In this document: positions 1-64,000 of the stretch, in pieces
Position numbering within the stretch: the first letter of the stretch is position 1
Layout of the letters: each line of letters opens with the position of its first letter
Source: Cohnella kolymensis
Lineage (GTDB): Bacteria; Bacillota; Bacilli; Paenibacillales; Paenibacillaceae
DNA: 64,000 nucleotides
Direction of reading: 5' to 3'
Assembly (NCBI RefSeq): GCF_000829465.1
Contig: NZ_JXAL01000028.1
Coordinates: 1-64,000, forward strand
Made by a program: the position numbers and the translations under genes
Notes under the pieces: model-generated
Told to the model about the DNA's origin: nothing
Databases searched by the model: none
The model's input: only the letters and a program-made list of their open reading frames with translations

Positions 1-91
1 AGACAGCAAAAGGCAAGAAAGGGATATGTGTACTTCACTCAGGTGGTCTAAAATGGCTGATGCTGGCCGTCGGGGAGCGTCCGGGTGTGTT

Positions 92-121
92 TTGCAACGA
101 ACAAAACAGTACGTGTATAAT
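92..121 (+). promoter_or_regulatory. Probable sigma-A promoter of prmA
   Basis: TTGCAA (92-97) and a perfect TATAAT (116-121) are separated by 18 bases. Transcription would start near 128, upstream of the AGGAGG that serves prmA. Seen directly; activity is inferred. Confidence 0.6.
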
Positions 122-164
122 GATAACCATCGAACGACCGATAAGGTTGGAGGAGGAACGGCCT

Positions 165-1151
165 TTGCGTTGGCATGAATTGACCGTCCTGGCGACGGAA
201 CCGTCACAGGAAATGGTGTCACACTATCTTTATGAGCTCGGTGCGGGAGGCGTATCTATTGAAGAGTCCTGGTCCGAGGACAAACCCCGGGATACTTCCT
301 TAGGCCAGTGGTACGACAAGCCTCTTAACGATATCCGTCCCGGATATGCGGTTATTAAAGGATATTTTGCGGAAGGTATCGATATCGATGCGATCGCTTC
401 GGAACTGACCAAGCTGCTCCAAGGGCTGCCGGAGTATGGGTACGATGCCGGTGAGTTCACGATTCAAATGGGAGACGTTCATGAGGACGACTGGGCGGAC
501 GCATGGAAAAAATATTTCAAGCCGATCGCCGTGTCGGACCGGGTGACGGTCAAACCGACCTGGGAAAATTACACGCCGCGCGACGATGAGCTCATTATCG
601 AGCTGGATCCCGGCATGGCTTTCGGCACGGGCACTCATCCGACGACGGCGCTCTGTTTGCGCACATTGGAGAGTTCGATTACCGGAGGCGAACAAGTCAT
701 CGATGTCGGCACGGGCTCCGGCATATTGGCAATAGGCGCCGTTAAGCTGGGGGCAGCCAAGGTTTTGGCACTGGACCTTGATCCGATCGCCGTTTCCAGC
801 GCCGCGGAGAACATTAAGCTGAACGGCTTGGAACATACGATCGAGGTGCGGCACAGCGATTTATTAGGCGTGCTCCGTAAAGGAACGGCACGAACAGATG
901 GAGGCATTACCCCGCCCGTCGACCTGGTCGTCGCCAATATCCTTGCCGAGATCATTTTGCTGTTTACCGCGGATGTATACGAAGTACTCAAGCCAGGCGG
1001 TATTTATATCGCCTCGGGAATTTACAAGAACAAAGAAGCGGATGTGGAAGCGGGCCTGCTCGCCGCCGGATTCGAGATCGTCGACGTCGTTAGACAAGAG
1101 GATTGGCTTGCTTTCGTAGCAGGTAAACCGAAGGAGGACGACGAGGGGTGA
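165..1151 (+). CDS. prmA: Ribosomal protein L11 methyltransferase PrmA
   Basis: Trimethylates lysines and the N-terminus of ribosomal protein L11 using S-adenosylmethionine, in the cytoplasm. The protein starts LRWHELTVLATEP, typical of the family. The TTG at 165 is chosen over the ATG at 60 because AGGAGG (151-156) lies 8 bases upstream and the extra 35 residues of the long form do not look like PrmA. The catalytic domain shows the family signature LDPGMAFGTGTHPTT, the SAM-binding VIDVGTGSGILAIGA and the VVANILAEII motif. About 328 residues, slightly longer than usual. Its stop overlaps the GTG start of the next gene, so translation is probably coupled. In Bacillales prmA usually follows dnaK-dnaJ and precedes rsmE, as here apart from the inserted protease. 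Confidence 0.95.
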   Translation: MRWHELTVLATEPSQEMVSHYLYELGAGGVSIEESWSEDKPRDTSLGQWYDKPLNDIRPGYAVIKGYFAEGIDIDAIASELTKLLQGLPEYGYDAGEFTIQMGDVHEDDWADAWKKYFKPIAVSDRVTVKPTWENYTPRDDELIIELDPGMAFGTGTHPTTALCLRTLESSITGGEQVIDVGTGSGILAIGAVKLGAAKVLALDLDPIAVSSAAENIKLNGLEHTIEVRHSDLLGVLRKGTARTDGGITPPVDLVVANILAEIILLFTADVYEVLKPGGIYIASGIYKNKEADVEAGLLAAGFEIVDVVRQEDWLAFVAGKPKEDDEG

Positions 1152-1858
1152 ATTTATTCTGGTTTACGCTTGATCAACTTCCTTTTATCATACTCGTTAT
1201 GCTTATCGCTTTTAGCGTTCATGAATTTGCCCATGCTTGGACAGCTTGGAAATTCGGAGACGACACGGCTTACATGGAAGGCCGGGTAACTTTGAATCCC
1301 ATGGCACATCTGGACTGGATCGGGATGATATTCCTTTTGATCGCCGGATTCGGATGGGCCAGACCGGTTCCGGTTCGCCGCAGCAGATTTAAAAAGCCGC
1401 GCCTGATGAGCATACTGGTGACGGCAGCGGGTCCGCTCAGCAATCTTTTGCTCGCATTTCTGGGAATGCTTGCTATTTACATTTTGGATGCAACGAATAC
1501 GCTGGGCGGCTTGTCTTTTGCGATGGATGAAACGCTTAGAATCTTTTTTACTTTATGGATCCGCATCAACGTGCTGCTCTTTATATTTAACTTAATTCCG
1601 CTTCCGCCTTTAGATGGGTACCGAATTGTAGAGGAATTTGCGCCGATTCGTTTAAGAATGCAAATGCAGCGCGCCGAACAGTGGACTGCTTTCATCTTTC
1701 TTCTTCTTCTCTTCATTCCACCGCTTCGCGCCGTAACGATCGGTCCGTTATTCGCGCTCAGAATTCCGATCTATTACGGGATGCTGAACGTGCTCGATTT
1801 CTTCTTCGGTCCTCCGAGCGTCAACTTTATCCGATGGTTGTCCGGCCTGCAATTATAG
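1148..1858 (+). CDS. M50-family (site-2-protease-like) membrane zinc metalloprotease
   Basis: Predicted polytopic membrane peptidase of family M50 (236 aa). The zinc-binding HEFAH lies near residue 26 in the first membrane segment, and the distal metal-ligand motif NLIPLPPLDG lies near residue 145. Several hydrophobic helices follow, and there is no PDZ domain, so it resembles the short YwhC type rather than RseP/RasP. GTG start at 1148 overlaps the prmA stop as GTGA; AAGGAGG lies about 10 bases upstream. It sits between two ribosome-modification genes (prmA and rsmE). Substrate unknown; co-location suggests co-expression rather than shared function. Confidence 0.85.
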   Translation: MNLFWFTLDQLPFIILVMLIAFSVHEFAHAWTAWKFGDDTAYMEGRVTLNPMAHLDWIGMIFLLIAGFGWARPVPVRRSRFKKPRLMSILVTAAGPLSNLLLAFLGMLAIYILDATNTLGGLSFAMDETLRIFFTLWIRINVLLFIFNLIPLPPLDGYRIVEEFAPIRLRMQMQRAEQWTAFIFLLLLFIPPLRAVTIGPLFALRIPIYYGMLNVLDFFFGPPSVNFIRWLSGLQL

Positions 1859-1924
1859 ACGCTGGCGTGTAACAGCCGAACGAGGTATGATGGAGTTTGG
1901 AAATTAAGCGGGAGGCTGTCATTC

Positions 1925-2692
1925 ATGCAGCGATATTTTGTGCCTCCGGAGCAGATGGGAGAACATTCCGTTGCGCTCGAAGGCGATGACGCCCGCCATG
2001 CGGCGGCCGTCATGAGATCTAAACCCGGCGACAGCTTCATTGCATGCGATGGCACCGGCCGGGACGTAATCGCCACAATCGTAACGGTCGATAAAGATAA
2101 AGTGACGGCGGAAATTACCGAGCGCCTGCAGACGAACGCGGAGATGGCTTGGAAAGTTACCGTTGCGCAAAGCTTGCCCAAAGGGGACAAGCTGGAGACT
2201 GTCATCCAGAAAGGCACGGAGGCGGGAGCTGTTGTTTTTCAGCCGTTCTTATCCCACAGGACCGTCGTGCAATATGATGAACGCAAGGAAGCAAAGCGGC
2301 TCGAGCGCTGGCGCAAAATCGCCAAAGAAGCGGCCGAGCAAAGCCACCGCAGCGTGATTCCGGACGTGAGACCGGTCGGCTCGTGGAAATCGCTTCTTAA
2401 GCAGATGCCGGAATTTGATCTTGTTCTGTTCTGTTATGAGGAAGAAGGCCGCAGCGGCAATGGGTTAAAGGATTTATTGACCAGGTTTCGGTCCGGCTGC
2501 AACAATGAAGCGCCGCGAGTGCTTGTGGTGATCGGTCCCGAAGGCGGGTTTACACCTGAGGAAGCGGAAGCCGCCGCTGCTTCAGGCGCACGATTGATCG
2601 GTTTAGGCAAACGAATATTACGGACGGAGACGGCTGCGCTTTATGCACTGGCTTGTCTGGCATACGAGTCCGGCGAATTGGGAGGAAATTGA
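1925..2692 (+). CDS. rsmE: 16S rRNA m3U1498 methyltransferase RsmE
   Basis: SPOUT-class methyltransferase that modifies U1498 of 16S rRNA in the assembled 30S subunit. 255 aa, normal length. N-terminal PUA-like region begins MQRYFVPPEQ. The C-terminal knot carries VVIGPEGGFTPEEAEAA and GLGKRILRTETAA, the SAM-binding signatures of RsmE. ATG at 1925 follows a purine-rich GCGGGAGG. Ends 1 base before mtaB, whose ribosome-binding site lies inside the rsmE 3' end, implying coupled translation; rsmE-mtaB is a common Bacillales pair. Confidence 0.95.
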   Translation: MQRYFVPPEQMGEHSVALEGDDARHAAAVMRSKPGDSFIACDGTGRDVIATIVTVDKDKVTAEITERLQTNAEMAWKVTVAQSLPKGDKLETVIQKGTEAGAVVFQPFLSHRTVVQYDERKEAKRLERWRKIAKEAAEQSHRSVIPDVRPVGSWKSLLKQMPEFDLVLFCYEEEGRSGNGLKDLLTRFRSGCNNEAPRVLVVIGPEGGFTPEEAEAAAASGARLIGLGKRILRTETAALYALACLAYESGELGGN

Positions 2693-2693
2693 G

Positions 2694-4043
2694 ATGCCTA
2701 GCGTGGCATTTTACACCTTGGGTTGTAAAGTGAACTTTTACGATACGGAAGCGATATGGCAGCTGTTCAAAAACCAGGGCTACGAGCAGGTGGATTTCGA
2801 GCAGACGGCTGACGTTTATTTGATTAATACATGTACGGTGACGAACACGGGGGATAAGAAAAGCCGGCAGATCATTCGCCGGGCTGTCCGCCGAAATCCG
2901 GACGCCGTTATTGCGGTTACCGGCTGTTACGCACAAACTTCTCCTGCGGAGATTATGGCCATCCCCGGTGTCGATCTCGTCATCGGAACACAGGATCGCG
3001 AGAAGCTGATGTCGTTCGTCACAGACATCCAGAATGACCGCAAGCCGGTGAACGCAGTCCGCAATATCATGAAGACACGGGAGTTCGAAGAACTGGACGT
3101 TCCGGATTTCGCGGAGCGGACACGCGCTTTTCTGAAGATCCAGGAGGGCTGCAACAACTTCTGCACCTTCTGCATCATTCCGTGGTCGCGGGGACTGTCA
3201 CGAAGCCGCAAGCCGGAAAGCGTGCTGAATCAGGCGCGCCAGCTTGTTGCCTCCGGCTACAAAGAAATCGTGTTGACGGGTATACACACCGGCGGTTACG
3301 GCGACGATCTGGAAAACTATCGTCTGGCCAACCTGCTTTCCGACCTGGACAAAATCGACGGGCTGGAGCGGATTCGGATCAGCTCGATTGAGGCAAGCCA
3401 GATTGACGATGAAATGATCGCGATCCTCAACAGCTCGCCGAAAATGTGCCGCCACCTGCATATTCCGCTGCAAGCGGGTAACGACGAAATTCTGAAACGG
3501 ATGCGCCGCAAGTACACCACAGCGGAATTCGCGGAGAAAATCACCCGGCTGCACGAAGCGATGCCCGGCGTGGCGATCACGACCGACGTCATTGTCGGAT
3601 TCCCCGGCGAAACGGAAGAGCAGTTCGAGAGCGGCTACCGTTTCATGGAGCAGTTGAAATTCGCTGAGATGCATGTCTTCCCCTACTCGAAACGGACCGG
3701 AACGCCGGCCGCGCGGATGGAAGATCAAATGGATGAAGAAGTGAAGCACGAGCGGGTCCACAAACTGATCGAGCTGTCGGAGCGGATGCAAGCAGCTTAT
3801 GGCCGCGAGTGGGTGGGACGCGTGCTTGATGTCATTCCTGAGCGGGAAGCCAAAGGCTCGGAGGGAATGGGACTCGTATCCGGCTACACCGACAACTACC
3901 TGCAGGTTGTTCTGAACGGCGACGAATCGTTGATCGGGAAGCTTTGCCGTGTGCGCATTACCGATTCCGGCGTTAACGAATGCCGCGGCGAGCTTCTGGA
4001 AGTCGCCCGCGGAGAAGCGCTGCCGGTTGCATTGCAAGCGTGA
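2694..4043 (+). CDS. mtaB: tRNA t6A37 methylthiotransferase MtaB
   Basis: Radical-SAM enzyme that converts t6A37 to ms2t6A37 in tRNAs reading ANN codons. Order: N-terminal UPF0004 domain with cluster cysteines in LGCKVNFYDTEA, INTCTVT and VTGCYAQ; central radical-SAM domain with GCNNFCTFCIIPWSRG (CxxxCxxC); C-terminal TRAM-like region. The ATG at 2694 has GGAGG just upstream, and the protein starts MPSVAFYTLGC, the family N-terminus; the earlier in-frame ATG at 2643 lies within rsmE. 449 aa, normal length. Confidence 0.95.
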   Translation: MPSVAFYTLGCKVNFYDTEAIWQLFKNQGYEQVDFEQTADVYLINTCTVTNTGDKKSRQIIRRAVRRNPDAVIAVTGCYAQTSPAEIMAIPGVDLVIGTQDREKLMSFVTDIQNDRKPVNAVRNIMKTREFEELDVPDFAERTRAFLKIQEGCNNFCTFCIIPWSRGLSRSRKPESVLNQARQLVASGYKEIVLTGIHTGGYGDDLENYRLANLLSDLDKIDGLERIRISSIEASQIDDEMIAILNSSPKMCRHLHIPLQAGNDEILKRMRRKYTTAEFAEKITRLHEAMPGVAITTDVIVGFPGETEEQFESGYRFMEQLKFAEMHVFPYSKRTGTPAARMEDQMDEEVKHERVHKLIELSERMQAAYGREWVGRVLDVIPEREAKGSEGMGLVSGYTDNYLQVVLNGDESLIGKLCRVRITDSGVNECRGELLEVARGEALPVALQA

Positions 4044-4055
4044 GCTCGTCTTAAA

Positions 4056-4106
4056 AGATTTCATTTCGGCGAGAGGGCAAGCCTCGTGCCGGAGTGAAGT
4101 CTTTTT
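4056..4106 (+). terminator. Rho-independent terminator after mtaB
   Basis: AGATTTCA pairs with TGAAGTCT around a second stem (CGGC/GCCG), followed by TTTTT. Placed between mtaB and the Nudix gene. Confidence 0.6.
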
Positions 4107-4136
4107 CTACATAGTGGATGATCAGGGGGCTTTGAT

Positions 4137-4577
4137 ATGAGAGAAGTTTCAGCAGGGGGAGTCGTATTCCGCAGGCGTGAAGGCCAGGTGGAGATTCAAC
4201 TTATTGAGGATCGTTTCGGTAAAATGACGCTGGCAAAAGGTAAGATGGAGCCGGGAGAAACGGTCGAGCAGACGGCGCTCAGGGAAATTGAAGAGGAGAC
4301 GGGCGTTGTCGGCACGATCGCAGCCCCTTTGAACATCGTTGCCTATCAATATGAAAATTCACAGCTGGGCACGATAAATAAGGAAGTTCACTATTTTTTG
4401 GTAGAAGCCATGGAGGGTTCCCTTCAGGCTCAGGTGGAAGAGATAAAAGGAGTCGCCTGGTATTCACCGGACGAAGCCTGGCGCTTGCAATCGTCGTCCG
4501 GTTACGATAACAACGACGACGTGATACTTTTGGCGTATAACCGGCTGGGGATCAAAGCAGGGCCGGCATCTGTCTAA
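4137..4577 (+). CDS. Nudix hydrolase
   Basis: Cytoplasmic Nudix-family pyrophosphohydrolase, 146 aa. The Nudix box is complete: GKMEPGETVEQTALREIEEE followed by TGV (residues about 39-61), supplying the metal-binding glutamates. The beta-strand start MREVSAGGVVFRR is typical of small MutT/diadenosine-polyphosphate-type members. AGGGGG precedes the ATG. Substrate cannot be told from sequence. Its 3' end overlaps by 4 bases the end of the convergent transporter gene. Confidence 0.88.
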   Translation: MREVSAGGVVFRRREGQVEIQLIEDRFGKMTLAKGKMEPGETVEQTALREIEEETGVVGTIAAPLNIVAYQYENSQLGTINKEVHYFLVEAMEGSLQAQVEEIKGVAWYSPDEAWRLQSSSGYDNNDDVILLAYNRLGIKAGPASV

Positions 4578-5554
4578 AGCGGCGATTGGATGAACGGGCG
4601 CCGGAACGGCAAATAGGCCAGCGGCAAAGCGAGCAGCGAACAGACGACGTTAAACATTGTCTGCGCGTGTGCGATTTGTGCCGCAGGATCTTCCGGAGCA
4701 AGCAATTGCGAGGAAGCCAGCAGAAGGCCGATCAACGGGTAAAAGAGCAGAGCGCCTGAAGCGTTCAGCGTCAATTGGGACAATGCGACAAACCGTCCGC
4801 CGCTCCCTCCTCCCAATGAGGCGACGAGCCCCGTGAAGCATGTGCCGATGTTTGCGCCTAACACGATGGCAATGCCGGTTTCAGGAGTAATGGCGCCTGT
4901 GCCCGCCAGTCCCATACATAAAGCGATGACAGCGGCACTAGAATGAACCAATGCGGTAAGCGCCGCGCCGCCAAGTACGCCCCAGAAGCGGAATTCATCC
5001 GCGTGGCGCATCAATGAGTCGAAGTAGCCGTTGGCCTGCAAGGTCGGTCCCATACTTTGCAAAATTTTGAAACCGATCAGCAGCACTCCGAAACCGCCCA
5101 AAGCCACGGAAAGGTATCTTAGCGGAGAATTCCAGGCTGGAGGGGCGGAAGCAGGGGAAGGTCTCATTTCGTCAAACAACGCAGACACAAACCATCCAAG
5201 CGCGGCGAGAGAGGCGATCAGGTAACCGTACCGATGAAGCTGCAAGCCCATCAATTCCGTCGTCAGGCAGGTTCCGACATTCGTGCCGAGAATGATGCCA
5301 AAGCTGCGGGCCCGGGAGAGCCATCCGGCATTGACGAAGCCGATCGTAAGTACGGTAACGGCAGTGCTGCTTTGCAGGAGAGCCGAGGAGGCGGTGCCGA
5401 CGGCAAATCCTCGAATGGGCGTGGCCGTGGAACGGGCGACCCAGTGTGAAAGCCTTCGTCCGGCCCATCGATGGAGCGCGGTTTCCACCAGCTGCATGCC
5501 CGCCAGCAGCAGAGCAAACCCAACAAGAGACGGTACGATGATGCCGGAAATCAT
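4574..5554 (-). CDS. Na/Pi-cotransporter family membrane protein
   Basis: Polytopic membrane protein of the Na+/phosphate cotransporter II (NptA/PNaS) family, 326 aa. Two inverted halves each carry the QSS-type repeat: ALLQSSTAVTVLTIGFVNAG in the first and ALVHSSAAVIALCMGLAGTG in the second, each followed by a GTNVGTC/GANIGTC motif. There is no C-terminal PhoU-like domain, so this is the short form. AGGAGG lies 7 bases before the ATG. Transcribed away from the RlmI-like gene; phosphate as substrate is by family only. Confidence 0.85.
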   Translation of the reverse strand: MISGIIVPSLVGFALLLAGMQLVETALHRWAGRRLSHWVARSTATPIRGFAVGTASSALLQSSTAVTVLTIGFVNAGWLSRARSFGIILGTNVGTCLTTELMGLQLHRYGYLIASLAALGWFVSALFDEMRPSPASAPPAWNSPLRYLSVALGGFGVLLIGFKILQSMGPTLQANGYFDSLMRHADEFRFWGVLGGAALTALVHSSAAVIALCMGLAGTGAITPETGIAIVLGANIGTCFTGLVASLGGGSGGRFVALSQLTLNASGALLFYPLIGLLLASSQLLAPEDPAAQIAHAQTMFNVVCSLLALPLAYLPFRRPFIQSPL

Positions 5555-5655
5555 ATTTATTTTCCTCCTGCCGAACGAATCTGTTATTGGATTATTCCAT
5601 TAATGACTATGCGAGCTCAGGACAAGTTTATGTGTGGATAAAAGGAGTGGGACAA

Positions 5656-7047
5656 TTGGCTGAACAAGCGTCGGTGTGGTTAAACAAAGGACGCAGGCCG
5701 CGGCTGGAGGAAGGGCATCCGTGGATCTATGCGAACGAAATCGCCAAAAAAGAAGGCGACGCGGAGCCCGGACAGCTCGTACAAGTCCGCGACCATCGCG
5801 GGCTGCTGCTTGGAACGGGTTATTGGAACCCGGCCTCGCAAATTACGGTGCGGCTTGTCTCCTTTGGAACATTGGACAGTATGGACGCCGAATTTTTTCG
5901 TTCGCGGTTTGCTCTCGCAGGGGAGCATCGCAGACGCTTTTTGGGCGAGGGGGCTTCTTGCCGTCTCGTGTATGGGGAAGCGGACTTTTTGCCGGGATTA
6001 ATTGTGGATCGTTTCGATCATGTTCTGGTCGTCCAGGTGCTGTCGCTGGGCATGGAAAAAGCAAGAGAAGCTTGGCTTTCCGCATTGATCGACGTATTCG
6101 CTCCCCGCGGCATTTATGAGCGCAGCGATGTGGGCGTGCGGACGCTGGAAGGCTTGGAAGAACGTACCGGCGTCCTATATGGGGATTGTCCGCGGCATCT
6201 TGTCATAGAGGAAAACGGACTGAAAATTCAGGTGGATATTGAAGCCGGCCAGAAAACGGGTTACTTCTTCGACCAGCGCGAGAACCGCGCTGCCATCGAA
6301 CCGCTGGTAAGGGGCTGGGGCTCGCGGAGCGGAATTACGCTGCAGGAACGTTCGATGGAGGACGGCAAGAGTCAAATGGTGCCCGTTAATGCCAAAGGAA
6401 ACATAGTGACATTCCCTTACTGGGACGGCGCAACCGTGCTGGAATGCTTTGCCCATACGGGCAGCTTCACCTTGCACGCATGCAAATACGGTGCGAAAAA
6501 GGTGACCTGCCTGGACATATCCGAGCATGCGCTGGAAACCGCCAAGCACAATGCCGAGCTGAACGGTTTTACCGATCGGGTCGAGTTTGTGGCGGCAGAT
6601 GCGTTCGACTACTTGAGGCAGCAGGTACATGGCCGTGATGAACGGCAGACACGAGGCCAGGTTAAGGAAGCGGCAGTTAAAGTGGATACCTCGAAACCTT
6701 TAACCGCTGAAGGGCGCACTTGGGATGTCATTATCCTTGACCCTCCGGCTTTCGCCAAGACGAAACGTGCCGTAGCCGGAGCATGCCGGGGTTACAAGGA
6801 CATCAATCTGCAGGCGATGAAGCTTCTCAATGAGGGCGGCTATCTCGTAACGGCCAGCTGCTCGTACCATGTGCGGCCCGAGCTGTTCCTGGAGACGATC
6901 CAGGAAGCCGCGCGCGACGCCGGTAAAATCATCCGCCGCGTCGACTGGCGCGGAGCCGGCAAAGACCATCCCCAGCTGGCCGGCGTTGAGGAAGGCCATT
7001 ATCTCAAGTTCGGAATTTTCGAAGTCCGCAGCCGGAGGGAGCTTTAA
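5656..7047 (+). CDS. RlmI-like class I rRNA (cytosine-C5) methyltransferase
   Basis: SAM-dependent methyltransferase of the RlmI/YwbD family, probably modifying 23S rRNA cytosine. N-terminal PUA domain (WLNKGRRPRLEEGHPWIYAN), middle EEHUD-like region, C-terminal Rossmann domain with VLECFAHTGSFTLHACKYGA, DISEHALETA and IILDPPAFAK. The TTG at 5656 is preferred because AAAGGAG (5641) is correctly spaced and the earlier ATG at 5587 adds a low-quality N-terminus. About 463 aa, longer than the usual about 390. Two poorly conserved inserts explain this: one before the SAM motif (about residues 218-250) and one before the DPP motif (about residues 325-350). The stop codon lies inside the first copy of a 52-bp repeat. 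Confidence 0.88.
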   Translation: MAEQASVWLNKGRRPRLEEGHPWIYANEIAKKEGDAEPGQLVQVRDHRGLLLGTGYWNPASQITVRLVSFGTLDSMDAEFFRSRFALAGEHRRRFLGEGASCRLVYGEADFLPGLIVDRFDHVLVVQVLSLGMEKAREAWLSALIDVFAPRGIYERSDVGVRTLEGLEERTGVLYGDCPRHLVIEENGLKIQVDIEAGQKTGYFFDQRENRAAIEPLVRGWGSRSGITLQERSMEDGKSQMVPVNAKGNIVTFPYWDGATVLECFAHTGSFTLHACKYGAKKVTCLDISEHALETAKHNAELNGFTDRVEFVAADAFDYLRQQVHGRDERQTRGQVKEAAVKVDTSKPLTAEGRTWDVIILDPPAFAKTKRAVAGACRGYKDINLQAMKLLNEGGYLVTASCSYHVRPELFLETIQEAARDAGKIIRRVDWRGAGKDHPQLAGVEEGHYLKFGIFEVRSRREL

Positions 7048-7296
7048 GGCCGGTGAGCGGCCTTGCAGAGTAGCGTTGCACGCTGCCGCATGGCTGTAAG
7101 GCTGATGGACGGACTTACAGAGACACAATGTGGGCTGTGGCACGACTGTAAGGTTGGTGAGCGCACTTACAGAGAAACATTGCGCGCTGTCGCACGGCTG
7201 TAAGGTTGGTGAGCGGACTTACAGAGAAACATTGAGAGCTATTGCCAGGCTGCAAGGCCGGCGAACGGCCTTACATTGCACGGTGTGACAGGCAAG
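7043..7296. repeat. Five tandem copies of a degenerate 52-bp repeat with hairpin potential
   Basis: Copies begin at exactly 52-bp steps: 7043, 7095, 7147, 7199 and 7251 (the last shortened). Each starts with TGTAAGG or a variant and contains an inverted repeat. Copies 1 and 5 form AAGGCCG/CGGCCTT around a 5-base loop; copies 2-4 form TGTAAG/CTTACA. Copies 3 and 4 are nearly identical over the first 36 bases. The first copy overlaps the stop codon of the preceding gene. No coding potential is seen; it fills most of the interval to 7429. Confidence 0.85.
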
Positions 7297-7429
7297 CCGC
7301 AGTAACCTCCTGAAATTTGTTAAGAAATTGTTAGCTGAAGCCCGTTTTGGTTGCTGAAATTTCGTGAACATTTCTAACGTCTCTCGCTTACCTTAAGGTT
7401 AAGGGATAGGATACGGGAGGAATGGAACG

Positions 7430-7651
7430 ATGGTGCACGAAGTGATTTTGTTCGGCAAACGGGCGGTCCCGATTCAGAACAGGGCTAAAAAAGGCAACAC
7501 CCGCAACCGCTTCAACAACGCCATGAAGAATATGGCTGACGATCTCGAGTTTCGCCGCCGGTGGAAAAACGTGAGTTATATCGAACTCTGGACGGACGCT
7601 GCGATTTTCAAATTTGCCGACGGCAGTAAATGGTATATGAATATCTCGTAA
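7430..7651 (+). CDS. Small conserved-looking protein of unknown function (73 aa)
   Basis: Not recognised. 73 residues, basic in the middle (residues 19-50 rich in K/R/N), no signal peptide or membrane segment, ending in a short predicted beta region rich in W and aromatic residues (YIELWTDAAIFKFADGSKW). A good GGGAGG lies 8 bases upstream of the ATG and a factor-independent terminator follows 45 bases after the stop, so it looks like a real monocistronic gene. An imperfect palindrome (7387-7403, centred on CCTTAAGG) lies just upstream and could be an operator. Both flanks carry repeat arrays. Confidence 0.7.
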   Translation: MVHEVILFGKRAVPIQNRAKKGNTRNRFNNAMKNMADDLEFRRRWKNVSYIELWTDAAIFKFADGSKWYMNIS

Positions 7652-7696
7652 ATCGGAAATAAGTGTAAATACAAAGTTTTGCAAATATTTGTTGAC

Positions 7697-7719
7697 GGCG
7701 CCCGAAAGGGCGTCTTTTT
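7697..7719 (+). terminator. Rho-independent terminator after the 73-aa gene
   Basis: GGCGCCC, GAAA loop, GGGCGTC then TTTTT: a compact tetraloop hairpin with a U-tract. Confidence 0.8.
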
Positions 7720-7725
7720 GCGTAT

Positions 7726-7940
7726 ACACGCACCTTTTTCTCGCAACGCCCACGATGCGGATAAAATGTCCGTATCCCCTCTACTTTTTCTCGCGGCGCC
7801 CACGGATGCGGACAAAATGTCCGTATCATCATGATTTCTGAGGTTGCTGAGTAAAATTTCCTCTCTGTTGCGCCCAAAATGTCCGTATCAACTCTACTTT
7901 CTCTCGCGGCGTCCGCGGATGCGGACAAAATGTCCGTATC
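7726..7940. repeat. Four copies of a 51-bp intergenic repeat with a strong hairpin
   Basis: Each copy ends in a near-perfect inverted repeat, GATGCGGACA, AAA, TGTCCGTATC (10-bp stem, one G-T pair), preceded by a CTCGCGGCGCCCACG-like arm. Copies end at 7776, 7827, 7889 and 7940. Spacing is 51, 62 and 51 bp. The third copy has lost the left arm of its hairpin by a short internal deletion. REP-like, no coding potential; occupies most of the 380-bp interval between the small gene and addB. Confidence 0.85.
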
Positions 7941-7983
7941 TTCGTGACAAAACAGCGAACGCCTGTGCGCGTGTCCGGTCATA

Positions 7984-7992
7984 TGGTACAAT
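7984..7992 (+). promoter_or_regulatory. Possible extended -10 promoter of addB
   Basis: TGG followed directly by TACAAT (7987-7992) fits an extended -10 element about 40 bases before the addB start. No good -35 hexamer is visible, so this is tentative. Confidence 0.4.
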
Positions 7993-8032
7993 TATCGAAG
8001 AATGATGTTTTATAACCGGGGGTGTGTCTCTA

Positions 8033-11000
8033 GTGTCACTTCGGCTCGTAACGGGTCGTTCCGGCAGCGGAAAAACGAGGCTCTGTCTGGACGAGATCCG
8101 CGGCAAACTGCAGCAGGATCCACAGGGAGCGCCGCTTATTCTGCTTGTGCCGGAGCAAGCAACCTTTCAAGCGGAATATGCGATGGCGGCGACACCGGGT
8201 TTGGGCGGATTCATGCGGGCGCAGGTGCTCAGTTTCCGCAGGCTGGCTTTCCGCGTCATGCAGGAAACCGGCGGCTCCGCTGTCGTCCCTATACATGATA
8301 ACGGTAAAGCGATGCTTTTACATAAAGTGTTGGAGGCCCGTCGGGATTCTCTCAAGCTGTTTCGCGGCGGACCGACCGAATCCGGTCTGATCAGCCGTTT
8401 GAACGAATTGTTAACGGAGATGAAAAGATACGGAGTGGGCAGCGAGCAATTACGCGCGACGGCAGCGGCGACTGTGCATGCAGCTTCGGGCAATCCGGCT
8501 TCTTCCCTTTTGTCGGACAAGCTGCACGATCTTTCGCTCGTATATTCCGAGATGGAGCGTGAGTTAACCGGCCGCTGGCTGGACGGGGAAGATATGCTGG
8601 GCTGGCTGGCGCAAGGTGCGGCAACGTCCTCCGTGCTGGAGGGGGCCGAAATATGGCTGGACGGCTTTCATGCTTTACGCCTAATGAATTTGCCGTTCTG
8701 GAAGCACTGATGCGACGTGTTAACCGGGTGTCCGTCACGTTGACTGTAGATCGGCCATACTTGGCCGGGGAACGGCCGGACGAACTGGACGCTTTCCATC
8801 CTACCGCCGAAACATCCGCAAGATTATGCGAAGCGGCGGATTCGGCAGGTCTGCCGGTGGAACCCGCAGTCGTGCTTGCCCCCGATGTACCGCCGCGATT
8901 TGCGGCGAACCCTATGCTTGCTTTCTTGGAACGCAATTGGGAGACTCGGGAAAGCTGGGACGGAGATCAAGCGTTGCTGCAGCCGGAGCATCCGCTCTGC
9001 GGTCTGTCCGTTCACGCTGCCGTTAACCGCCGGGCAGAGGTTGAAGCGGTTGCGCGCGATATGCTGCGGCGCGTCAGGGAAGACGGCAGCCGTTGGCGGG
9101 ATCTGGCCGTCTTCCTGCGCAGAATGGAAGATTACGCGGATCTGATCGCCGCCGTATTCGGAGATTATGGAATTCCCTATTATTTGGACGGCAAAATGTC
9201 GGTCTCTCACCATCCTTTCGTAGAGTTCATCCGTTCCGCTTTGGAATGTGTAGCCGGCGGATGGAAGGCGGAAGCTGTGTTTCGCTGCGCCAAGACGGAT
9301 CTGCTCGGCTCTGCCGACGCCGTCGTCACGCGCGACGAAATCGACCGATTGGAGAACTACGCACTTGCAGCCGGCATCGACGGCTGGCGTTGGCATGATG
9401 ATAGAGTCTGGTATCCGCTGTCGATGGGAGATTTGGAGACGGAGGACGTGCCGGACAGCGCAGACGAGGCGATGAAGTCGCTGCTGGCCTTGCGGGACGC
9501 GATGTTGAAGCCTCTAAGAACGATGGAACGGCGTATGAAGGCCGGGGCGACCGTTAAAGATCTATGCGAAAGCTTGTATCTTTTTTTGGAGGATACGGCT
9601 GCAGCAGACCGGCTGGAGCAGTGGAGCCGTGAAGATGCGAACGCGGGTAATCCGGGAAGAATGGCCATGTACCGGCCTTTGTGGGACGGTGTCATGAATC
9701 TGCTCGATCAGCTGGTTGAGCTGATGGGGGATCAGACGCTCGATTTGCAGCTGTTCGCCGGCATGATCGATTCCGGTTTGGAAGAGTTGAAGCTTGGAGC
9801 CGTACCGCCTTCGCTTGACGGCGTTCTGATCGGCAGCCCTGAGCGCACCCGTTCGGATCGCATCGGGATCGTGTATTTGCTAGGGGTAAATGACGGCGTC
9901 ATGCCGATGAAAATATCCGAAAACGGACTCTTGGCCGAGGACGAGCGGGAGCGTCTGACTTCGGCGGGCTTGACCATGGCGCCGGGAGCGCGCCGCCGAT
10001 TGCTGGACGAGCGTTTTCTTGCATACATGACGTTAACGACGGCGTCGCGGCATTTGTGGATCAGCTATGCCCTTGCAGATGATGAAGGCCAAGGTTTGTT
10101 GCCGTCCGAGTGGATCCGCCGGCTCAAGCAATGGTTTCCAGGGCTTCCGTTGAGGACTCTATCCGGCGAACCGCTAGGGGTGGAATCGGAAAAAGAACAG
10201 CTGGCGTTTGCGGCGCACCCCGGACGAGCGCTCACTCATTTAATATCGCGCTTGCGAAGCTGGCGGCAGGGAGAGGGCATCGTTCCCGGATGGTGGTCCG
10301 TGTATGACTGGATGCGGGAACAAGACGAGTGGAAGAACCGTCTCGTCTCCCTGATTTCGTCCTTGAACTATACGAATGAAGAACAGCCGCTGCAGGCGGA
10401 AACCAGCCGGCTTCTGTATGGAGATCGGCTGCTCGCCAGCGTATCGCGAATGGAGCGGTTCGTATCCTGTCCGTTCCGGCACTTCGCTTCTCACGGCTTG
10501 CGGCTCAAAGAGCGGCGGCTTTACCGAATGGATGCGCCGGATATCGGGCAGCTGTTCCATGCCGCCCTGCGCCAAACGACCGAGAAGCTGTTCGCAGAAG
10601 GCCCAGCAGGCATGGATGCGCTCCGCTGGCAAATGGAGGCGGCAGCCGCAGTGGACAGGCTTCTGCCGCGCGTTCAGTCGCAGATTTTGCTGTCCTCGCA
10701 TCGTCATCGATTAATGGCCCGCAAGCTGCGGGATATCGTCACCCAAGCCTCGACGATGCTGGGCGGGCATGCCGCCTTGTCGGCGTTCAAGCCCGTCGGG
10801 TTGGAGATGAGCTTCGGTCCAGACGGCATGCTTCCGCCTTTATCCCTCGAACTTGGGAATGGACGTTGGATGGATATTGCCGGCCGGATCGACCGGGTCG
10901 ATGCCGCAGAGTCTGCCGAAGGCCTGCTTCTGCGCATCATGGATTACAAGTCCAGCGCCGTTAAGCTGAAACTCGACGAAGTGGCGCACGGATTATCTTT

Positions 11001-11563
11001 GCAGATGCTTACCTACTTGGACGTTGTCGTATCGCATGCCCCGCATTGGCTGGGGCGGCCGGCGCAGCCGGCAGGAGTGCTGTATTTCCACGTGCAGAAC
11101 CCGCTCCTGCATACGGCGAATGGGGTGTCGAAGGAAGAAGCGGAGGATTTGATGTTCCGCAAGTATCGGATGCAGGGGTTGCTGCTGGCGGACGGGGAAT
11201 CAGTCAAGCTGATGGACGAATCGTTAAATCAAACAACGAAGTCCGCAGTCATCCCCGTCGAGTTCAAAAAAAGACGGCAGCTTCTCCGCGCGTTCGCAAG
11301 TGGCCGACTCCACGCAGTGGGACGTATTGCGTTCTTCGGTGCGATCGCAAATTCGCCGTATCGGCAAAAGAATCGTCGAAGGCGAGGTTGCCATTAAGCC
11401 GTACCGGATGGAACGCCGCAGCCCTTGCACACATTGCGAGTTTCGGCCGGTCTGCCATTTTGACAGCCAAGTGGAGGGAAATCCATATCAGGTTTTACAT
11501 AAGCCGGGCAGCCGCGATGAATTGTGGCAGAGGCTTGCAGCACAAGGGGGTGTAACGGAGTGA
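8033..11563 (+). CDS. addB: ATP-dependent helicase/nuclease subunit B (AddB), two frameshifts
   Basis: Subunit of the AddAB double-strand-break resection machine (RecBCD equivalent). The GTG at 8033 gives MSLRLVTGRSGSGKT with the Walker A motif, and GGGGG lies upstream. The reading frame breaks twice. Near 8669-8675 it breaks after WLDGFH; FTPNEFAVLEALMRR continues in another frame. At an A7 run (11266-11272) it breaks after VIPVEFKK; DGSFSARSQVADS continues in the first frame. Repaired, the protein is about 1176 aa, normal length. Nuclease-domain residues (IMDYKSSAVKLKLDE) and one cluster cysteine (VSCPF) lie in the middle piece. The CTHCEFRPVCHF cysteines lie beyond the second break. If the breaks were real, the iron-sulfur domain would be lost. 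A sequencing error is more likely. The stop overlaps the addA GTG. Confidence 0.9.
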
Positions 11564-14500
11564 CATTGTTGAGACACTGGCCGGTTAAACCGGACGCCAG
11601 CCGTTGGACGGACGAGCAATGGACGGCAATTGCCGCAGACGGTTCGAACCTTCTCGTGGCTGCAGCTGCAGGTTCAGGGAAGACGGCGGTGCTGGTCGAG
11701 AGAATCATATCGCGCATCGCGGACGAGCAGCGTCCGCTGGACGTCGACGCCATGCTGGTCGCAACGTTCACCAAGGCCGCGCCGGCTGAGATGAAGGAAC
11801 GGATCCGGCACGCGCTGGACGAAGCGCTGCACAGAGATCCGGACTCCCGCCACCTGCGCCGCCAGCTCGCCTTGCTTCCCAGAGCGTCCGTAACGACGCT
11901 TCACTCCTTCTGTCTGGAAATCGTGGAGCGCTACGCCCCTTTGATCGAATTGGACCCCGGCTTTCGCATGGCGAATGAGACGGACGCTGAGCTGCTGCGT
12001 ATGGACACGCTGGATGAATTGTTCGAGGAAAGATACGAGAACGAAGGAGAGTCGGGGGCGCTCGCCCAGCTTGCCGATCACTTCGGCGGCGAACGCAGCG
12101 ATGAGCCTCTTCACCGGCTCGTACTGGAGCTGCATGAGTTTGCGGGAAGCCATCCCTGGCCTGAATATTGGCTGCAGCAGATGTCGAAGCAGTTTCAAGA
12201 GGCGGAAGCCGAATCGCTGCTTCAATCGCTCTGGGTCAAAAGCCTGAGGGACGACGCCGCGCTGCTGCTGCAAGGAACGCTGCATCTGCTGCGGAGCGCC
12301 CTTCGTATCTGTCATGAGCCCGCAGGTCCCGAACCGTATATCGATACGATATTCGCAGATATCGATGGTTTGGAAAAGGCGGCTGATGCTTTTGACAAGG
12401 GTGCATGGACGGATTGGCAGACGGCGGTGTCGGCGATTGCCTTCGGCCGGTTGAAGCCGTGCAAAGGGGACGACTATGACCCTCTGCTGCAGGACAGGGT
12501 GAAGTCGCTTCGGGATGCGACAAAGAAAGCTGCAGCGAAGCTGGCTGAAGAATGGCTCGTCCGTTCGCCCGAGCAATATGCCGCCGAGCTTAGGGACCTG
12601 GCGCCTTCCATGAGCCAGCTGTCGGAGCTGACGGCGGAGTTCGGCCGCAGATACGAGCACGCGAAACGAGCGAAGGGGCTGTTGGATTTCGGGGACCTGG
12701 AGCACTATGCGCTGCGCATCCTCCGGGATCCGTCGTCCACTCCCGAGCATACCGTGCCTTCTGCTGCCGCCCTTAATTTTCGGGAACGATTCTCGGAAAT
12801 TTATTTGGATGAATACCAGGATACGAATGAAGTACAGGAAGCGATCGTCTCTCTCATCTCGACCGTACAACCCGGCAACGTATTTATGGTCGGGGACGTC
12901 AAACAGAGCATTTACAGGTTCCGGTTAGCGGAGCCCGGGCTTTTCCTGGAAAAATACAGAACCTATGAGACGGCTGACCCTGCCGCGCACAGCGGCTCCA
13001 TGTCCGGCGTCGCAGGACTCCGCATCGATCTTGCCCGGAATTTTCGCAGCCGCCGCGAAATCGTGAACGGAGTTAACCATGTGTTCCGCTTGATCATGCG
13101 GGAACCGGTGGGTGAAATGAACTACGACGGGGCGGCAGAGCTGATTTATGGGGAGGGCTATCCCGATGCCGGAACGCCGAATCCGTATGCCGTAGAAATG
13201 ATATTGTTGGATTCCGCAGGCACAACGGATACTGCCGAGGAGCCGCCACAAGGCGGAGAAGCGGCGGACGACTCGGCTCCCGATGAGAATACCGAAGTGG
13301 AAGATGCAGAAACGGCTCAGCTGGAGGCTCGCTGCATCGCCGCCGAGATCCGGCGCTTGATGGGGACAGACGACAAGGAATCGATGCCTTTCGCTGTGTA
13401 TGACGGCAAAAGCAAGCTGCACCGTCCGGTTCAGTATCGGGACATCGTCATTCTGCTGCGCGCGGTGTCCGCACAAGCGCCGGTGTTCCTCGATGAGCTG
13501 AAGGCGGCGGGCATTCCGGCCTATGCGGATCTGGCTACCGGGTATTTTGCGGCTACCGAAGTGGATGTGATGCTGTCCCTGCTTGCGATCATCGATAACC
13601 CTCACCAGGATATCCCGCTGGCAGGGGTTCTTCGCTCTCCGATTGTCGGTTTCACTGCGGAACAGCTCGCGCAGGTGCGTCTGAGCCGGCGCTCAGGCAG
13701 TTTCTGGGAAGCGCTGAACGCAGCTTCAGAAAGTGTGCAAGACGCGTCGCCTGATGGCTTCAGGGAGACGGCCGCGGGCTTTGTGAGCAAACTTGAAGGC
13801 TGGCGTGATTTCGCGAGACGCGAGCCGCTTGGAGATTTGCTGTGGATGCTCTACCGGGAAACCGGCTATTACGACTTCGTCGGCGGTCTTCCGGGCGGCG
13901 TCCAGCGGCAGGCGAATTTGCGGGCGCTTGTGAATCGGGCGACGCAGTATGAGAAGTCGTCCCGTTTTCGCGGGTTGTTCCGGTTTCTGCGTTTTCTCGG
14001 CAGGATGAGGGATTCGGGGGCGGATCTCGGCGCGGCCCGCGCACTGGGTGAAAGCGAGAATGTGGTACGGATCGTGTCCATCCACCGCAGCAAAGGGCTG
14101 GAGTTCCCGGTTGTTTTTGCCGCGGGGCTTGGCCGGGGTTTTAACAAGCGTGATTTGAACGGAATGTTTTTGAAGCATAAGAAGCTTGGCTTCGGCCCCA
14201 AAGTCGTCGAGAAGGAGACGCGTGTAACGTATCCGACGCTGCCTCAGCTTGCAATCCGCAGGAAGATGGCTGCAGAGATGCTCGCCGAGGAAATGCGGGT
14301 GCTGTACGTAGCTCTGACAAGGCCGAAAGAGAAGCTGATCTTGGTTGGTACGAGCAAAGACGCTGCGAAGCATGGGAACAGTGGCAGGAAACGGCCGCGA
14401 TGTCCGAGGACGGGCTGCCCGATTATGCCGTTGCCGCGGCCAACCGATATCTCGACTGGCTGGGCCCGGCTGCCGTCATCGCGTCCGAATTGCCGGAGGA

Positions 14501-15419
14501 CACTCGCCGATGGACATGCAGAATCGTTCCTTCCGTCGTTTACACCCGGCAAGCTGCAGCAGTGCGACAGGCGGAACCGGATGCCGAGCGGCTGTGGGAG
14601 GCGGTACGGAATGCCCGGGAGATTGATGTGCCGGTTTCCGAAGCTGCAGAGGAAGTATCCCGGATCCTCTCATGGAAATATGCGAATGAAGCTTCGACTC
14701 AGGTCGCCGCGAAAACTTCCATTACCGCTTTGAAGAAGAACGACGCATCGCCGCCGTCACCGGTGATCGGCCACGATGATTCTTCACTGGATCAAGAGAA
14801 GGAACGACAATCCGCTGAGGGATGGGATGAACCGCCTGTTAATGCCGCAAGTTCGTTTCGATTACGGCGGCCTCAGTTTATGTCTGCCAGAAGCCTGAGC
14901 CCTGCGGAAAGGGGCACGGCATTCCACCTCGTCATGCAGCATCTGCCGATGACAGATGGAATCGATGAGAATACGATCACGGAGATGCTTGATTCGCTGG
15001 TTGCCAAACGCATCCTGTCCGGCGAGCAGCGGCAGGGTGTAGACGCGGCTGCAATAGCAGTCTTTTGCCGAACACCGATTTACGATCGGATGCGCGCCTC
15101 CGCTCGAGTATGGCGAGAGGTGCCATTCACCTACGGTATCGCGGCTGACAAAGTATACCCAGGAGTGAGCGGTCTGCCTGCAGAGGAAACCGTCATTATA
15201 CAAGGGGTCATCGACTGCTTGTTCGCAGAAGACGACGGCTTGGTTCTGGTCGACTATAAGACAGATGTGCTTAAAGGATTGGCAGGAGAGGAAGCTGCGG
15301 AAAAGCATCGGTTCCAGGTGGAACAATATTGCGGCGCGGTGTCAGCCATTTTAGGACGGCCCGTGAAAGAAGCATATGTATATTTCTTCGACGGCGGCCA
15401 AACCGTTCGTTTAGTCTAG
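11560..15419 (+). CDS. addA: ATP-dependent helicase/nuclease subunit A (AddA), one frameshift
   Basis: UvrD-like helicase plus nuclease subunit of AddAB. GTG at 11560 overlaps the addB stop as GTGA, with AAGGGGG upstream, showing tight coupling. Walker A is LLVAAAAGSGKTAVL and Walker B is IYLDEYQDTNEVQ. Helicase motifs include VGDVKQSIYRFR, VRIVSIHRSKGLEFPVVF and VLYVALTRPKEKLILVG. The frame breaks at about 14361-14366 (GACGCTGCG appears to lack one base); CEAWEQWQETAAMSEDG continues in the next frame. That downstream frame carries the RecB-type nuclease motif LVLVDYKTDVLKG near the C-terminus. Repaired length is about 1286 aa, as expected. Without repair the nuclease domain is lost. Confidence 0.92.
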
Positions 15420-15432
15420 GAGGGGAAGCTGC

Positions 15433-16035
15433 ATGTCGGAAAAAGGCAAGCGTTCCTATACGGTGCCCGTTCTGTTGATTGTGGTTACCGTATTGAGCAC
15501 GCTGTGCATTATGTTTTACTCCAAATCGCTGCTGCACGATCAAAGAGAGAAGACGGAACGCGGGCAGCGGCTCGCAGAAGGATATAATTATGCGATTATG
15601 TTCGCGGAACGCCTACACTCCGGTGCGCAAGGCCTGCTTAACGGTAAGTCGGAGGCAGAGCGTCTTGAAGCAAAAGAGCAGCTGGGTGCGGCCGTCATAG
15701 CCGGTGAAGAGGCTGCGGATTTTCTGATTGAAGCTCTTCTCCACGATATGCCGGCGGAGCCGAGAGACAAAGAGAAGAAATCGATTGAAGACTCGATGAG
15801 CGCCGTTCTTGAAAGAATACAAACCGCCGGAGAACATGAGGGTGCGCTGACTGAAGAGGAACGCAGTGAGCTCAGCAGGATAGCCGGCACATCTGCGAAT
15901 ATGAGCGAGGCGCTGAATTTGTTTCGCCCGCCGTCAGGGGAAGCCGGATATCGGGAGATGGCAACCGGCGGAGTATGGATCCGACGGGTGCAGGCTTTTA
16001 GTGCAATGCTGACTCACCTGGGGAAACCGGAGTGA
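15433..16035 (+). CDS. Membrane-anchored protein of unknown function
   Basis: Not recognised. 200 aa with one N-terminal membrane segment (about residues 10-28) followed by an extracytoplasmic, mostly helical, highly charged domain rich in E, K and R. AGGAGGGG lies 8 bases before the ATG and the gene begins 14 bases after addA, so it probably shares its transcript. No catalytic motif seen. In many related genomes sbcDC follows addAB; here it does not. Confidence 0.7.
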   Translation: MSEKGKRSYTVPVLLIVVTVLSTLCIMFYSKSLLHDQREKTERGQRLAEGYNYAIMFAERLHSGAQGLLNGKSEAERLEAKEQLGAAVIAGEEAADFLIEALLHDMPAEPRDKEKKSIEDSMSAVLERIQTAGEHEGALTEEERSELSRIAGTSANMSEALNLFRPPSGEAGYREMATGGVWIRRVQAFSAMLTHLGKPE

Positions 16036-16152
16036 CACCGCATTAAGAAAGCCCTCGCGTCATTTGCAATTAAACCGCTGGCAGCGGCTTAATTCATCCG
16101 GCGACGTCATTTCACTGCATTTAAACCACTGACACCGCACAGGAAAGCCCTG
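16031..16152. repeat. Imperfect duplicated segments between a membrane-protein gene and a terminator
   Basis: TGACACCGCA-x-GAAAGCCCT occurs near 16031 and again near 16130. Between them CGTCATTT...TTAAACC-CTG occurs twice (about 16057 and 16106). The arrangement is A-B-B-A in direct orientation, with many mismatches. Confidence 0.5.
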
Positions 16153-16187
16153 ACGATTGCTTTTACCGGCAATCGTCAGGGCTTTTT
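16144..16187. terminator. Strong bidirectional terminator
   Basis: AAAGCCCTGACGATTGC (16144-16160) and its exact complement (16169-16185) enclose an 8-base loop, with T-runs on both strands. It separates the converging 200-aa membrane-protein gene and the TetR-oxidoreductase gene. Confidence 0.9.
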
Positions 16188-16207
16188 GAATTTACGCTAT
16201 GAGTTCA

Positions 16208-18151
16208 TTATTTTGCCAGAGCAAGCTCTACTTGTTCCAACAGCATCTTGGCCGCGATGCGGGCGCTGGAGAATGCGCGTTCCGCAAGCTCTCCTTTGCC
16301 GGCACAGCCGTCTCCGCAGAAGTAGAAGGGCACGCTCTCCATCCGGTTAGGCAGGAGCCGGTTGCCTGCGACGTTCTTCACGCTTTGCACCATCGCTTTT
16401 TTGCTCATCCGCTTCACCGTCACGGCATCGCGCCAGCCGGGATAATGACGGTCGAACAGCGCTTCCATCTGCGCTTGGCGTTCGTCCAGATAGGCCCGCC
16501 GGTCGGTGTCTCCGCCGAACGATTCGTCCGACAAATAGGCTACACCCTGCAGAAGCTGGCCGCCTTCGGGTACGAGCGTGTGGTCCGTAGCCGAAACGTC
16601 GGTAATAAACATTTTATTATTCATATCGCTGATATAAGAGAACGGACGGTTCACCACATGGCTGAGACCGACGTCATATACAAGCACTTCGGTCGCTGTA
16701 TTGGCTTCATAATCAGCCATAAACGGCTCCCACGGGGTTCCTTTTAACAGCTTAACTACCTGCTGTGACGGCATGGCGAACACGACTCTGTCGAAGGCTT
16801 GCTCGCGGTTTTTCGTAGTCAGCAGATACTTGCCGTTCTCATAACGGATCCCGTCCACACCTTCTTGCACCGCCGTCTCCCAGCGCCCGGATGATTCGAT
16901 CTTCGCTTTCAATTGATTGGTGATAACCGCCCAGCTTCCGAGAATATAATTCACCGGTTTCTGAGAGAGAAAAAGATTGTGGTAATAGTCGCTGATGACA
17001 TGACCCGGTACGCGTCGCGCGTCCTCGGGAGAGATAAAAAAGTTGGAACAGACAAGGTGCTCCCACAGCTCTTTCAAATCTTCGTCCTGGCTGGTTTCCG
17101 CCAAATAGTCTCCCAGAGTCGGGTATTTGCGAAGCTGGTGAATATTTGCGATCATCGCGCTGATTTCGGCTACGAATCGAACCTTTTGGCCAGCGGAAAG
17201 TACATCCGTTTTGACCAAATTGACGAAATCGAGAGGGGCAGGCGTCACCTTTTCCCCTTTTTCGTACATAACCTTGCGTTTGTCCACTTGTTTGCTGGAG
17301 AAATTCAAATCCAATTCCTTCTCCAGCTTGGCAATCGTGTGGCGGTCAATGCCGTAAATCGCATGAGCGCCGTAATTTAATGTGAATCCGGATTTCTCAT
17401 AAGTAAAAGCGCGGCCGCCCCACTGCGGACTGCGTTCGAATACGACGCCGCGCACTCCTGGAGATTGACTCAAATACGCCGCGGCAGTCAATCCCGCCAA
17501 ACCTCCGCCTATTACTGCCACTTCCATGACCGGTTCCTCCTCTAATGCCATGCCCGTCGAATCCGGGCTCTCTTGATTGTCATGACCGGATTGCGTTTCA
17601 TTGTTAATTCCGCGCCAGGCCCAATATAAATTGCTGCGAAGCGCCTCTTCCAGATCCGGATGAGCGCCCGCTGCCCAGCTCCATAATGTTCCGCTATAAA
17701 TATCGTGTAAATAGACCGCTTTCCGCCGATCCTCCAGCCAATGCGCCAGACAGTCGATCAAGGCCGCCGCCAGCTGCTGCTGCGCCTTGCCGAGCAGAGG
17801 CTCTTGCCCGCTCATCGAGTAAAGGCTCCTGACCAGCCGGGGGCTGTCGCCGAGAGCTTTGGCCAGCTCGAGCAGCAAGCTGTTAACCCGGCCCGCGGGA
17901 GAAGCGCCCTGTGCAAAGGCGCGCTGCGTCCATGCCTCCACGATGGCGAGCTGGCGGAGCGGAAGCTCGCTCAGCAGCTCTTGTTTGCTGTGGAAGTAGT
18001 GGTAGAACGTGCCCTTCGACGTGCCGGTCGCCTCTATGATATCGCTTACGGAAACTTGATCGTAGCCGCGCTCGGCGAAGAGACGCAGGGCAGTCTCCAC
18101 GGCATGGGCTCTTTTCGTACGGGTGGACGCCCGCCAAATAGGAGTTTTCAC
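16208..18151 (-). CDS. TetR-family regulator fused in frame to FAD-dependent (phytoene-desaturase-like) oxidoreductase
   Basis: A single 647-codon frame. Residues about 12-60 form a TetR DNA-binding domain (ETALRLFAERGYDQVSVSDI followed by ATGTSKGTFYHYFHSK), then a helical TetR ligand domain to about residue 190. After a polar linker, residue 209 starts MEVAVIGGGLAGLTAAAYL, an FAD/NAD(P)-binding GxGxxG fold of the amine oxidase/phytoene desaturase type. The C-terminal FAD motif is FYFCGDGCAGKGELAERA. The GTG at 18151 has AAAGGGAG 8 bases upstream. The internal ATG at 17527 has its own AGAGGAGG 8 bases upstream, so the oxidoreductase (439 aa) is probably also made separately. The fusion could be genuine, or could arise from an indel that removed the TetR stop: one neighbouring frame has a TAG directly before the internal AGGAGG. 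Substrate unknown. Confidence 0.8.
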   Translation of the reverse strand: MKTPIWRASTRTKRAHAVETALRLFAERGYDQVSVSDIIEATGTSKGTFYHYFHSKQELLSELPLRQLAIVEAWTQRAFAQGASPAGRVNSLLLELAKALGDSPRLVRSLYSMSGQEPLLGKAQQQLAAALIDCLAHWLEDRRKAVYLHDIYSGTLWSWAAGAHPDLEEALRSNLYWAWRGINNETQSGHDNQESPDSTGMALEEEPVMEVAVIGGGLAGLTAAAYLSQSPGVRGVVFERSPQWGGRAFTYEKSGFTLNYGAHAIYGIDRHTIAKLEKELDLNFSSKQVDKRKVMYEKGEKVTPAPLDFVNLVKTDVLSAGQKVRFVAEISAMIANIHQLRKYPTLGDYLAETSQDEDLKELWEHLVCSNFFISPEDARRVPGHVISDYYHNLFLSQKPVNYILGSWAVITNQLKAKIESSGRWETAVQEGVDGIRYENGKYLLTTKNREQAFDRVVFAMPSQQVVKLLKGTPWEPFMADYEANTATEVLVYDVGLSHVVNRPFSYISDMNNKMFITDVSATDHTLVPEGGQLLQGVAYLSDESFGGDTDRRAYLDERQAQMEALFDRHYPGWRDAVTVKRMSKKAMVQSVKNVAGNRLLPNRMESVPFYFCGDGCAGKGELAERAFSSARIAAKMLLEQVELALAK

Positions 18152-18212
18152 GTTGCACACTCCCTTTCGTATGCCATTATACGATCGTGCGGAGCCTTTT
18201 TCCAATAGAAAT

Positions 18213-18227
18213 TAGACTGCCGGTCTA
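18213..18227. promoter_or_regulatory. Palindromic TetR-type operator
   Basis: TAGAC-TGCCG-GTCTA is an inverted repeat of the kind bound by many TetR/AcrR repressors. It lies 60 bases upstream of the TetR-oxidoreductase start and 95 bases before the divergent HIT gene. Autoregulation is inferred. Confidence 0.6.
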
Positions 18228-18322
18228 TATTAAAATTAGATTGATTGGCAGGTTGGACGAGCAGGCAGCAAATAAGATATGATTACCTATAAGGATCATT
18301 CATTCAAAGGGGTGTTTTTTTC

Positions 18323-18673
18323 ATGGACGATTGCATTTTTTGTAAGATCATTCAAGGAGCGATCCCGTCCACCCAAATTTACGAAGACGAACGGGTTATG
18401 GCATTTCATGATATCGAGCCGCAAGCGCCTGTACATATGCTCGTTATTCCCAAGAAGCATATCGCTTCAATGGCTGAAGCGGAACCCGATGACGCCGAGC
18501 TGATGGGGCACGTGCTGTTGACCGCCCAGCGCATAGCGCGGGAAGCGGGGCTGGAAGAGACCGGATACCGTATCATTAACAACTGCGGCAAAAATGCGGG
18601 CCAGCTCGTATTCCACATTCATTTTCACGTGTTGGGCGGGGAGAAATTGGGGGGTTTAAATTCCAAGGGCTGA
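18323..18673 (+). CDS. HIT-family (histidine triad) nucleotide-binding protein
   Basis: Purine-nucleotide hydrolase or phosphoramidase of the HINT branch, 116 aa, cytoplasmic. N-terminal zinc-like CIFCKIIQGAIPS, strand IPKKHI and the catalytic triad HIHFHVLGG near residue 98. The ATG at 18323 is preferred because it yields the family N-terminus MDDCIFCKI and follows AAAGGGG. It precedes the rpsU-yqeY pair, but a separate strong promoter lies between them. Confidence 0.92.
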   Translation: MDDCIFCKIIQGAIPSTQIYEDERVMAFHDIEPQAPVHMLVIPKKHIASMAEAEPDDAELMGHVLLTAQRIAREAGLEETGYRIINNCGKNAGQLVFHIHFHVLGGEKLGGLNSKG

Positions 18674-18699
18674 CAAGCTCATTTTTGACCACTCTCAAG

Positions 18700-18729
18700 T
18701 TGACACCCCCTTTCGAAATCACATATAAT
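18700..18729 (+). promoter_or_regulatory. Sigma-A promoter of rpsU
   Basis: Perfect TTGACA (18700-18705) and perfect TATAAT (18724-18729), 18-base spacer, about 50 bases before the rpsU start. Confidence 0.85.
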
Positions 18730-18780
18730 GAGGGTTGATAACCGTGTATTGTGGTCTGTTAGCGGAGGGAGGGAAAACAG

Positions 18781-18954
18781 GTGTCCGAAACGAAAGTACG
18801 CAAAAATGAAACAATCGACGCTGCACTCCGCCGCTTTAAGCGTTCCATCGCAAAAGACGGCGTTCTCGCGGAAGTTAAGAAACGCAAACACTACGAAAAG
18901 CCGAGCGTCAAGAGGAAGAAAAAGTCCGAAGCCGCTCGTAAACGCAAGTTCTAG
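18781..18954 (+). CDS. rpsU: 30S ribosomal protein S21
   Basis: 57-residue basic protein of the small ribosomal subunit, starting with GTG ([20 protein letters not shown]) and ending EAARKRKF. The GGAGGGAGGG upstream is a strong ribosome-binding site. The rpsU-yqeY order is standard in Bacillales, and yqeY starts 15 bases after the stop. Confidence 0.96.
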
Positions 18955-18969
18955 GAGGAATCCGCACTC

Positions 18970-19413
18970 ATGAACGTCGCGGAACGTTTGAACGAAGACA
19001 TGAAACAAGCGATGAAGGACGGGGACAAGTTCCGACTTTCCACGATTCGATTGGTTCGTGCAGCGATCAAAAACCAGGAAATCGAGCTGCGCCGCCCGCT
19101 TGAAGACAGCGAGACGCTTAATATATTGAGCCGTGAACTCAAGCAGCGACGAGATGCCCTCCAAGATTTTGAAAAAGCCGGCAGGGAAGACCTGGTAGCT
19201 AACGTTACCGGAGAAATTGAGATCATCACGCAATATCTTCCGCAGCAGCTGAACGAAGAAGAAGTCAAAGCTATTGTTGTGCAGACCATGCAAGAAACCG
19301 GTGCTTCTTCCAAAGCCGATCTCGGGAAATTGATGGGTGCTTTAATGCCCAAGGTGAAGGGACGCGCTGACGGCAAGCTCGTTAATGCGATCGTCCAGCA
19401 ATTTCTGCAATGA
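18970..19413 (+). CDS. yqeY: GatB/YqeY domain protein
   Basis: 147-aa cytoplasmic YqeY protein, resembling the tail domain of the GatB amidotransferase subunit and probably tRNA-interacting. Starts MNVAERLNEDMKQAMKDGDK; C-terminal KADLGKLMGALMPKVKGRAD is the family signature. Co-transcribed with rpsU; TAGGAGGA overlaps the rpsU stop and a terminator follows. Confidence 0.93.
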   Translation: MNVAERLNEDMKQAMKDGDKFRLSTIRLVRAAIKNQEIELRRPLEDSETLNILSRELKQRRDALQDFEKAGREDLVANVTGEIEIITQYLPQQLNEEEVKAIVVQTMQETGASSKADLGKLMGALMPKVKGRADGKLVNAIVQQFLQ

Positions 19414-19430
19414 TTCCCATGCGAACGACA

Positions 19431-19458
19431 GGCACTCCCTGAAAGGGGAGTGCTTTTT
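19431..19458 (+). terminator. Terminator of the rpsU-yqeY operon
   Basis: GGCACTCCC, short loop, GGGAGTGC, then TTTTT. Confidence 0.85.
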
Positions 19459-19580
19459 GCGTTCGAATGAAACTATAAAGCGATTCGCATCGTAGTAGTA
19501 TCATAATCTGTGAAAATGTTCGATCAGTGCGCTGAAGTAATTTAATGGCGCATGAGCTGGATAAAGCAGGAGGAATGAGC

Positions 19581-20978
19581 TTGGTACCTACAGGTACGAA
19601 CCGGAGAAGGGTTTCCGGGTGGATAGGGAAATTGAGATTACTATTGTTCATCGCGATCCTCGGCATTCCTGCCGCAGGCGCATGGGCCGGCCTGGTCCAG
19701 GCGGCGGATACCCCGTCTGCCGGAGCCGTGTATGTGATCCCTGTGAAACAGACCGTTCAGAGCGGACTGTCGTCGTTTCTCGACAGGGCGCTGACGGAAG
19801 CCGAGCAGGCGAAAGCTTCTCTCGTTGTTCTGGAAATCGATACTCCCGGCGGCCGATTGGACACTGCCGAGGAGATCGGGCAGCGCATACGTTCGTCCGC
19901 GGTTCCAACCGTAGCCTTCGTCACAGGTAAAGCCGCTTCGGCCGGCGCATACCTGGCTTTGAATGCCGGCGATATCGCCATGGCGCCGGGTACGACCATC
20001 GGTGCGGCAATGATCGTAGATGCTGCGGGAAATCCGGTGGAAAATCCGAAATACGTTTCCTTCTGGGCGGAGGAGATGAGATCGGCGGCAGAGTTGAACG
20101 GCCGTAATCCGGCGATCGCGATCGGCATGGTGGATCCGAAACGTGTCGTGGAGCTGAAGGAATTGGGCGAGACCAAAGAAAAAGGGCAAATTTTATCGTT
20201 ATCCGCCGATAGCGCGCTAAAGGTGGGCTATTCGGAACTCACGGCCAAATCGACGGATGAAGTGATTGAGTGGAAGGGACTTTCCGACCGCCAGGTCATC
20301 GATATGAACCCTTCTCTGGCCGAGAAAATTGCGGAAGTAGTGACGAGCCCCGGTATTTCAACGCTGCTCCTGATCCTTGGAATTGCGGGAATCGCGATTG
20401 AAATGCTGGTTCCGGGTTTCGGAGTGCCGGGATTCACGGGCTTGATCGCTTTCGGTCTCTACTTCTTCGGTCAGTCGATTGCCGGCTTTGCGGGCATGGA
20501 ATCTATGGTTTTGTTCATTCTCGGCATTATTCTCTTGGTTCTGGAGATGTTCGTTCCGAGCTTCGGTATTCTAGGTATACTTGGGATCGCGGCGCTCATC
20601 TTCGGAATCACAATGGGGGCGTTTGATACGGGGAACGCATTGCAGTCTCTTGGAATCGCTGTGCTGGTCGCCTCGGTAATCATCCTTATTTTTGCTTATA
20701 TTTTCCGCCGTAAAGGCATTTGGAACCGGTTCATTCTTCGGGATGAGTTAACGGCGGACCAAGGATATGTGCCTAATGAGGGCCGGCAAAGCTGGTTGGG
20801 ACAGGAGGGCCTCGCGCTTTCCGAGCTGCGTCCCGCAGGAGTCGCCGAAATCGGGGGGCAGCGGGTGGACGTGGTCACTTCCGGCGAGTTCGTGGAACGC
20901 GGCAAACCGGTTCGGGTCATCAGCGCTGACGGAACACGTATTGTCGTAAAGGAATTACAGCAGCCGCAGTCGAAATGA
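19581..20978 (+). CDS. nfeD: NfeD-family membrane-bound serine protease-like protein
   Basis: Long-form NfeD protein: signal/anchor segment, ClpP-like serine protease domain, then about four membrane helices and a C-terminal OB-fold domain. Visible motifs: LEIDTPGGRLDTAEEI, then VTGKAASAGAYLALNAGDIA with the serine-containing turn, and the OB-domain start GQEGLALSELRPAGVAEI. The TTG at 19581 is favoured because AGGAGG (19568-19573) is 7 bases upstream; the ATG at 19575 is too close to it. It pairs with floA, as in B. subtilis yqeZ-yqfA, and works at membrane microdomains. About 465 aa. Confidence 0.92.
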   Translation: MVPTGTNRRRVSGWIGKLRLLLFIAILGIPAAGAWAGLVQAADTPSAGAVYVIPVKQTVQSGLSSFLDRALTEAEQAKASLVVLEIDTPGGRLDTAEEIGQRIRSSAVPTVAFVTGKAASAGAYLALNAGDIAMAPGTTIGAAMIVDAAGNPVENPKYVSFWAEEMRSAAELNGRNPAIAIGMVDPKRVVELKELGETKEKGQILSLSADSALKVGYSELTAKSTDEVIEWKGLSDRQVIDMNPSLAEKIAEVVTSPGISTLLLILGIAGIAIEMLVPGFGVPGFTGLIAFGLYFFGQSIAGFAGMESMVLFILGIILLVLEMFVPSFGILGILGIAALIFGITMGAFDTGNALQSLGIAVLVASVIILIFAYIFRRKGIWNRFILRDELTADQGYVPNEGRQSWLGQEGLALSELRPAGVAEIGGQRVDVVTSGEFVERGKPVRVISADGTRIVVKELQQPQSK

Positions 20979-21019
20979 AAGCAATGACGAAATGCCAAAT
21001 ATAACGTCGGAGGTACAAA

Positions 21020-22018
21020 ATGGATACGATCAACATTCAGCTTTTGGTTATTATTGCGTTAGCGGTTATTGCTCTAACGGTTTTTCTGAGCTTCTTCCCG
21101 ATCATGCTGTGGATTTCAGCATTGGCGTCAGGTGTAAGGATTGGGATCTTCACACTGGTTGGTATGCGCCTTCGGCGTGTTGTCCCCAGCCGGATCGTCA
21201 ATCCACTGATCAAGGCAACCAAAGCGGGTTTAGGTTTAAACATCAATCAGCTGGAAAGCCATTTCCTTGCCGGCGGTAACGTCGACCGCGTCGTTAATGC
21301 TCTGATCGCCGCACAACGGGCAGATATTCCACTGGTGTTCGAGCGTGCCGCTGCGATCGATTTGGCAGGACGCGATGTGCTGCAAGCCGTGCAGATGAGC
21401 GTAAATCCGAAAGTCATTGAAACCCCGATCGTTTCGGCTGTGGCCAAAGACGGGATTGAGGTAAGGGTAAAGGCAAGAGTCACTGTGCGTGCGAACATCG
21501 ATCGGCTTGTCGGCGGTGCCGGGGAAGAAACGATTATCGCCCGCGTCGGAGAAGGCATTGTAACAACCGTCGGTTCGGCGAATTCGCACAAAGATGTGTT
21601 GGAAAATCCTGATATGATATCTCGCACAGTGCTGGGCAAAGGCTTGGATGCCGGTACGGCCTTCGAAATTTTGTCCATCGATATCGCGGACGTGGATGTA
21701 GGCAAGAACATCGGCGCCCATCTGCAAACAGAGCAGGCGGAAGCTGACAAGCGGATCGCGCAAGCGAAAGCGGAGGAGCGCCGCGCGATGGCTGTTGCTC
21801 AAGAGCAGGAAATGAAAGCGCGAGTCGTAGAAATGCGTGCTAAAGTGGTCGAGGCGGAGTCACAGGTGCCGCTTGCGATGGCGGAAGCATTGAAAGGCGG
21901 CAAGCTGGGAGTTATGGATTACATGAACCTGAAAAACTTGGAAGCCGATACGCAAATGCGAGGCTCGATCGGACGCCAGGGCGACAACGCGCGCGGAGAC
22001 GGTGAAGACAAACGCTAA
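21020..22018 (+). CDS. floA: Flotillin-like protein FloA
   Basis: Membrane-microdomain scaffold (YqfA family), 332 aa. N-terminal hairpin of two hydrophobic segments (residues about 6-45), then the SPFH-like region ([20 protein letters not shown]) and the coiled-coil EA-rich tail ([20 protein letters not shown]) that drives oligomerisation. GGAGG lies 7 bases before the ATG. Follows nfeD by 41 bases; the two act together. Confidence 0.95.
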
Positions 22019-22059
22019 GCCACGTCGGCCTGCCTGCACTGTCGGAAAGGAGTTGACCC

Positions 22060-22701
22060 ATGGAGCGGCTGATATCTTTTTTAATGAGTAACATCGGTTT
22101 TGTAATTGTGATCGTGGGGATTATCTATACGATGTTCTTCCGTAAGTCACCATTGGAGAAGCGCCCTAACCGCATGCCTGATTTCGGCGGCGACGGGTTT
22201 CCGCGGCCGAGGCGCGCCGGCGAAAGCCGCCCTGCAGCAACCGAAACCCGGCCTGACGGAGAAGCTCCTTCTGCGCGCCCTGCTGTCCCAACTGCGCCCC
22301 CGCGGCAACCGGACTGGATGGAGACCAGGGAACCCCGGCCGAGGAGCGAGCAGCGGCAGCAGCCGCAGCGATCGGATCACGGCAGGCCTCAGCCTGTTAC
22401 CGATCAGCGGCAGCAGCCGGATCGCGGCTGGACCGAAGCTAGGCATGAACAACCTGTGCAGCGCTCTTTATCCGAGGAGCCTAGGGTTACCTTGACTGAG
22501 CCTGTACCAATGTCTGTGCATGCGCGGCAAACGGATCACACCGCAACCGGCGGCGAGACAGTTCGAATAGACGAGTCAGTTCGAATAGACGAGTCAGCCT
22601 CTGATTCCGCTGTAGGTCTCACTGCACAGGACCTTACTCGCGCGGTTATGTGGGCGGAGATTCTTGGCCCGCCCAGAGCGCGGCGACCGCACCGACGTTA
22701 A
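22060..22701 (+). CDS. Membrane-anchored, proline/arginine-rich protein downstream of floA
   Basis: 213 aa. One N-terminal membrane segment (residues about 9-27), then a long low-complexity P/R/Q/E-rich linker and a short C-terminal box (TAQDLTRAVMWAEILGPPRA). The position matches B. subtilis yqfB but the sequence is not recognisably the same. An 18-bp direct duplication encodes VRIDES twice near residue 170. AAAGGAG precedes the ATG. Likely a membrane partner translated with nfeD-floA; function unknown. Confidence 0.75.
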   Translation: MERLISFLMSNIGFVIVIVGIIYTMFFRKSPLEKRPNRMPDFGGDGFPRPRRAGESRPAATETRPDGEAPSARPAVPTAPPRQPDWMETREPRPRSEQRQQPQRSDHGRPQPVTDQRQQPDRGWTEARHEQPVQRSLSEEPRVTLTEPVPMSVHARQTDHTATGGETVRIDESVRIDESASDSAVGLTAQDLTRAVMWAEILGPPRARRPHRR

Positions 22702-22732
22702 TCCGGTTTCCTATTTTGTTACTCAACACTAA

Positions 22733-22754
22733 GCGAGCCTCCGGGCTCGTTTTT
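22733..22754 (+). terminator. Terminator of the nfeD-floA operon
   Basis: CGAGCC, TCCG loop, GGCTCG, then TTTTT. Confidence 0.8.
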
Positions 22755-22842
22755 GCTTTCAACTGCCAATTCACGAATGAAACGGTGGTGCTCACGGTAA
22801 CCTATCCAAAGTTTATGCTGCGTTGCTAAGGAGTGAAATCAG

Positions 22843-24006
22843 TTGGCCAACCTGGACAGCGAGCGCATACAGATGAACTATTATGAACGCTCAGACTTGT
22901 CGATTCGACACCTGCCGGTGGCGTTCCACGAATGGGAGCAGAAAGCCAGGGAAATTCTTGCGGCCGGCCCTTTCGGATACGTCTACGGCGGAGCCGGGGC
23001 GGGCGACACGATGATTGCCAATCGGAAGGCGTTCGAACGTTATCGGATCCGGCCGCGCATCTGCTGCGATATATCGAAACGGGATTTGACGATCCGGCTG
23101 TTCGGCCAGAAGCTTCAAGTACCGTTTTTCCTCGCGCCGATCGGGGTGAATTCGATTTTGCATCCGGACGGCGAGCTGGTGCCGGCAAGAGTATGCGCAC
23201 AAACCGGTGTTCCTTATGTACTAAGCAATGTCTCTTCCCAGCCGATGGAGAAAGTGGCCGATGAAATGAAAGAAGCGGTCCGCTGGTTTCAGCTGTATCC
23301 TCCAAAAAATAAAGAGCTGACGCAAAGCTTTTTGGAACGGGCAAAAAAAGCGGGATATTCGGCGATCGTCGTTACGGTGGATTCTACAATGCTGGGCTGG
23401 CGGGAAACGGATCTCCGAAACGCTTATCTGCCTTTTTTAGAAGGACATGGCATGGGCAATTATTTTACAGACCCGGTATTTCTGTCACAGCTGAAGCAGC
23501 CTCCGGAGGAAGACAAGCAGAGTGCTGTGCTGCTGGCTCTCGACGAGGGCAATAACACATGCTTTACATGGGAGCACTTTGCGGAGATTCGCAAACGAAC
23601 GGATCTCCCCCTTCTGCTTAAAGGAGTGACGCATCCGCATGATGCGCGGCTGGCCATCGAGCACGGCGCGGACGGGATCATCGTCTCCAATCATGGCGGG
23701 CGTCAGCTGGACGGCGCGATCGGCACGCTGGAAGCTCTCCCGGAGATCGTGCAATCCGCGGCCGGCGACGTTCCGATCCTCCTCGACAGCGGCATCCGCA
23801 GGGGTGCGGATATCCTTAAAGCGTTGGCGTTAGGAGCATCCGCGGTATTAGTCGGCAGGCCATATGCGTATGCGCTGGCCGCGGCGGGAGAAACCGGGGT
23901 TAAGGCGGTCATTGAAAATCTCGTCGCCGAAACGGAGTTCCAGCTGGCCATATCCGGCAGAAGCTCATTGCAAGAAATAGATGCAAGCCTGCTTACTAAG
24001 ATGTAA
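22843..24006 (+). CDS. FMN-dependent alpha-hydroxy-acid oxidase (lactate oxidase-like)
   Basis: Cytoplasmic TIM-barrel flavoenzyme oxidising L-lactate or a similar 2-hydroxy acid with oxygen, 387 aa. Motifs: FFLAPIGVN, the phosphate/FMN-binding WFQLYPPKN, VTVDSTMLGWRETDLRN, LLKGVTHPHDARLA, and the catalytic-His box IIVSNHGGRQLDGAIG followed by DSGIRRGADILKALALGA. TTG start at 22843 with AAGGAG 9 bases upstream. It has its own terminator and sits inside an otherwise conserved Bacillales cluster, so it looks like an inserted accessory gene. Oxidase versus 2-monooxygenase cannot be settled. Confidence 0.88.
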   Translation: MANLDSERIQMNYYERSDLSIRHLPVAFHEWEQKAREILAAGPFGYVYGGAGAGDTMIANRKAFERYRIRPRICCDISKRDLTIRLFGQKLQVPFFLAPIGVNSILHPDGELVPARVCAQTGVPYVLSNVSSQPMEKVADEMKEAVRWFQLYPPKNKELTQSFLERAKKAGYSAIVVTVDSTMLGWRETDLRNAYLPFLEGHGMGNYFTDPVFLSQLKQPPEEDKQSAVLLALDEGNNTCFTWEHFAEIRKRTDLPLLLKGVTHPHDARLAIEHGADGIIVSNHGGRQLDGAIGTLEALPEIVQSAAGDVPILLDSGIRRGADILKALALGASAVLVGRPYAYALAAAGETGVKAVIENLVAETEFQLAISGRSSLQEIDASLLTKM

Positions 24007-24013
24007 GTCCAGC

Positions 24014-24051
24014 AGCTGATTCCCGCGCTCGTCGGGAGTCGGCTTTTGTTT
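24014..24051 (+). terminator. Terminator after the lactate-oxidase-like gene
   Basis: AGCTGATTCCCG pairs with CGGGAGTCGGCT (12-bp stem with two G-T pairs), followed by TTTGTTTT. Confidence 0.75.
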
Positions 24052-24142
24052 TGCCTGCGGCCGAATGAGCCTGACCATGCTGCGCTTCATAAAGCGTGGA
24101 GCCTTCGCATATGTTGTACGGTAGAGGAGGGAGGGCCGCCGC

Positions 24143-24439
24143 ATGATGCGAGTCAGTCGAAAGCTGCGCAAATGGACTGCAACCATTCTCGACCTGCCGC
24201 AGGATGTGGTTTTGGACTTGCCTCGCGTAACGATGATCGGGGGTCTTCAGCTTACGGTGGAAAATCATCGCGGCGTCGTCCATTTCTCACCGGATTCGCT
24301 TCGGCTCGCAATGGACGGCGGGGAGATGGAAGTCACCGGGCGGGATTTGGTCATACGCAATATCGGGGCTGAAGAAGTGTTCGTCGAAGGTCAGATCCTG
24401 GGTGTGCAACTGCATCCGAAAGGACGGCCTCCCGGATAA
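24143..24439 (+). CDS. yqfC: Sporulation protein YqfC
   Basis: 98-aa YabP/YqfC-family protein expressed in sporulation in relatives. Motifs LDLPQDVVLDLPRVTMIGGL and VENHRGVVHFSPDSLRLAM are characteristic. GAGGGAGGG precedes the ATG. Precedes yqfD by 60 bases, the usual order. Confidence 0.92.
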   Translation: MMRVSRKLRKWTATILDLPQDVVLDLPRVTMIGGLQLTVENHRGVVHFSPDSLRLAMDGGEMEVTGRDLVIRNIGAEEVFVEGQILGVQLHPKGRPPG

Positions 24440-24499
24440 CTTCGGCTGCTCGTTTTTCACTTTTGATCGGACAGGCTGTGGAGTAGGGGAGGAGTAAGG

Positions 24500-25701
24500 A
24501 TGAAGGGAACCTGGCTGGCCGCCCTGCGCGGGTATGTCTGGGTCAAGCTGATCGGGGGCGATCCGGAAAAATTTCTGAATGCCGCAACCGCGCATAAAAT
24601 CACGCTTTGGAATATCGCTTTCAGTCCGGAGGGAAGGTTGACTTTCGGGGTCACTGTGCCGGATTTTTTTCGTCTGCGCCCTCTTCTTAAACAAAATGGC
24701 AGTAAAACTCGTATATTGTCACGGCATGGAGTGCCGTTTCGCATGGCCCGCCTGTCGCGGAGAAAAACATTTGCTGCAGGTATGGTGGGATTCGCGGCGG
24801 CCCTGTTCATTCTCTCGACTCTGGTCTGGACCGTGAAGGTTGAGGGAGGCAGCGCCATCCCGGACGACAAAATCCGTCAAGCGGCCCTCGCGGAAGGGAT
24901 ATATGAGTACCAATGGTCATTCCGCCTTCCCGATTCGAAGACGATGTCCGAGCGGCTCGCCCGCCATCTTCCCGATGCCGCATGGATCGGCGTCGAGAAA
25001 AAGGGCACGTCGATTATCATCACGGTGATCGACTCCACGAGCGCGGAGGAAAGAGCACTGGAAAGTCCAAGGGATCTGGTCGCCAAGACGGACGCGGTCG
25101 TGACCCGGATCATCGCCGAGAACGGCCGGCCGAAGGTGGAACGGAATGATCGGGTGCGCAAAGGCGACGTCCTTATTTCCGGAATACTGGGAGGCGAGGA
25201 GCGGAGCAAAGCGGTAGTTTCCCAGGGGAAAGTGATGGGGCTTGTGTGGCATGAATATCGCATCGTGTCGCCGCTCTCGAAAAAAGTAAAAGCTTTACCG
25301 GCGCCTCCACCGAGCGGGGCTATCTCGTCATCGGCAGCCGGGCGCTGCAAATATCGGGCTATCGGGGTGAATCCTATTCGATGTCCCAAACCCGTTCCAC
25401 GCTCCGGAGGGTGCACTTCGGAAAATGGCAGCTGCCTTTCGGAAGGATGCATGAATTCGAAATGGAGGTTCAGGAAAACTCGCAAAAGCTGACCGTCACA
25501 CAGGCGAAAGAGGCCGGACTTGCACAAGCCCGCGCCGAGCTGCTTGCAATAAGCGGCCGCGACGCGTCGATCAAGGCGGAAAAGATTTTGCATGAACAAA
25601 CGGACAATGGTAAAGTGGTGTTAACTGTTCTCTTTGAAGTGGAACAGTCTATCGCGATACCGCGTCCCATAGTAATAACACCTACCGATCAGGGGGAATG
25701 A
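24500..25701 (+). CDS. yqfD: Sporulation protein YqfD, one frameshift
   Basis: Membrane protein of the YqfD/stage IV family needed for efficient sporulation. Starts MKGTWLAALRGYVWVKLIGGD, has a central membrane segment (about residues 93-112) and a large outer domain. The frame breaks at the TTT of 25294-25296, where one T appears missing. After KKVKA, the residues FTGASTERGYLVIGSRALQI continue in the next frame and run to 25701. Repaired length about 400 aa, as in B. subtilis. phoH starts 6 bases after its stop. Confidence 0.9.
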
Positions 25702-25707
25702 GGCTTT

Positions 25708-26679
25708 TTGTCACAATTGAAACTGTCTGCGAACATTCCATTGCACAATGTGGCGGAAGGATTGGCGCTTTATGGTCCGCAGGACAAGTTCTTGCGGCTT
25801 ATCCAAGAGCAAACGGAGTCCGTTATCCATACAAGGGATGCGGAGATTGTCATAGAAGGGCCTGAGGAAGAGGTCCGTTCGCTGCACCAGCTGTTCGACA
25901 CGCTGCTTGAACTCATCCGCGGCGGCCTGCAGCTGACGGAAAGGGACGTGCGCTACGCCCTCGATCTGGCTCGGGACATGAAGGCAGACCAGCTGCTGTC
26001 CCTGTTCAAAGGAGAAATAACGACCACATTCCGCGGCAAACCGATTCTGCCGAAGACGCTTGGACAGCGGCATTATGTGACTACCATACGCAAGAAAGAT
26101 ATTGTTTTCGGGATCGGACCCGCAGGTACGGGTAAAACCTATCTGGCCGTCGTCTCGGCGGTTGCCGCTTTGAAGAACGGCAAAGTGAAGCGGATCCTTC
26201 TCACACGGCCGGCTGTGGAAGCGGGCGAGAGCCTCGGATTTCTGCCGGGCGACTTGCAGGAGAAGGTCGATCCGTATTTGCGCCCGTTATATGACGCGCT
26301 CAATGACGTTCTCGGCGCGGACGGGGTTGCGAAAGCGATGGAGCGCGGCATGATCGAAATCGCTCCGCTCGCTTACATGAGGGGACGAACCCTCGACGAC
26401 TCCTTTGTCATTTTGGACGAGGCACAGAACACGACACCGGAGCAGATGAAGATGTTCCTTACAAGACTCGGATTCGGCTCGCATATGGTCATCACCGGGG
26501 ATGTCACGCAGATCGACTTGCCGAAAGGCAAGCAATCCGGATTAATAGAAGCGCAGCGGATCCTCCGGGACATCGAGGAGATCGGCATCGTGTATTTCAC
26601 CGAGCAGGATGTTGTGCGCCATGCGTTGGTACAGAAAATTATAATCGCCTATAACGAAAACAAAGAATTAACACCATAA
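25708..26679 (+). CDS. phoH: PhoH-family ATPase
   Basis: Cytoplasmic P-loop ATPase, 323 aa, of the PhoH/YbeZ type usually encoded beside ybeY and linked to RNA metabolism. N-terminal KH-like region, then Walker A GIGPAGTGKTYLA, Walker B FVILDEAQNTTPEQM and GDVTQIDLPKGKQSGL. TTG start at 25708 with GGGGG upstream. Tightly coupled between yqfD and pgpH. Confidence 0.95.
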   Translation: MSQLKLSANIPLHNVAEGLALYGPQDKFLRLIQEQTESVIHTRDAEIVIEGPEEEVRSLHQLFDTLLELIRGGLQLTERDVRYALDLARDMKADQLLSLFKGEITTTFRGKPILPKTLGQRHYVTTIRKKDIVFGIGPAGTGKTYLAVVSAVAALKNGKVKRILLTRPAVEAGESLGFLPGDLQEKVDPYLRPLYDALNDVLGADGVAKAMERGMIEIAPLAYMRGRTLDDSFVILDEAQNTTPEQMKMFLTRLGFGSHMVITGDVTQIDLPKGKQSGLIEAQRILRDIEEIGIVYFTEQDVVRHALVQKIIIAYNENKELTP

Positions 26680-26694
26680 GGGAGGAACTGCCGG

Positions 26695-28978
26695 ATGAGT
26701 CGGAAAACGAACGGCCCGTCGGGCAATCAGCTGACCTTGCCACAAACGTCGGCAGGATGGAAGCACAGCGCATGGATGCGCTGGCTCCTTCTCCTGCTTT
26801 TTGTCTTTTTATTTTATTTCAGCCTTGCGCCGCGCCTCGTTCCGGAAACCTACGATATTACGTTAAACGGCAAAAGCGACCGCGACATCAAAGCGCCTCG
26901 CCAATTCGAAGATAAAGAGGCGACGTCCCAAGCGGAGGAGCAGGCCGCCGACAATGTGGGTCCGATTTATCCGATTGTCGCCCTCAAGAATGAAGGGCTG
27001 ATCGAGAACATTTTTTCACGTATCGAGCAGTTGAACCAGGATGATCTCGCAGAACCGGACAAAGTGGATATTTACCGCCGGGAAATCCCGCAGCTCGTCG
27101 ATCGTTATGTGGCGAATTTCATTGATGCGAACTCGGGCTCGGAGACTTATTCTTCGGGACTGCTCGCCGAAATGCAGCGGGTGGTACAGGCGCAGAAATA
27201 CAGGATCCCCGAGGAAACCTTTTATAAGCTGCCGCGTTTCACACCCGAGCAGCTGCTGCAGATGAGGAGCGTCGGCCGCGACGTTGTGCGCAAGCTTATG
27301 ATGGAACCGCTCACCGAGGCGGAGACGGCGCGCACCAAAGTCGCGGAGCTCGTGAACGGCAGCTCGCTGGCGCTGAAGTCGGAGCGCGAGGTCGTTCAAG
27401 AGCTTTCGAGACTCGCCATTTTACCGAATAAGTTTTTCGATAAAGAAGCGACCGAACAGGCGAAAGCGCAAGCGAAGCAGAACACGGAACCTGTCATGAT
27501 CAAGCAAGGGGCAGTCATCGTGAAGGCGGGCCAGGTCGTCGACGATGAACTCTATCAGTATTTGGACGATCTCGGACTGCTGCAGGAGCGTAAAAACTAT
27601 TGGCCGCAGCTGGGCGTTCTATTGTTCTCGATATTATTTACTTTAGGTTTGTACGGATATGGTGAACTCACCGCTTCGTCTGATCACAACAAGAGGACGA
27701 ATATTCATTGGCTTATGCTTTTGCTGATTTTTGCGCTCAACATGCTGTTCATGCACCTGGTTTCGCTGACGCACAGCGAACAGTGGCCGTTCGTCGGCTA
27801 TCTCGCTCCGGTGGCGATGGGAAGCATGCTGGTGACGCTGCTTGTCGATTTGCATCTGGGTCTGGTCAGCGCGTTCATCTTCACGCTTGTATCGAGCGTT
27901 ATTCTGAACGTCGAGCAGCAGCATTTGTTCGATTTTCATTACGGGTTCGTAACGGCGGTAGTGTCCTTTACGGCTGCGCTCGCCATTCACCGTGCCAGTC
28001 AGAGGTCTTCCATTCTCAAGGCGGGAATTATGGTGAGCTTGTTCGGTTCCGTAGCCGTCCTTGCGATGATGCTCGTAAACCCGCATCCGAACCGGGCCGA
28101 TCTGATCCAGTCGGTAGCCTTCATGTTCTCAAGCGGGCTGCTTACTGCAGTCCTGGTCATCGGCCTCATGCCGTTTTTCGAAGTGACGTTCGGCATTCTG
28201 TCCGCGCTCAAGCTCGTGGAGCTGTCCAATCCGAATCACCCCTGCTGCGCAAGGTGCTCACGGAGACACCGGGCACCTACACCACAGCCTGATGGTGGGG
28301 AATCTGTCGGAAGCCGCGGCCGAGGCGGTCGGGGCGAACGGACTGCTGTGCCGGGTCGGATCGTTCTATCACGATGTGGGTAAAACAAAGCGTCCGCTCT
28401 ATTTTATCGAAAATCAGAACGGTGCCGGTAATCCGCATGACAAGCTCGACCCGAAGGTCAGTGCGTCGATTATTATCGCCCACGCAAGGGATGGAGCGGA
28501 TATGCTGAGGGCTCACAAACTTCCCAAGCCGATCCGGGATATCGCCGAGCAGCATCATGGAACGACATTGCTGAAATATTTTTATTTCAAGGCAACCAAA
28601 CTAGCGGAAGAGCATGGCACGGACAAGCAATGGACGGAGGAAGACTACCGTTATCCCGGCCCGAAAGCTCAGTCGAAGGAAGCCGCGATCGTCGGAATCG
28701 CCGATTGTGTCGAAGCAGCGGTACGCTCTCTGAATCATCCGACCGTAGACCAGATTGAAGGTATCATCTCTAAAATTATAAAAGAGCGTTTGGACGACAA
28801 TCAGTTTAACGAGTGTGATTTGACGCTGCGGGAATTGGACAAAATTGCGGAGACACTCAAACAAACCGTCATCGGCATGTTTCATTCGCGAATCGAATAC
28901 CCCGATGACAAAGAGATGAAAAAGCTGAAAGAAGCAAAGGAGAAGCGACATGACGCTGAGCTTGGAATGGGTCGATGA
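26695..28978 (+). CDS. pgpH: 7TM-HD cyclic-di-AMP phosphodiesterase PgpH (YqfF), two frameshifts
   Basis: Membrane hydrolase that degrades c-di-AMP. Order: N-terminal anchor (about residues 25-43), extracellular 7TMR-HDED region, seven membrane helices (about residues 310-500), cytoplasmic HD domain. Two single-base losses lie within 45 bases: at a CCCC run (28239-28242) and at 28278-28284. Between them VLTETPGTY continues in the intermediate frame; beyond the second, HHSLMVGNLSEAAAEAV and FYHDVGKTKRP (HD residues) continue. Repaired length about 761 aa. The HD catalytic domain would be lost if the shifts were real. GGGAGG precedes the ATG. The 3' end overlaps ybeY by 29 bases. Confidence 0.92.
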
Positions 28979-29486
28979 ACGGGAAGGCGGCGCCGGTGAA
29001 CGGGAAGAGAAGTGGATGGACCTGCTGGAAAAGCTGCTTAACATTGCCGGTGAGAAAGAAGGCATTACGAACGGGGTCGTTACGCTTACGTTGACCGATG
29101 ATGAAGGCATTCGCGAGCTGAACCGCCAGTACAGAGGCCTGGACAAGCCGACCGATGTATTGTCTTTCTCGCTCAAGGAAGGCGAGGAGCCGGATATTCG
29201 GTTCGAAGGCGAATACGAAGCCGAGGAAGAAGGACAAGAAGGCTGGAAGGACGAAGTGAAAGCAGAGGATCCGTTCGCGGGCATGCTCGGCGATGTCGTC
29301 ATTTCCGTCCCTCGCGCGGAAGCTCAGGCCCAGGAATACGGCCACAGCTTTGAGCGCGAGCTGGGCTTCCTGTTCGTGCACGGCTTCCTGCATTTGCTTG
29401 GCTATGATCACGACGAGAACGAGCAGGAGCGGGCGATGTTCGGCAAGCAAGAAGAGGTGCTGAAGGAAGCGGGGTTAACGCGGTGA
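28950..29486 (+). CDS. ybeY: Endoribonuclease YbeY
   Basis: Zinc-dependent single-strand RNase for 16S rRNA 3'-end maturation and ribosome quality control. The zinc motif is HGFLHLLGYDH near residue 145, and LNRQYRGLDKPTDVLSFSL is the family core. 178 aa, about 20 longer than usual because of an acidic insert (residues about 85-105, rich in E, D and G). Starts inside the end of pgpH. phoH-pgpH-ybeY-dgkA is the standard order. Confidence 0.95.
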   Translation: MTLSLEWVDEREGGAGEREEKWMDLLEKLLNIAGEKEGITNGVVTLTLTDDEGIRELNRQYRGLDKPTDVLSFSLKEGEEPDIRFEGEYEAEEEGQEGWKDEVKAEDPFAGMLGDVVISVPRAEAQAQEYGHSFERELGFLFVHGFLHLLGYDHDENEQERAMFGKQEEVLKEAGLTR

Positions 29487-29857
29487 GCGGCGGGCGTTCG
29501 CACTGGGTGCATTCGTTCCGTCACGCGATTCAAGGAATTGCGGAAGCGCTGCGAAGCGAACGCCATATGCGGTTTCATATGGCAGCGGCCGCCTTGGTCG
29601 TTGCCCTGGCTCTCGCGCTCAAAGTGCCCCTGACGCAATGGCCTTGGCTGTTTGCGGCGATTGCCGCGGTGTGGACGTCCGAGCTGATCAATACGGCCAT
29701 TGAACGGACGGTGGACCTGGCCTCGCCGCAAACTCACCCGCTGGCCAAAACAGCCAAGGACGCGGCGGCAGGCGCCGTGTTGGTCGCCTCGCTGTTCGCC
29801 GCCGCAATCGGCTGTATCGTGCTGGGTCCGCCATTGTGGAAATTATGTTTCGGATGA
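29483..29857 (+). CDS. dgkA: Undecaprenol/diacylglycerol kinase family protein
   Basis: Small integral-membrane kinase, 124 aa, with three hydrophobic helices. GTG at 29483 overlaps the ybeY stop as GTGA. The conserved core is visible: GIAEALRSERHMRFH, SELINTAIERTVDLASP and AKTAKDAAAGAVLVA. Firmicute members phosphorylate undecaprenol for cell-wall lipid recycling; by family only. Confidence 0.93.
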   Translation: MSGGRSHWVHSFRHAIQGIAEALRSERHMRFHMAAAALVVALALALKVPLTQWPWLFAAIAAVWTSELINTAIERTVDLASPQTHPLAKTAKDAAAGAVLVASLFAAAIGCIVLGPPLWKLCFG

Positions 29858-29914
29858 CGGATTGCGCGGAATTCATTCATTTTCCTATAGTTCGTATCTC
29901 AGGAGGCAATCATA

Positions 29915-30349
29915 TTGAATATCGATCATCTTTCTCTTACGGTAGAACAGCTTCTGGAAGCGGCCAAGAAGGCGCGGACGAGCGCTTATGTCCCCTATTC
30001 AAGCTTCGCCGTCGGTGCGGTGGCGCTCGATTCGGAAGGGCATTTGCATCACGGCTGCAATGTGGAGAACGCCGCGTACGGGCCGACGAACTGCGCCGAA
30101 CGTACGGCATTGTTCCGCGCGGTGGCGGACGGCAAGCGTCCGGGCGCGTTTCAGGTCGTTGCGGTCATCGGCGACACGCCTGAGCCGATCACCCCTTGCG
30201 GCGTATGCCGCCAAGTGCTGGCGGAGCTTTGCGCGCCGGAGATGCCTGTCGTGCTGGGCAATATGAAGGGTACATACCGAATCACAACCGTAGAGGAATT
30301 GCTGCCGGGCGCATTCACATCACGGGATCTCCACTCTGCCCAAAGCTAA
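29915..30349 (+). CDS. cdd: Cytidine deaminase
   Basis: Zinc enzyme of pyrimidine salvage converting cytidine and deoxycytidine to uridine forms, 144 aa. Catalytic NCAERTALF supplies the zinc cysteine and proton-shuttle glutamate; PCGVCRQVLAELC supplies the other two cysteines. TTG start at 29915 with AGGAGG upstream. Lies before era, as in B. subtilis. Confidence 0.95.
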   Translation: MNIDHLSLTVEQLLEAAKKARTSAYVPYSSFAVGAVALDSEGHLHHGCNVENAAYGPTNCAERTALFRAVADGKRPGAFQVVAVIGDTPEPITPCGVCRQVLAELCAPEMPVVLGNMKGTYRITTVEELLPGAFTSRDLHSAQS

Positions 30350-30376
30350 CTTTTTCCCACCTGAGGAGTGCCGCAT

Positions 30377-31273
30377 ATGAAAAAAGGATTTAAATCCGGC
30401 TTTGTGGCCATTGTCGGCCGTCCCAACGTCGGCAAATCAACACTGATGAACCAAGTGATCGGTCAGAAAATCGCCATCATGTCCGACAAACCCCAAACGA
30501 CCCGCAACAAGATTCATGGCGTGTATACCACTGAGGATATCCAGATTGTCTTTCTGGATACGCCCGGTATTCATAAGCCGAACTCTAAGCTGGGCAATTA
30601 CATGATGAAGGCTGCTGAAAGCGCGTTAAATGAAGTGGATGCGGTGCTGTTCCTGACGGATGTCACCGAATCGCTCGGCGGCGGCGACCGCTATATCATC
30701 GAGCAGCTCAAAAAGGTGAATACGCCTGTGTTTCTTGTGCTGAACAAAATTGATAAGATTCATCCAGAAGCCATCCTGCCCGTTATCGAAAAATACCGGA
30801 AGCTGCTTGATTTCGCGGAGATCGTGCCCGTGTCCGCGCTTCAGGGCAGCAATGTGAATGCGCTTTTGGAGCAGTTGTCGCGTTACTTGGAAGAGGGGCC
30901 AATGTATTATCCGGCCGATCAAGTGACCGATCATCCCGAGCAATTCGTATGCGCCGAGCTGATCCGTGAGAAAATTCTGCAGCTGACGCGGGAAGAGATT
31001 CCCCACTCCATTGCGGTGGAAATTGAAAGCATGGGTGCCGGAGATAACGGTGTCGTGAATATCGGAGCCGTCATCTATGTGGAACGGGACTCCCAAAAAG
31101 GGATTATTATCGGCAAGAACGGAGCGTTCCTGAAAGAAATCGGCAAGCTGGCGCGGCAGGACATGGAACGGCTGCTCGGTTCCAAAATTTTTCTGGAGCT
31201 ATGGGTGAAGGTGAACAAAGATTGGCGCAATCGCGAATCTGTGCTGAAATCACTGGGTTTCCGTCACGAGTAA
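30377..31273 (+). CDS. era: GTPase Era
   Basis: Ribosome-assembly GTPase binding the 16S rRNA 3' end. G1 [14 protein letters not shown]3 DTPGIHKP, G4 NKIDKI, C-terminal KH domain ([20 protein letters not shown]). ATG at 30377 preferred over GTG at 30368 because GAGGAG is correctly placed and the protein then starts MKKGFKSGF. 298 aa. Confidence 0.97.
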
Positions 31274-31373
31274 TTCATTGGCAAAAAAAGTTGTCAGGGA
31301 TATGAAGAGAGGGTCAGGACATCCTAACCGAGGAAGAGAAATTCACTTCCGTCGGAGAGGATGAAGAGACGCT

Positions 31374-31529
31374 GTGCGTGATTTTACGTGGCAAGTGTTT
31401 ACGCAAACCGGCGATGTCGAAGCTTATCTGCTATACAAGGAAGTGGGTCAACTGGACGCCGCATCGGAACTTGGTGCGGACGGTGTGACAGAGGAACAGG
31501 ACGTGAATTCCGGGAGCGAGGAAGGATAG
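31374..31529 (+). CDS. yqzL: YqzL family small protein
   Basis: 51-residue protein starting with GTG, VRDFTWQVFTQTGDVEAYLLY, matching the YqzL signature (FTW...TGDVEAYLLYKE), with a longer acidic tail than usual. Ends 3 bases before recO, as in other Bacillales. Function unknown. Confidence 0.85.
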   Translation: MRDFTWQVFTQTGDVEAYLLYKEVGQLDAASELGADGVTEEQDVNSGSEEG

Positions 31530-31532
31530 CCG

Positions 31533-32339
31533 ATGCTCTATCGGGTGGAAGGAATCGTGATTCGCAGTACGGATTACGGTGAGGGCAATAAAATCATAAC
31601 CCTGCTTACGCCTAGTTACGGCAAGCAGGGTGTTGTCGTACGCGGGGCGAAAAAAGCGAAAAGCCGGCATGGAGCTTTGGCGCAATTATTTACATATGGC
31701 GAATTCTCTTATTACAAGTCCGGCTCACTCGGGACTTTGAACAGCGGGGAAATCATCGAATCGTACCGTGAGCTCCGTGAAGGTCTCGAAGGCCCGGCGT
31801 ATGCCGCATATGCGGCTGAATTGACCGACCGCGCGATCAACGACGACGAAGCCGCCGCTTACTTGTTCCATCAGTTCAAAGCATGCCTGACCGCTCTCGC
31901 GGAAGGCAAAGACAAGCAAATTGTCGTGCGGGTTTATGAGATGAAAGTGATCGGCGCCGCGGGTTACACGCCGGTGTTGGACGAATGCGCGAATTGCGGC
32001 AGAACGCAAGGGCCGTTCCTGTTCAGCCCCCAATCCGGGGGCGCGCTGTGCGGTAATTGCCGGCATAAGGATCCGGCTGCGCTCGAACTGGAGCAGCCGG
32101 TCTGGAAGCTGCTGCGATTATTCGCGGACATGGATTTGCGCCGCCTGGGCAGCGTAGCGGTGAAAGAGAGTTCGAAACGGCAGCTTCAATTGGCGCTGCG
32201 TCGTTGGATGGACACGCATCTGGGTTTAAATCTGAAATCGCGCAATTTTCTCGATCAATGGGAGAAGTACGGAGATTTGCTTGGGCAGCGCGAGGCGAAG
32301 CCGGCCGAGCCTCCGGAAGCGGGAGACGGAGCGGTTTGA
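31533..32339 (+). CDS. recO: DNA repair protein RecO
   Basis: Recombination mediator acting with RecF and RecR to load RecA on SSB-coated DNA. N-terminal OB fold (LYRVEGIVIRSTDYGEGNKI), helical domain and a four-cysteine zinc module (CANCGRTQGP...GALCGNC). 268 aa. The stop codon lies inside the promoter of the glyQS leader. Confidence 0.95.
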   Translation: MLYRVEGIVIRSTDYGEGNKIITLLTPSYGKQGVVVRGAKKAKSRHGALAQLFTYGEFSYYKSGSLGTLNSGEIIESYRELREGLEGPAYAAYAAELTDRAINDDEAAAYLFHQFKACLTALAEGKDKQIVVRVYEMKVIGAAGYTPVLDECANCGRTQGPFLFSPQSGGALCGNCRHKDPAALELEQPVWKLLRLFADMDLRRLGSVAVKESSKRQLQLALRRWMDTHLGLNLKSRNFLDQWEKYGDLLGQREAKPAEPPEAGDGAV

Positions 32340-32364
32340 CATCGCCCGCCGCGTCCGATAGAAT
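32336..32364 (+). promoter_or_regulatory. Sigma-A promoter of glyQS
   Basis: Perfect TTGACA (32336-32341) and TAGAAT (32359-32364), 17-base spacer. The -35 box overlaps the recO stop. Transcription would start near 32371, giving a leader of about 330 bases. Confidence 0.85.
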
Positions 32365-32371
32365 GTCATCA

Positions 32372-32626
32372 TAATTGAATTTACAGTTCTCTATGAAGGA
32401 GAAAGTAGCCGATCGCCGTCGGCAGGCGCAGCGAGCCGGGGATAGTGCAAGCCCGGAGAGACGGATCGGTGAAAGGGCGCTCTGGAGAGACATGGATCGG
32501 AAAGAGGAGGGTTTTCCTTCCGCGCCGGGTTAAGGCGGTTAAGGAAAATCAAGTAGGGTGGAACCGCGGGAACTTCAGCTCCCGTCCCTATGTCTGCCAA
32601 GGCGGACGTGGGACGGGGGCTTTTTA
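32372..32626 (+). ncRNA. Glycyl-tRNA-responsive T-box riboswitch
   Basis: The T-box core AGGGTGGAACCGCG (32555-32568) is exact. It is followed by a terminator hairpin (GCTCCCGTCCC pairing with GGGACGGGGGC, then TTTTT at 32621). The upstream part folds into a stem I with an AGTA bulge near 32405. A GGC at 32476-32478 followed by G is the best specifier candidate, fitting glycine and the downstream glyQS. Uncharged glycyl-tRNA would favour the antiterminator and read-through. Confidence 0.9.
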
Positions 32627-32702
32627 TATTGTCTTCGGAACTGCCGCGATTACCGCAGCTGAAAGTTGTTCAATATTCTCACGGTCAAAGGAGCGAATAA
32701 CT

Positions 32703-33590
32703 ATGAATTTTCAGCAAATGATGCTGACGCTGCAGCAGTTCTGGGCGGAACAGAACTGTATCGTCGTACAGCCGTACGACACCGAGAAAGGCGCGGGAAC
32801 GATGAATCCGATGACTTTCCTCCGTACGATCGGCCCTGAGCCTTGGAATGTCGCCTACGTGGAGCCTTCCCGCCGTCCGGCCGACGGCCGCTACGGGGAG
32901 AATCCGAACCGGCTTTATCAGCATCATCAGTTCCAAGTGATCATGAAGCCTTCACCGGACAACATTCAAGAACTTTACCTGGAAAGCTTGAAGCGGCTCG
33001 GCCTTGATCCGGCGCACCATGATATCCGGTTCGTGGAAGACAACTGGGAAGCCCCGACGCTGGGTGCCTGGGGACTCGGCTGGGAAGTGTGGCTCGACGG
33101 CATGGAAATTACCCAGTTTACTTACTTCCAGCAGGTGGGCGGCATTGACTGCCATCCGGTAGCGGTGGAAATCACCTATGGTATGGAACGCCTGGCATCG
33201 TATATTCAACAGAAGGAAAACGTATTTGACCTGGAGTGGGTTCAAGGTGTGACATACGGAGACGTGTTCAAGCAGCCCGAATATGAGCATTCCAAATATA
33301 GCTTCGAAGTTTCGGACGCCGCCATGCTGTTCCAATTGTTCTCGACTTACGAGAGTGAAGCGCAGAGAACGATGGAGCAGAATCTCGTATTCCCGGCATA
33401 CGACTATGTGCTGAAATGTTCGCACGTGTTCAATCTGCTGGACGCGAGAGGGGCAATCAGCGTAACCGAGCGCACCGGATATATGGCCAGGGTTCGTAAC
33501 TTGGCGCGCCAGGTCGCTGCAACCTATTTGCAGGAACGGGAGCGGCTGGAATTCCCGCTGCTGAAGAAAGGAGCGGAACAGCATGCCTAA
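32703..33590 (+). CDS. glyQ: Glycine-tRNA ligase alpha subunit
   Basis: Catalytic alpha subunit of the heterotetrameric glycyl-tRNA synthetase. ATG at 32703 (AAAGGAG upstream) gives [17 protein letters not shown]; the longer upstream frame lies in the T-box. Class II motifs: [40 protein letters not shown] and GMERLASY. 295 aa. Overlaps glyS by 8 bases. Confidence 0.97.
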
Positions 33591-35664
33591 GGATCTGCTG
33601 CTGGAGATCGGCTTGGAAGAAGTGCCTGCCCGCTTTGTGCGCGGCGCTATGGAGCAATTGAAAGAGAAAACGGAAAAGTGGCTCGCCGACACGCGATTGG
33701 GTTACAAGGAAGTAAAGGCCTATGCCACCCCTCGACGGCTCGCTGTGCTGGTTGCCGGACTTGCGGAGAAACAGGAAGACATCAATGAAGAGGTAAAGGG
33801 ACCGGCTCGCAAAATCGCGCTGGACGAAACCGGCGGCTGGAGCAAAGCGGCACTGGGATTCGCCCGCAGCCAGGGTGCCGACCCGGATTCGTTGTTCTTC
33901 CGCGAATTGGGCGGAGTGGAATATGTGTACGCGAAGAAAAGCAGCATCGGTGCCGAAACTTCATCGCTGCTGCCGGACGCTCTGCCCGCTCTGATAACAT
34001 CTATGACATTCCCCAAGAATATGAGATGGGGCAGCTACGATCTTCGTTTTGTGCGTCCGATCCGCTGGCTCGTCGCTTTGTACGGTTCGGATATCGTGCC
34101 TTTTGAAATCACAGGAGTGGCGACCGGAAATGTATCGCGCGGACATCGTTTTCTGGGTGAGGACACTGTCGTTGAACAACCTTCCGTATACGTCGACCGG
34201 CTGCGCGCTCAACATGTAATCGCAGACATAGAAGAGAGACGGAAAGCGATCATGGAAGGCATTCGCAGCTTGTCGGAGGAACGCGGATGGAACATTGCGG
34301 TGAAAGACGATCTTCTCGAAGAGGTCTTGTTCCTTGTGGAAACGCCGACGGTTCTAACAGGCTCGTTTGATCCGTCGTTCCTGCACATTCCGCAAGAAGT
34401 ACTGATCACGTCGATGCGCGAGCATCAGCGTTACTTCCCGGTGCTGGATGCCGAGGGCCGCTTGCAGCCTCATTTCGTTACGGTGCGGAACGGAGACAGA
34501 TTGTCGCTTGACGTCGTAGCTAAAGGCAACGAGAAGGTGCTTCGCGCCCGTTTGTCGGACGCTAAATTTTTCTACGAAGAAGACAAGAAGCTTAAAATAG
34601 AGGACGCTTCGGCGAAACTGGAGAATATCGTGTACCACGAGGAGCTCGGTACGGTAGCGGACAAAGTGAGACGGATCCGCGCGATTTCCGATCGTATCAC
34701 CCAGCATTTGCGCGCCGATGAAGAGGTTCGTACGGCCGTCAGCCGTACCGCCGATATTTGCAAATTCGATCTTGTTTCGCAAATGGTCTATGAATTCCCC
34801 GAGCTGCAGGGAATTATGGGAGAGGATTACGCCCGGAAGGCGGGCGAGCGCGAGAGCGTAGCCCGGGGCATCAACGAGCATTACTCGCCCCGCAACGCGG
34901 GAGATCGCCCGGCGCAGTCGCTTGTAGGCGCCATTGTCGGGATCGCCGACAAGATCGATACGATCGCCGGCTGCTTCTCGATCGGCATTATTCCAACCGG
35001 ATCGCAGGATCCTTATGCGCTTCGCCGGCAAGCAGCCGGGATCGTCAGCACGCTGCTCGCTCATGACATGGAGCTTACGCTGACAGATCTGTTCAAGATC
35101 GTCTTGGAGGTTCATGCGGAAAGAGGGCTGAAACGGGAAGCTTTCGATATCACGAAGGAAATGCAGGAGTTTTTCGCTTTGCGGATCAAAAACGTACTGG
35201 CCGAGCTCGACGTTCGTTATGATGTGATTGACGCGGTGCTGGCAGCCGGGTCCGAGGATGTCCGCCGCACCGTGCTGCGCGCAAAAGCGCTTCAGGACGT
35301 TACGGCAGAGGGCAGGAAGGCCGAGTTCCGTCCGGCGGTTGAAGCCTTTAACCGGGTAGCCAATCTTGCGGCAAAAGCGGACTCCCGTCAGGTGGATCCG
35401 GGATTGTTCGCGGATGCCGCGGAAACCCGCCTGTATGAAGCTTGGCAGCAAGCGCACGGCAAATTCGTCAAACAATATAACGAAGTCCGGATGGAAGATG
35501 CTTTGGCGGCGCTGTCCGCGCTGAGCGAACCGGTGGCGGCCTTTTTTGAAGCCGTCATGGTTATGGCCGAAGACGAGGCGGTGCGCCGCAATCGACTGGC
35601 CTTGCTCGGCCTGATCGCCGACGATGTGAAAACTTTCGCGGATTTTTCCAAGCTGGCAGGTTAA
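33583..35664 (+). CDS. glyS: Glycine-tRNA ligase beta subunit
   Basis: Beta subunit (693 aa) for tRNA recognition, partner of glyQ. Starts [19 protein letters not shown]. Contains [10 protein letters not shown], the HD-like helices ([15 protein letters not shown]) and a C-terminal anticodon-binding domain (FNRVANLA). Coupled to glyQ and controlled by the T-box. Confidence 0.97.
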
Positions 35665-35689
35665 CGAACATACGGAAGGAGCAGCCGTT

Positions 35690-36495
35690 ATGTCACAGGT
35701 TAGCGTAACTGTCTACGTGGTGTCCGATTCTGCTGGAGACACGGGAGAGCTTGCGGTCCGTGCGGCCGCGGCTCAGTTTCACCCCATGGCCGTGCACATT
35801 CGCAGAGCCGCTTTTATCCATACGCGGGAAGGGATAGACGCCGTTATCCATGCGGCCGAAGCCGATCAGAGCATCATCCTGTACACACTGGTCATCCCGT
35901 TCTTGCGTGACTATATGGTTGAACAAGCGGCCAAAAGGAAGTTAACGGCGATTGATTTATTGGGCCGGCTGATCGACAATCTCGAAAGGACGCTGGGGCG
36001 CGAGCCTCGCCATGAACCTGGACTTAATCATGCCTTGAACGCCGCCTATTTCCGCAAAGTGGAGGCCGTTGAATTTGCCGTCCGTTATGACGATGCACGG
36101 GACGTTACCGGCATACTCAAGGCGGATATTATCCTTGTAGGCGTATCCAGAACGTCTAAAACTCCTCTTTCTATGGTCCTGGCTCACAAAACTTTCAAGG
36201 TCGCAAACGTGCCGCTCGTGCCGGAACTCGTTCCGCCGCGCGAACTGTTTGCCGTACCTCCCGCAAGGTTGTCGGTTTAACGATTAATACCGACGCTCTG
36301 AATGCGATACGGAAGGAACGTCTGAAAGCCTTGGGGCTTCCGGATACGGCTCCGTATGCGACGCCGGAACGGATCGAGAGGGAACTTGAGCACGCCCGTC
36401 AGGTGATGGATAAAATCGGGTGCGTCGTAATCGACGTGTCGAATAAAGCGGTGGAGGAAACCGCCAGCCTTATATTGGAGCGATTCCAGCGGTAA
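35690..36495 (+). CDS. ppsR: Pyruvate,water dikinase/PPDK regulatory protein, one frameshift
   Basis: Bifunctional serine/threonine kinase-phosphorylase (DUF299, YqfL) that controls phosphoenolpyruvate-forming dikinases. N-terminal [15 protein letters not shown] and P-loop [11 protein letters not shown] are clear. The frame breaks at 36257-36262: after ELFAVP the residues [20 protein letters not shown] continue in the next frame to 36495. Repaired length about 268 aa, normal. GGAAGGAG precedes the ATG. Position after glyS is standard. Confidence 0.9.
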
Positions 36496-36645
36496 ACCCT
36501 CAGGTGTGGGATCGCGCAGATGTCGAAATGGATATGTTAGTGTCGAATAACAGTTGGTGTATATAGTACGTAGCGGGATGAAATTTTCCGGGAGGAAGGC
36601 AGGATTTCGATGCCTTTTATCGTATTATTTTAGTACGGACAATTT

Positions 36646-37131
36646 GTGGCGGAACGTGTGGTGATGTCGATGAATTTCGCACGACGTCGTGTTGTGGTGG
36701 ATGGCGACGCTTGTCCGGTAAAGGCGGAAATCGCCGCAACGGTGCTGGAGTGCGAGGCGACGGCGCTAATGGTGTCCAGCCACGCTCATGTTCTTGTGCC
36801 TGGGCCCTCTGTGGATGTCGTTACGGTAGATGCGAGCGACCAATCGGCCGATCTGTATATCGCGAACGTTTTGAACAAACAAGACGTATTGGTGACCGGC
36901 GATTACGGGCTGGCGGCCATTGGACTTGCGCGCGGAGCAGCGATATTGACCCCGCGGGGCCGCGAGATCCGCGAGTCCGACATCGACGCCTTGCTGGAGC
37001 AGCGCCATCACTCAGCGCGTCAACGGCGGGGAGGCAAGCGCACCAAGGGTCCGCCTCCGTTCACCGATGAAGATCGCATCCGCTTCCAACACAAACTGAG
37101 AACACTATTGCGAGGGATGCAGGAGAATTAG
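36646..37131 (+). CDS. YaiI/YqxD family protein (UPF0178)
   Basis: 161 aa, PIN-like DUF188 fold, function unproven. Motifs VVVDGDACPVKAEIA, TVDASDQSADLYIAN and VLVTGDYGLAAIGLARGA are diagnostic. Start uncertain: GTG 36646, or ATG at 36664 or 36670, which give more typical N-termini; no good ribosome-binding site for any. Lies between ppsR and dnaG as in B. subtilis. Confidence 0.88.
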   Translation: MAERVVMSMNFARRRVVVDGDACPVKAEIAATVLECEATALMVSSHAHVLVPGPSVDVVTVDASDQSADLYIANVLNKQDVLVTGDYGLAAIGLARGAAILTPRGREIRESDIDALLEQRHHSARQRRGGKRTKGPPPFTDEDRIRFQHKLRTLLRGMQEN

Positions 37132-37136
37132 GTCTT

Positions 37137-37165
37137 TTGGCGAATTGTATGATGTGCAATAATGC
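37137..37165 (+). promoter_or_regulatory. Possible promoter of dnaG-sigA
   Basis: TTGGCG (37137-37142) and TAATGC (37160-37165) with a 17-base spacer, 65 bases before dnaG. Moderate match only. Confidence 0.35.
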
Positions 37166-37230
37166 GGCCGACAACGAGAGATTACGCCGGAAGATAGGTC
37201 GTTTGCACCAGAAAGTTTAGGTGGCATTAC

Positions 37231-39057
37231 ATGAATTACGGCATGATACCCCAGACGGTCATCGATGAAGTTCTGCGCCGGCATGAAATCGGTGAAACGG
37301 TAGGCAGATACGTTCATTTGACCAAAAACGGCAAATATTTGAAGGGTCTCTGTCCGTTTCATTCCGAGAAAACACCGTCTTTCACCGTGACGCCGGAGAA
37401 GCAGATTTTTCACTGCTATGGCTGCGGCAAAGGCGGCAACGTCATTAAGTTCGTTATGGAGATGGAAGGGGAAACCTTTCCTGAAGCGGTGAAACAGCTG
37501 GCTGAGGAGGCCGGCATCCCTGTGACATGGGCAGTGCACGGCGGCGAAGAGCCTTCGCCTCAGCAGAAGGCAAAGCACACGCTGCTGGAAGCTCATGAAT
37601 ATACCGCCAAGCTGTACCATTATTTGCTTCGCAACACCGAAGCGGGCAAGCCGGCAATGGAATATTTGCGCTCGCGCGGCTTTACCGACAGTCTGATCGA
37701 GGAATTCGGACTGGGCTACGCTCCGGCTAGATGGGACACACTGACCCAAGCGTTGAACCGCAAAGAGTATGTGCCGGCTCAGATGGAAGCCGGGGGACTT
37801 CTTTCCCGGAGGCAAGAGGGTGAAGGCTGGGTCGATCGGTTTCGCGATCGGGTCATGTTCCCGATTGAAGATGCCGGCGGACAAATAATCGCTTTTGCCG
37901 GACGGCTGCTGTCGGACGGCCAGCCGAAGTATTTGAACTCGCCGGAAACGCCTTTGTTCAACAAAAGCCGCACACTGTACAGGCTGCACCAAGCCCGGGC
38001 CGCGATGCGCCGGACGCGCCAGGCGGTACTTTTTGAAGGGTACGTCGATTGCATTAAAGCTTGGTCGGCGGGTGTGCATAACGGCGTCGCCACGATGGGC
38101 ACCGCACTGACGGCCGAGCACGCGGCGGTGCTGAAGCGTTTTGCCGATGAAATCGTGCTCTGCTACGACGGTGACGACGCAGGACAAGCTGCCGCACATA
38201 AGAGCATTCCGCTGCTGGAAGGGGCCGGATTCCACGTCCGGGTAAGCGTTCTGCCGAATCGAATGGACCCTGACGAGTTCATTACGAATCACGGGCCGGG
38301 CGCTTTCGTAAGAGAATATATTGAAGGAGCGGTTTCTGCAGTCAAATTTCAGCTTATATATTTAAGGAAATCCCATATACTCCTAGAAGAAGATGGGAAG
38401 ATTCGGTATTTGCGCGACGCGGTCAAGATTGTGGCGCGACGAGAGTCTCCAACGGAGCGGGAGCTGCTGCTGAAAGAGCTTGCCCAGGAATTCGGCGTTT
38501 CGCTGGATACGCTGAAGCAGGAAAGCCTGGAAGTACGCCGGCAGGAGAAATTGGGCAATACCGGGGATATTCCGGCCGGATCGTGGAATAATGTATGGAA
38601 TGAAAAGAGATCTTCATCCAAGCATCCGCCCTTGCTGCCCGCTTATATTAAAGCGGAGCGTCAGCTGTTGTCGTGGATGATGTCGGATCGGGATACGGCA
38701 AGTCTGGTTCAGAACCGTCTCGGGGACGAATTTCACGTAGAGGATCACGCGGCTCTTGCTGCTTATTTATATTCTTATTACGCTCAAGGCAACGATCCGG
38801 ATGTCGGCCGTTTTATTTCATTTTTACAAGATGACCGCTTGGAACGCGCCGCCAGTGCGATTGCTCTGGAGGACATCCCGTTCGACGAGCGGGTTGTGGA
38901 AGGTTATCTTCGCTCTGTCAGCCGGGCGCCGCTGCTAAGGGAAATAGACCGGAAGAAGGAAGAAATGCAGCGGGCGATGCGAACCGGAGACAATATGGAA
39001 GCCGCAAAAATTGCAAGAGAGATCAGTGCCCTGGAACAGCAGTGCAAACAGCTATAA
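37231..39057 (+). CDS. dnaG: DNA primase DnaG
   Basis: Synthesises RNA primers at the replication fork. N-terminal CHC2 zinc finger (CPFHSEKTPSFTV...FHCYGCGKGGN), RNA polymerase core, TOPRIM residues (LFEGYVDCIKAW, CYDGDDAGQAAA), C-terminal helicase-binding domain. 608 aa. dnaG-sigA is the macromolecular synthesis operon lacking rpsU, which lies at 18.8 kb. Confidence 0.97.
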   Translation: MNYGMIPQTVIDEVLRRHEIGETVGRYVHLTKNGKYLKGLCPFHSEKTPSFTVTPEKQIFHCYGCGKGGNVIKFVMEMEGETFPEAVKQLAEEAGIPVTWAVHGGEEPSPQQKAKHTLLEAHEYTAKLYHYLLRNTEAGKPAMEYLRSRGFTDSLIEEFGLGYAPARWDTLTQALNRKEYVPAQMEAGGLLSRRQEGEGWVDRFRDRVMFPIEDAGGQIIAFAGRLLSDGQPKYLNSPETPLFNKSRTLYRLHQARAAMRRTRQAVLFEGYVDCIKAWSAGVHNGVATMGTALTAEHAAVLKRFADEIVLCYDGDDAGQAAAHKSIPLLEGAGFHVRVSVLPNRMDPDEFITNHGPGAFVREYIEGAVSAVKFQLIYLRKSHILLEEDGKIRYLRDAVKIVARRESPTERELLLKELAQEFGVSLDTLKQESLEVRRQEKLGNTGDIPAGSWNNVWNEKRSSSKHPPLLPAYIKAERQLLSWMMSDRDTASLVQNRLGDEFHVEDHAALAAYLYSYYAQGNDPDVGRFISFLQDDRLERAASAIALEDIPFDERVVEGYLRSVSRAPLLREIDRKKEEMQRAMRTGDNMEAAKIAREISALEQQCKQL

Positions 39058-39090
39058 TGCGCAGGCTAGTCAGGGAGGAGGGAGTCGGAA

Positions 39091-40221
39091 ATGGCGAACG
39101 ATCAGCACACAGAGACGGAATCGACGCTGGAGCAAGTCAAAGCGCAGCTTATGGAACAGGGCAAGAAGAAATCGGCCTTGACCTATAAAGACATTATGGA
39201 GAAGTTGTCTCCATTCGACCAAGACCCGGAGCAGATTGACGAATTCTTCGAACAATTGGCGGATCAAGGGATTGAAGTCGTGAACGATCACGACGAAATC
39301 GGACGCCACGGTCATGGTGAAGAGGAAGAGCGAGAGCGCGACGAATTTAACTTCGACGACGATCTGTCGCTTCCGCCGGGAATTAAGATTAACGATCCCG
39401 TCCGTATGTACCTGAAGGAAATAGGCCGTGTGCCGCTGCTGGCCGCAGATGATGAAGTCGAGTTGGCCAAGAAGATCGAGATCGGCGGACCGGAAGGCGA
39501 GGAAGCTAAAAAAAGGCTGGCCGAAGCCAACCTGCGTCTGGTTGTCAGCATTGCCAAACGTTACGTGGGCCGGGGGATGCTGTTTCTCGATCTGATTCAA
39601 GAAGGCAATATGGGTCTGCTGAAGGCAGTCGAGAAATTCGATTACGACAAAGGCTTCAAATTCAGTACGTATGCCACTTGGTGGATCAGACAGGCGATCA
39701 CCCGGGCGATCGCGGATCAAGCGAGGACGATCCGGATTCCGGTGCATATGGTAGAGACGATCAACAAGCTGATCCGCGTGTCGCGGCAGCTTCTGCAGGA
39801 ACTCGGGAGAGAGCCCGCGCCTGAAGAAATTGCGGAACAGATGGAACTGAGTGTAGAGAAAGTACGAGAGATTATGAAAATCGCGCAGGAGCCTGTCTCT
39901 CTGGAGACGCCGATCGGGGAAGAAGACGATTCCCATCTGGGCGACTTCATCGAGGACCAGGAAGCCTTGGCGCCGGCGGACGCCGCTGCGTATGAGCTTT
40001 TGAAAGAGCAGTTGGAAGACGTGTTGGACACGCTGACCGAACGGGAAGAAAATGTGCTTCGTCTTCGTTTCGGGCTGGACGATGGGCGGACACGCACTTT
40101 GGAAGAAGTGGGCAAAGTGTTCGGTGTCACCCGCGAGCGTATTCGGCAGATCGAAGCCAAAGCTTTGCGAAAGCTTCGTCATCCGAGCCGCAGCAAGCGG
40201 TTGAAAGATTTTCTCGAATAA
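39091..40221 (+). CDS. sigA: RNA polymerase primary sigma factor SigA
   Basis: Housekeeping sigma factor (RpoD), 376 aa. Region 1.1 at the N-terminus ([20 protein letters not shown]), region 2 ([20 protein letters not shown]), region 3 and region 4 ([20 protein letters not shown]). AGGGAGGAGGG precedes the ATG. Followed by a terminator. Confidence 0.98.
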
Positions 40222-40243
40222 GGATAAGCTCATTTCCAGTAGA

Positions 40244-40275
40244 GACCTTTCGCCTTAACGGTTGAAGGTCTTTTT
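40244..40275 (+). terminator. Terminator after sigA
   Basis: GACCTT/AAGGTC stem with a 15-base loop, followed by TTTTT. The stem is short, so it may be leaky into the next gene. Confidence 0.6.
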
Positions 40276-40306
40276 CTTCCAATCGTGCAAGGGGGAAAAC
40301 GTCGGC

Positions 40307-41140
40307 ATGGCTGCTTTGGACGATGATAAGCGGAAAACGATTGTGAATGAGATTGACGTCTGGCGCCGCGGCAAACTGCTGCCCGAACAGTATTGCGATT
40401 TCTTGCAAAATTTATATTTGGATGATCTTAATGAGCGTCCTAAAGGGATTGTGGGTGCCGCGGTACAGAAAATCGGACAGGCATCGGTCAAGCATTGGCT
40501 TCTTGTATTTGTCAGTTTTGCCTTGATTTGTATTATTGTTCTTCATTTTAGCGCGTTTCCAGCGGCATTGCAAATCGCTATTACCGGAATCGTCACAGCG
40601 GCTTTCACAGGGCTTGGTGCATGGTTGAGGGAAAAGCAGCCGCTCAAGGGCTTGCTCTGGATCTCGGCCGCTATGATCTTTTTGCCGGTTGCCGGATTGT
40701 CCGTACTCGTCCTGCAAGATTGGGATGCACGCGCCGGGCCTGCAGTGCTGCTGGGCATATGCGCGCTCGTGTGGATCTGCTGCGGTGTTTTGCTAAGGCT
40801 CTCGCTTCTGCACGCAGCAGGCTGGGTAGGTCTCGTCATTCTCTACGGAGCGCTTTTATCCGATCGTTTGCCGGACCCTAGTCTGCTGGAGGTGCAGATA
40901 TTCTGGCTTCCCGCAGCGCTCTTGTTCGGCTGGTTGAGCTGGTTTTTGCATGTCCGTTACAAGCCGGCAGGTTCGGTGTTTTTCGCGCTGGCGCTCATCT
41001 TGTGGTTCATGCCGGAAGTTTACTCAGCGTTGCTGGATATTCATCCCGACTGGATTCAATTACAATTGTTGTGCAAGATTGCGGCTGCAGGAGTCGGTTT
41101 GTTCCGATTGAGAAAACAATGGATGGAATGGGTTGCTTAA
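40307..41140 (+). CDS. Polytopic membrane protein of unknown function
   Basis: 277 aa from the ATG at 40307 (GGGGGAAAA upstream). A soluble charged N-terminus of about 50 residues (MAALDDDKRKTIVNEIDVWR) precedes roughly eight predicted membrane helices. The N-terminus resembles a short cytosolic DUF region seen before membrane blocks, but I do not recognise the family firmly. It sits between sigA and trmK and ends 2 bases before the trmK ATG, so it is likely co-expressed with trmK and nif3. Confidence 0.75.
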   Translation: MAALDDDKRKTIVNEIDVWRRGKLLPEQYCDFLQNLYLDDLNERPKGIVGAAVQKIGQASVKHWLLVFVSFALICIIVLHFSAFPAALQIAITGIVTAAFTGLGAWLREKQPLKGLLWISAAMIFLPVAGLSVLVLQDWDARAGPAVLLGICALVWICCGVLLRLSLLHAAGWVGLVILYGALLSDRLPDPSLLEVQIFWLPAALLFGWLSWFLHVRYKPAGSVFFALALILWFMPEVYSALLDIHPDWIQLQLLCKIAAAGVGLFRLRKQWMEWVA

Positions 41141-41142
41141 TA

Positions 41143-41952
41143 ATGGAAGATATACAGGGTAACGGAGCAGGCTTGAAGCTGTCCCGCCGCTTATCGGCGC
41201 TTGCCGGATGGGTTCCGGCGGGCGCCCGGCTCGCTGACATCGGGACCGATCATGCGCTGCTCCCGGTTTTTTTGGCAAGCAGCGGAAAGGTGCGTTTTGC
41301 GGTGGCCGGCGACGTGCACCGGGGACCGGTGGAGGCTGCGAAGCGGCAGGTAACGGAGGCGGCACTGCAGGAGGTCATTTCGGTACGCTTAGGCGACGGC
41401 TTGGCGGTTCTCACTCCGGGTGAAGTAGATACGGTAGTCATCGCGGGCATGGGCGGGAGCCTGATGGTTCGCATCCTGGACCAGGCGGGCGACCGGCTGC
41501 TCGGCGTGAGAACGCTCGTGCTCTCCCCGCACGTGGCGGAAGGCGCGCTTAGGAGCTGGCTCACGGCGAACCGATATTTGCTGGATCATGAAATGCTGCT
41601 GGAGGAAGACGGTGTAATCTACACTCTCATGCGGGCCGTTCTGATTGAGGATCGGGACGAATGGTCCGTGCTTCACAGCCGATTGTATGATCCGAGTCTC
41701 GCTGCGCCTTGTTTAACGCGAATTCCGCTGCCGTTGATGTATGAAATGGGTCCTTTGCTTATGCGCAATCCTGGTCCTGAATTTGAAAAAAAGTGGCTGC
41801 AGGAAATCGCCAAGAAGGAAAGGGTCGTCTCACAGCTGAACCATTCTGACGCTCCGGAAGCTGCCGTTAAAGCGGAAGAATGGGAACAGGATATACGAGA
41901 AATCCGGGAGGTGCTCGCATGTTTGCCCGTGGAGAAACGATCCTCCAATTGA
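41143..41952 (+). CDS. trmK: tRNA (adenine-22-N1)-methyltransferase TrmK
   Basis: SAM-dependent enzyme methylating A22 in tRNA. Motifs LADIGTDHALLPVFLASSG, then GDGLAVL and VVIAGMGGSLMVRIL, and LSPHVAEGALRSWL, as in B. subtilis YqfN. Start chosen at ATG 41143; ATG 41119 is possible. 269 aa. Overlaps the next gene, as usual for trmK-nif3. Confidence 0.93.
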   Translation: MEDIQGNGAGLKLSRRLSALAGWVPAGARLADIGTDHALLPVFLASSGKVRFAVAGDVHRGPVEAAKRQVTEAALQEVISVRLGDGLAVLTPGEVDTVVIAGMGGSLMVRILDQAGDRLLGVRTLVLSPHVAEGALRSWLTANRYLLDHEMLLEEDGVIYTLMRAVLIEDRDEWSVLHSRLYDPSLAAPCLTRIPLPLMYEMGPLLMRNPGPEFEKKWLQEIAKKERVVSQLNHSDAPEAAVKAEEWEQDIREIREVLACLPVEKRSSN

Positions 41953-43034
41953 TGGAGCGGCTTGCGCCGAAACATTATGCGGTGCCCGAAGATAAAATCG
42001 GATTGCAGGTCGGTTCGGCCGCCAAGGAAGTGAAGCGCGTTCTCGTTGCCCTCGACGTGAATCAAGCCGTTGTCCGGGAGGCCGTTTCGTTAGATGCGGA
42101 ACTTATCATCGCTCACCATGCCGTCATCTACCGGCCGCTCGCTCACCTGCGCACGGACACGCCATCCGGAGCGTTAGCGGCAGAGCTGCTGCGGCGCGAC
42201 ATCGCGGTGTACATTTCACATACGAATCTGGATACCGCGGAAGGCGGCATGAATGACTGGATGGCGGAAGCGCTCGGGCTGGCAGGCCGCGATGTGCTGG
42301 AAGAGATCCACACGGATAAGCTGTCCAAGCTCGTTGTTTTCGTACCGGAAACACACCATGAAGCGGTGAGGAATGCGATGTTCGCCGCCGGAGCCGGCTG
42401 GATCGGCAATTACAGCCATTGCAGCTTTAATATTGAAGGAACCGGCACTTTTGTGCCTCGTGAAGGAACGGATCCTTTTATCGGTACAGCGGGTAAAATG
42501 GAAAAGGCAGCCGAAATCCGGATAGAGACCGTCGTGCCGGACAGTGCGAGAAAGGCTGTCATTGCCGCTATGCTCAAGGCTCATCCCTACGAGGAAGTCG
42601 CTTACGATCTGTACTCCATGGATTTAAAGGGGCGTTCGTTCGGTTTGGGGAGAGTGGGAAAACTGCCGTCTGCAGAGACGCTGGAGCAGTTCGCCGAACG
42701 TGTGAAGAGCGCACTTCAAGTGCCTTTTGTGCGGATGGTGGGAGACCCGGCAAAGCCGATCCGCAAGGTTGCGGTTCTAGGCGGTTCGGGATCGCGTTAT
42801 ATCAGACACGCATCTTTTGCCGGCGCCGACGTTCTCGTTACAGGCGATATCGATTACCACTCGGCGCAGGATGCGGAAGCCGCCGGTCTGGCGATTATCG
42901 ATCCCGGTCATAATGCGGAGAAGATCATGAAGCCAAAGCTGGCGCAATGGCTGAATGATCAGCTTCGGGCTAAAGGCTATAATACAGAGGTATTTGCGTC
43001 GCAGATCGACACAGAACCGTTCAAGTTACGGTAA
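41919..43034 (+). CDS. Nif3-like dinuclear metal centre protein (YqfO)
   Basis: 371-aa NIF3/GTP cyclohydrolase I type 2-like protein forming hexamers with a two-metal site; true function unclear. Metal ligands in LIIAHHAVIYRPL, ISHTNLDTAEGG and IIDPGHNAEKIM. The central PII-like insertion (VVFVPETHHEAVRNAMFAAG) is typical of Bacillales. ATG at 41919 has GGGAGG 7 bases upstream. Confidence 0.92.
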   Translation: MFARGETILQLMERLAPKHYAVPEDKIGLQVGSAAKEVKRVLVALDVNQAVVREAVSLDAELIIAHHAVIYRPLAHLRTDTPSGALAAELLRRDIAVYISHTNLDTAEGGMNDWMAEALGLAGRDVLEEIHTDKLSKLVVFVPETHHEAVRNAMFAAGAGWIGNYSHCSFNIEGTGTFVPREGTDPFIGTAGKMEKAAEIRIETVVPDSARKAVIAAMLKAHPYEEVAYDLYSMDLKGRSFGLGRVGKLPSAETLEQFAERVKSALQVPFVRMVGDPAKPIRKVAVLGGSGSRYIRHASFAGADVLVTGDIDYHSAQDAEAAGLAIIDPGHNAEKIMKPKLAQWLNDQLRAKGYNTEVFASQIDTEPFKLR

Positions 43035-43066
43035 CGAGTGATTGGCAGCTGCTCCATTCATTGCCG

Positions 43067-43095
43067 TTGTCACGATGGCGGATACGCGCTATACT
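43067..43095 (+). promoter_or_regulatory. Sigma-A promoter of rnpB
   Basis: TTGTCA (43067-43072), 17-base spacer, TATACT (43090-43095), placing the start at about 43102-43105, exactly where the RNA begins. Confidence 0.8.
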
Positions 43096-43104
43096 ATACA
43101 TTAC

Positions 43105-43590
43105 AGACCGGAAAGTTTGACAGACAATCGCTGGCGGCTTCGAGCTGCGAGAGGAAAGTCCGGGCTCCATAGGGCAGAATGCTGGATAACGTCCAGTCAG
43201 CGCGAGCTGAAGGATCAGGGCCACAGAAATGGACCGCCGATGGCCTTTAAAACCCCACAAAGTGACGTGATGCTTCGAAGCATATTCCGATTACTTTCCG
43301 GGGACCCCAACGGGAAATAGGCACAGGCAAGGATGGAACCGTGGTGTAAGAGACCACGAGGAACACTGGCGACTTTGTTCCTGGTAAACCCCATTTGGAG
43401 CAAGACCGAAGAGAACGCCGCATTTAACTGCAGCCCTTGCCCGGGGTGCGTTCGGGTTGGTCGCTTGAGCCGTTCAGCAATGGACGGCCTAGAAAGATGA
43501 TTGTCGCTTCTCTAGTGGGAGGCCGGCGCAAGCCGTCCGCGATCACCACCGGAAGCACAGAACCCGGCTTACGGCAATCTTTCCGGCTAA
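43105..43590 (+). ncRNA. rnpB: RNase P RNA, class A
   Basis: Catalytic RNA of ribonuclease P for tRNA 5' maturation. Terminal helix P1 pairs GACCGGAAAG (43106-43115) with CTTTCCGGCT (43579-43588). The conserved core GAGGAAAGTCCGGGCTCC, then ATAGGGCAG, and the 3' ACAGAACCCGGCTTAC match the E. coli-like ancestral (A) class. So does GGTAAACCCCATTTGGAGCA in the middle. It is not the B class of Bacillus subtilis. About 486 bases, longer than the usual 350-400, because of enlarged helices around 43240-43330 and 43410-43550. Confidence 0.92.
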
Positions 43591-43605
43591 CATGATGAAA
43601 CTAAG

Positions 43606-43650
43606 GAACTCACGACAATGCTGCATTCAGCAGCTTGTCGTGAGTTTTTT
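43606..43650 (+). terminator. Terminator of rnpB
   Basis: AACTCACGACAA pairs with TTGTCGTGAGTT around an inner TGCTG/CAGCA stem, followed by TTTTTT. Confidence 0.9.
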
Positions 43651-43670
43651 GTTTGTGGAACTGAGTTCCG

Positions 43671-45538
43671 CTACCGCGAGAACCCGAGAAGCCGCTGCAG
43701 CTCAAGCCTGATCCGCTGTGGGAACGTTTGAATCGAGTTGCCTCTGCCCATCGCCGAGTTCAGGGCCGCTCTCACATCGATTTCCCCGTATCCGAAGTTG
43801 TTGTCCTTGCCCGCAGGGCCTAAATCTTTGGCGGTTTTGCGGAGCAAATCGAGGACTTCATCATTGCCCAGATTCGGATTGGCCGCTTTGACCAGAGAAG
43901 CGAGAGCGGCGACATGCGGACATGCCATCGAGGTGCCGGACAATGCGGCATAACGGCTGCCGGGATACGTGCTGGGTATCGAGGTGCCCGGCGCGGCGAC
44001 ATCGATGTAGTCGCCATAGTTGGAGTACTCGGCCCGCACGCCGTTCGGATCGGTAGCGGCGACCCCGAGCACTTCCGGGTAAGCGGCCGGATAGCCGGGC
44101 CGGTCCGTGTTGTCGTTGCCGCTGGCTGCGATCAGGATGACTCCGCGGTCATGGGCATATTTCAACGCATCATGCAGAAAGGATGCCTGTGCGTAGTTTC
44201 CCAAACTCATATTGATAATGTGGGCGCCGTGATCCACCGCCCAAATGATTCCTTGCGACACGGAGTATGTGGAGCCGGACCCCGAGCTGTCAAGCACTTT
44301 GACAGGCATAATTTTCGTATACCACGTCATGCCTGCGACACCTTCGTTATTGTTGACTTCAGCCGCAATGATGCCCGCAACGTGAGTTCCGTGGCCGACG
44401 TCATCTTCCGGCGGACGGGAAGGGTCGACAATATTCGTACCGGCACCAGTCTGCCTTTCAGATCCGGATGATCCGCCTGCACGCCGGTATCGACTACGGC
44501 AACAACAATGTTCTGACTCCCTTTGCTTACATTCCATCCGGCTTCCGTGGCGATTTCGGGCAGATTCCATTGGTATTTGGAATACAGCGTATCATTAGGG
44601 ACGATCACCGGATTTTCGGTGTCCCCGCCGAGTTCGTTGGTTAAATATAAGTAATGGGGCTCTGCGTATTCAATATTCCATTTGCTGAAATAATGCGACA
44701 GCTGCTCCGCCGAATGTTGTTTGGAACGAAACACATACACAGGACCCCAATGCCGGACAACCGTCAAATCCAATTGTTTGCGAAGCTGCAGCAGCTGAGA
44801 GTCACTGATCGGATCCCGAAATTTGACCACTATCTCATCCACCGCGTAATGGCTCACATCACCGTTATCGTCACCCGTTCGGACCGTGTTATCCTTATGC
44901 GAATCGGCATCGGCGGATTCAATCCGGTATCTTCCTTCAGCGGGGTAAGGCACCAACCGCAGGTTACGCATCTGATTACGCTGTACATGCTGAACAACAT
45001 CGCAGGCCACCAGCGTAATGATGCCTTGGTCGGCTGCTCCGGTCCTTGCTGCCGGCTGCGCCGACACAAAGTGGCTTTCACCGTCATACATAAATGCAGG
45101 TGAAGAGTAGGGACGCCCTTTGCGCAGCGACTGTCGGGCCAGCGACCAGTAACGATCCGCGTCTCTCTGTAATTCAGGCGCGAGCCAGCCCGCTGCTTTC
45201 GAGCGTTGTCCGTCGAACCATTGAATCCTGCGCAGCTCCGGATGAGTCTTAAGCAATTGCTCTAACGACTTTCTCGTAACTCCCTGGTCGGATTTGCTCA
45301 AAAAGCTTTGCATATCACGGGCTACTTGCATACGGGCGAGCCGGTCCGTTGCGGCGATGTCGCTCAGCATGACCTGACGTTTGTACGAAGCTTCTTGCGC
45401 ACTGCTCAAGCGGTTATCAGACGAGTTGTGCGCTATGGTCCGGTCGGGGTCGACAGGAGGCGGCGATACGGGAAAGATCAGAAACGCGATGGCGGCGGTA
45501 AACAACAAGCCCAGCAAGGCAAAAGTATAACGGCGCAT
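43671..45538 (-). CDS. Secreted S8 subtilisin-like protease, one frameshift
   Basis: Exported or membrane-anchored serine protease of the subtilase family. N-terminal hydrophobic segment (residues about 7-25), then a long pre-domain (to about residue 300) without a recognised fold, then the catalytic domain. Triad: Asp in VAVVDTGVQADHP, His in DDVGHGTHVAGI, Ser in LSGTSMACPHVAA. AGGAGG precedes the ATG. The frame breaks near 44441-44452 after DLKGRLV: AGTNIVDPSRPPEDD continues in the next frame, so Asp and His would be separated if the shift were real. Repaired length about 622 aa. Confidence 0.9.
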
Positions 45539-45763
45539 GACGGCATCCTCCTTCTGCTCCCCGTTAACAGGGAGCTCCTACCGTTAGCATGAAAGCCCGC
45601 GGGCAAAATATACAACACATTTTAATCGCTGCCAGTACCGCTTACCCCGTTTTTATGGTACCATTTATGTGGAGTTTCGCATGATTTCAAGGCGGGGCTC
45701 TTTCAGTTGACAAATCAGCCATACTTAAGCTGTGCGCTTCGCAAATCGGAAAGGGGAACAATA

Positions 45764-46263
45764 ATGCCAGCCACCAAAGTCAAGGGACTAGCCGAAACCA
45801 GCCGTGAGAAACTAAAGGCAGCCATTGAAGAAGTCGAACGATTCTTGAATAATCACGCTCTGCCGGAGCTCGTTCAGGAAGACAATGAAGAGAGCCGCGC
45901 TTTTTACAGCGGCATGTTGTCCGACTTGCGTCATTTGCTCGTTTTTTCGGAAGTGGCTTATGAGAAGCTCGGTGCTGTGCTAAGGCGCCCTAATTTTGAC
46001 ACTGATCTTGCCGAGCGTATATTGTACGAAGTGTATCACCACGCGTCAACGCCTTTTTCTATCCTAAAAATGAATGTTACTCCGAAGACGGGCGCTACGC
46101 GTACACAGGCCAGGACGCCATCCGCTTCCGGGTGAAACCGGTCCGCGCCGCACGGGACGTCGTCTTGGCGATATCACGGGTGTACGAGGAGCTGCGTGAC
46201 GACCTTGCCTACTATGAGAGTGATTATTTAACGCAGCGCCGCATGCAAAGCCAAGTGAAATAA
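45764..46263 (+). CDS. YpuI-like protein (DUF3907), one frameshift
   Basis: About 166 aa after repair. ATG 45764 with GGGGAA upstream gives MPATKVKGLAETSREKL. Helical N-terminus (LPELVQEDNEESRAFYSGML), then the break at about 46041-46046 (one base missing after YHH). The other frame continues NAFFYPKNECYSEDGRYAYT, with IRFRVKPVRAARDVVLAISR and RDDLAYYESDYLTQRR, matching the YpuI pattern (FF-P..., AYTG, IRFR, YYE-DY). Function unknown. Confidence 0.8.
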
Positions 46264-46342
46264 CAAAGCTGCCTTCAAGCCCCACCCCTCTGTCCGCATA
46301 CCGGCATCGGCCGGGTGCACACTAGACAGGGGGGTGATTTAC

Positions 46343-46552
46343 TTGCCGAAAGGTGTCGTTTGCAGTATCAGCAATTGTACTTTTTGGGACCAGGGCAACC
46401 GCTGCGGGGCCGACCAGATTGCGATCGAAATTGATCAGCATGCGCAAAGTCATTGGAACGAAGAGTTCGCAGAGGAATTTTTCTCCCATCAAGATTCAGC
46501 CGGAACTTCATCCGTCACTTGCTGCCAAACGTTCCAACCTAAGAGCCGCTAA
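46343..46552 (+). CDS. DUF1540 domain protein
   Basis: 69 aa from the TTG at 46343, preceded by AGGGGGG. Cysteine-rich metal-binding-like pattern GVVCSISNCTFWDQGNRCGA and C-terminal SVTCCQTFQPK match DUF1540. Small, often sporulation-associated; function unknown. Confidence 0.85.
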   Translation: MPKGVVCSISNCTFWDQGNRCGADQIAIEIDQHAQSHWNEEFAEEFFSHQDSAGTSSVTCCQTFQPKSR

Positions 46553-46659
46553 AACTTGAGACTTATGGCGTAAAAACCGGAAATGTCGGGACTAGCCGTG
46601 CTCCGTGTCATGTTGTATGATGGAATTACTTAACAACTTGATTACGGGAGCTAACGGAT

Positions 46660-47387
46660 TTGAATGTAACGACGGATCCTCGTATTATGAAGCAGCTGCT
46701 GCTGTCACAATGGACGGCGGGGGTGAACCCTTTAGCCGTTACGGCATCCGTTACGGCATCCGGTACGGAGAGCGGTACGCTTCGGGAATTTTCGAGCTGC
46801 TGCTCAGCCAATTGTCAAGCTCCTCGGGAACATTAGCCGAAGAAGCTCTGTTACCGCAGGCGGACCGCATCCTATTTGCGGCTGCGCCGGCATTGCCGCC
46901 GACAGTAACGATACCTGGTGAAAACCGCTCGCCGAGCGCCGAACTTTCCTCGGATACCGGCTCTTCATCGGCGTATGATTCATTGATTTCCGCCGCGGCA
47001 TTGAAGTACGGCGTGGATGCGGCCTTGATCAAGGGTGTCATCGACCAGGAATCATCCTTCAAGTCCGATGCTGTCTCGAAGTCCGGAGCGAAAGGTTTAA
47101 TGCAGCTGATGGACGGTACCGCCCGCGGCCTGGGAGTGGCGGACTCCTTCGACCCTGTACAGAACATTGACGGGGGCACAAGGTTCCTTTCGTATCTGCT
47201 GAGAAAATACGACAATAACGTATCGGTTGCGCTCGCCGCGTACAATGCAGGACCGGGCCGCGTCGATCGTCTCGGGATCGCTGCGGATGACGATATCGCT
47301 GCGAAATTTAACACATTGCCCCGCGAAACCCAGGACTATATCGGCAAAGTTTTGCAAGCTGCAGAGCGGTGGCGCGTGCAAGCCTGA
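46660..47387 (+). CDS. Lytic transglycosylase (SLT domain), hidden frameshift near the N-terminus
   Basis: Peptidoglycan-cleaving SLT-family enzyme. The catalytic domain is intact: IKGVIDQESSFKSDAVSKSG with the catalytic Glu, GLMQLMDGTARGLGV, and VALAAYNAGPGRVDRLG. The true start is probably the TTG at 46660 (GGGAG upstream), reading LNVTTDPRIMKQLLLSQWTA. That frame ends in a stop unless one base is missing between about 46740 and 46785. The C-terminal frame reads back through that region as a different, repeat-rich peptide. Repaired length about 242 aa. No classic signal peptide is seen. Confidence 0.82.
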
Positions 47388-47422
47388 TCATACAATCACA
47401 ACTGAACTGACAGGGGATCAAG

Positions 47423-47447
47423 ACGGGCGCCGTAACGCCCGTTTTTG
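47423..47447 (+). terminator. Terminator after the transglycosylase
   Basis: ACGGGCG, 6-base loop, CGCCCGT, then TTTT. It lies only 30 bases before the next start. Confidence 0.8.
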
Positions 47448-47476
47448 GTCCTTTTCATTATGAATGGGGAAATGAA

Positions 47477-48648
47477 ATGAACACTTACTATTTCGATCAC
47501 AGCGCATCGACGCCCATCCACCCCACCGTGGCAGACACGGTAACGGAGCTGATGAAGCAGCATTACGCCAATGCGGGATCGCTTCACCGGTCCGGAGCGG
47601 AAGCCATGAAGCTGATCGAGCGTGCACGGTCCAGCATCGCCGAGAGAATGGGGGCGAAGCCGGACGAGGTGGTGTTCACCTCCGGCGGCACGGAAAGCAA
47701 CAACCTGGCGATCAAAGGCACGGTTTTTAAGGTGAATAGAGAGAGCAGGCACGTCATTACAACGGCTGTCGAACATCCGTCCGTATATGAAACCGCTCAA
47801 CAGCTGAAGCAGTTCGGTATCGAGCTGACGATTCTTTCCGTTGACGAGCGGGGCAGAGTCAAACCGCAGGATGTGGAGAATGCCATTCGTAAGGACACGG
47901 TACTGGTCAGCGTCATGCACGTCAACAATGAGACCGGCGTCATACAGCCTGTCGAAGAAATCGGTCGGGTGCTGTCCAAGCACCCCACATTCGTTATCAT
48001 GTAGACGGCGTACAAGCGATCGGAAAGGTGCCTTTCGCATGGAAAGAAGCGGGCGTACATCTATACAGCGGATCGGCGCACAAATTTCACGGACCGAAGG
48101 GCGTCGGTTTTCTGCTTGTAAAAGAAGGTATTGAACTGCTGCCTGTACTTAGCGGCGGAGGACAGGAGCATGGATGGCGGTCGGGCACGCCGAATCTGCC
48201 GGGAATCGTCGGCATGTCGCAAGCTCTCCGCTTCACGATCGAATCGATGAACGAGAACCGTGCGAATATGTACGCTTTGCGAAGGCAGCTCCTTGAAATC
48301 ATCGCCGACATACCTGAGCTGCATTTAAACGGTTACGGGAAGGACGCTGATGAGCGCTGCACCGCACCCCATATCGTGAACGTATCTTATCCCGGCATGC
48401 GGCCGGAGGTGCTCGTTCACATGTTGGAAAAACACGGAATATTGATTTCCACTCAGTCCGCCTGTTCATCCCGGAGCTTGAAGCCCAGCAGGGTGTTACT
48501 TGCTATGGGCCTGGACGAGGACCGGGCTTCAGGCAGCATGCGCATCAGCCTCGGTGACGAACATACCGAGCGTGACATTCAAGTGTTGGGCGAACGGCTC
48601 AGAATGGCGATTGCGAAGCTTAAGCCGCTGGAAAGGAGCCGCGCATGA
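47477..48648 (+). CDS. Cysteine desulfurase (NifS/NifZ type), one frameshift
   Basis: PLP enzyme supplying sulfur to ThiI for tRNA s4U synthesis, judged from its partner. N-terminal YYFDHSASTPIHP, VVFTSGGTESNNLAIKG, PLP lysine in LYSGSAHKFHGPKGVG, active Cys in STQSACSSRSLKPS. The frame breaks near 47986-47993 (one T lost): after KHPTF the residues YHVDGVQAIGKVPFAWKEAG continue. Repaired length about 390 aa. Overlaps thiI by 4 bases (ATGA), the B. subtilis nifZ-thiI arrangement. Confidence 0.92.
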
Positions 48649-49862
48649 AATACGATTTGTTATTGGTCAGGTTCGGCGAGATTACGATCAAAGGCCGCAA
48701 CCGGGGACGGTTCGAAAATATGCTTTTCCAGCAAATCAAGTCGGCATTGCGGGCGTTCCCTGCACTTCAATATGAAAAAGGCTACGGCCGCGTCTTCATT
48801 CACCTGAACGATGAGGAATATGAAGCGGTAGCCGAGCGATTAAAAGACGTGTTCGGTGTTCTCTCTTTCAGCCCTGTCGTCAGGGTTCGTCATGATGTCG
48901 AAGCCATCCGGGAGAGCGCTTTGGAACTAATCAGAGCGGTTGAACCCGCACCAGAAACCTTCAAGGTATCCGTCAAGCGGGCGTGGAAGGAATTCCCACA
49001 CGATACGCCGGAGATGAACCGTCTTGTGGGCGCTTACGTGCTGCGGAACTCCCCTGGTTTGCGAGTCGATGTCAGGGAGCCGGAGACGGAGCTGAAAATA
49101 GATATCCAACACGAGGCGGTTTACGTTTACTGTGTGGTGGTACACGGCGCCGGAGGCTTCCCTCTCGGCATGAACGGCAAAGCAATGCTGCTCCTGTCAG
49201 GAGGCATTGACAGCCCTGTGGCGGGATGGATGGCGATGCGAAAAGGCCTGGAGGTGGAGGCGGTACACTTCCACAGCTATCCGTTCACCAGTGAACAGGC
49301 CAAGGAGAAAGTCGTGGCGCTGGCGCAACGGCTGGCACATTATTCCGGAAGCATCAAGCTTCATCTTGTGCCTTTTACCGATTTGCAAACGCGGCTCGCC
49401 GAAACGGGGAACGAGAATTTAATCATTACTTTGATGCGGCGGCAGATGCTTCGCATTGCGGAGAGGCTGGCAGACAAGCGGGGAGCATTAGCCATCATAA
49501 CCGGCGATAGTCTAGGTCAGGTCGCCAGCCAAACTCTCGGCAGCATGAACGTCATCGGCCGCACGGCGTCGCTTCCGCTGCTGAGGCCGCTGATCATGAT
49601 GGACAAGCAGGAGATCATCGGGGCTGCCGAGAAAATCGGTACGTTCAAAACCTCCATATTGCCTTACGAAGATTGCTGCACGCTGTTCGTCCCCAAGTCT
49701 CCGGCCACCAACCCCAATCTTAACATGGTGGAGAACGCCGAATCCCAGCTCGGCAGTCAGCTGCAAGATCTCATTGAGGAAGCGGTCTCGGGCACGGAGA
49801 CACTCGTCCTCACCGAGACGGATCGCTCGGACAAGTCCGCTGCCGAAGACGCCTGGTTTTAG
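48645..49862 (+). CDS. thiI: tRNA 4-thiouridine sulfurtransferase ThiI
   Basis: Adenylates U8 of tRNA and installs sulfur from the desulfurase. N-terminal ferredoxin-like and THUMP domains (LLVRFGEITIKGRNRGRF), PP-loop LLLSGGIDSPVAGW, C-terminal EDCCTLFVPKSPATNP. 405 aa, no rhodanese domain, as in Bacillus. Confidence 0.97.
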   Translation: MKYDLLLVRFGEITIKGRNRGRFENMLFQQIKSALRAFPALQYEKGYGRVFIHLNDEEYEAVAERLKDVFGVLSFSPVVRVRHDVEAIRESALELIRAVEPAPETFKVSVKRAWKEFPHDTPEMNRLVGAYVLRNSPGLRVDVREPETELKIDIQHEAVYVYCVVVHGAGGFPLGMNGKAMLLLSGGIDSPVAGWMAMRKGLEVEAVHFHSYPFTSEQAKEKVVALAQRLAHYSGSIKLHLVPFTDLQTRLAETGNENLIITLMRRQMLRIAERLADKRGALAIITGDSLGQVASQTLGSMNVIGRTASLPLLRPLIMMDKQEIIGAAEKIGTFKTSILPYEDCCTLFVPKSPATNPNLNMVENAESQLGSQLQDLIEEAVSGTETLVLTETDRSDKSAAEDAWF

Positions 49863-49877
49863 ACCGTAAGAAGAAAG

Positions 49878-49917
49878 AAAAGCCGCGATCGCAGCTTAAT
49901 GCGATTCGCGGCTTTTT
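49878..49917. terminator. Bidirectional terminator between thiI and terC
   Basis: AAAAGCCGCGATCGCA pairs with TGCGAT-CGCGGCTTTT (one bulged T), loop GCTTAA. It overlaps the 3' end of the convergent terC. Confidence 0.88.
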
Positions 49918-50630
49918 CTTTCCGCCGGGACGGCGGGGCTTGTCTGCGCCTCTTGCCTTCGGCGCGTTCTGGCTGCGTTCGTCCAGATTCCGGCGACGAT
50001 AACCACTACGACCATTGTGAAAATAAGCGTCCAAGCGAGAACCGGATTCTCGTTAAAGAACTCGGCGAATTGTTTTTCGTGAGTGACCATTTTGCTGCCG
50101 TATAAGCGAGCACGCCGGATCCCAGGTAAATGATCCATTGATATTTTTCGATCAGCTTGATGAATAATGTGCTTCCCCAAACCACGATCGGAATGCTGAC
50201 TCAGCAGCCCAAGAACGACCAGTGTATACTCCCCGTGCGCAGCTCCCGCAACCGCGATCACATTGTCCAGCCCCATAGCTGCGTCCGCGATCACAATCGT
50301 TCGGATCGCTGCCATCAGGGTCGAGCCGGCTTGAACGTTCTCGGCATGCTGATCCCCCTGAACCAGCAACTTGTAGGCGATCCACAACAGCATCACTCCG
50401 CCGACAGCTAGCAAAAACGGAATCTTCAACAGCGTTACAACAAGCACCGTCGCGGCAACGCGAATCGCAACCGCTCCGACCGTACCCCAAATCACGGCTC
50501 TTTTCTGTAAATCCTTCGGTAAGTTTCTTGCAGCGAGACCGATTACGATCGCATTATCGCCTGCGAGAAGCAAATCGATAAACACGATTGTCACGAGCGC
50601 CGCCCAAAAATCCAAGCTGAAAAAGTCCAC
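49896..50630 (-). CDS. TerC-family integral membrane protein, two compensating frameshifts
   Basis: YjbE/YkoY-type TerC membrane protein, thought to handle metal ions such as manganese. GTG at 50630 with TAGGAGGG upstream. Motifs FIDLLLAGDNAIVIGLAARN and ADAAMGLDNVIAVAGAAHG are typical. Between about 50200 and 50092 the frame used (SQHSDRGLGKHIIHQADRKI...) is wrong. The neighbouring frame there reads ISIPIVVWGSTLFIKLIEKY followed by YLGSGVLAYTAAKM, the normal family sequence. An extra G near 50200 and a lost A at 50090-50093 cancel, so the open frame survives but about 36 residues are scrambled. 244 aa. Confidence 0.88.
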   Translation of the reverse strand: MDFFSLDFWAALVTIVFIDLLLAGDNAIVIGLAARNLPKDLQKRAVIWGTVGAVAIRVAATVLVVTLLKIPFLLAVGGVMLLWIAYKLLVQGDQHAENVQAGSTLMAAIRTIVIADAAMGLDNVIAVAGAAHGEYTLVVLGLLSQHSDRGLGKHIIHQADRKISMDHLPGIRRARLYGSKMVTHEKQFAEFFNENPVLAWTLIFTMVVVVIVAGIWTNAARTRRRQEAQTSPAVPAERKSRESH

Positions 50631-50753
50631 TGTGCGTTCCCTCCTAAACCTAGTCAAAGAAGTAATACGAAGCGAATCGGATATGGATTCAAAAAATGTC
50701 GCCACATAACCTCGGCGGCTTGTACATAAATCTGATAGGAGGGGGTGGCCTCA

Positions 50754-51428
50754 TTGGGAACGGTTGAAAATCTTTTGGTATTCCTGGAAATCGTCATCAT
50801 TAATTTGCTGCTGAGCGGCGACAACGCGATCGTCATCGCCATGGCCGGCCGCCGGCTCCCCGCCGCGCAGCGGAGACGGGCGGTATGGTGGGGGGCGGCG
50901 GCTGCGGTTGTTCTGCGCTGCGTACTTACGTTAGGCGCGGTAGCATTGCTGCATATTCCATTCCTGCAGACGGCCGGAGCGCTGCTGCTCTTCGTGATCG
51001 CGTACCAGCTGCTCGTCGACAACCGGCACGAGACGGAAGGCCCTCAAGCGGCTTCTACGCTCGCCGGCGCGGTCTGGACCATCGTGGTGGCCGACTTTGT
51101 CATGAGCCTGGACAATGTGTTGGCCGTCGCCGCCGTTGCCGACGGAGATACGGCCATGCTCATTATTGGTATCGTCATGAGCATTCCGATTATTATCTGG
51201 GGCAGTTCCTTTATTATGCGTCTGCTCGACCGGCTCCCGGGGCTCGTATATGTCGGCGGAGGCTTGCTGGGTTACACGGCCGCTGAGATGATGCTCAAGG
51301 ATCCGGGGCTCGGCGGTTTTCGACATTCACTGACCCCGGAGCTGGAAAAATTGCTGCCCATTTTCGCGTTATGCGCGCTCATTCTGTTTGCCTTATTCGT
51401 CCGCTCCCGTAAATCAAGGCGGAGTTGA
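50754..51428 (+). CDS. TerC-family integral membrane protein
   Basis: Second TerC paralogue (YjbE-like), intact, about 224 aa. EIVIINLLLSGDNAIVIAMA, VADFVMSLDNVLAVAAVADG and MSIPIIIWGSSFIMRLLDRL are the family repeats. TTG at 50754 preferred over GTG at 50745 because of the AGGAGGGGG position. Divergent from the first TerC with about 120 bases between them. Confidence 0.9.
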   Translation: MGTVENLLVFLEIVIINLLLSGDNAIVIAMAGRRLPAAQRRRAVWWGAAAAVVLRCVLTLGAVALLHIPFLQTAGALLLFVIAYQLLVDNRHETEGPQAASTLAGAVWTIVVADFVMSLDNVLAVAAVADGDTAMLIIGIVMSIPIIIWGSSFIMRLLDRLPGLVYVGGGLLGYTAAEMMLKDPGLGGFRHSLTPELEKLLPIFALCALILFALFVRSRKSRRS

Positions 51429-51615
51429 AACAAATGACACTCATTTCCTCATCGGATTAAATTTCCTTCATATAAGCCGGCATTCCCTTCTTGAGGTAAA
51501 ATTTTGAATTGCCGAACTAGTTTTTTCAGTCGACTTCCATTACACTAAAGAAAAACGTCACGATCCGTCAGCAGACGCGTGCCGTTAAGAGCTGCAATGA
51601 AGTGGGGGAACATTC

Positions 51616-52098
51616 GTGAACAGACAATCCGCCGCAGTCGGCATTCTGGTCTTGGCTGTCGGCTTGTTTATTCTTTTGGGCAAATTGGGTGTATTTGCGT
51701 TTATCGCCGCCGTCTTTTGGCCCCTTTTTGTACTCATTCCCGGCGTACTGCTGCATGTATTGTATTTCGGGCGGATGGTTCCTTCCGTCGCGCTTATTCC
51801 TGCAGGTATATTGACGGTAGTGTCCGTCGTGCTCATGATCGGCAACTGGTTCGGCTGGGACCTCATGAAGTATCTCTGGCCGTTTTTTCCATTTGCCGTC
51901 GCTGTCGGCTTATATGAATATTACGTGTTCGGCTACAACCGTTCGAAGCAGCTATGGGCGGCTGCGGTAGGCCTGGGAGCGATTTCGGCGTTAATGTTCG
52001 CCATGACGCTTTTATGGACTTGGGGAATCTACGTGTTGGCCGTGCTGCTCATTGGATTAGGGGCTTGGCTCGTACTCAGAAGACCCCGAATTTGGTGA
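51616..52098 (+). CDS. Multi-pass membrane protein, LiaI/DUF5668-like
   Basis: 160 aa, four to five hydrophobic helices, very short loops (GILVLAVGLFILLGKLG; ...WGIYVLAVLLIGLGAWLVLR). GTG start at 51616 after GGGGG. Resembles the small LiaI-type transmembrane region fused to cell-envelope stress proteins, but no further domain. Function unknown. Confidence 0.7.
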   Translation: MNRQSAAVGILVLAVGLFILLGKLGVFAFIAAVFWPLFVLIPGVLLHVLYFGRMVPSVALIPAGILTVVSVVLMIGNWFGWDLMKYLWPFFPFAVAVGLYEYYVFGYNRSKQLWAAAVGLGAISALMFAMTLLWTWGIYVLAVLLIGLGAWLVLRRPRIW

Positions 52099-52123
52099 GG
52101 AGCACCAGCTTCCATAAAATTGG

Positions 52124-52152
52124 TTGGCATTTTGCTGGGTGTAGCGTATAAT
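52124..52152 (+). promoter_or_regulatory. Sigma-A promoter of typA
   Basis: TTGGCA (52124-52129), 17-base spacer, perfect TATAAT (52147-52152). Leaves a leader of about 140 bases before typA. Confidence 0.85.
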
Positions 52153-52214
52153 AGTATGGATTGCGTCCGTACGCGCAACACTTGCGCCGTGTCGGAACGC
52201 ACTGTGGTGTAGAC

Positions 52215-52244
52215 AAACGTCGGCCTCGCGTCGGCGTTTTGTGT
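52215..52244 (+). promoter_or_regulatory. Hairpin with T-rich tail in the typA leader
   Basis: AAACGTCGGC pairs with GTCGGCGTTT (10-bp stem with two G-T pairs, 5-base loop), followed by TGTGTTTG. It resembles a weak terminator or attenuator. Function inferred. Confidence 0.45.
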
Positions 52245-52298
52245 TTGTGGAATTAGAGAACCCTAAAAGGGATCAGAGATAAATTAAGGAGTGGAATT

Positions 52299-54140
52299 AT
52301 GCTATCAAGAGATCGCATTCGTAACATCGCAATTATCGCCCACGTCGACCACGGGAAAACAACACTCGTGGACCAGCTGCTGCGCCAATCGGGGACGTTC
52401 CGTGACAATGAGCAGCTACAGGATCGGGCCATGGATTCCAACGATTTGGAACGTGAACGCGGCATCACCATCTTGGCCAAAAATACCGCAATTTCCTATA
52501 AAGACAATTTGATCAATATCGTCGATACGCCGGGACACGCCGACTTCGGCGGTGAAGTCGAACGGATCATGAAAATGGTTGACGGCGTACTGCTCGTCGT
52601 TGACGCATTCGAAGGCTGCATGCCCCAAACAAAGTTTGTTCTTCGCAAAGCTCTGCAGCAAGGCTTGACGCCTGTTGTCGTATTGAACAAAATCGACCGC
52701 CCTGCCGCTCGTCCTGCTGAAGTCGTGGACGAAGTGCTCGAGCTCTTCATTGAACTCGAAGCAACCGATGAGCAATTGGACTTCCCTGTCGTATACGCCT
52801 CAGCGCTCAACGGAATCGCCGGTAATGACCCGGATGCATTGCAATCCAACATGGAGCCGCTATATGAGATGATTCTCGAGCATATCCCCGCTCCTAAGGA
52901 AAACCCGGACGAGCCGCTGCAATTTCTCGTCACGCTGCTGGATTACAACGAATATATGGGTCGTATTGCAATCGGCCGCGTGAACCGCGGACGGATCGGC
53001 GCAGGACAAACCGTTGCCGTTATCGATCGCGACGGTGCTGTGAAACAAGCACGCATTGAGAAGCTCTTCGGCTTCCAAGGCTTGAAACGGATTGAAATCG
53101 ACGAGGCGGCAGCGGGCGACATCGTCGCAATTGCCGGCTTAAAAAGTATTAATATCGGCGAAACGATTGCGGATCCCGCAAATCCTGAAGCATTGCCGGT
53201 ATTAGCCATCGACGAACCTACTCTGCAAATGAGATTCCTCGTGAATAACAGCCCATTCGTGGGTCGTGAAGGTAAATTCGTAACATCCCGAAACCTTCGT
53301 GAACGTTTGTTCAAAGAACTGGAAACCGACGTCAGCTTGCGCGTCGACGAAACGGACAGCCCCGACGCTTTCGTGGTCAGTGGACGCGGTGAACTTCACC
53401 TCGGAATCCTAATCGAGAACATGCGCCGTGAAGGCTTTGAGATTCAAGTGTCCAAACCGGAAGTTATCATTAAGGAAATCGACGGCGTGAGATGTGAGCC
53501 GATCGAACGTCTTCTGATCGATGTTCCGGAAGAGAGCATGGGAGCAGTCATGGAAAGCCTCGGTACCCGCAAAGCGGACATGGTCAACATGATCAACAAC
53601 GGTACGGGTCAGGTACGCTTGGAATTCCTCATACCGGCACGCGGCTTGATCGGATATCGCACTAATTTCCTGACGCTCACGCGCGGATATGGTGTCATGA
53701 ACCACGCATTCGACAGTTACGGACCTGTTGTCGGCGGACAAGTCGGCGGACGGCAGCGCGGGGTGCTGGTGGCAAGCGAAACCGGAACCACAACGACTTA
53801 CGGTATGATGTCGGTCGAAGACCGCGGCATACTGTTCCTGGAGCCGGGCACGGAAGTGTACGAAGGAATGATCGTCGGCGAGCATACCCGCGACAACGAC
53901 ATCATCGTCAATATCTGTAAGGAAAAGGCATTGAACAATATCCGTACTGCGAACAAAGAAGAAACTGTAAAGCTGAAGTCGCCGCGCCTGATGTCTCTAG
54001 AGGAAGCTCTGGAATATCTGAACGACGATGAATTGTGTGAAATTACGCCGAAAGGCATTCGCCTTCGCAAGAAAGTGCTGAACAAAAGTGAGCGCGACAG
54101 GTATGAGAAGCATCGCAAAACGGCGGAAGCCGGAGTTTAA
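52299..54140 (+). CDS. typA: Translational GTPase TypA/BipA
   Basis: Ribosome-associated GTPase for stress and cold adaptation and 50S assembly. G1 [15 protein letters not shown], switch RERGITI, G3 [16 protein letters not shown]4 [11 protein letters not shown]-like domains III and V, and a C-terminal TypA-specific domain ([20 protein letters not shown]). 613 aa. Confidence 0.98.
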
Positions 54141-54197
54141 AGCTGCGGTGTAACATTATGCGTCGTTTAATCGTTATATGGTGAAGGAGGGTGCCGG

Positions 54198-54515
54198 ATG
54201 CAGCAGTGGTTTCACGATCATCCCATCATTTCGTATCTGCTGATTCTCGCCTGTACGATCTATATTTTTAACGCGGTATTCCGGATGGGGCGTCTGCCCC
54301 TTCTCAAAGAAATAGCTGTCCATCTTGTGATGGCTGTCGGCTGTCTCGTGCTGCTGCTGTTGCAGCTGGACAAATTGCCGATTATTCAATGCATGGCTGT
54401 GGCTGTAGGGATGATGGCGCTTCTTCGGTTGCGCCAGCTCTACGACAGGCGCAAGAACGCCGGCAGCAGCCAAGACGGCGGCCCGTCACGGGTTGATTCC
54501 GCAGATCCGCAATAA
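54198..54515 (+). CDS. YlaH-like membrane protein
   Basis: 105 aa with two to three membrane helices and a short cytosolic tail. FHDHPIISYLLILACTIYIF and FRMGRLPLLKEIAVH match YlaH, which also follows typA (ylaG) in B. subtilis. GAAGGAGGG precedes the ATG. Function unknown. Confidence 0.85.
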   Translation: MQQWFHDHPIISYLLILACTIYIFNAVFRMGRLPLLKEIAVHLVMAVGCLVLLLLQLDKLPIIQCMAVAVGMMALLRLRQLYDRRKNAGSSQDGGPSRVDSADPQ

Positions 54516-54556
54516 GGCGGCTGTGCTTTAGCGTGCTTTAGAGAGGGGAAACGGCC

Positions 54557-54862
54557 GTGTCCTTGATGGATGCATTGTTTTATTGGCTGCAAATGAAGTG
54601 GGTGACCTCCGCCCGTCCCGATGACGAGGCGGCAAGGGACACGCTTTTCTTTTTTGCGCAAATTTTGTCGGAAGATCACGAATTGGAATCATTTGATGTC
54701 GAGTCAGAGGATGACATGAAGGTCTATGTGACTTATGCTAAAAAGGACGGTTCAACTCGGACCGTTTGGTTTGATAAGGAAGCAGTAGAGCAATTAAACA
54801 GGGATATGTTCGGAGTTTCGGACGCCCGTCCCGATACGGAGGATAAGGAGGAAACACAATGA
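54557..54862 (+). CDS. Small acidic protein of unknown function
   Basis: 101 aa from the GTG at 54557 (GAGGGGAAA upstream). Acidic, no membrane segment; a short hydrophobic N-terminal helix (LMDALFYWLQMKWV), then alternating beta strands. Overlaps the LCP gene by 4 bases (ATGA), suggesting coupled expression with cell-wall ligase. Not recognised. Confidence 0.7.
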   Translation: MSLMDALFYWLQMKWVTSARPDDEAARDTLFFFAQILSEDHELESFDVESEDDMKVYVTYAKKDGSTRTVWFDKEAVEQLNRDMFGVSDARPDTEDKEETQ

Positions 54863-55950
54863 GTTATGATATGCCGCTGTCATCTCGCTCGGCAAACCGC
54901 AGGCCCAACGCACCGAAGAAGAAAAAAGTTCGCTGGGGACGCATTGTGTCCGCTTTGCTTGGCCTCGTTATATTGGCGCTAGCGTGCGTTGCCGGATATC
55001 TATACTGGTTAACTGACAAAAACTTAGACAAGGTTGCCGACCCCAATAACAATACAGTGGCCAGTGCCGACAAGGCTCAGGTCAAACCGATCTCGCTGGT
55101 GCTGCTCGGGCTGGACAACCGGCCGGAAATTCACAGCTTGAACACCGATGTCATGATGGTGGCCGCCTTTAACCCCAAGACGAAAACAGCGACAGTGGTA
55201 TCCATTCCCCGTGACTCCTTGTTAAATCTTGAAGGTTATAAAAGGCAAAAGGCTAACGCCTATTATGCAGGCTTTCATAGGGTAGGCAGCAGCGAACAGA
55301 ACCTCGAAGGCGACGCACTTCATAGTTATGCGCGGGATAAAGTACGTGAGATGCTCGAAAAATTCACCGGTGTGCCGATCGATTACTCGGCCGTCATTGA
55401 TTTCCAAGGCTTCGTTGATGTCGTGGATGCCCTTGGCGGAGTAAAGGTAAATGTCGACCAGGATATGCGCTATGCCGACAGTGCCGACGGTACCGACATC
55501 AACCTCACGATGGGTGAGCAAACATTGGACGGAAAGCAGGCTCTCGGTTTTGTGCGCTACCGGAAATCCAAATCCGGTCCTGACCAAACTCGTCCATCCA
55601 ACGATTTTGAACGGAATGCCCGCCAAAGCCAGGTGCTTGGAGCAATCGTGGATAGAATTAAATCCTTCGGCGGAGCAACCAAACTCGATGGTGTGATCAA
55701 CGCAGCGGGCGATAATATGAGAACGGATATTCCGAAAGCCCAAATCGAGAATATAATCTCCACCTATTTCGGGATCAACCGTTCGGATATCCGCTTTATC
55801 CCGTTAACGGGTGAATGGCATACTCCGTATGTAGAACTCGACGAAGCGAAGATCGAAGAAGCGAAGCGGGCGCTGGCGGAAGAGCTTCAGCCGGAAGGGC
55901 GGACCAGGGCTGCGCCGGCCGCGTCTCCATCGGCATCTGATAACGGATGA
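54859..55950 (+). CDS. LCP-family (LytR-CpsA-Psr) cell-wall glycopolymer ligase
   Basis: Membrane enzyme attaching teichoic-acid-like polymers to peptidoglycan. Basic N-terminus, one membrane helix (residues about 30-50), then the extracellular LCP domain: LVLLGLDNRPEIHSLNTDVM, VVSIPRDSLLNLEG, VDALGGVKVNV and ALGFVRYRKS. 363 aa. GGAGGAAACAC precedes the ATG. Confidence 0.93.
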   Translation: MSYDMPLSSRSANRRPNAPKKKKVRWGRIVSALLGLVILALACVAGYLYWLTDKNLDKVADPNNNTVASADKAQVKPISLVLLGLDNRPEIHSLNTDVMMVAAFNPKTKTATVVSIPRDSLLNLEGYKRQKANAYYAGFHRVGSSEQNLEGDALHSYARDKVREMLEKFTGVPIDYSAVIDFQGFVDVVDALGGVKVNVDQDMRYADSADGTDINLTMGEQTLDGKQALGFVRYRKSKSGPDQTRPSNDFERNARQSQVLGAIVDRIKSFGGATKLDGVINAAGDNMRTDIPKAQIENIISTYFGINRSDIRFIPLTGEWHTPYVELDEAKIEEAKRALAEELQPEGRTRAAPAASPSASDNG

Positions 55951-55971
55951 CGAAAGTGTCATGAATGTCCG

Positions 55972-56001
55972 TTGAGTACGTCCCAAAACGTATGATATAA
56001 T
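55972..56001 (+). promoter_or_regulatory. Promoter of the PNPOx-family gene
   Basis: TTGAGT (55972-55977), 18-base spacer, perfect TATAAT (55996-56001). Confidence 0.75.
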
Positions 56002-56034
56002 GAAGCCACAACTTCAAGGGCAGGAGGGCTGCGA

Positions 56035-56490
56035 ATGGCAGAAACGATTACAGCTCTGACCGAAACTCTCTACAATCAGCTTCAGAAGGAAAATTTCGTC
56101 CTCCTGCACACGGTCGACGCTGAAACAGGCGGTCCCACTTCCAGCGCCATTTCGTGGATTTACGCCGCAGACGCGGTACGCCTCCGGTTTGCATTGGACG
56201 GCCGTTCGCGGCTTGTCGCGAATTTGAAGGCCAACCCGGAAGTCAGCGTAACGCTGTTCGCCGCAGGCAGTGTCCATGTGGTGTACGGCAAAGCTCGGAT
56301 CGTCAGCGATCATCTGGAAGGAGTTCCTTTCTCGCTCGCTTGCGTTGACATCGATGTAACTTCGGTAAGAGACGGCATGTTCTACGGCGCCCGCCTCTCG
56401 GTACTGCCTGAATACGAGAAAACATATGACAAACGAGCCGCCGACCGCTTGGACGGACAAGTGTTCGACGCCATGAAAAAAGCCCAGTGA
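56035..56490 (+). CDS. Pyridoxamine 5'-phosphate oxidase-like (split-barrel flavin) protein
   Basis: 151-aa FMN-binding split-barrel fold. NFVLLHTVDAETGGPTSSAI, then the strands around LRFALDGRSRLVANLKANPE. AGGAGGG precedes the ATG. Reaction unknown. Its last codons (AAAAAAGCCCAG then TGA) form the left arm of the terminator. Confidence 0.85.
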   Translation: MAETITALTETLYNQLQKENFVLLHTVDAETGGPTSSAISWIYAADAVRLRFALDGRSRLVANLKANPEVSVTLFAAGSVHVVYGKARIVSDHLEGVPFSLACVDIDVTSVRDGMFYGARLSVLPEYEKTYDKRAADRLDGQVFDAMKKAQ

Positions 56491-56507
56491 TTCTGACTGG
56501 GCTTTTT
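56477..56507. terminator. Bidirectional terminator overlapping the PNPOx stop
   Basis: AAAAAGCCCAGT and ACTGGGCTTTTT around a 7-base loop, with A- and T-runs on either side. Serves both convergent genes. Confidence 0.9.
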
Positions 56508-56514
56508 GCCGTCT

Positions 56515-57060
56515 TTAGGGGTGATTTGCGTTGTTGGTCCCAACATTATCGGGTCCTCGAGGAGGAACGATTCCGCGCGGAATCTGCGGCATCAGCCTGC
56601 CGACAATGTCGGCGAGCTCTTCCGTAAAGCCTGCGACAGGGCGGCCGTTGTTCACATCGGCTCTGATTTCACGAATCCTTTGGGTCAGGTCGATGTCCGC
56701 GGTGACAAGCGCGTCGATGCCGACCGGATCTTTACGGAAAGCTTCCGCTACCGCATACTTCAGCGTGCCGACGTGAGAGCGGTCCATCTTCTCGCCGACA
56801 TCGATTCCCACGATTGCGTAATTGCCGAAAATGACGCAATTCGCATCGTTGACGCCAGGCACACCGCGAGCAAGCATTTCCAAGTGCGTGGCCACATCTG
56901 TCCCGTTATTGTTGTTTCCGTTGCCGGAGTTCGTCATGGATTGAGGTCTTTGGCTGCCGGACTGCGCTCTTTCCTGGTCACCGTTTCCGCAGCCTGTCAA
57001 GCCAAGAGCCAGCATCAACACCAAGACGGCTCCCAAAACGATTCTTGCATATTGTTGCAC
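56515..57060 (-). CDS. ylaJ: YhcN/YlaJ-family sporulation lipoprotein
   Basis: 181 aa with a lipoprotein signal (LVLMLALGLTGCGNGD, lipobox LTGC near residue 23). Polar linker rich in S, Q, N, then the YhcN/YlaJ domain (NCVIFGNYAIVGIDVGEK, KYAVAEAFRKDPVGIDALVT). GTG start. In relatives made in the developing spore. Next to ylaK, as in B. subtilis. Confidence 0.9.
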   Translation of the reverse strand: MQQYARIVLGAVLVLMLALGLTGCGNGDQERAQSGSQRPQSMTNSGNGNNNNGTDVATHLEMLARGVPGVNDANCVIFGNYAIVGIDVGEKMDRSHVGTLKYAVAEAFRKDPVGIDALVTADIDLTQRIREIRADVNNGRPVAGFTEELADIVGRLMPQIPRGIVPPRGPDNVGTNNANHP

Positions 57061-57107
57061 CTGTTTTCACCATCCTAACCTGGAGGGATGCCCGGAAAGT
57101 CCGCATT

Positions 57108-57127
57108 GCAGCTGATATATCAGCTGC
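57108..57127. promoter_or_regulatory. Perfect 20-bp palindrome between ylaJ and ylaK
   Basis: GCAGCTGATA directly followed by TATCAGCTGC, with no loop. It lies about 50 bases upstream of the ylaJ start on that strand and 195 bases before ylaK. Possible operator for a dimeric regulator. The remaining part of this 260-base gap shows no gene. Confidence 0.55.
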
Positions 57128-57322
57128 CGCAGCAACCGGTTTTCACTGCTGGTAGTGTTTCCAGTCGTCCCAGTCCGTATGTAACGGAAGCACCCCGACT
57201 TTCAGGCAGCTTCCGTCATGCCGACCGAGCCGCGGTCGATTGCCGCTTTCCGGCACCGATCGACTGCCGGCTGACGGCGGCGTCAGAGGATGTAAAATTC
57301 GCCACCCAGGAGGGACCACCGC

Positions 57323-58654
57323 TTGACAAAAATTTACGTGCTCGATACGAACGTGCTGCTGCATGATCCGCTGTCGCTGTATGCTTTTGAAGACAATGAG
57401 GTCATTATCCCTTCCGTTGTTCTGGAGGAAATTGATTCCAAGAAGCGGCTTGCCGATGAAATCGGCCGCAACGCCCGGAATATCTCGCGCGACCTGGATG
57501 GCATGCGCTCACGGGGGCAGCTGCACAATGGGGTAAGGCTCGATAACGGCGGTTTGCTTAAAGTGGAAATGAATCACCGCCGCTTCGTAAGGGTTCAGGA
57601 AATGTTCGGCGAAATGACGAACGATAACCGGATTCTTGCGGTGGCGTTGAATTACCATATGGAGCAGCAGGAGAGCCCGGAGCCGCGTCCGGTCATCATC
57701 GTCAGTAAAGATGTACTCGTCCGGGTCAAAGCGGATGTGCTCGGCATCACAGCCGAGGATTATTTGTCCGACCGGATCGCCACCGTGTCAGACCAGTATA
57801 CCGGCCATTTAACGCTGCAGGTGCATCCTTCCTTTATCGACCAGTTTTACACTTACCGCTATTTACACATCAAGCCGATGGGTTTGAACGTCACTTTGCT
57901 TCCTAACCAGTTCGTCATTCTCAAGGATGAATTGGGCACGTCAAAATCCGCGCTGCTCAAGGTTACTCCCGACGGAACGCGGCTGGAACCGCTCCATATG
58001 AGCAACGATCCCATATGGGGCATCACTGCGCGCAATGCGCAGCAGCGGATGGCGCTCGAGCTGCTTCTCAACGACGACATCCCTCTCGTCACCTTGACCG
58101 GCCGCGCAGGTACGGGCAAAACATTAATCACCCTGGCCGCAGGGCTGATGAAGGTGGAAGACGAGCATCGATTCAAAAAACTGCTCATTGCCCGTCCGGT
58201 CGTTCCGATGGGCAAGGACATCGGTTATTTGCCGGGTGAAAAAGAAGATAAGCTGCGTCCGTGGATGCAGCCCATTTACGATAATCTGGAATTTTTATTC
58301 GATACTAAAAAAGCGGGGGATTTGGACAAAATTTTGATGGGGCTCGGCAGCATTCAGGTCGAGGCACTCACTTACATCCGGGGCCGCTCCATCCCAAGCC
58401 AATTCATCATCATCGATGAAGCGCAAAATTTAAGCAAGCATGAAGTGAAGACTATCGTCTCCAGAGCCGGCGAGAACAGCAAGGTTGTGCTGCTCGGCGA
58501 CCCCGAGCAGATCGACCACCCGTATCTCGACTCGCAGAGCAACGGGCTCACGTATTTGGTCGAGCGGTTCAAGGAAGAAGGCATCAGCGGCCACGTCACC
58601 TTGGAGAAAGGGGAGCGTTCAGGGCTTGCCCAGCTGGCTACGGAAAGGCTATAA
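57323..58654 (+). CDS. ylaK: PIN domain plus PhoH-type ATPase (YlaK)
   Basis: 443 aa. N-terminal PIN ribonuclease-like domain with KIYVLDTNVLLHDPLSLYAF and DNRILAVALNY, then PhoH ATPase: Walker A VTLTGRAGTGKTLITLAAGL, FIIIDEAQNLSKHEVKTIV and LLGDPEQIDHPYLD. TTG start with AGGAGGG upstream. The PIN-PhoH combination suggests an RNA helicase-nuclease, possibly a VapC-like RNase. Distinct from the phoH at 25.7 kb. Confidence 0.93.
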   Translation: MTKIYVLDTNVLLHDPLSLYAFEDNEVIIPSVVLEEIDSKKRLADEIGRNARNISRDLDGMRSRGQLHNGVRLDNGGLLKVEMNHRRFVRVQEMFGEMTNDNRILAVALNYHMEQQESPEPRPVIIVSKDVLVRVKADVLGITAEDYLSDRIATVSDQYTGHLTLQVHPSFIDQFYTYRYLHIKPMGLNVTLLPNQFVILKDELGTSKSALLKVTPDGTRLEPLHMSNDPIWGITARNAQQRMALELLLNDDIPLVTLTGRAGTGKTLITLAAGLMKVEDEHRFKKLLIARPVVPMGKDIGYLPGEKEDKLRPWMQPIYDNLEFLFDTKKAGDLDKILMGLGSIQVEALTYIRGRSIPSQFIIIDEAQNLSKHEVKTIVSRAGENSKVVLLGDPEQIDHPYLDSQSNGLTYLVERFKEEGISGHVTLEKGERSGLAQLATERL

Positions 58655-58656
58655 GG

Positions 58657-59157
58657 CTATGCGTGCCATTCCACCGTGCAGCGGTAAGCTTGCGCGATTC
58701 GCTCAGCCAATTCCGTAAGCTGTCGATCAATGAGGTGGAGGCGTTCATCGCCCGCAGTAAAACTTGCGATCAGATGTTCCTTCAACTGCATCAGAGCCGG
58801 GGCGGGTTCCGCACTCGGCTTTAATGATTGCAGGGAAAACGCGGCTGTCAGCGCCAAATCTGCAAAGGCGTTCTCAGCTCGCGTTTCAATTACATAATCT
58901 TCATACAACTCTCCATGTTCCGTTCCTTCAGATGGAAGCACAAGCAGGGTAATTCTTTCCGACGGTACCCGATAATGGCGCAGCAGTTCCTCTACCGGAG
59001 AATAAGACTCGGCGGTATCAAAAATAAGAAGCTCTTTGTGCCGGTCGAAAAGCGGAGCGCGGTCGGCGATTCCTTTGACGATTTGCGCGTAAAAACCGGG
59101 CAATTTCCCGTCCGGCAGCTGCATATCAAGACCATATTTGATATCCAAATTCATCAT
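58657..59157 (-). CDS. Cytosolic protein of unknown function
   Basis: About 166 aa. ATG at 59157 or 59154 with AAGGA upstream and a TATAAT about 40 bases further up. No membrane segment or catalytic motif. Has a LLIFDTAESYSPVEELLRHY-like Rossmann-ish middle and a helical C-terminus. It converges on ylaK with 2 bases between stops. Not recognised. Confidence 0.7.
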   Translation of the reverse strand: MMNLDIKYGLDMQLPDGKLPGFYAQIVKGIADRAPLFDRHKELLIFDTAESYSPVEELLRHYRVPSERITLLVLPSEGTEHGELYEDYVIETRAENAFADLALTAAFSLQSLKPSAEPAPALMQLKEHLIASFTAGDERLHLIDRQLTELAERIAQAYRCTVEWHA

Positions 59158-59298
59158 TCGCCATCCTTCATCATCATGCCTTGTATTCATATCATTATAA
59201 CCTTTGAAACACTTACAAAAAAAGCGAGACAACGCGGCTTGACACCTGTTATCATGATAAAACGAAGTATAAAGCGATAGATGAAAAAGGTGAAGGCT

Positions 59299-60573
59299 AT
59301 GGCCTTTCGTAAGTCCGCCTTGGCGCTGATCTTGCTCGGAGTCATGCTGTTTATATTGTCTCCATGGACGGAAGCGCCCTCCCGTACTTCCCTTCCTTCT
59401 CCCATCATGCAGAAGGACGATGTTGAGACGCTGGAGCCGGTCATGGCTCGGGTTCCTTCTCTCTTAACCGTTGAGGCTGCATTGAGCGATGCGGAATTCG
59501 GTATTCTTGAAGAGCAAAACAAGCTGTATATGACGCGTCACCGGAATGTGATGGTTAACTTGATCCAAATCCGGCCGGAGGATGCGTATGAGCATTTCAA
59601 GACATCGCTCGAGATGGGTGATGCGGCGGACGTCATGCTGGTGCGTAATGAATGGGTGAAACCATTCGCCGTAGCCGGCCACTTACTGCCGGCGGATGCC
59701 GCTTTCGTCGGCTCCGCGCAGGCCGAACAGTTCGCTGCCGTCGCCGCTCCGGCGAAATGGAACGGTTATTTCTGGGGCGTTCCTAAGGACATCGATCCCT
59801 ATGTAACGCTATGGAATTCTGCTTTGCTGCGCACTCTTCTCGGCGAGAATATCGCGTTTCCGTTGTCAGCGGAACAATGGCAGCAGCTCGCCGCCAAAAG
59901 CGAGGCTATGCCGTCCCCTGTTTCCTGGCTGTCGCTGAATCCCGAGGATCCGATGGCATTGCTGTCTTGGCTCGATAACGCCTCGGGTGAGCGAACCGAT
60001 ACGTTGATAGACAGCGTATACGATCAGTGGAGAGGCGGGGCGCTTGACTCAGCGTTCGGCATTCTTGACCAGCATAGAGCGGGAGTCACTATGGACGCCG
60101 ATGCGATGCAGGCCGGCCGGTCGGTCATCGAAGGCCGAACAGCGGCAGCCGTAATCCCGTTCTCGGCGGCTGTGCGGCTCAGTTATGAAACGCCCCGCGG
60201 CAGTACGATTCAAGTGGACCGCTCGTCCTGGAATCTTCCTTTTGTGTGGCCGCGCGGAAGAAGCTTTGTGATCTCCGCTCAGACCGAATCAGAGGAAGCC
60301 GCCTATACCTGGATGGCAGAGATGACAGACGGTCCGGCGCAGCTGGAATATTACAAGCAGTGGGGACTGCTCCCCGTATATCGATCCGTCTTCGAGCAGG
60401 ACCTGCAGCTGTCCGATCTCATACCGTCAAGAATCCCTATGCGTTTTCCCAACGAACCTCCCGGGAGCTCAGAGCCGGAGCTATATTCCCGGCTCACCCA
60501 TTTGGGAGAGCTTTGGAGAGCGTTCGCAGAAGGCCGGCTGTCGCTGGAAGACTGGCAGAAGCAGTGCTCATGA
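59299..60573 (+). CDS. Extracellular solute-binding protein, family 1-like
   Basis: About 424 aa. Starts at ATG 59299 (AAAGGTGAAGG upstream) with a hydrophobic export segment (LALILLGVMLFILSPW), no lipobox. Type 2 periplasmic-binding fold: DAADVMLVRNEWVKPFAVAG, GYFWGVPKDIDPYVTLWNSA and GRTAAAVIPFSAAVRLS match ABC sugar-binding proteins. No permease or ATPase gene is present nearby, and the usual lipidated Cys is absent, so it may be a sensor or a free binding protein. The end converges on the next gene. Confidence 0.78.
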   Translation: MAFRKSALALILLGVMLFILSPWTEAPSRTSLPSPIMQKDDVETLEPVMARVPSLLTVEAALSDAEFGILEEQNKLYMTRHRNVMVNLIQIRPEDAYEHFKTSLEMGDAADVMLVRNEWVKPFAVAGHLLPADAAFVGSAQAEQFAAVAAPAKWNGYFWGVPKDIDPYVTLWNSALLRTLLGENIAFPLSAEQWQQLAAKSEAMPSPVSWLSLNPEDPMALLSWLDNASGERTDTLIDSVYDQWRGGALDSAFGILDQHRAGVTMDADAMQAGRSVIEGRTAAAVIPFSAAVRLSYETPRGSTIQVDRSSWNLPFVWPRGRSFVISAQTESEEAAYTWMAEMTDGPAQLEYYKQWGLLPVYRSVFEQDLQLSDLIPSRIPMRFPNEPPGSSEPELYSRLTHLGELWRAFAEGRLSLEDWQKQCS

Positions 60574-60575
60574 GC

Positions 60576-61655
60576 TCAACCGATTTTTAAGAGGACGATC
60601 AGCCGGCCGTTCTCCAAAGCTACGCTTTCCGCTTTTACATATTTGATTAATTTTTGCGGGTAGAAGCCCAGATCGAATTCCCTCTCGAGATCGGCTCGTG
60701 TCGTATCGGGCAGAGCAAGTCCGTTGAATAGAAGCTTATCCACGTGAAACCGGATGGCGTTCTCCGGTTCTTCCTCAATCGTATAACGGCCTTGAATCTC
60801 CACCTGAATGTCGCCGTTATCGCCTTTCATCGACAGCATCCCATCGTTGAAAGTGAACGCGAAGTGCTCGAACCGGCTGTCTTGGCTGCGAAGAAATTTA
60901 TTCAGCTGAGCGTCCGTGAGCGTCAGCTTTGTTTTGAGCCCGGTCGTTTGGATGGTGCCGGGAGTGTCCTTGATCCAAGCCGGCAGCTCCTGCATCGCAT
61001 CGGCGAGCGCTCTGAAATGCTGCTTCACCTCATAGAGACCGACATTTTTCCAATAGACCTGGAGCTCCCCCATCAGATGCCGAAGCATATCCTCGTCGCC
61101 GCTTGCCGCTAATGCCGCATCCAGTTCGCTCTGCAATGCCACGATGCGCTCGCGTTGGGCGCGGAGCTCTTGTTCCACTTTCGCCAGCTCCGTCTTGTTC
61201 AGTTGCAGATCGTCATAACCGTCACGCAGTTTTCCATACTCCGCCGAAAAGCGGTTCATCGTTTCATGATCGGACTCGGCAATCATATCCATCATATCCC
61301 ACACTTGCAGCAGCTCCTGAAGGGAATTGGCGGACAGCAGCGATGACAGCCAGAAATCTTTGTACCCCATATAATAGGAACGCAGCACGCGTCCCGCTTT
61401 TTCTCTTTGGGCGGCGATGGCCAATTCTTGCTCGGCCAGTCGATCTTCGCTCGCTTCGATCGCAGCTTGGGTGTCGGTCCTCAGCGCGGCGATGCGCTCA
61501 ATTTCCCGGTCGAGCTCAACGACGGACAAGCTTTTCTCGAGCAGCTGTTTGGTTTCTTCGGTGATCGGCTCGGCATACACCGGCAGCACCGCGCCTGTTC
61601 TGGAAGCAAGAAGCATTATAAATAAAATAAGAACGGCCTGTAAAAGGCGGCGCAT
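60576..61655 (-). CDS. Secreted coiled-coil protein of unknown function
   Basis: 359 aa. N-terminal signal peptide (LLQAVLILFIMLLASRTGAV, cleavage likely after VYA). Long coiled coil (residues about 30-200) with SYYMGYKDFWLSSLLSANSL embedded, like PcsB/CwlO coiled-coil regions, then a C-terminal beta-rich domain (residues about 230-355). No NlpC/P60 or other hydrolase domain. GAGAGGAGGGG precedes the ATG. May regulate a cell-wall hydrolase, by analogy only. Confidence 0.75.
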   Translation of the reverse strand: MRRLLQAVLILFIMLLASRTGAVLPVYAEPITEETKQLLEKSLSVVELDREIERIAALRTDTQAAIEASEDRLAEQELAIAAQREKAGRVLRSYYMGYKDFWLSSLLSANSLQELLQVWDMMDMIAESDHETMNRFSAEYGKLRDGYDDLQLNKTELAKVEQELRAQRERIVALQSELDAALAASGDEDMLRHLMGELQVYWKNVGLYEVKQHFRALADAMQELPAWIKDTPGTIQTTGLKTKLTLTDAQLNKFLRSQDSRFEHFAFTFNDGMLSMKGDNGDIQVEIQGRYTIEEEPENAIRFHVDKLLFNGLALPDTTRADLEREFDLGFYPQKLIKYVKAESVALENGRLIVLLKIG

Positions 61656-61812
61656 CGGGACCCCTCCTCTCGGTCGGACGAGCGGCGCGGTAGTCTGAAT
61701 CTATGATCAGCCCCGCACATTTATGACCCGACGAATGAACTGCATCTTTCGACATGGCCGACTCCTAAGTTATTATAATATGACGAAACATATCGGGGAA
61801 GGAGGCTGGCAC

Positions 61813-62969
61813 ATGAATGTTGAAATTCCGGAATCATCGCTTACCGGCGTAATCAGGCGACAGATAGAAGACAGCAAATACGTTGGCGAAGATCTGAGCG
61901 GCAATCTTGTTCCTGTCATTCCTTTTAACCAGTATATGAAGCTTTGTCTCTATCATCCCGCATATGGTTATTACCGTACCGGATCCCCGCGCGTCGGCAG
62001 GGAAGGAGACTTCTATACGAGCGCATATATCGGAGAAGTGATGGGCGAGCAGCTGGCTTCCTGCCTGGTCCGGCTGGCACGCGACCGGTTTCCGCAAGAC
62101 ACGCCTGTGGAAGTGATCGACTGGGGCGGAGGAACGGGACGCCTGTCCCGGCAGATGCTGGACGTCTGGACGCAAGAGTACGGCCAAGCAGCCGATTCTC
62201 GATCACGGTCGTCGATGGAAATCCCGGTCATCGGCAGGCGGCGGGTGAACTGCTGGAGCCGTACATCGCCTCCAAACGGGCTCGAGTCGTCAGCGACGAG
62301 CAGGCGGATCCGGCTTTATGGTGCGGCAGCAATGTGATCATCGTGGCAAATGAGCTGCTGGATGCTTTTCCGGTTCATCGCATCGTATCGCGCGGCGGCC
62401 GCTTGCTGGAGTGGGGAGTGGCTTGGGATGCGGGCGGCTTTATCCCTTGTTTGATGGAACTGAGCTCGCCGAGGCTTTCGGATTGGGTGGAAGAGCAGGG
62501 GATAAGCTTGCTCGACAACCAGACGATCGAAGTCAATTTGGATGCGGCAGACTGGATCGCTGAGGTCGGCAGCAGTCTGGGGAACGCGATTGTTGTGCTG
62601 ATCGACTATGGCGATGAGGCGGGCGAATTGTCGGCGCCTTATCGGATGGAAGGCACGCTGCTCTGTTACTATAAGCACCGCGCGCATGACAATCCTTATC
62701 TCATGCCGGGCGAGCAGGACTTAACCTCTCACGTTAACTTCACTCATATTCGCCAGGCGGCCGTTCGGGCGGGTTGGCATGAACTGTGGTACGGCACGCA
62801 AAAGAAGTTTCTTGTGGAATCCGGCGTATTGGAAAAGTTGAGCACACACACGATCGCGGATCCGTTCCACCCGGTCGTCCGCCGCAACCGGTCGATCCGC
62901 CAGCTGCTGCTCTCCGACGGCATGAGCGAGCTTTTCAAGGTGCAAATTTTGGCCAAGAGTGAGAGTTAG
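61813..62969 (+). CDS. SAM-dependent methyltransferase, MidA/NDUFAF7 (DUF185) family, one frameshift
   Basis: ATG 61813 with GGAAGGAGG upstream. N-terminal FNQYMKLCLYHPAYGYYRTG and GDFYTSAYIGEVMGEQLASC, then SAM motif VEVIDWGGGTGRLSRQML. The frame breaks at 62196-62197 (one T lost): after QAAD the residues FSITVVDGNPGHRQAAGELL continue, with VIIVANELLDAFPVHRIV and VLIDYGDEAG. Repaired length about 385 aa. In eukaryotic relatives an arginine methyltransferase for respiratory complex I; bacterial substrate unknown. Confidence 0.88.
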
Positions 62970-63002
62970 CTGCTCGCCTGCGGTGCAACGCAAAAATGAA
63001 AT

Positions 63003-63048
63003 AGAGGCTGTCTCCCTAAGTCTTCGCAGACTTGAGAGGCAGCCTCTT
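63003..63048. terminator. Terminator between the MidA-like and DUF2626 genes
   Basis: AGAGGCTG pairs with CAGCCTCT around a second stem AAGTCT-TCGC-AGACTT. Only a short T-run follows; likely serves both convergent genes. Confidence 0.7.
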
Positions 63049-63089
63049 TCGATTGCTCTGAAAGGGTATGTACCACACCCGGACCGTTG

Positions 63090-63326
63090 TTATAACGGCA
63101 GGCCCATTTCGAAAACGGACCAGTAAGTAAAGCCAAGGAACGCAATGACCATGTATCCCCAGAACATTAAGAGATACGTCTTCTCGGTAAAGTTCAAATA
63201 ACCTAGCAAGAAGAAAACGGCTGTCTGGATGAAGAATAGCAGCGACATCTCGTACATATCGCCTGCGAACGCCATTAAGGCAATTGCCAATGTCCAGAAG
63301 CCGAGCACCCGAAACATTCGTGCCAT
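63090..63326 (-). CDS. DUF2626 membrane protein
   Basis: 78 aa from the ATG at 63326 (AAAGGGGG upstream); a longer open frame upstream is not supported. Starts MARMFRVLGFWTLAIALMAF and has three membrane helices, matching DUF2626 (YqgY in B. subtilis). Function unknown. Confidence 0.88.
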   Translation of the reverse strand: MARMFRVLGFWTLAIALMAFAGDMYEMSLLFFIQTAVFFLLGYLNFTEKTYLLMFWGYMVIAFLGFTYWSVFEMGLPL

Positions 63327-63414
63327 GCAGGTATCCCCCTTTGTGCTAAGCGACCGGCGATGCAGTGCATGCTTTCGGTCGTCTTTCTGTCGTTCAAGCC
63401 CATCACTACAGCAT

Positions 63415-63443
63415 ATTATACCGTTTGGACAAAGGAGTGTAAA
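63415..63443 (-). promoter_or_regulatory. Sigma-A promoter of the DUF2626 gene
   Basis: On the minus strand TTTACA, 17-base spacer, perfect TATAAT. About 90 bases before the start. Confidence 0.8.
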
Positions 63444-63549
63444 CTGAAACTCGTGACGAAATGGCAAACTTTTCGGCACGATACGCGGGCTGGCTAGGTC
63501 TCCCCGTTCTATGTAAGCAAGCTCGTGAATAATCCCTTCGGCTCCGCAG

Positions 63550-63578
63550 GTATAGTGATTCAAAAAATGGATATACAT
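63550..63578 (+). promoter_or_regulatory. Candidate forespore sigma-F-like promoter of rsfA
   Basis: GTATA (63550-63554), 14 bases, GGATATACAT (63569-63578), resembling the sigma-F consensus (GTATA, then GG-rich -10). B. subtilis rsfA is sigma-F dependent. Fit is partial. The rest of this 330-base gap shows no gene. Confidence 0.4.
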
Positions 63579-63672
63579 AGAAGTATCCGATAGATTCTAT
63601 GAATTCTACTACGGGCATAGAAATGAAGCAAGCAACGTAATATACGCGAAAACCGAGGAGGGAAGGGCACCC

Positions 63673-64000
63673 ATGACGGCTGTGAGACAAGACGCATGGA
63701 GTCCGGATGACGATTTGATCTTGGCGGAGGTTACTCTGCGTCACATCCGGGAAGGCGGCACGCAATTGTCCGCTTTTGAAGAGGTAGGGCAGCGAATCGG
63801 CCGTACTTCAGCCGCTTGCGGTTTCCGTTGGAACAGTTGTGTCCGCAAAAGATACGACGAAGCCATCGGAATGGCCAAGCAGCAGCGCCAGAAACGTAAC
63901 TATTTGAAGAAACAAGGCATATCCACCCTAGCCGGCGGCGATCGTCTGATCGTGGAAGAGGGCGAAGGCGGTAAAACGGAGATGATGTCGGCGGAGTCGA
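63673..64000 (+). CDS. rsfA: RsfA-family prespore transcriptional regulator (3' end outside window)
   Basis: Starts [20 protein letters not shown] with a Myb/SANT-like DNA-binding domain ([20 protein letters not shown], then [18 protein letters not shown]), typical of RsfA, which tunes sigma-F gene expression in the forespore. GAGGAGGGAAGG precedes the ATG. 109 codons are visible; the C-terminal coiled coil lies beyond the window. Confidence 0.9.

Follow-up and report, generated by a model that had tools for sequence, protein, structure and literature searches.

Among the closest described systems is trifunctional PutA (proline utilization A), in which an N-terminal DNA-binding domain and a flavoenzyme are carried on one polypeptide that acts as an autogenous repressor, its domains being a ribbon-helix-helix (RHH), PRODH and P5CDH (PMC5293562). 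The gene that we describe here from Cohnella kolymensis resembles PutA in that a DNA-binding domain is joined to a flavoenzyme; with a predicted operator in its own promoter it may also be an autogenous repressor. It differs in that a TetR domain is combined with an enzyme of amine-oxidase/desaturase fold, and in an internal start, kept among relatives, from which the enzyme would be made by itself. RHH, PRODH and P5CDH were absent among the 8 Pfam families matched by it (TetR_N plus FAD/NAD-binding or amine-oxidase families only), and it would thus be an analogue of PutA rather than a PutA. With TetR family repressors it shares the TetR_N helix-turn-helix, an all-helical second part and a predicted palindromic site in its own promoter, whereas here a 439-aa flavoenzyme is covalently attached. 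With the PF01593 superfamily (amine oxidase/carotenoid desaturase/HpnE) it shares the fold and the FAD-binding motif, but it has an N-terminal TetR domain and scores below the HpnE, crtI_fam and proto_IX_ox cut-offs. Genes with internal in-frame starts yielding a shorter C-terminal isoform are a known class, and this gene is like them in its internal Shine-Dalgarno (SD) and start for a predicted C-terminal isoform, but here the boundary falls exactly between regulator and enzyme. No described TetR-flavoenzyme fusion was found in a search of open-licence papers. An enzyme with its own repressor domain is known from PutA; what is new is the TetR version, whose internal start is conserved and which apparently originated twice. 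If our reading is true, TetR would be the basis of a further design, next to that of PutA, by which an enzyme controls its own gene, and an output of two isoforms would be built into it and conserved at the nucleotide level.

The gene lies on the minus strand of the window (the whole stretch of 64,000 nucleotides that was analysed), where the ORF listing and the sequence give an open frame with zero stops from 18205/18151 down to 16208 (Table 1). The initial annotation had read a TetR regulator and a flavoenzyme in one uninterrupted frame, and both were indeed found by Pfam in this single frame (TetR_N PF00440 at 65.6 bits, cut-off 24, E 3.5e-18; Amino_oxidase PF01593 at 73.4 bits, cut-off 19.8, E 3e-20). 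The GTG at 18151 which it took as the start is likely to be so, because AAAGGGAG stands 8 nt ahead of it, and it is favoured over the TTG at 18205, which sits inside the predicted promoter. As no stop follows the TetR half, the predicted products are of ~647 and ~439 residues, and a free 24-kDa TetR, which it had envisaged as one of the possible products, is not expected. The inverted repeat at 16147-16182 is positioned between convergent genes and is likely a two-way terminator, from which the fusion gene looks monocistronic. Elsewhere in the window an AddA-like helicase-nuclease gene (named by eye) appears to run in two overlapping frames, 11524-14733 and 14400-15419, a split (11524-15419) that is a probable frameshift, real or from sequencing.

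Table 1. Features of the fusion gene and its surroundings, in window coordinates
Feature	Position	Strand	Basis or remark
TetR-FAD oxidoreductase fusion gene	16208..18151	minus	GTG start, 647 aa plus stop
TetR_N helix-turn-helix (PF00440)	17963..18097	minus	Pfam profile match
Complete all-helical TetR half, residues 1-190	17582..18151	minus	AlphaFold2 helices 8-187
Linker between halves	17528..17581	minus	AlphaFold2 pLDDT and alignment
FAD oxidoreductase (PF01593/NAD_binding_8) of 439 aa plus stop, beginning with the internal ATG at 17527	16208..17527	minus	Pfam profiles, AlphaFold2, Foldseek
Internal Shine-Dalgarno AGAGGAGG, AGGAGG core 17541-17536	17536..17543	minus	conserved at -14 from internal start
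Shine-Dalgarno of full-length fusion AAAGGGAG	18160..18167	minus	read from sequence; duplex energy computed
Predicted promoter, -35 TTGGAA 18205-18200, -10 TATAAT 18181-18176	18176..18205	minus	consensus match only
Palindromic operator TAGACCGGCAGTCTA, predicted TetR-half binding site, 7 nt upstream of -35	18213..18227	minus	conservation of TAGACN5GTCTA
Perfect 13-bp inverted repeat GCCCTGACGATTG ... CAATCGTCAGGGC, 10-nt loop, A/T runs outside	16147..16182		read from sequence

An AlphaFold2 model built with 33 aligned sequences (mean pLDDT 84.3, pTM 0.64) gave a complete TetR protein, with helices from residue 8 and its helical C-terminal domain present through residue 187, followed by a flexible stretch and a complete flavoenzyme. 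Linker residues 190-205 had pLDDT under 50, and identity of the linker to 11 relatives was 10-43%, while the FAD Rossmann motif GGGLAGL was invariant across 12 aligned fusions. The first-ranked Foldseek match was 3ka7, a Methanosarcina oxidoreductase, and the top 50 included carotenoid desaturases, protoporphyrinogen oxidases and amine oxidases; on the model, the enzyme half is a FAD oxidoreductase of the amine-oxidase/carotenoid-desaturase fold. Three named families within this fold were considered and rejected, namely HpnE hydroxysqualene dehydroxylase (TIGR03467, only 76.9 bits against a cut-off of 283.05), the CrtI phytoene desaturase family (TIGR02734, crtI_fam, 36.2 bits against 238.1) and protoporphyrinogen oxidase (TIGR00562, proto_IX_ox, 56.3 bits against 97.85), and no NCBIfam cut-off was reached among the 25 models listed of the 40 matched. 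Matches listed in a sequence search of solved structures spanned only the first ~123 residues of the enzyme, and a PHROGs search gave weak matches only.

The initial annotation had suspected an indel artefact, in which a false base from sequencing or assembly joined two genes, one for TetR and one for the enzyme. In an evenly drawn sample of 392 genomes of the order, matches at a threshold of E 1e-60 were obtained in 139, of which 101 had the fused frame and 38 the enzyme half only, so that relatives do not always encode two separate genes; none of the 101 fused frames (99 of the window's type and 2 of a second type, counted from the listed rows) had a stop inside, and they came from six family groups (f1, f4, f5, f6, f7 and f8). 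In-frame fusions were present in single-contig genomes also. The 96-nt junction of 44 distinct fusions (a set, also used for the SD, operator and codon tests, in which identical copies are collapsed and L037, L123 and L139 are absent) held 0 stops in frame, whereas its alternative reading frames had 72 and 27, with at least one stop in 0/44 junctions in frame and in 34/44 and 18/44 in the alternative frames. Here as in the other tests the sequences are related, so that p-values do not refer to independent events. Both this and the 101 in-frame genomes argue against a false base, which we regard as highly improbable despite three points in its favour: the other apparent frameshift in the window (the AddA-like gene), a TAG in a neighbouring frame at the internal SD, and one relative (L146, genome G259) with its halves in different frames. 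The TAG, which had been noted before, is present at 17544-17542, but it is not telling, as stops are common in the alternative frames of that junction; it was also rejected as the remnant of a TetR stop, being unconserved by eye among the junctions inspected. The L146 pair is the only split one met, its TetR half and operator are still present, and because G259 is one contig at 84% completeness we suspect that the split is a sequence error, which is a guess. Annotating such frames as an error or as two genes would be wrong.

Judged from these sequences, the fusion is widely conserved in many soil bacteria related to Paenibacillus, so that the design of a TetR covalently joined to a flavoenzyme, which the first reading had thought unusual, is borne out over many genera. 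Carriers include Paenibacillus filicis, P. hemerocallicola, P. allorhizosphaerae, P. cymbidii, P. radicibacter, P. chondroitinus, P. aestuarii, P. contaminans and P. oryzisoli. At E 1e-60 there was no match in 253/392 order genomes, nor in 32 of the 37 genomes of the window's own genus (5/37 match). Among the 38 enzyme-only genomes the DNA was examined for 14 (L012, L013 and 12 more), and in 13 of these the TetR profile found no TetR beside the enzyme, the other being the two-frame G259; three enzyme-only genomes (G303, G393 and G398) align across one TAG ahead of the enzyme. In one genome (G165) a fused copy occurs alongside a second copy in which the enzyme stands alone (L147, L148).

Separate production of the enzyme from an internal start had been proposed from AGAGGAGG at 17543-17536, which ends 8 nt before the ATG at 17527 in the window, and this is supported by the retention of the signal across genera. 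An SD with an in-frame ATG at the domain boundary was found in 42/44 fusions; of the other two, L047 has a TTG start with AAAGGAGG in another codon phase, and L011 (G040; L011/L154) is without an internal start, yet its frame and operator are intact. A recount listing 67 frames, from which 14 re-fetched pieces were removed (L175, L176, L178, L179, L181-L186 and L188-L191), left 53 distinct fusions; 51 of them pair an ATG with an SD at or below -9 kcal/mol, L047 has the TTG and SD and L011 has none, so that internal SD plus start are kept in 52/53. Duplexes with the anti-SD of the 16S tail averaged -11.9 kcal/mol at the 42 junction ATGs (weakest -9.1). These genes contain 637 further in-frame ATGs, where the mean was -4.2 kcal/mol; 5.5% of these reached -9.1 and 0.9% matched the median of the junction set. 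In 42/43 fusions the core of the SD starts at -14, and the internal SD is close in strength to the first SD of the gene (-11.9 vs -12.2 kcal/mol, the internal one being stronger in 20/43), the first start having been picked heuristically by SD strength, which makes it an ATG in 27/44 and a GTG or TTG in 17/44.

The peptide across the internal SD is variable (KEE, KGE, KGD, REE, EEE, KEV) while the synonymous codons follow the SD: the Glu codon over it is GAG in 28/28 cases against a background of 48%, the Gly codon GGA or GGG in 14/14 against 37%, and the Lys codon is set by the next residue, with AAG before Glu in 20/22 and AAA before Gly in 10/14. This indicates selection on the nucleotide signal, and the codon usage shows the internal ribosome-binding site to be under selection at the DNA level, the rows being related and independent events therefore fewer than these counts. 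The lack of an internal start in L011 means that free enzyme is not needed everywhere, and natural variants suggest that some lineages can do with free enzyme and one with the fused form.

An exact TAGACN5GTCTA palindrome was found within 220 nt upstream of TetR in 40/44 fusions, whereas mononucleotide shuffling (200 rounds) gave a mean of 0.015 exact sites and at most 1. In the recount it was present in 48/53 fusions, which is 48/50 of the main clade, and missing in L007 (best site with 3 mismatches), L119 (only one-mismatch copies) and the three fusions of a second clade, L014, L015 and L194. No stand-alone enzyme had the exact operator (0/49, in 900 nt upstream, 804 in one), 21 of these belonging to the main clade and the others being distant enzymes that may never have had the main-clade TetR; a fiftieth 'solo' row is the split L146, which has the exact site, and one-mismatch sites were found at -612 and -257 of stand-alone L054 and L149. 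The operator therefore co-occurs with the TetR half, as far as can be read from DNA. Genome scans of 11 fusion genomes gave 1-3 exact sites each, with the own-promoter site matched in 10/11 (not in G050) and being the only one in G003, G030 and G013, from which local autoregulation is the simplest reading. A wider regulon drawn from the other copies was rejected, as these were no commoner than a reversed-pattern control (0-7 per genome). Three related species (L008, L009 and L010; genomes G057, G042 and G049) have a second exact TAGACN5GTCTA ~270 nt inside the TetR coding part, which may be a codon coincidence.

Taking these results together, we consider it likely that the gene encodes a bifunctional, autoregulated TetR-flavoenzyme with two isoforms of ~647 and ~439 residues made from one mRNA, so that the conserved fusion is probably a self-regulating enzyme. 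The TetR half would bind the palindrome in its own promoter and control transcription of its own gene. Translation of the mRNA from the GTG at 18151 would give the full fusion, and from the internal ATG at 17527 the free enzyme. An inducer, most simply the substrate or product of the enzyme, acting through the TetR pocket or the enzyme half, would lift the fusion off the operator and mRNA would rise, and as free enzyme would be made beside the regulator its output would scale with need. The fusion, the selection on the internal ribosome-binding site and the operator that accompanies the TetR half are shown by the sequences, and from these we infer DNA binding, repression rather than activation, the inducer, catalysis and the existence of both proteins. 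Weighing against this reading, 5.5% of the control ATGs equal the weakest junction SD, L007 and L119 have no exact operator, L011 has no internal start, most of the order genomes have no match, 38 matching order genomes manage without an in-frame TetR half, and the operator of the window, like that of 8 other loci, is placed just upstream of the -35 rather than over it, which would fit an activator also.

The position of the operator bears on whether, in the lineage of the window, the fusion might activate its own promoter. In 9/40 loci, the window included, 31-32 nt separate the end of the operator from the -10, and it lies just upstream of a -35 that matches TTGACA at 2 to 5 of 6 positions, as might be expected for an activator site. 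In 28/40 loci, however, it ends 8 nt before the -10 and extends over the -35 and into the spacer, so that TAGACY itself stands at the -35 (4/6 matches); of the remaining loci one has 9 nt, and L127 and L129 have 4 nt by script, with TATACT at 9 nt by eye. Six loci (L033, L035, L044, L118, L124 and L126) have two exact operators, 23 nt apart by eye, and the upstream site may thus be half of an ancestral tandem repressor pair. Repression is therefore favoured where the operator covers the -35 and activation may occur in the window's lineage, but self-activation seems to us quite unlikely, the least probable of the functional readings. In the double-operator loci one copy lies over the -35 and one just upstream, and other lineages keep one or the other.

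In an enzyme tree of 99 rows (49 fused and 50 alone) the fused/alone label takes 9 changes. In the TetR tree, which has long branches and a weak root, the main-clade TetR halves form one clade (98) that includes L037 and L146, these having been labelled free by a domain-picking fault and by the split frame respectively. The main fusion accordingly looks single, with several later losses of the TetR half, a polarity which is inferred since the root is not fixed by the tree. A second fusion clade (100/100), consisting of L014 and L015 (f4) and L194 (G429, f29), sits within stand-alone enzymes of Brevibacillus and Aneurinibacillus type (98/97 and 96/93) and is separated from the main clade by a 100/100 branch in the enzyme tree. 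In the TetR half, L014 and L015 share 20-22% identity with the window, and the L014/L015 TetR joins a Desulfosporosinus TetR (97) apart from the main-clade TetRs. All three members have an internal SD and ATG, and they share a repeat, ATGACCRTAGTA...RACTNYGGTCAT, starting at the -10 (three sequences, by eye). The simplest reading of these sequences is that one enzyme family was fused independently to two different TetRs, although a single ancient fusion, combined with numerous losses and a replacement of the TetR, would formally also account for them. A bootstrap figure of 0/200 for all fusions lying on one side of a branch was not used, as the main-clade losses alone prevent this.

L194 was found in a sample of the class, in which 109/398 genomes had a match and where a fusion to an unrelated TetR is revealed only as a long open frame (threshold 544 aa or more). 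Six further class matches with a frame of at least 544 aa (L205-L210) were inspected for third fusions, and by eye there was no TetR ahead of the enzyme in these.

The apparent second origin is relevant to whether the joint has any function. It might be a relic of read-through, in which an operon lost its TetR stop and the enzyme and TetR each work while the joint itself does nothing, as would suit an internal SD and start about equal to those of a normal gene and the stand-alone relatives without TetR in several branches. Against a relic, the frame has stayed open over deep divergence though a stop is easily gained, L011 retains the fusion without an internal start, and a fusion apparently arose a second time with another TetR, and so we think it unlikely. 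A somewhat better, though still doubtful, possibility is a switch like that of PutA, in which the enzyme acts as the sensor and binding of substrate or reduction of FAD directly alters how the TetR half binds DNA. Two apparently convergent fusions of one enzyme family to different TetRs, both having a repeat at the promoter of the fusion itself, would fit such a switch, and PutA is a precedent as an autogenous flavoenzyme-repressor (PMC5293562). However, the TetR half in the model retains its own full helical domain, and no rigid coupling is visible because the linker, besides being poorly conserved, is modelled as disordered. A role of the enzyme half as sensor of a ligand or of redox state on behalf of the TetR half is conjecture, and we suggest only tentatively that a TetR-based switch evolved at least twice in one flavoenzyme family, the enzyme half sensing substrate or flavin redox state and gating the repressor, with the internal ribosome-binding site supplying free enzyme. 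The role of the fusion could be tested through natural variants, namely the stand-alone copies without TetR or operator, L011 without the internal start, and the apparent re-invention.

Ten neighbours of distant stand-alone enzymes held no TetR by Pfam. HIT-, YqeY- and NfeD-like neighbours (names by eye) are common to the window, many Paenibacillus fusions and some stand-alone copies, for example L045; these conserved neighbours were rejected as a clue to the substrate, as they look like housekeeping genes.
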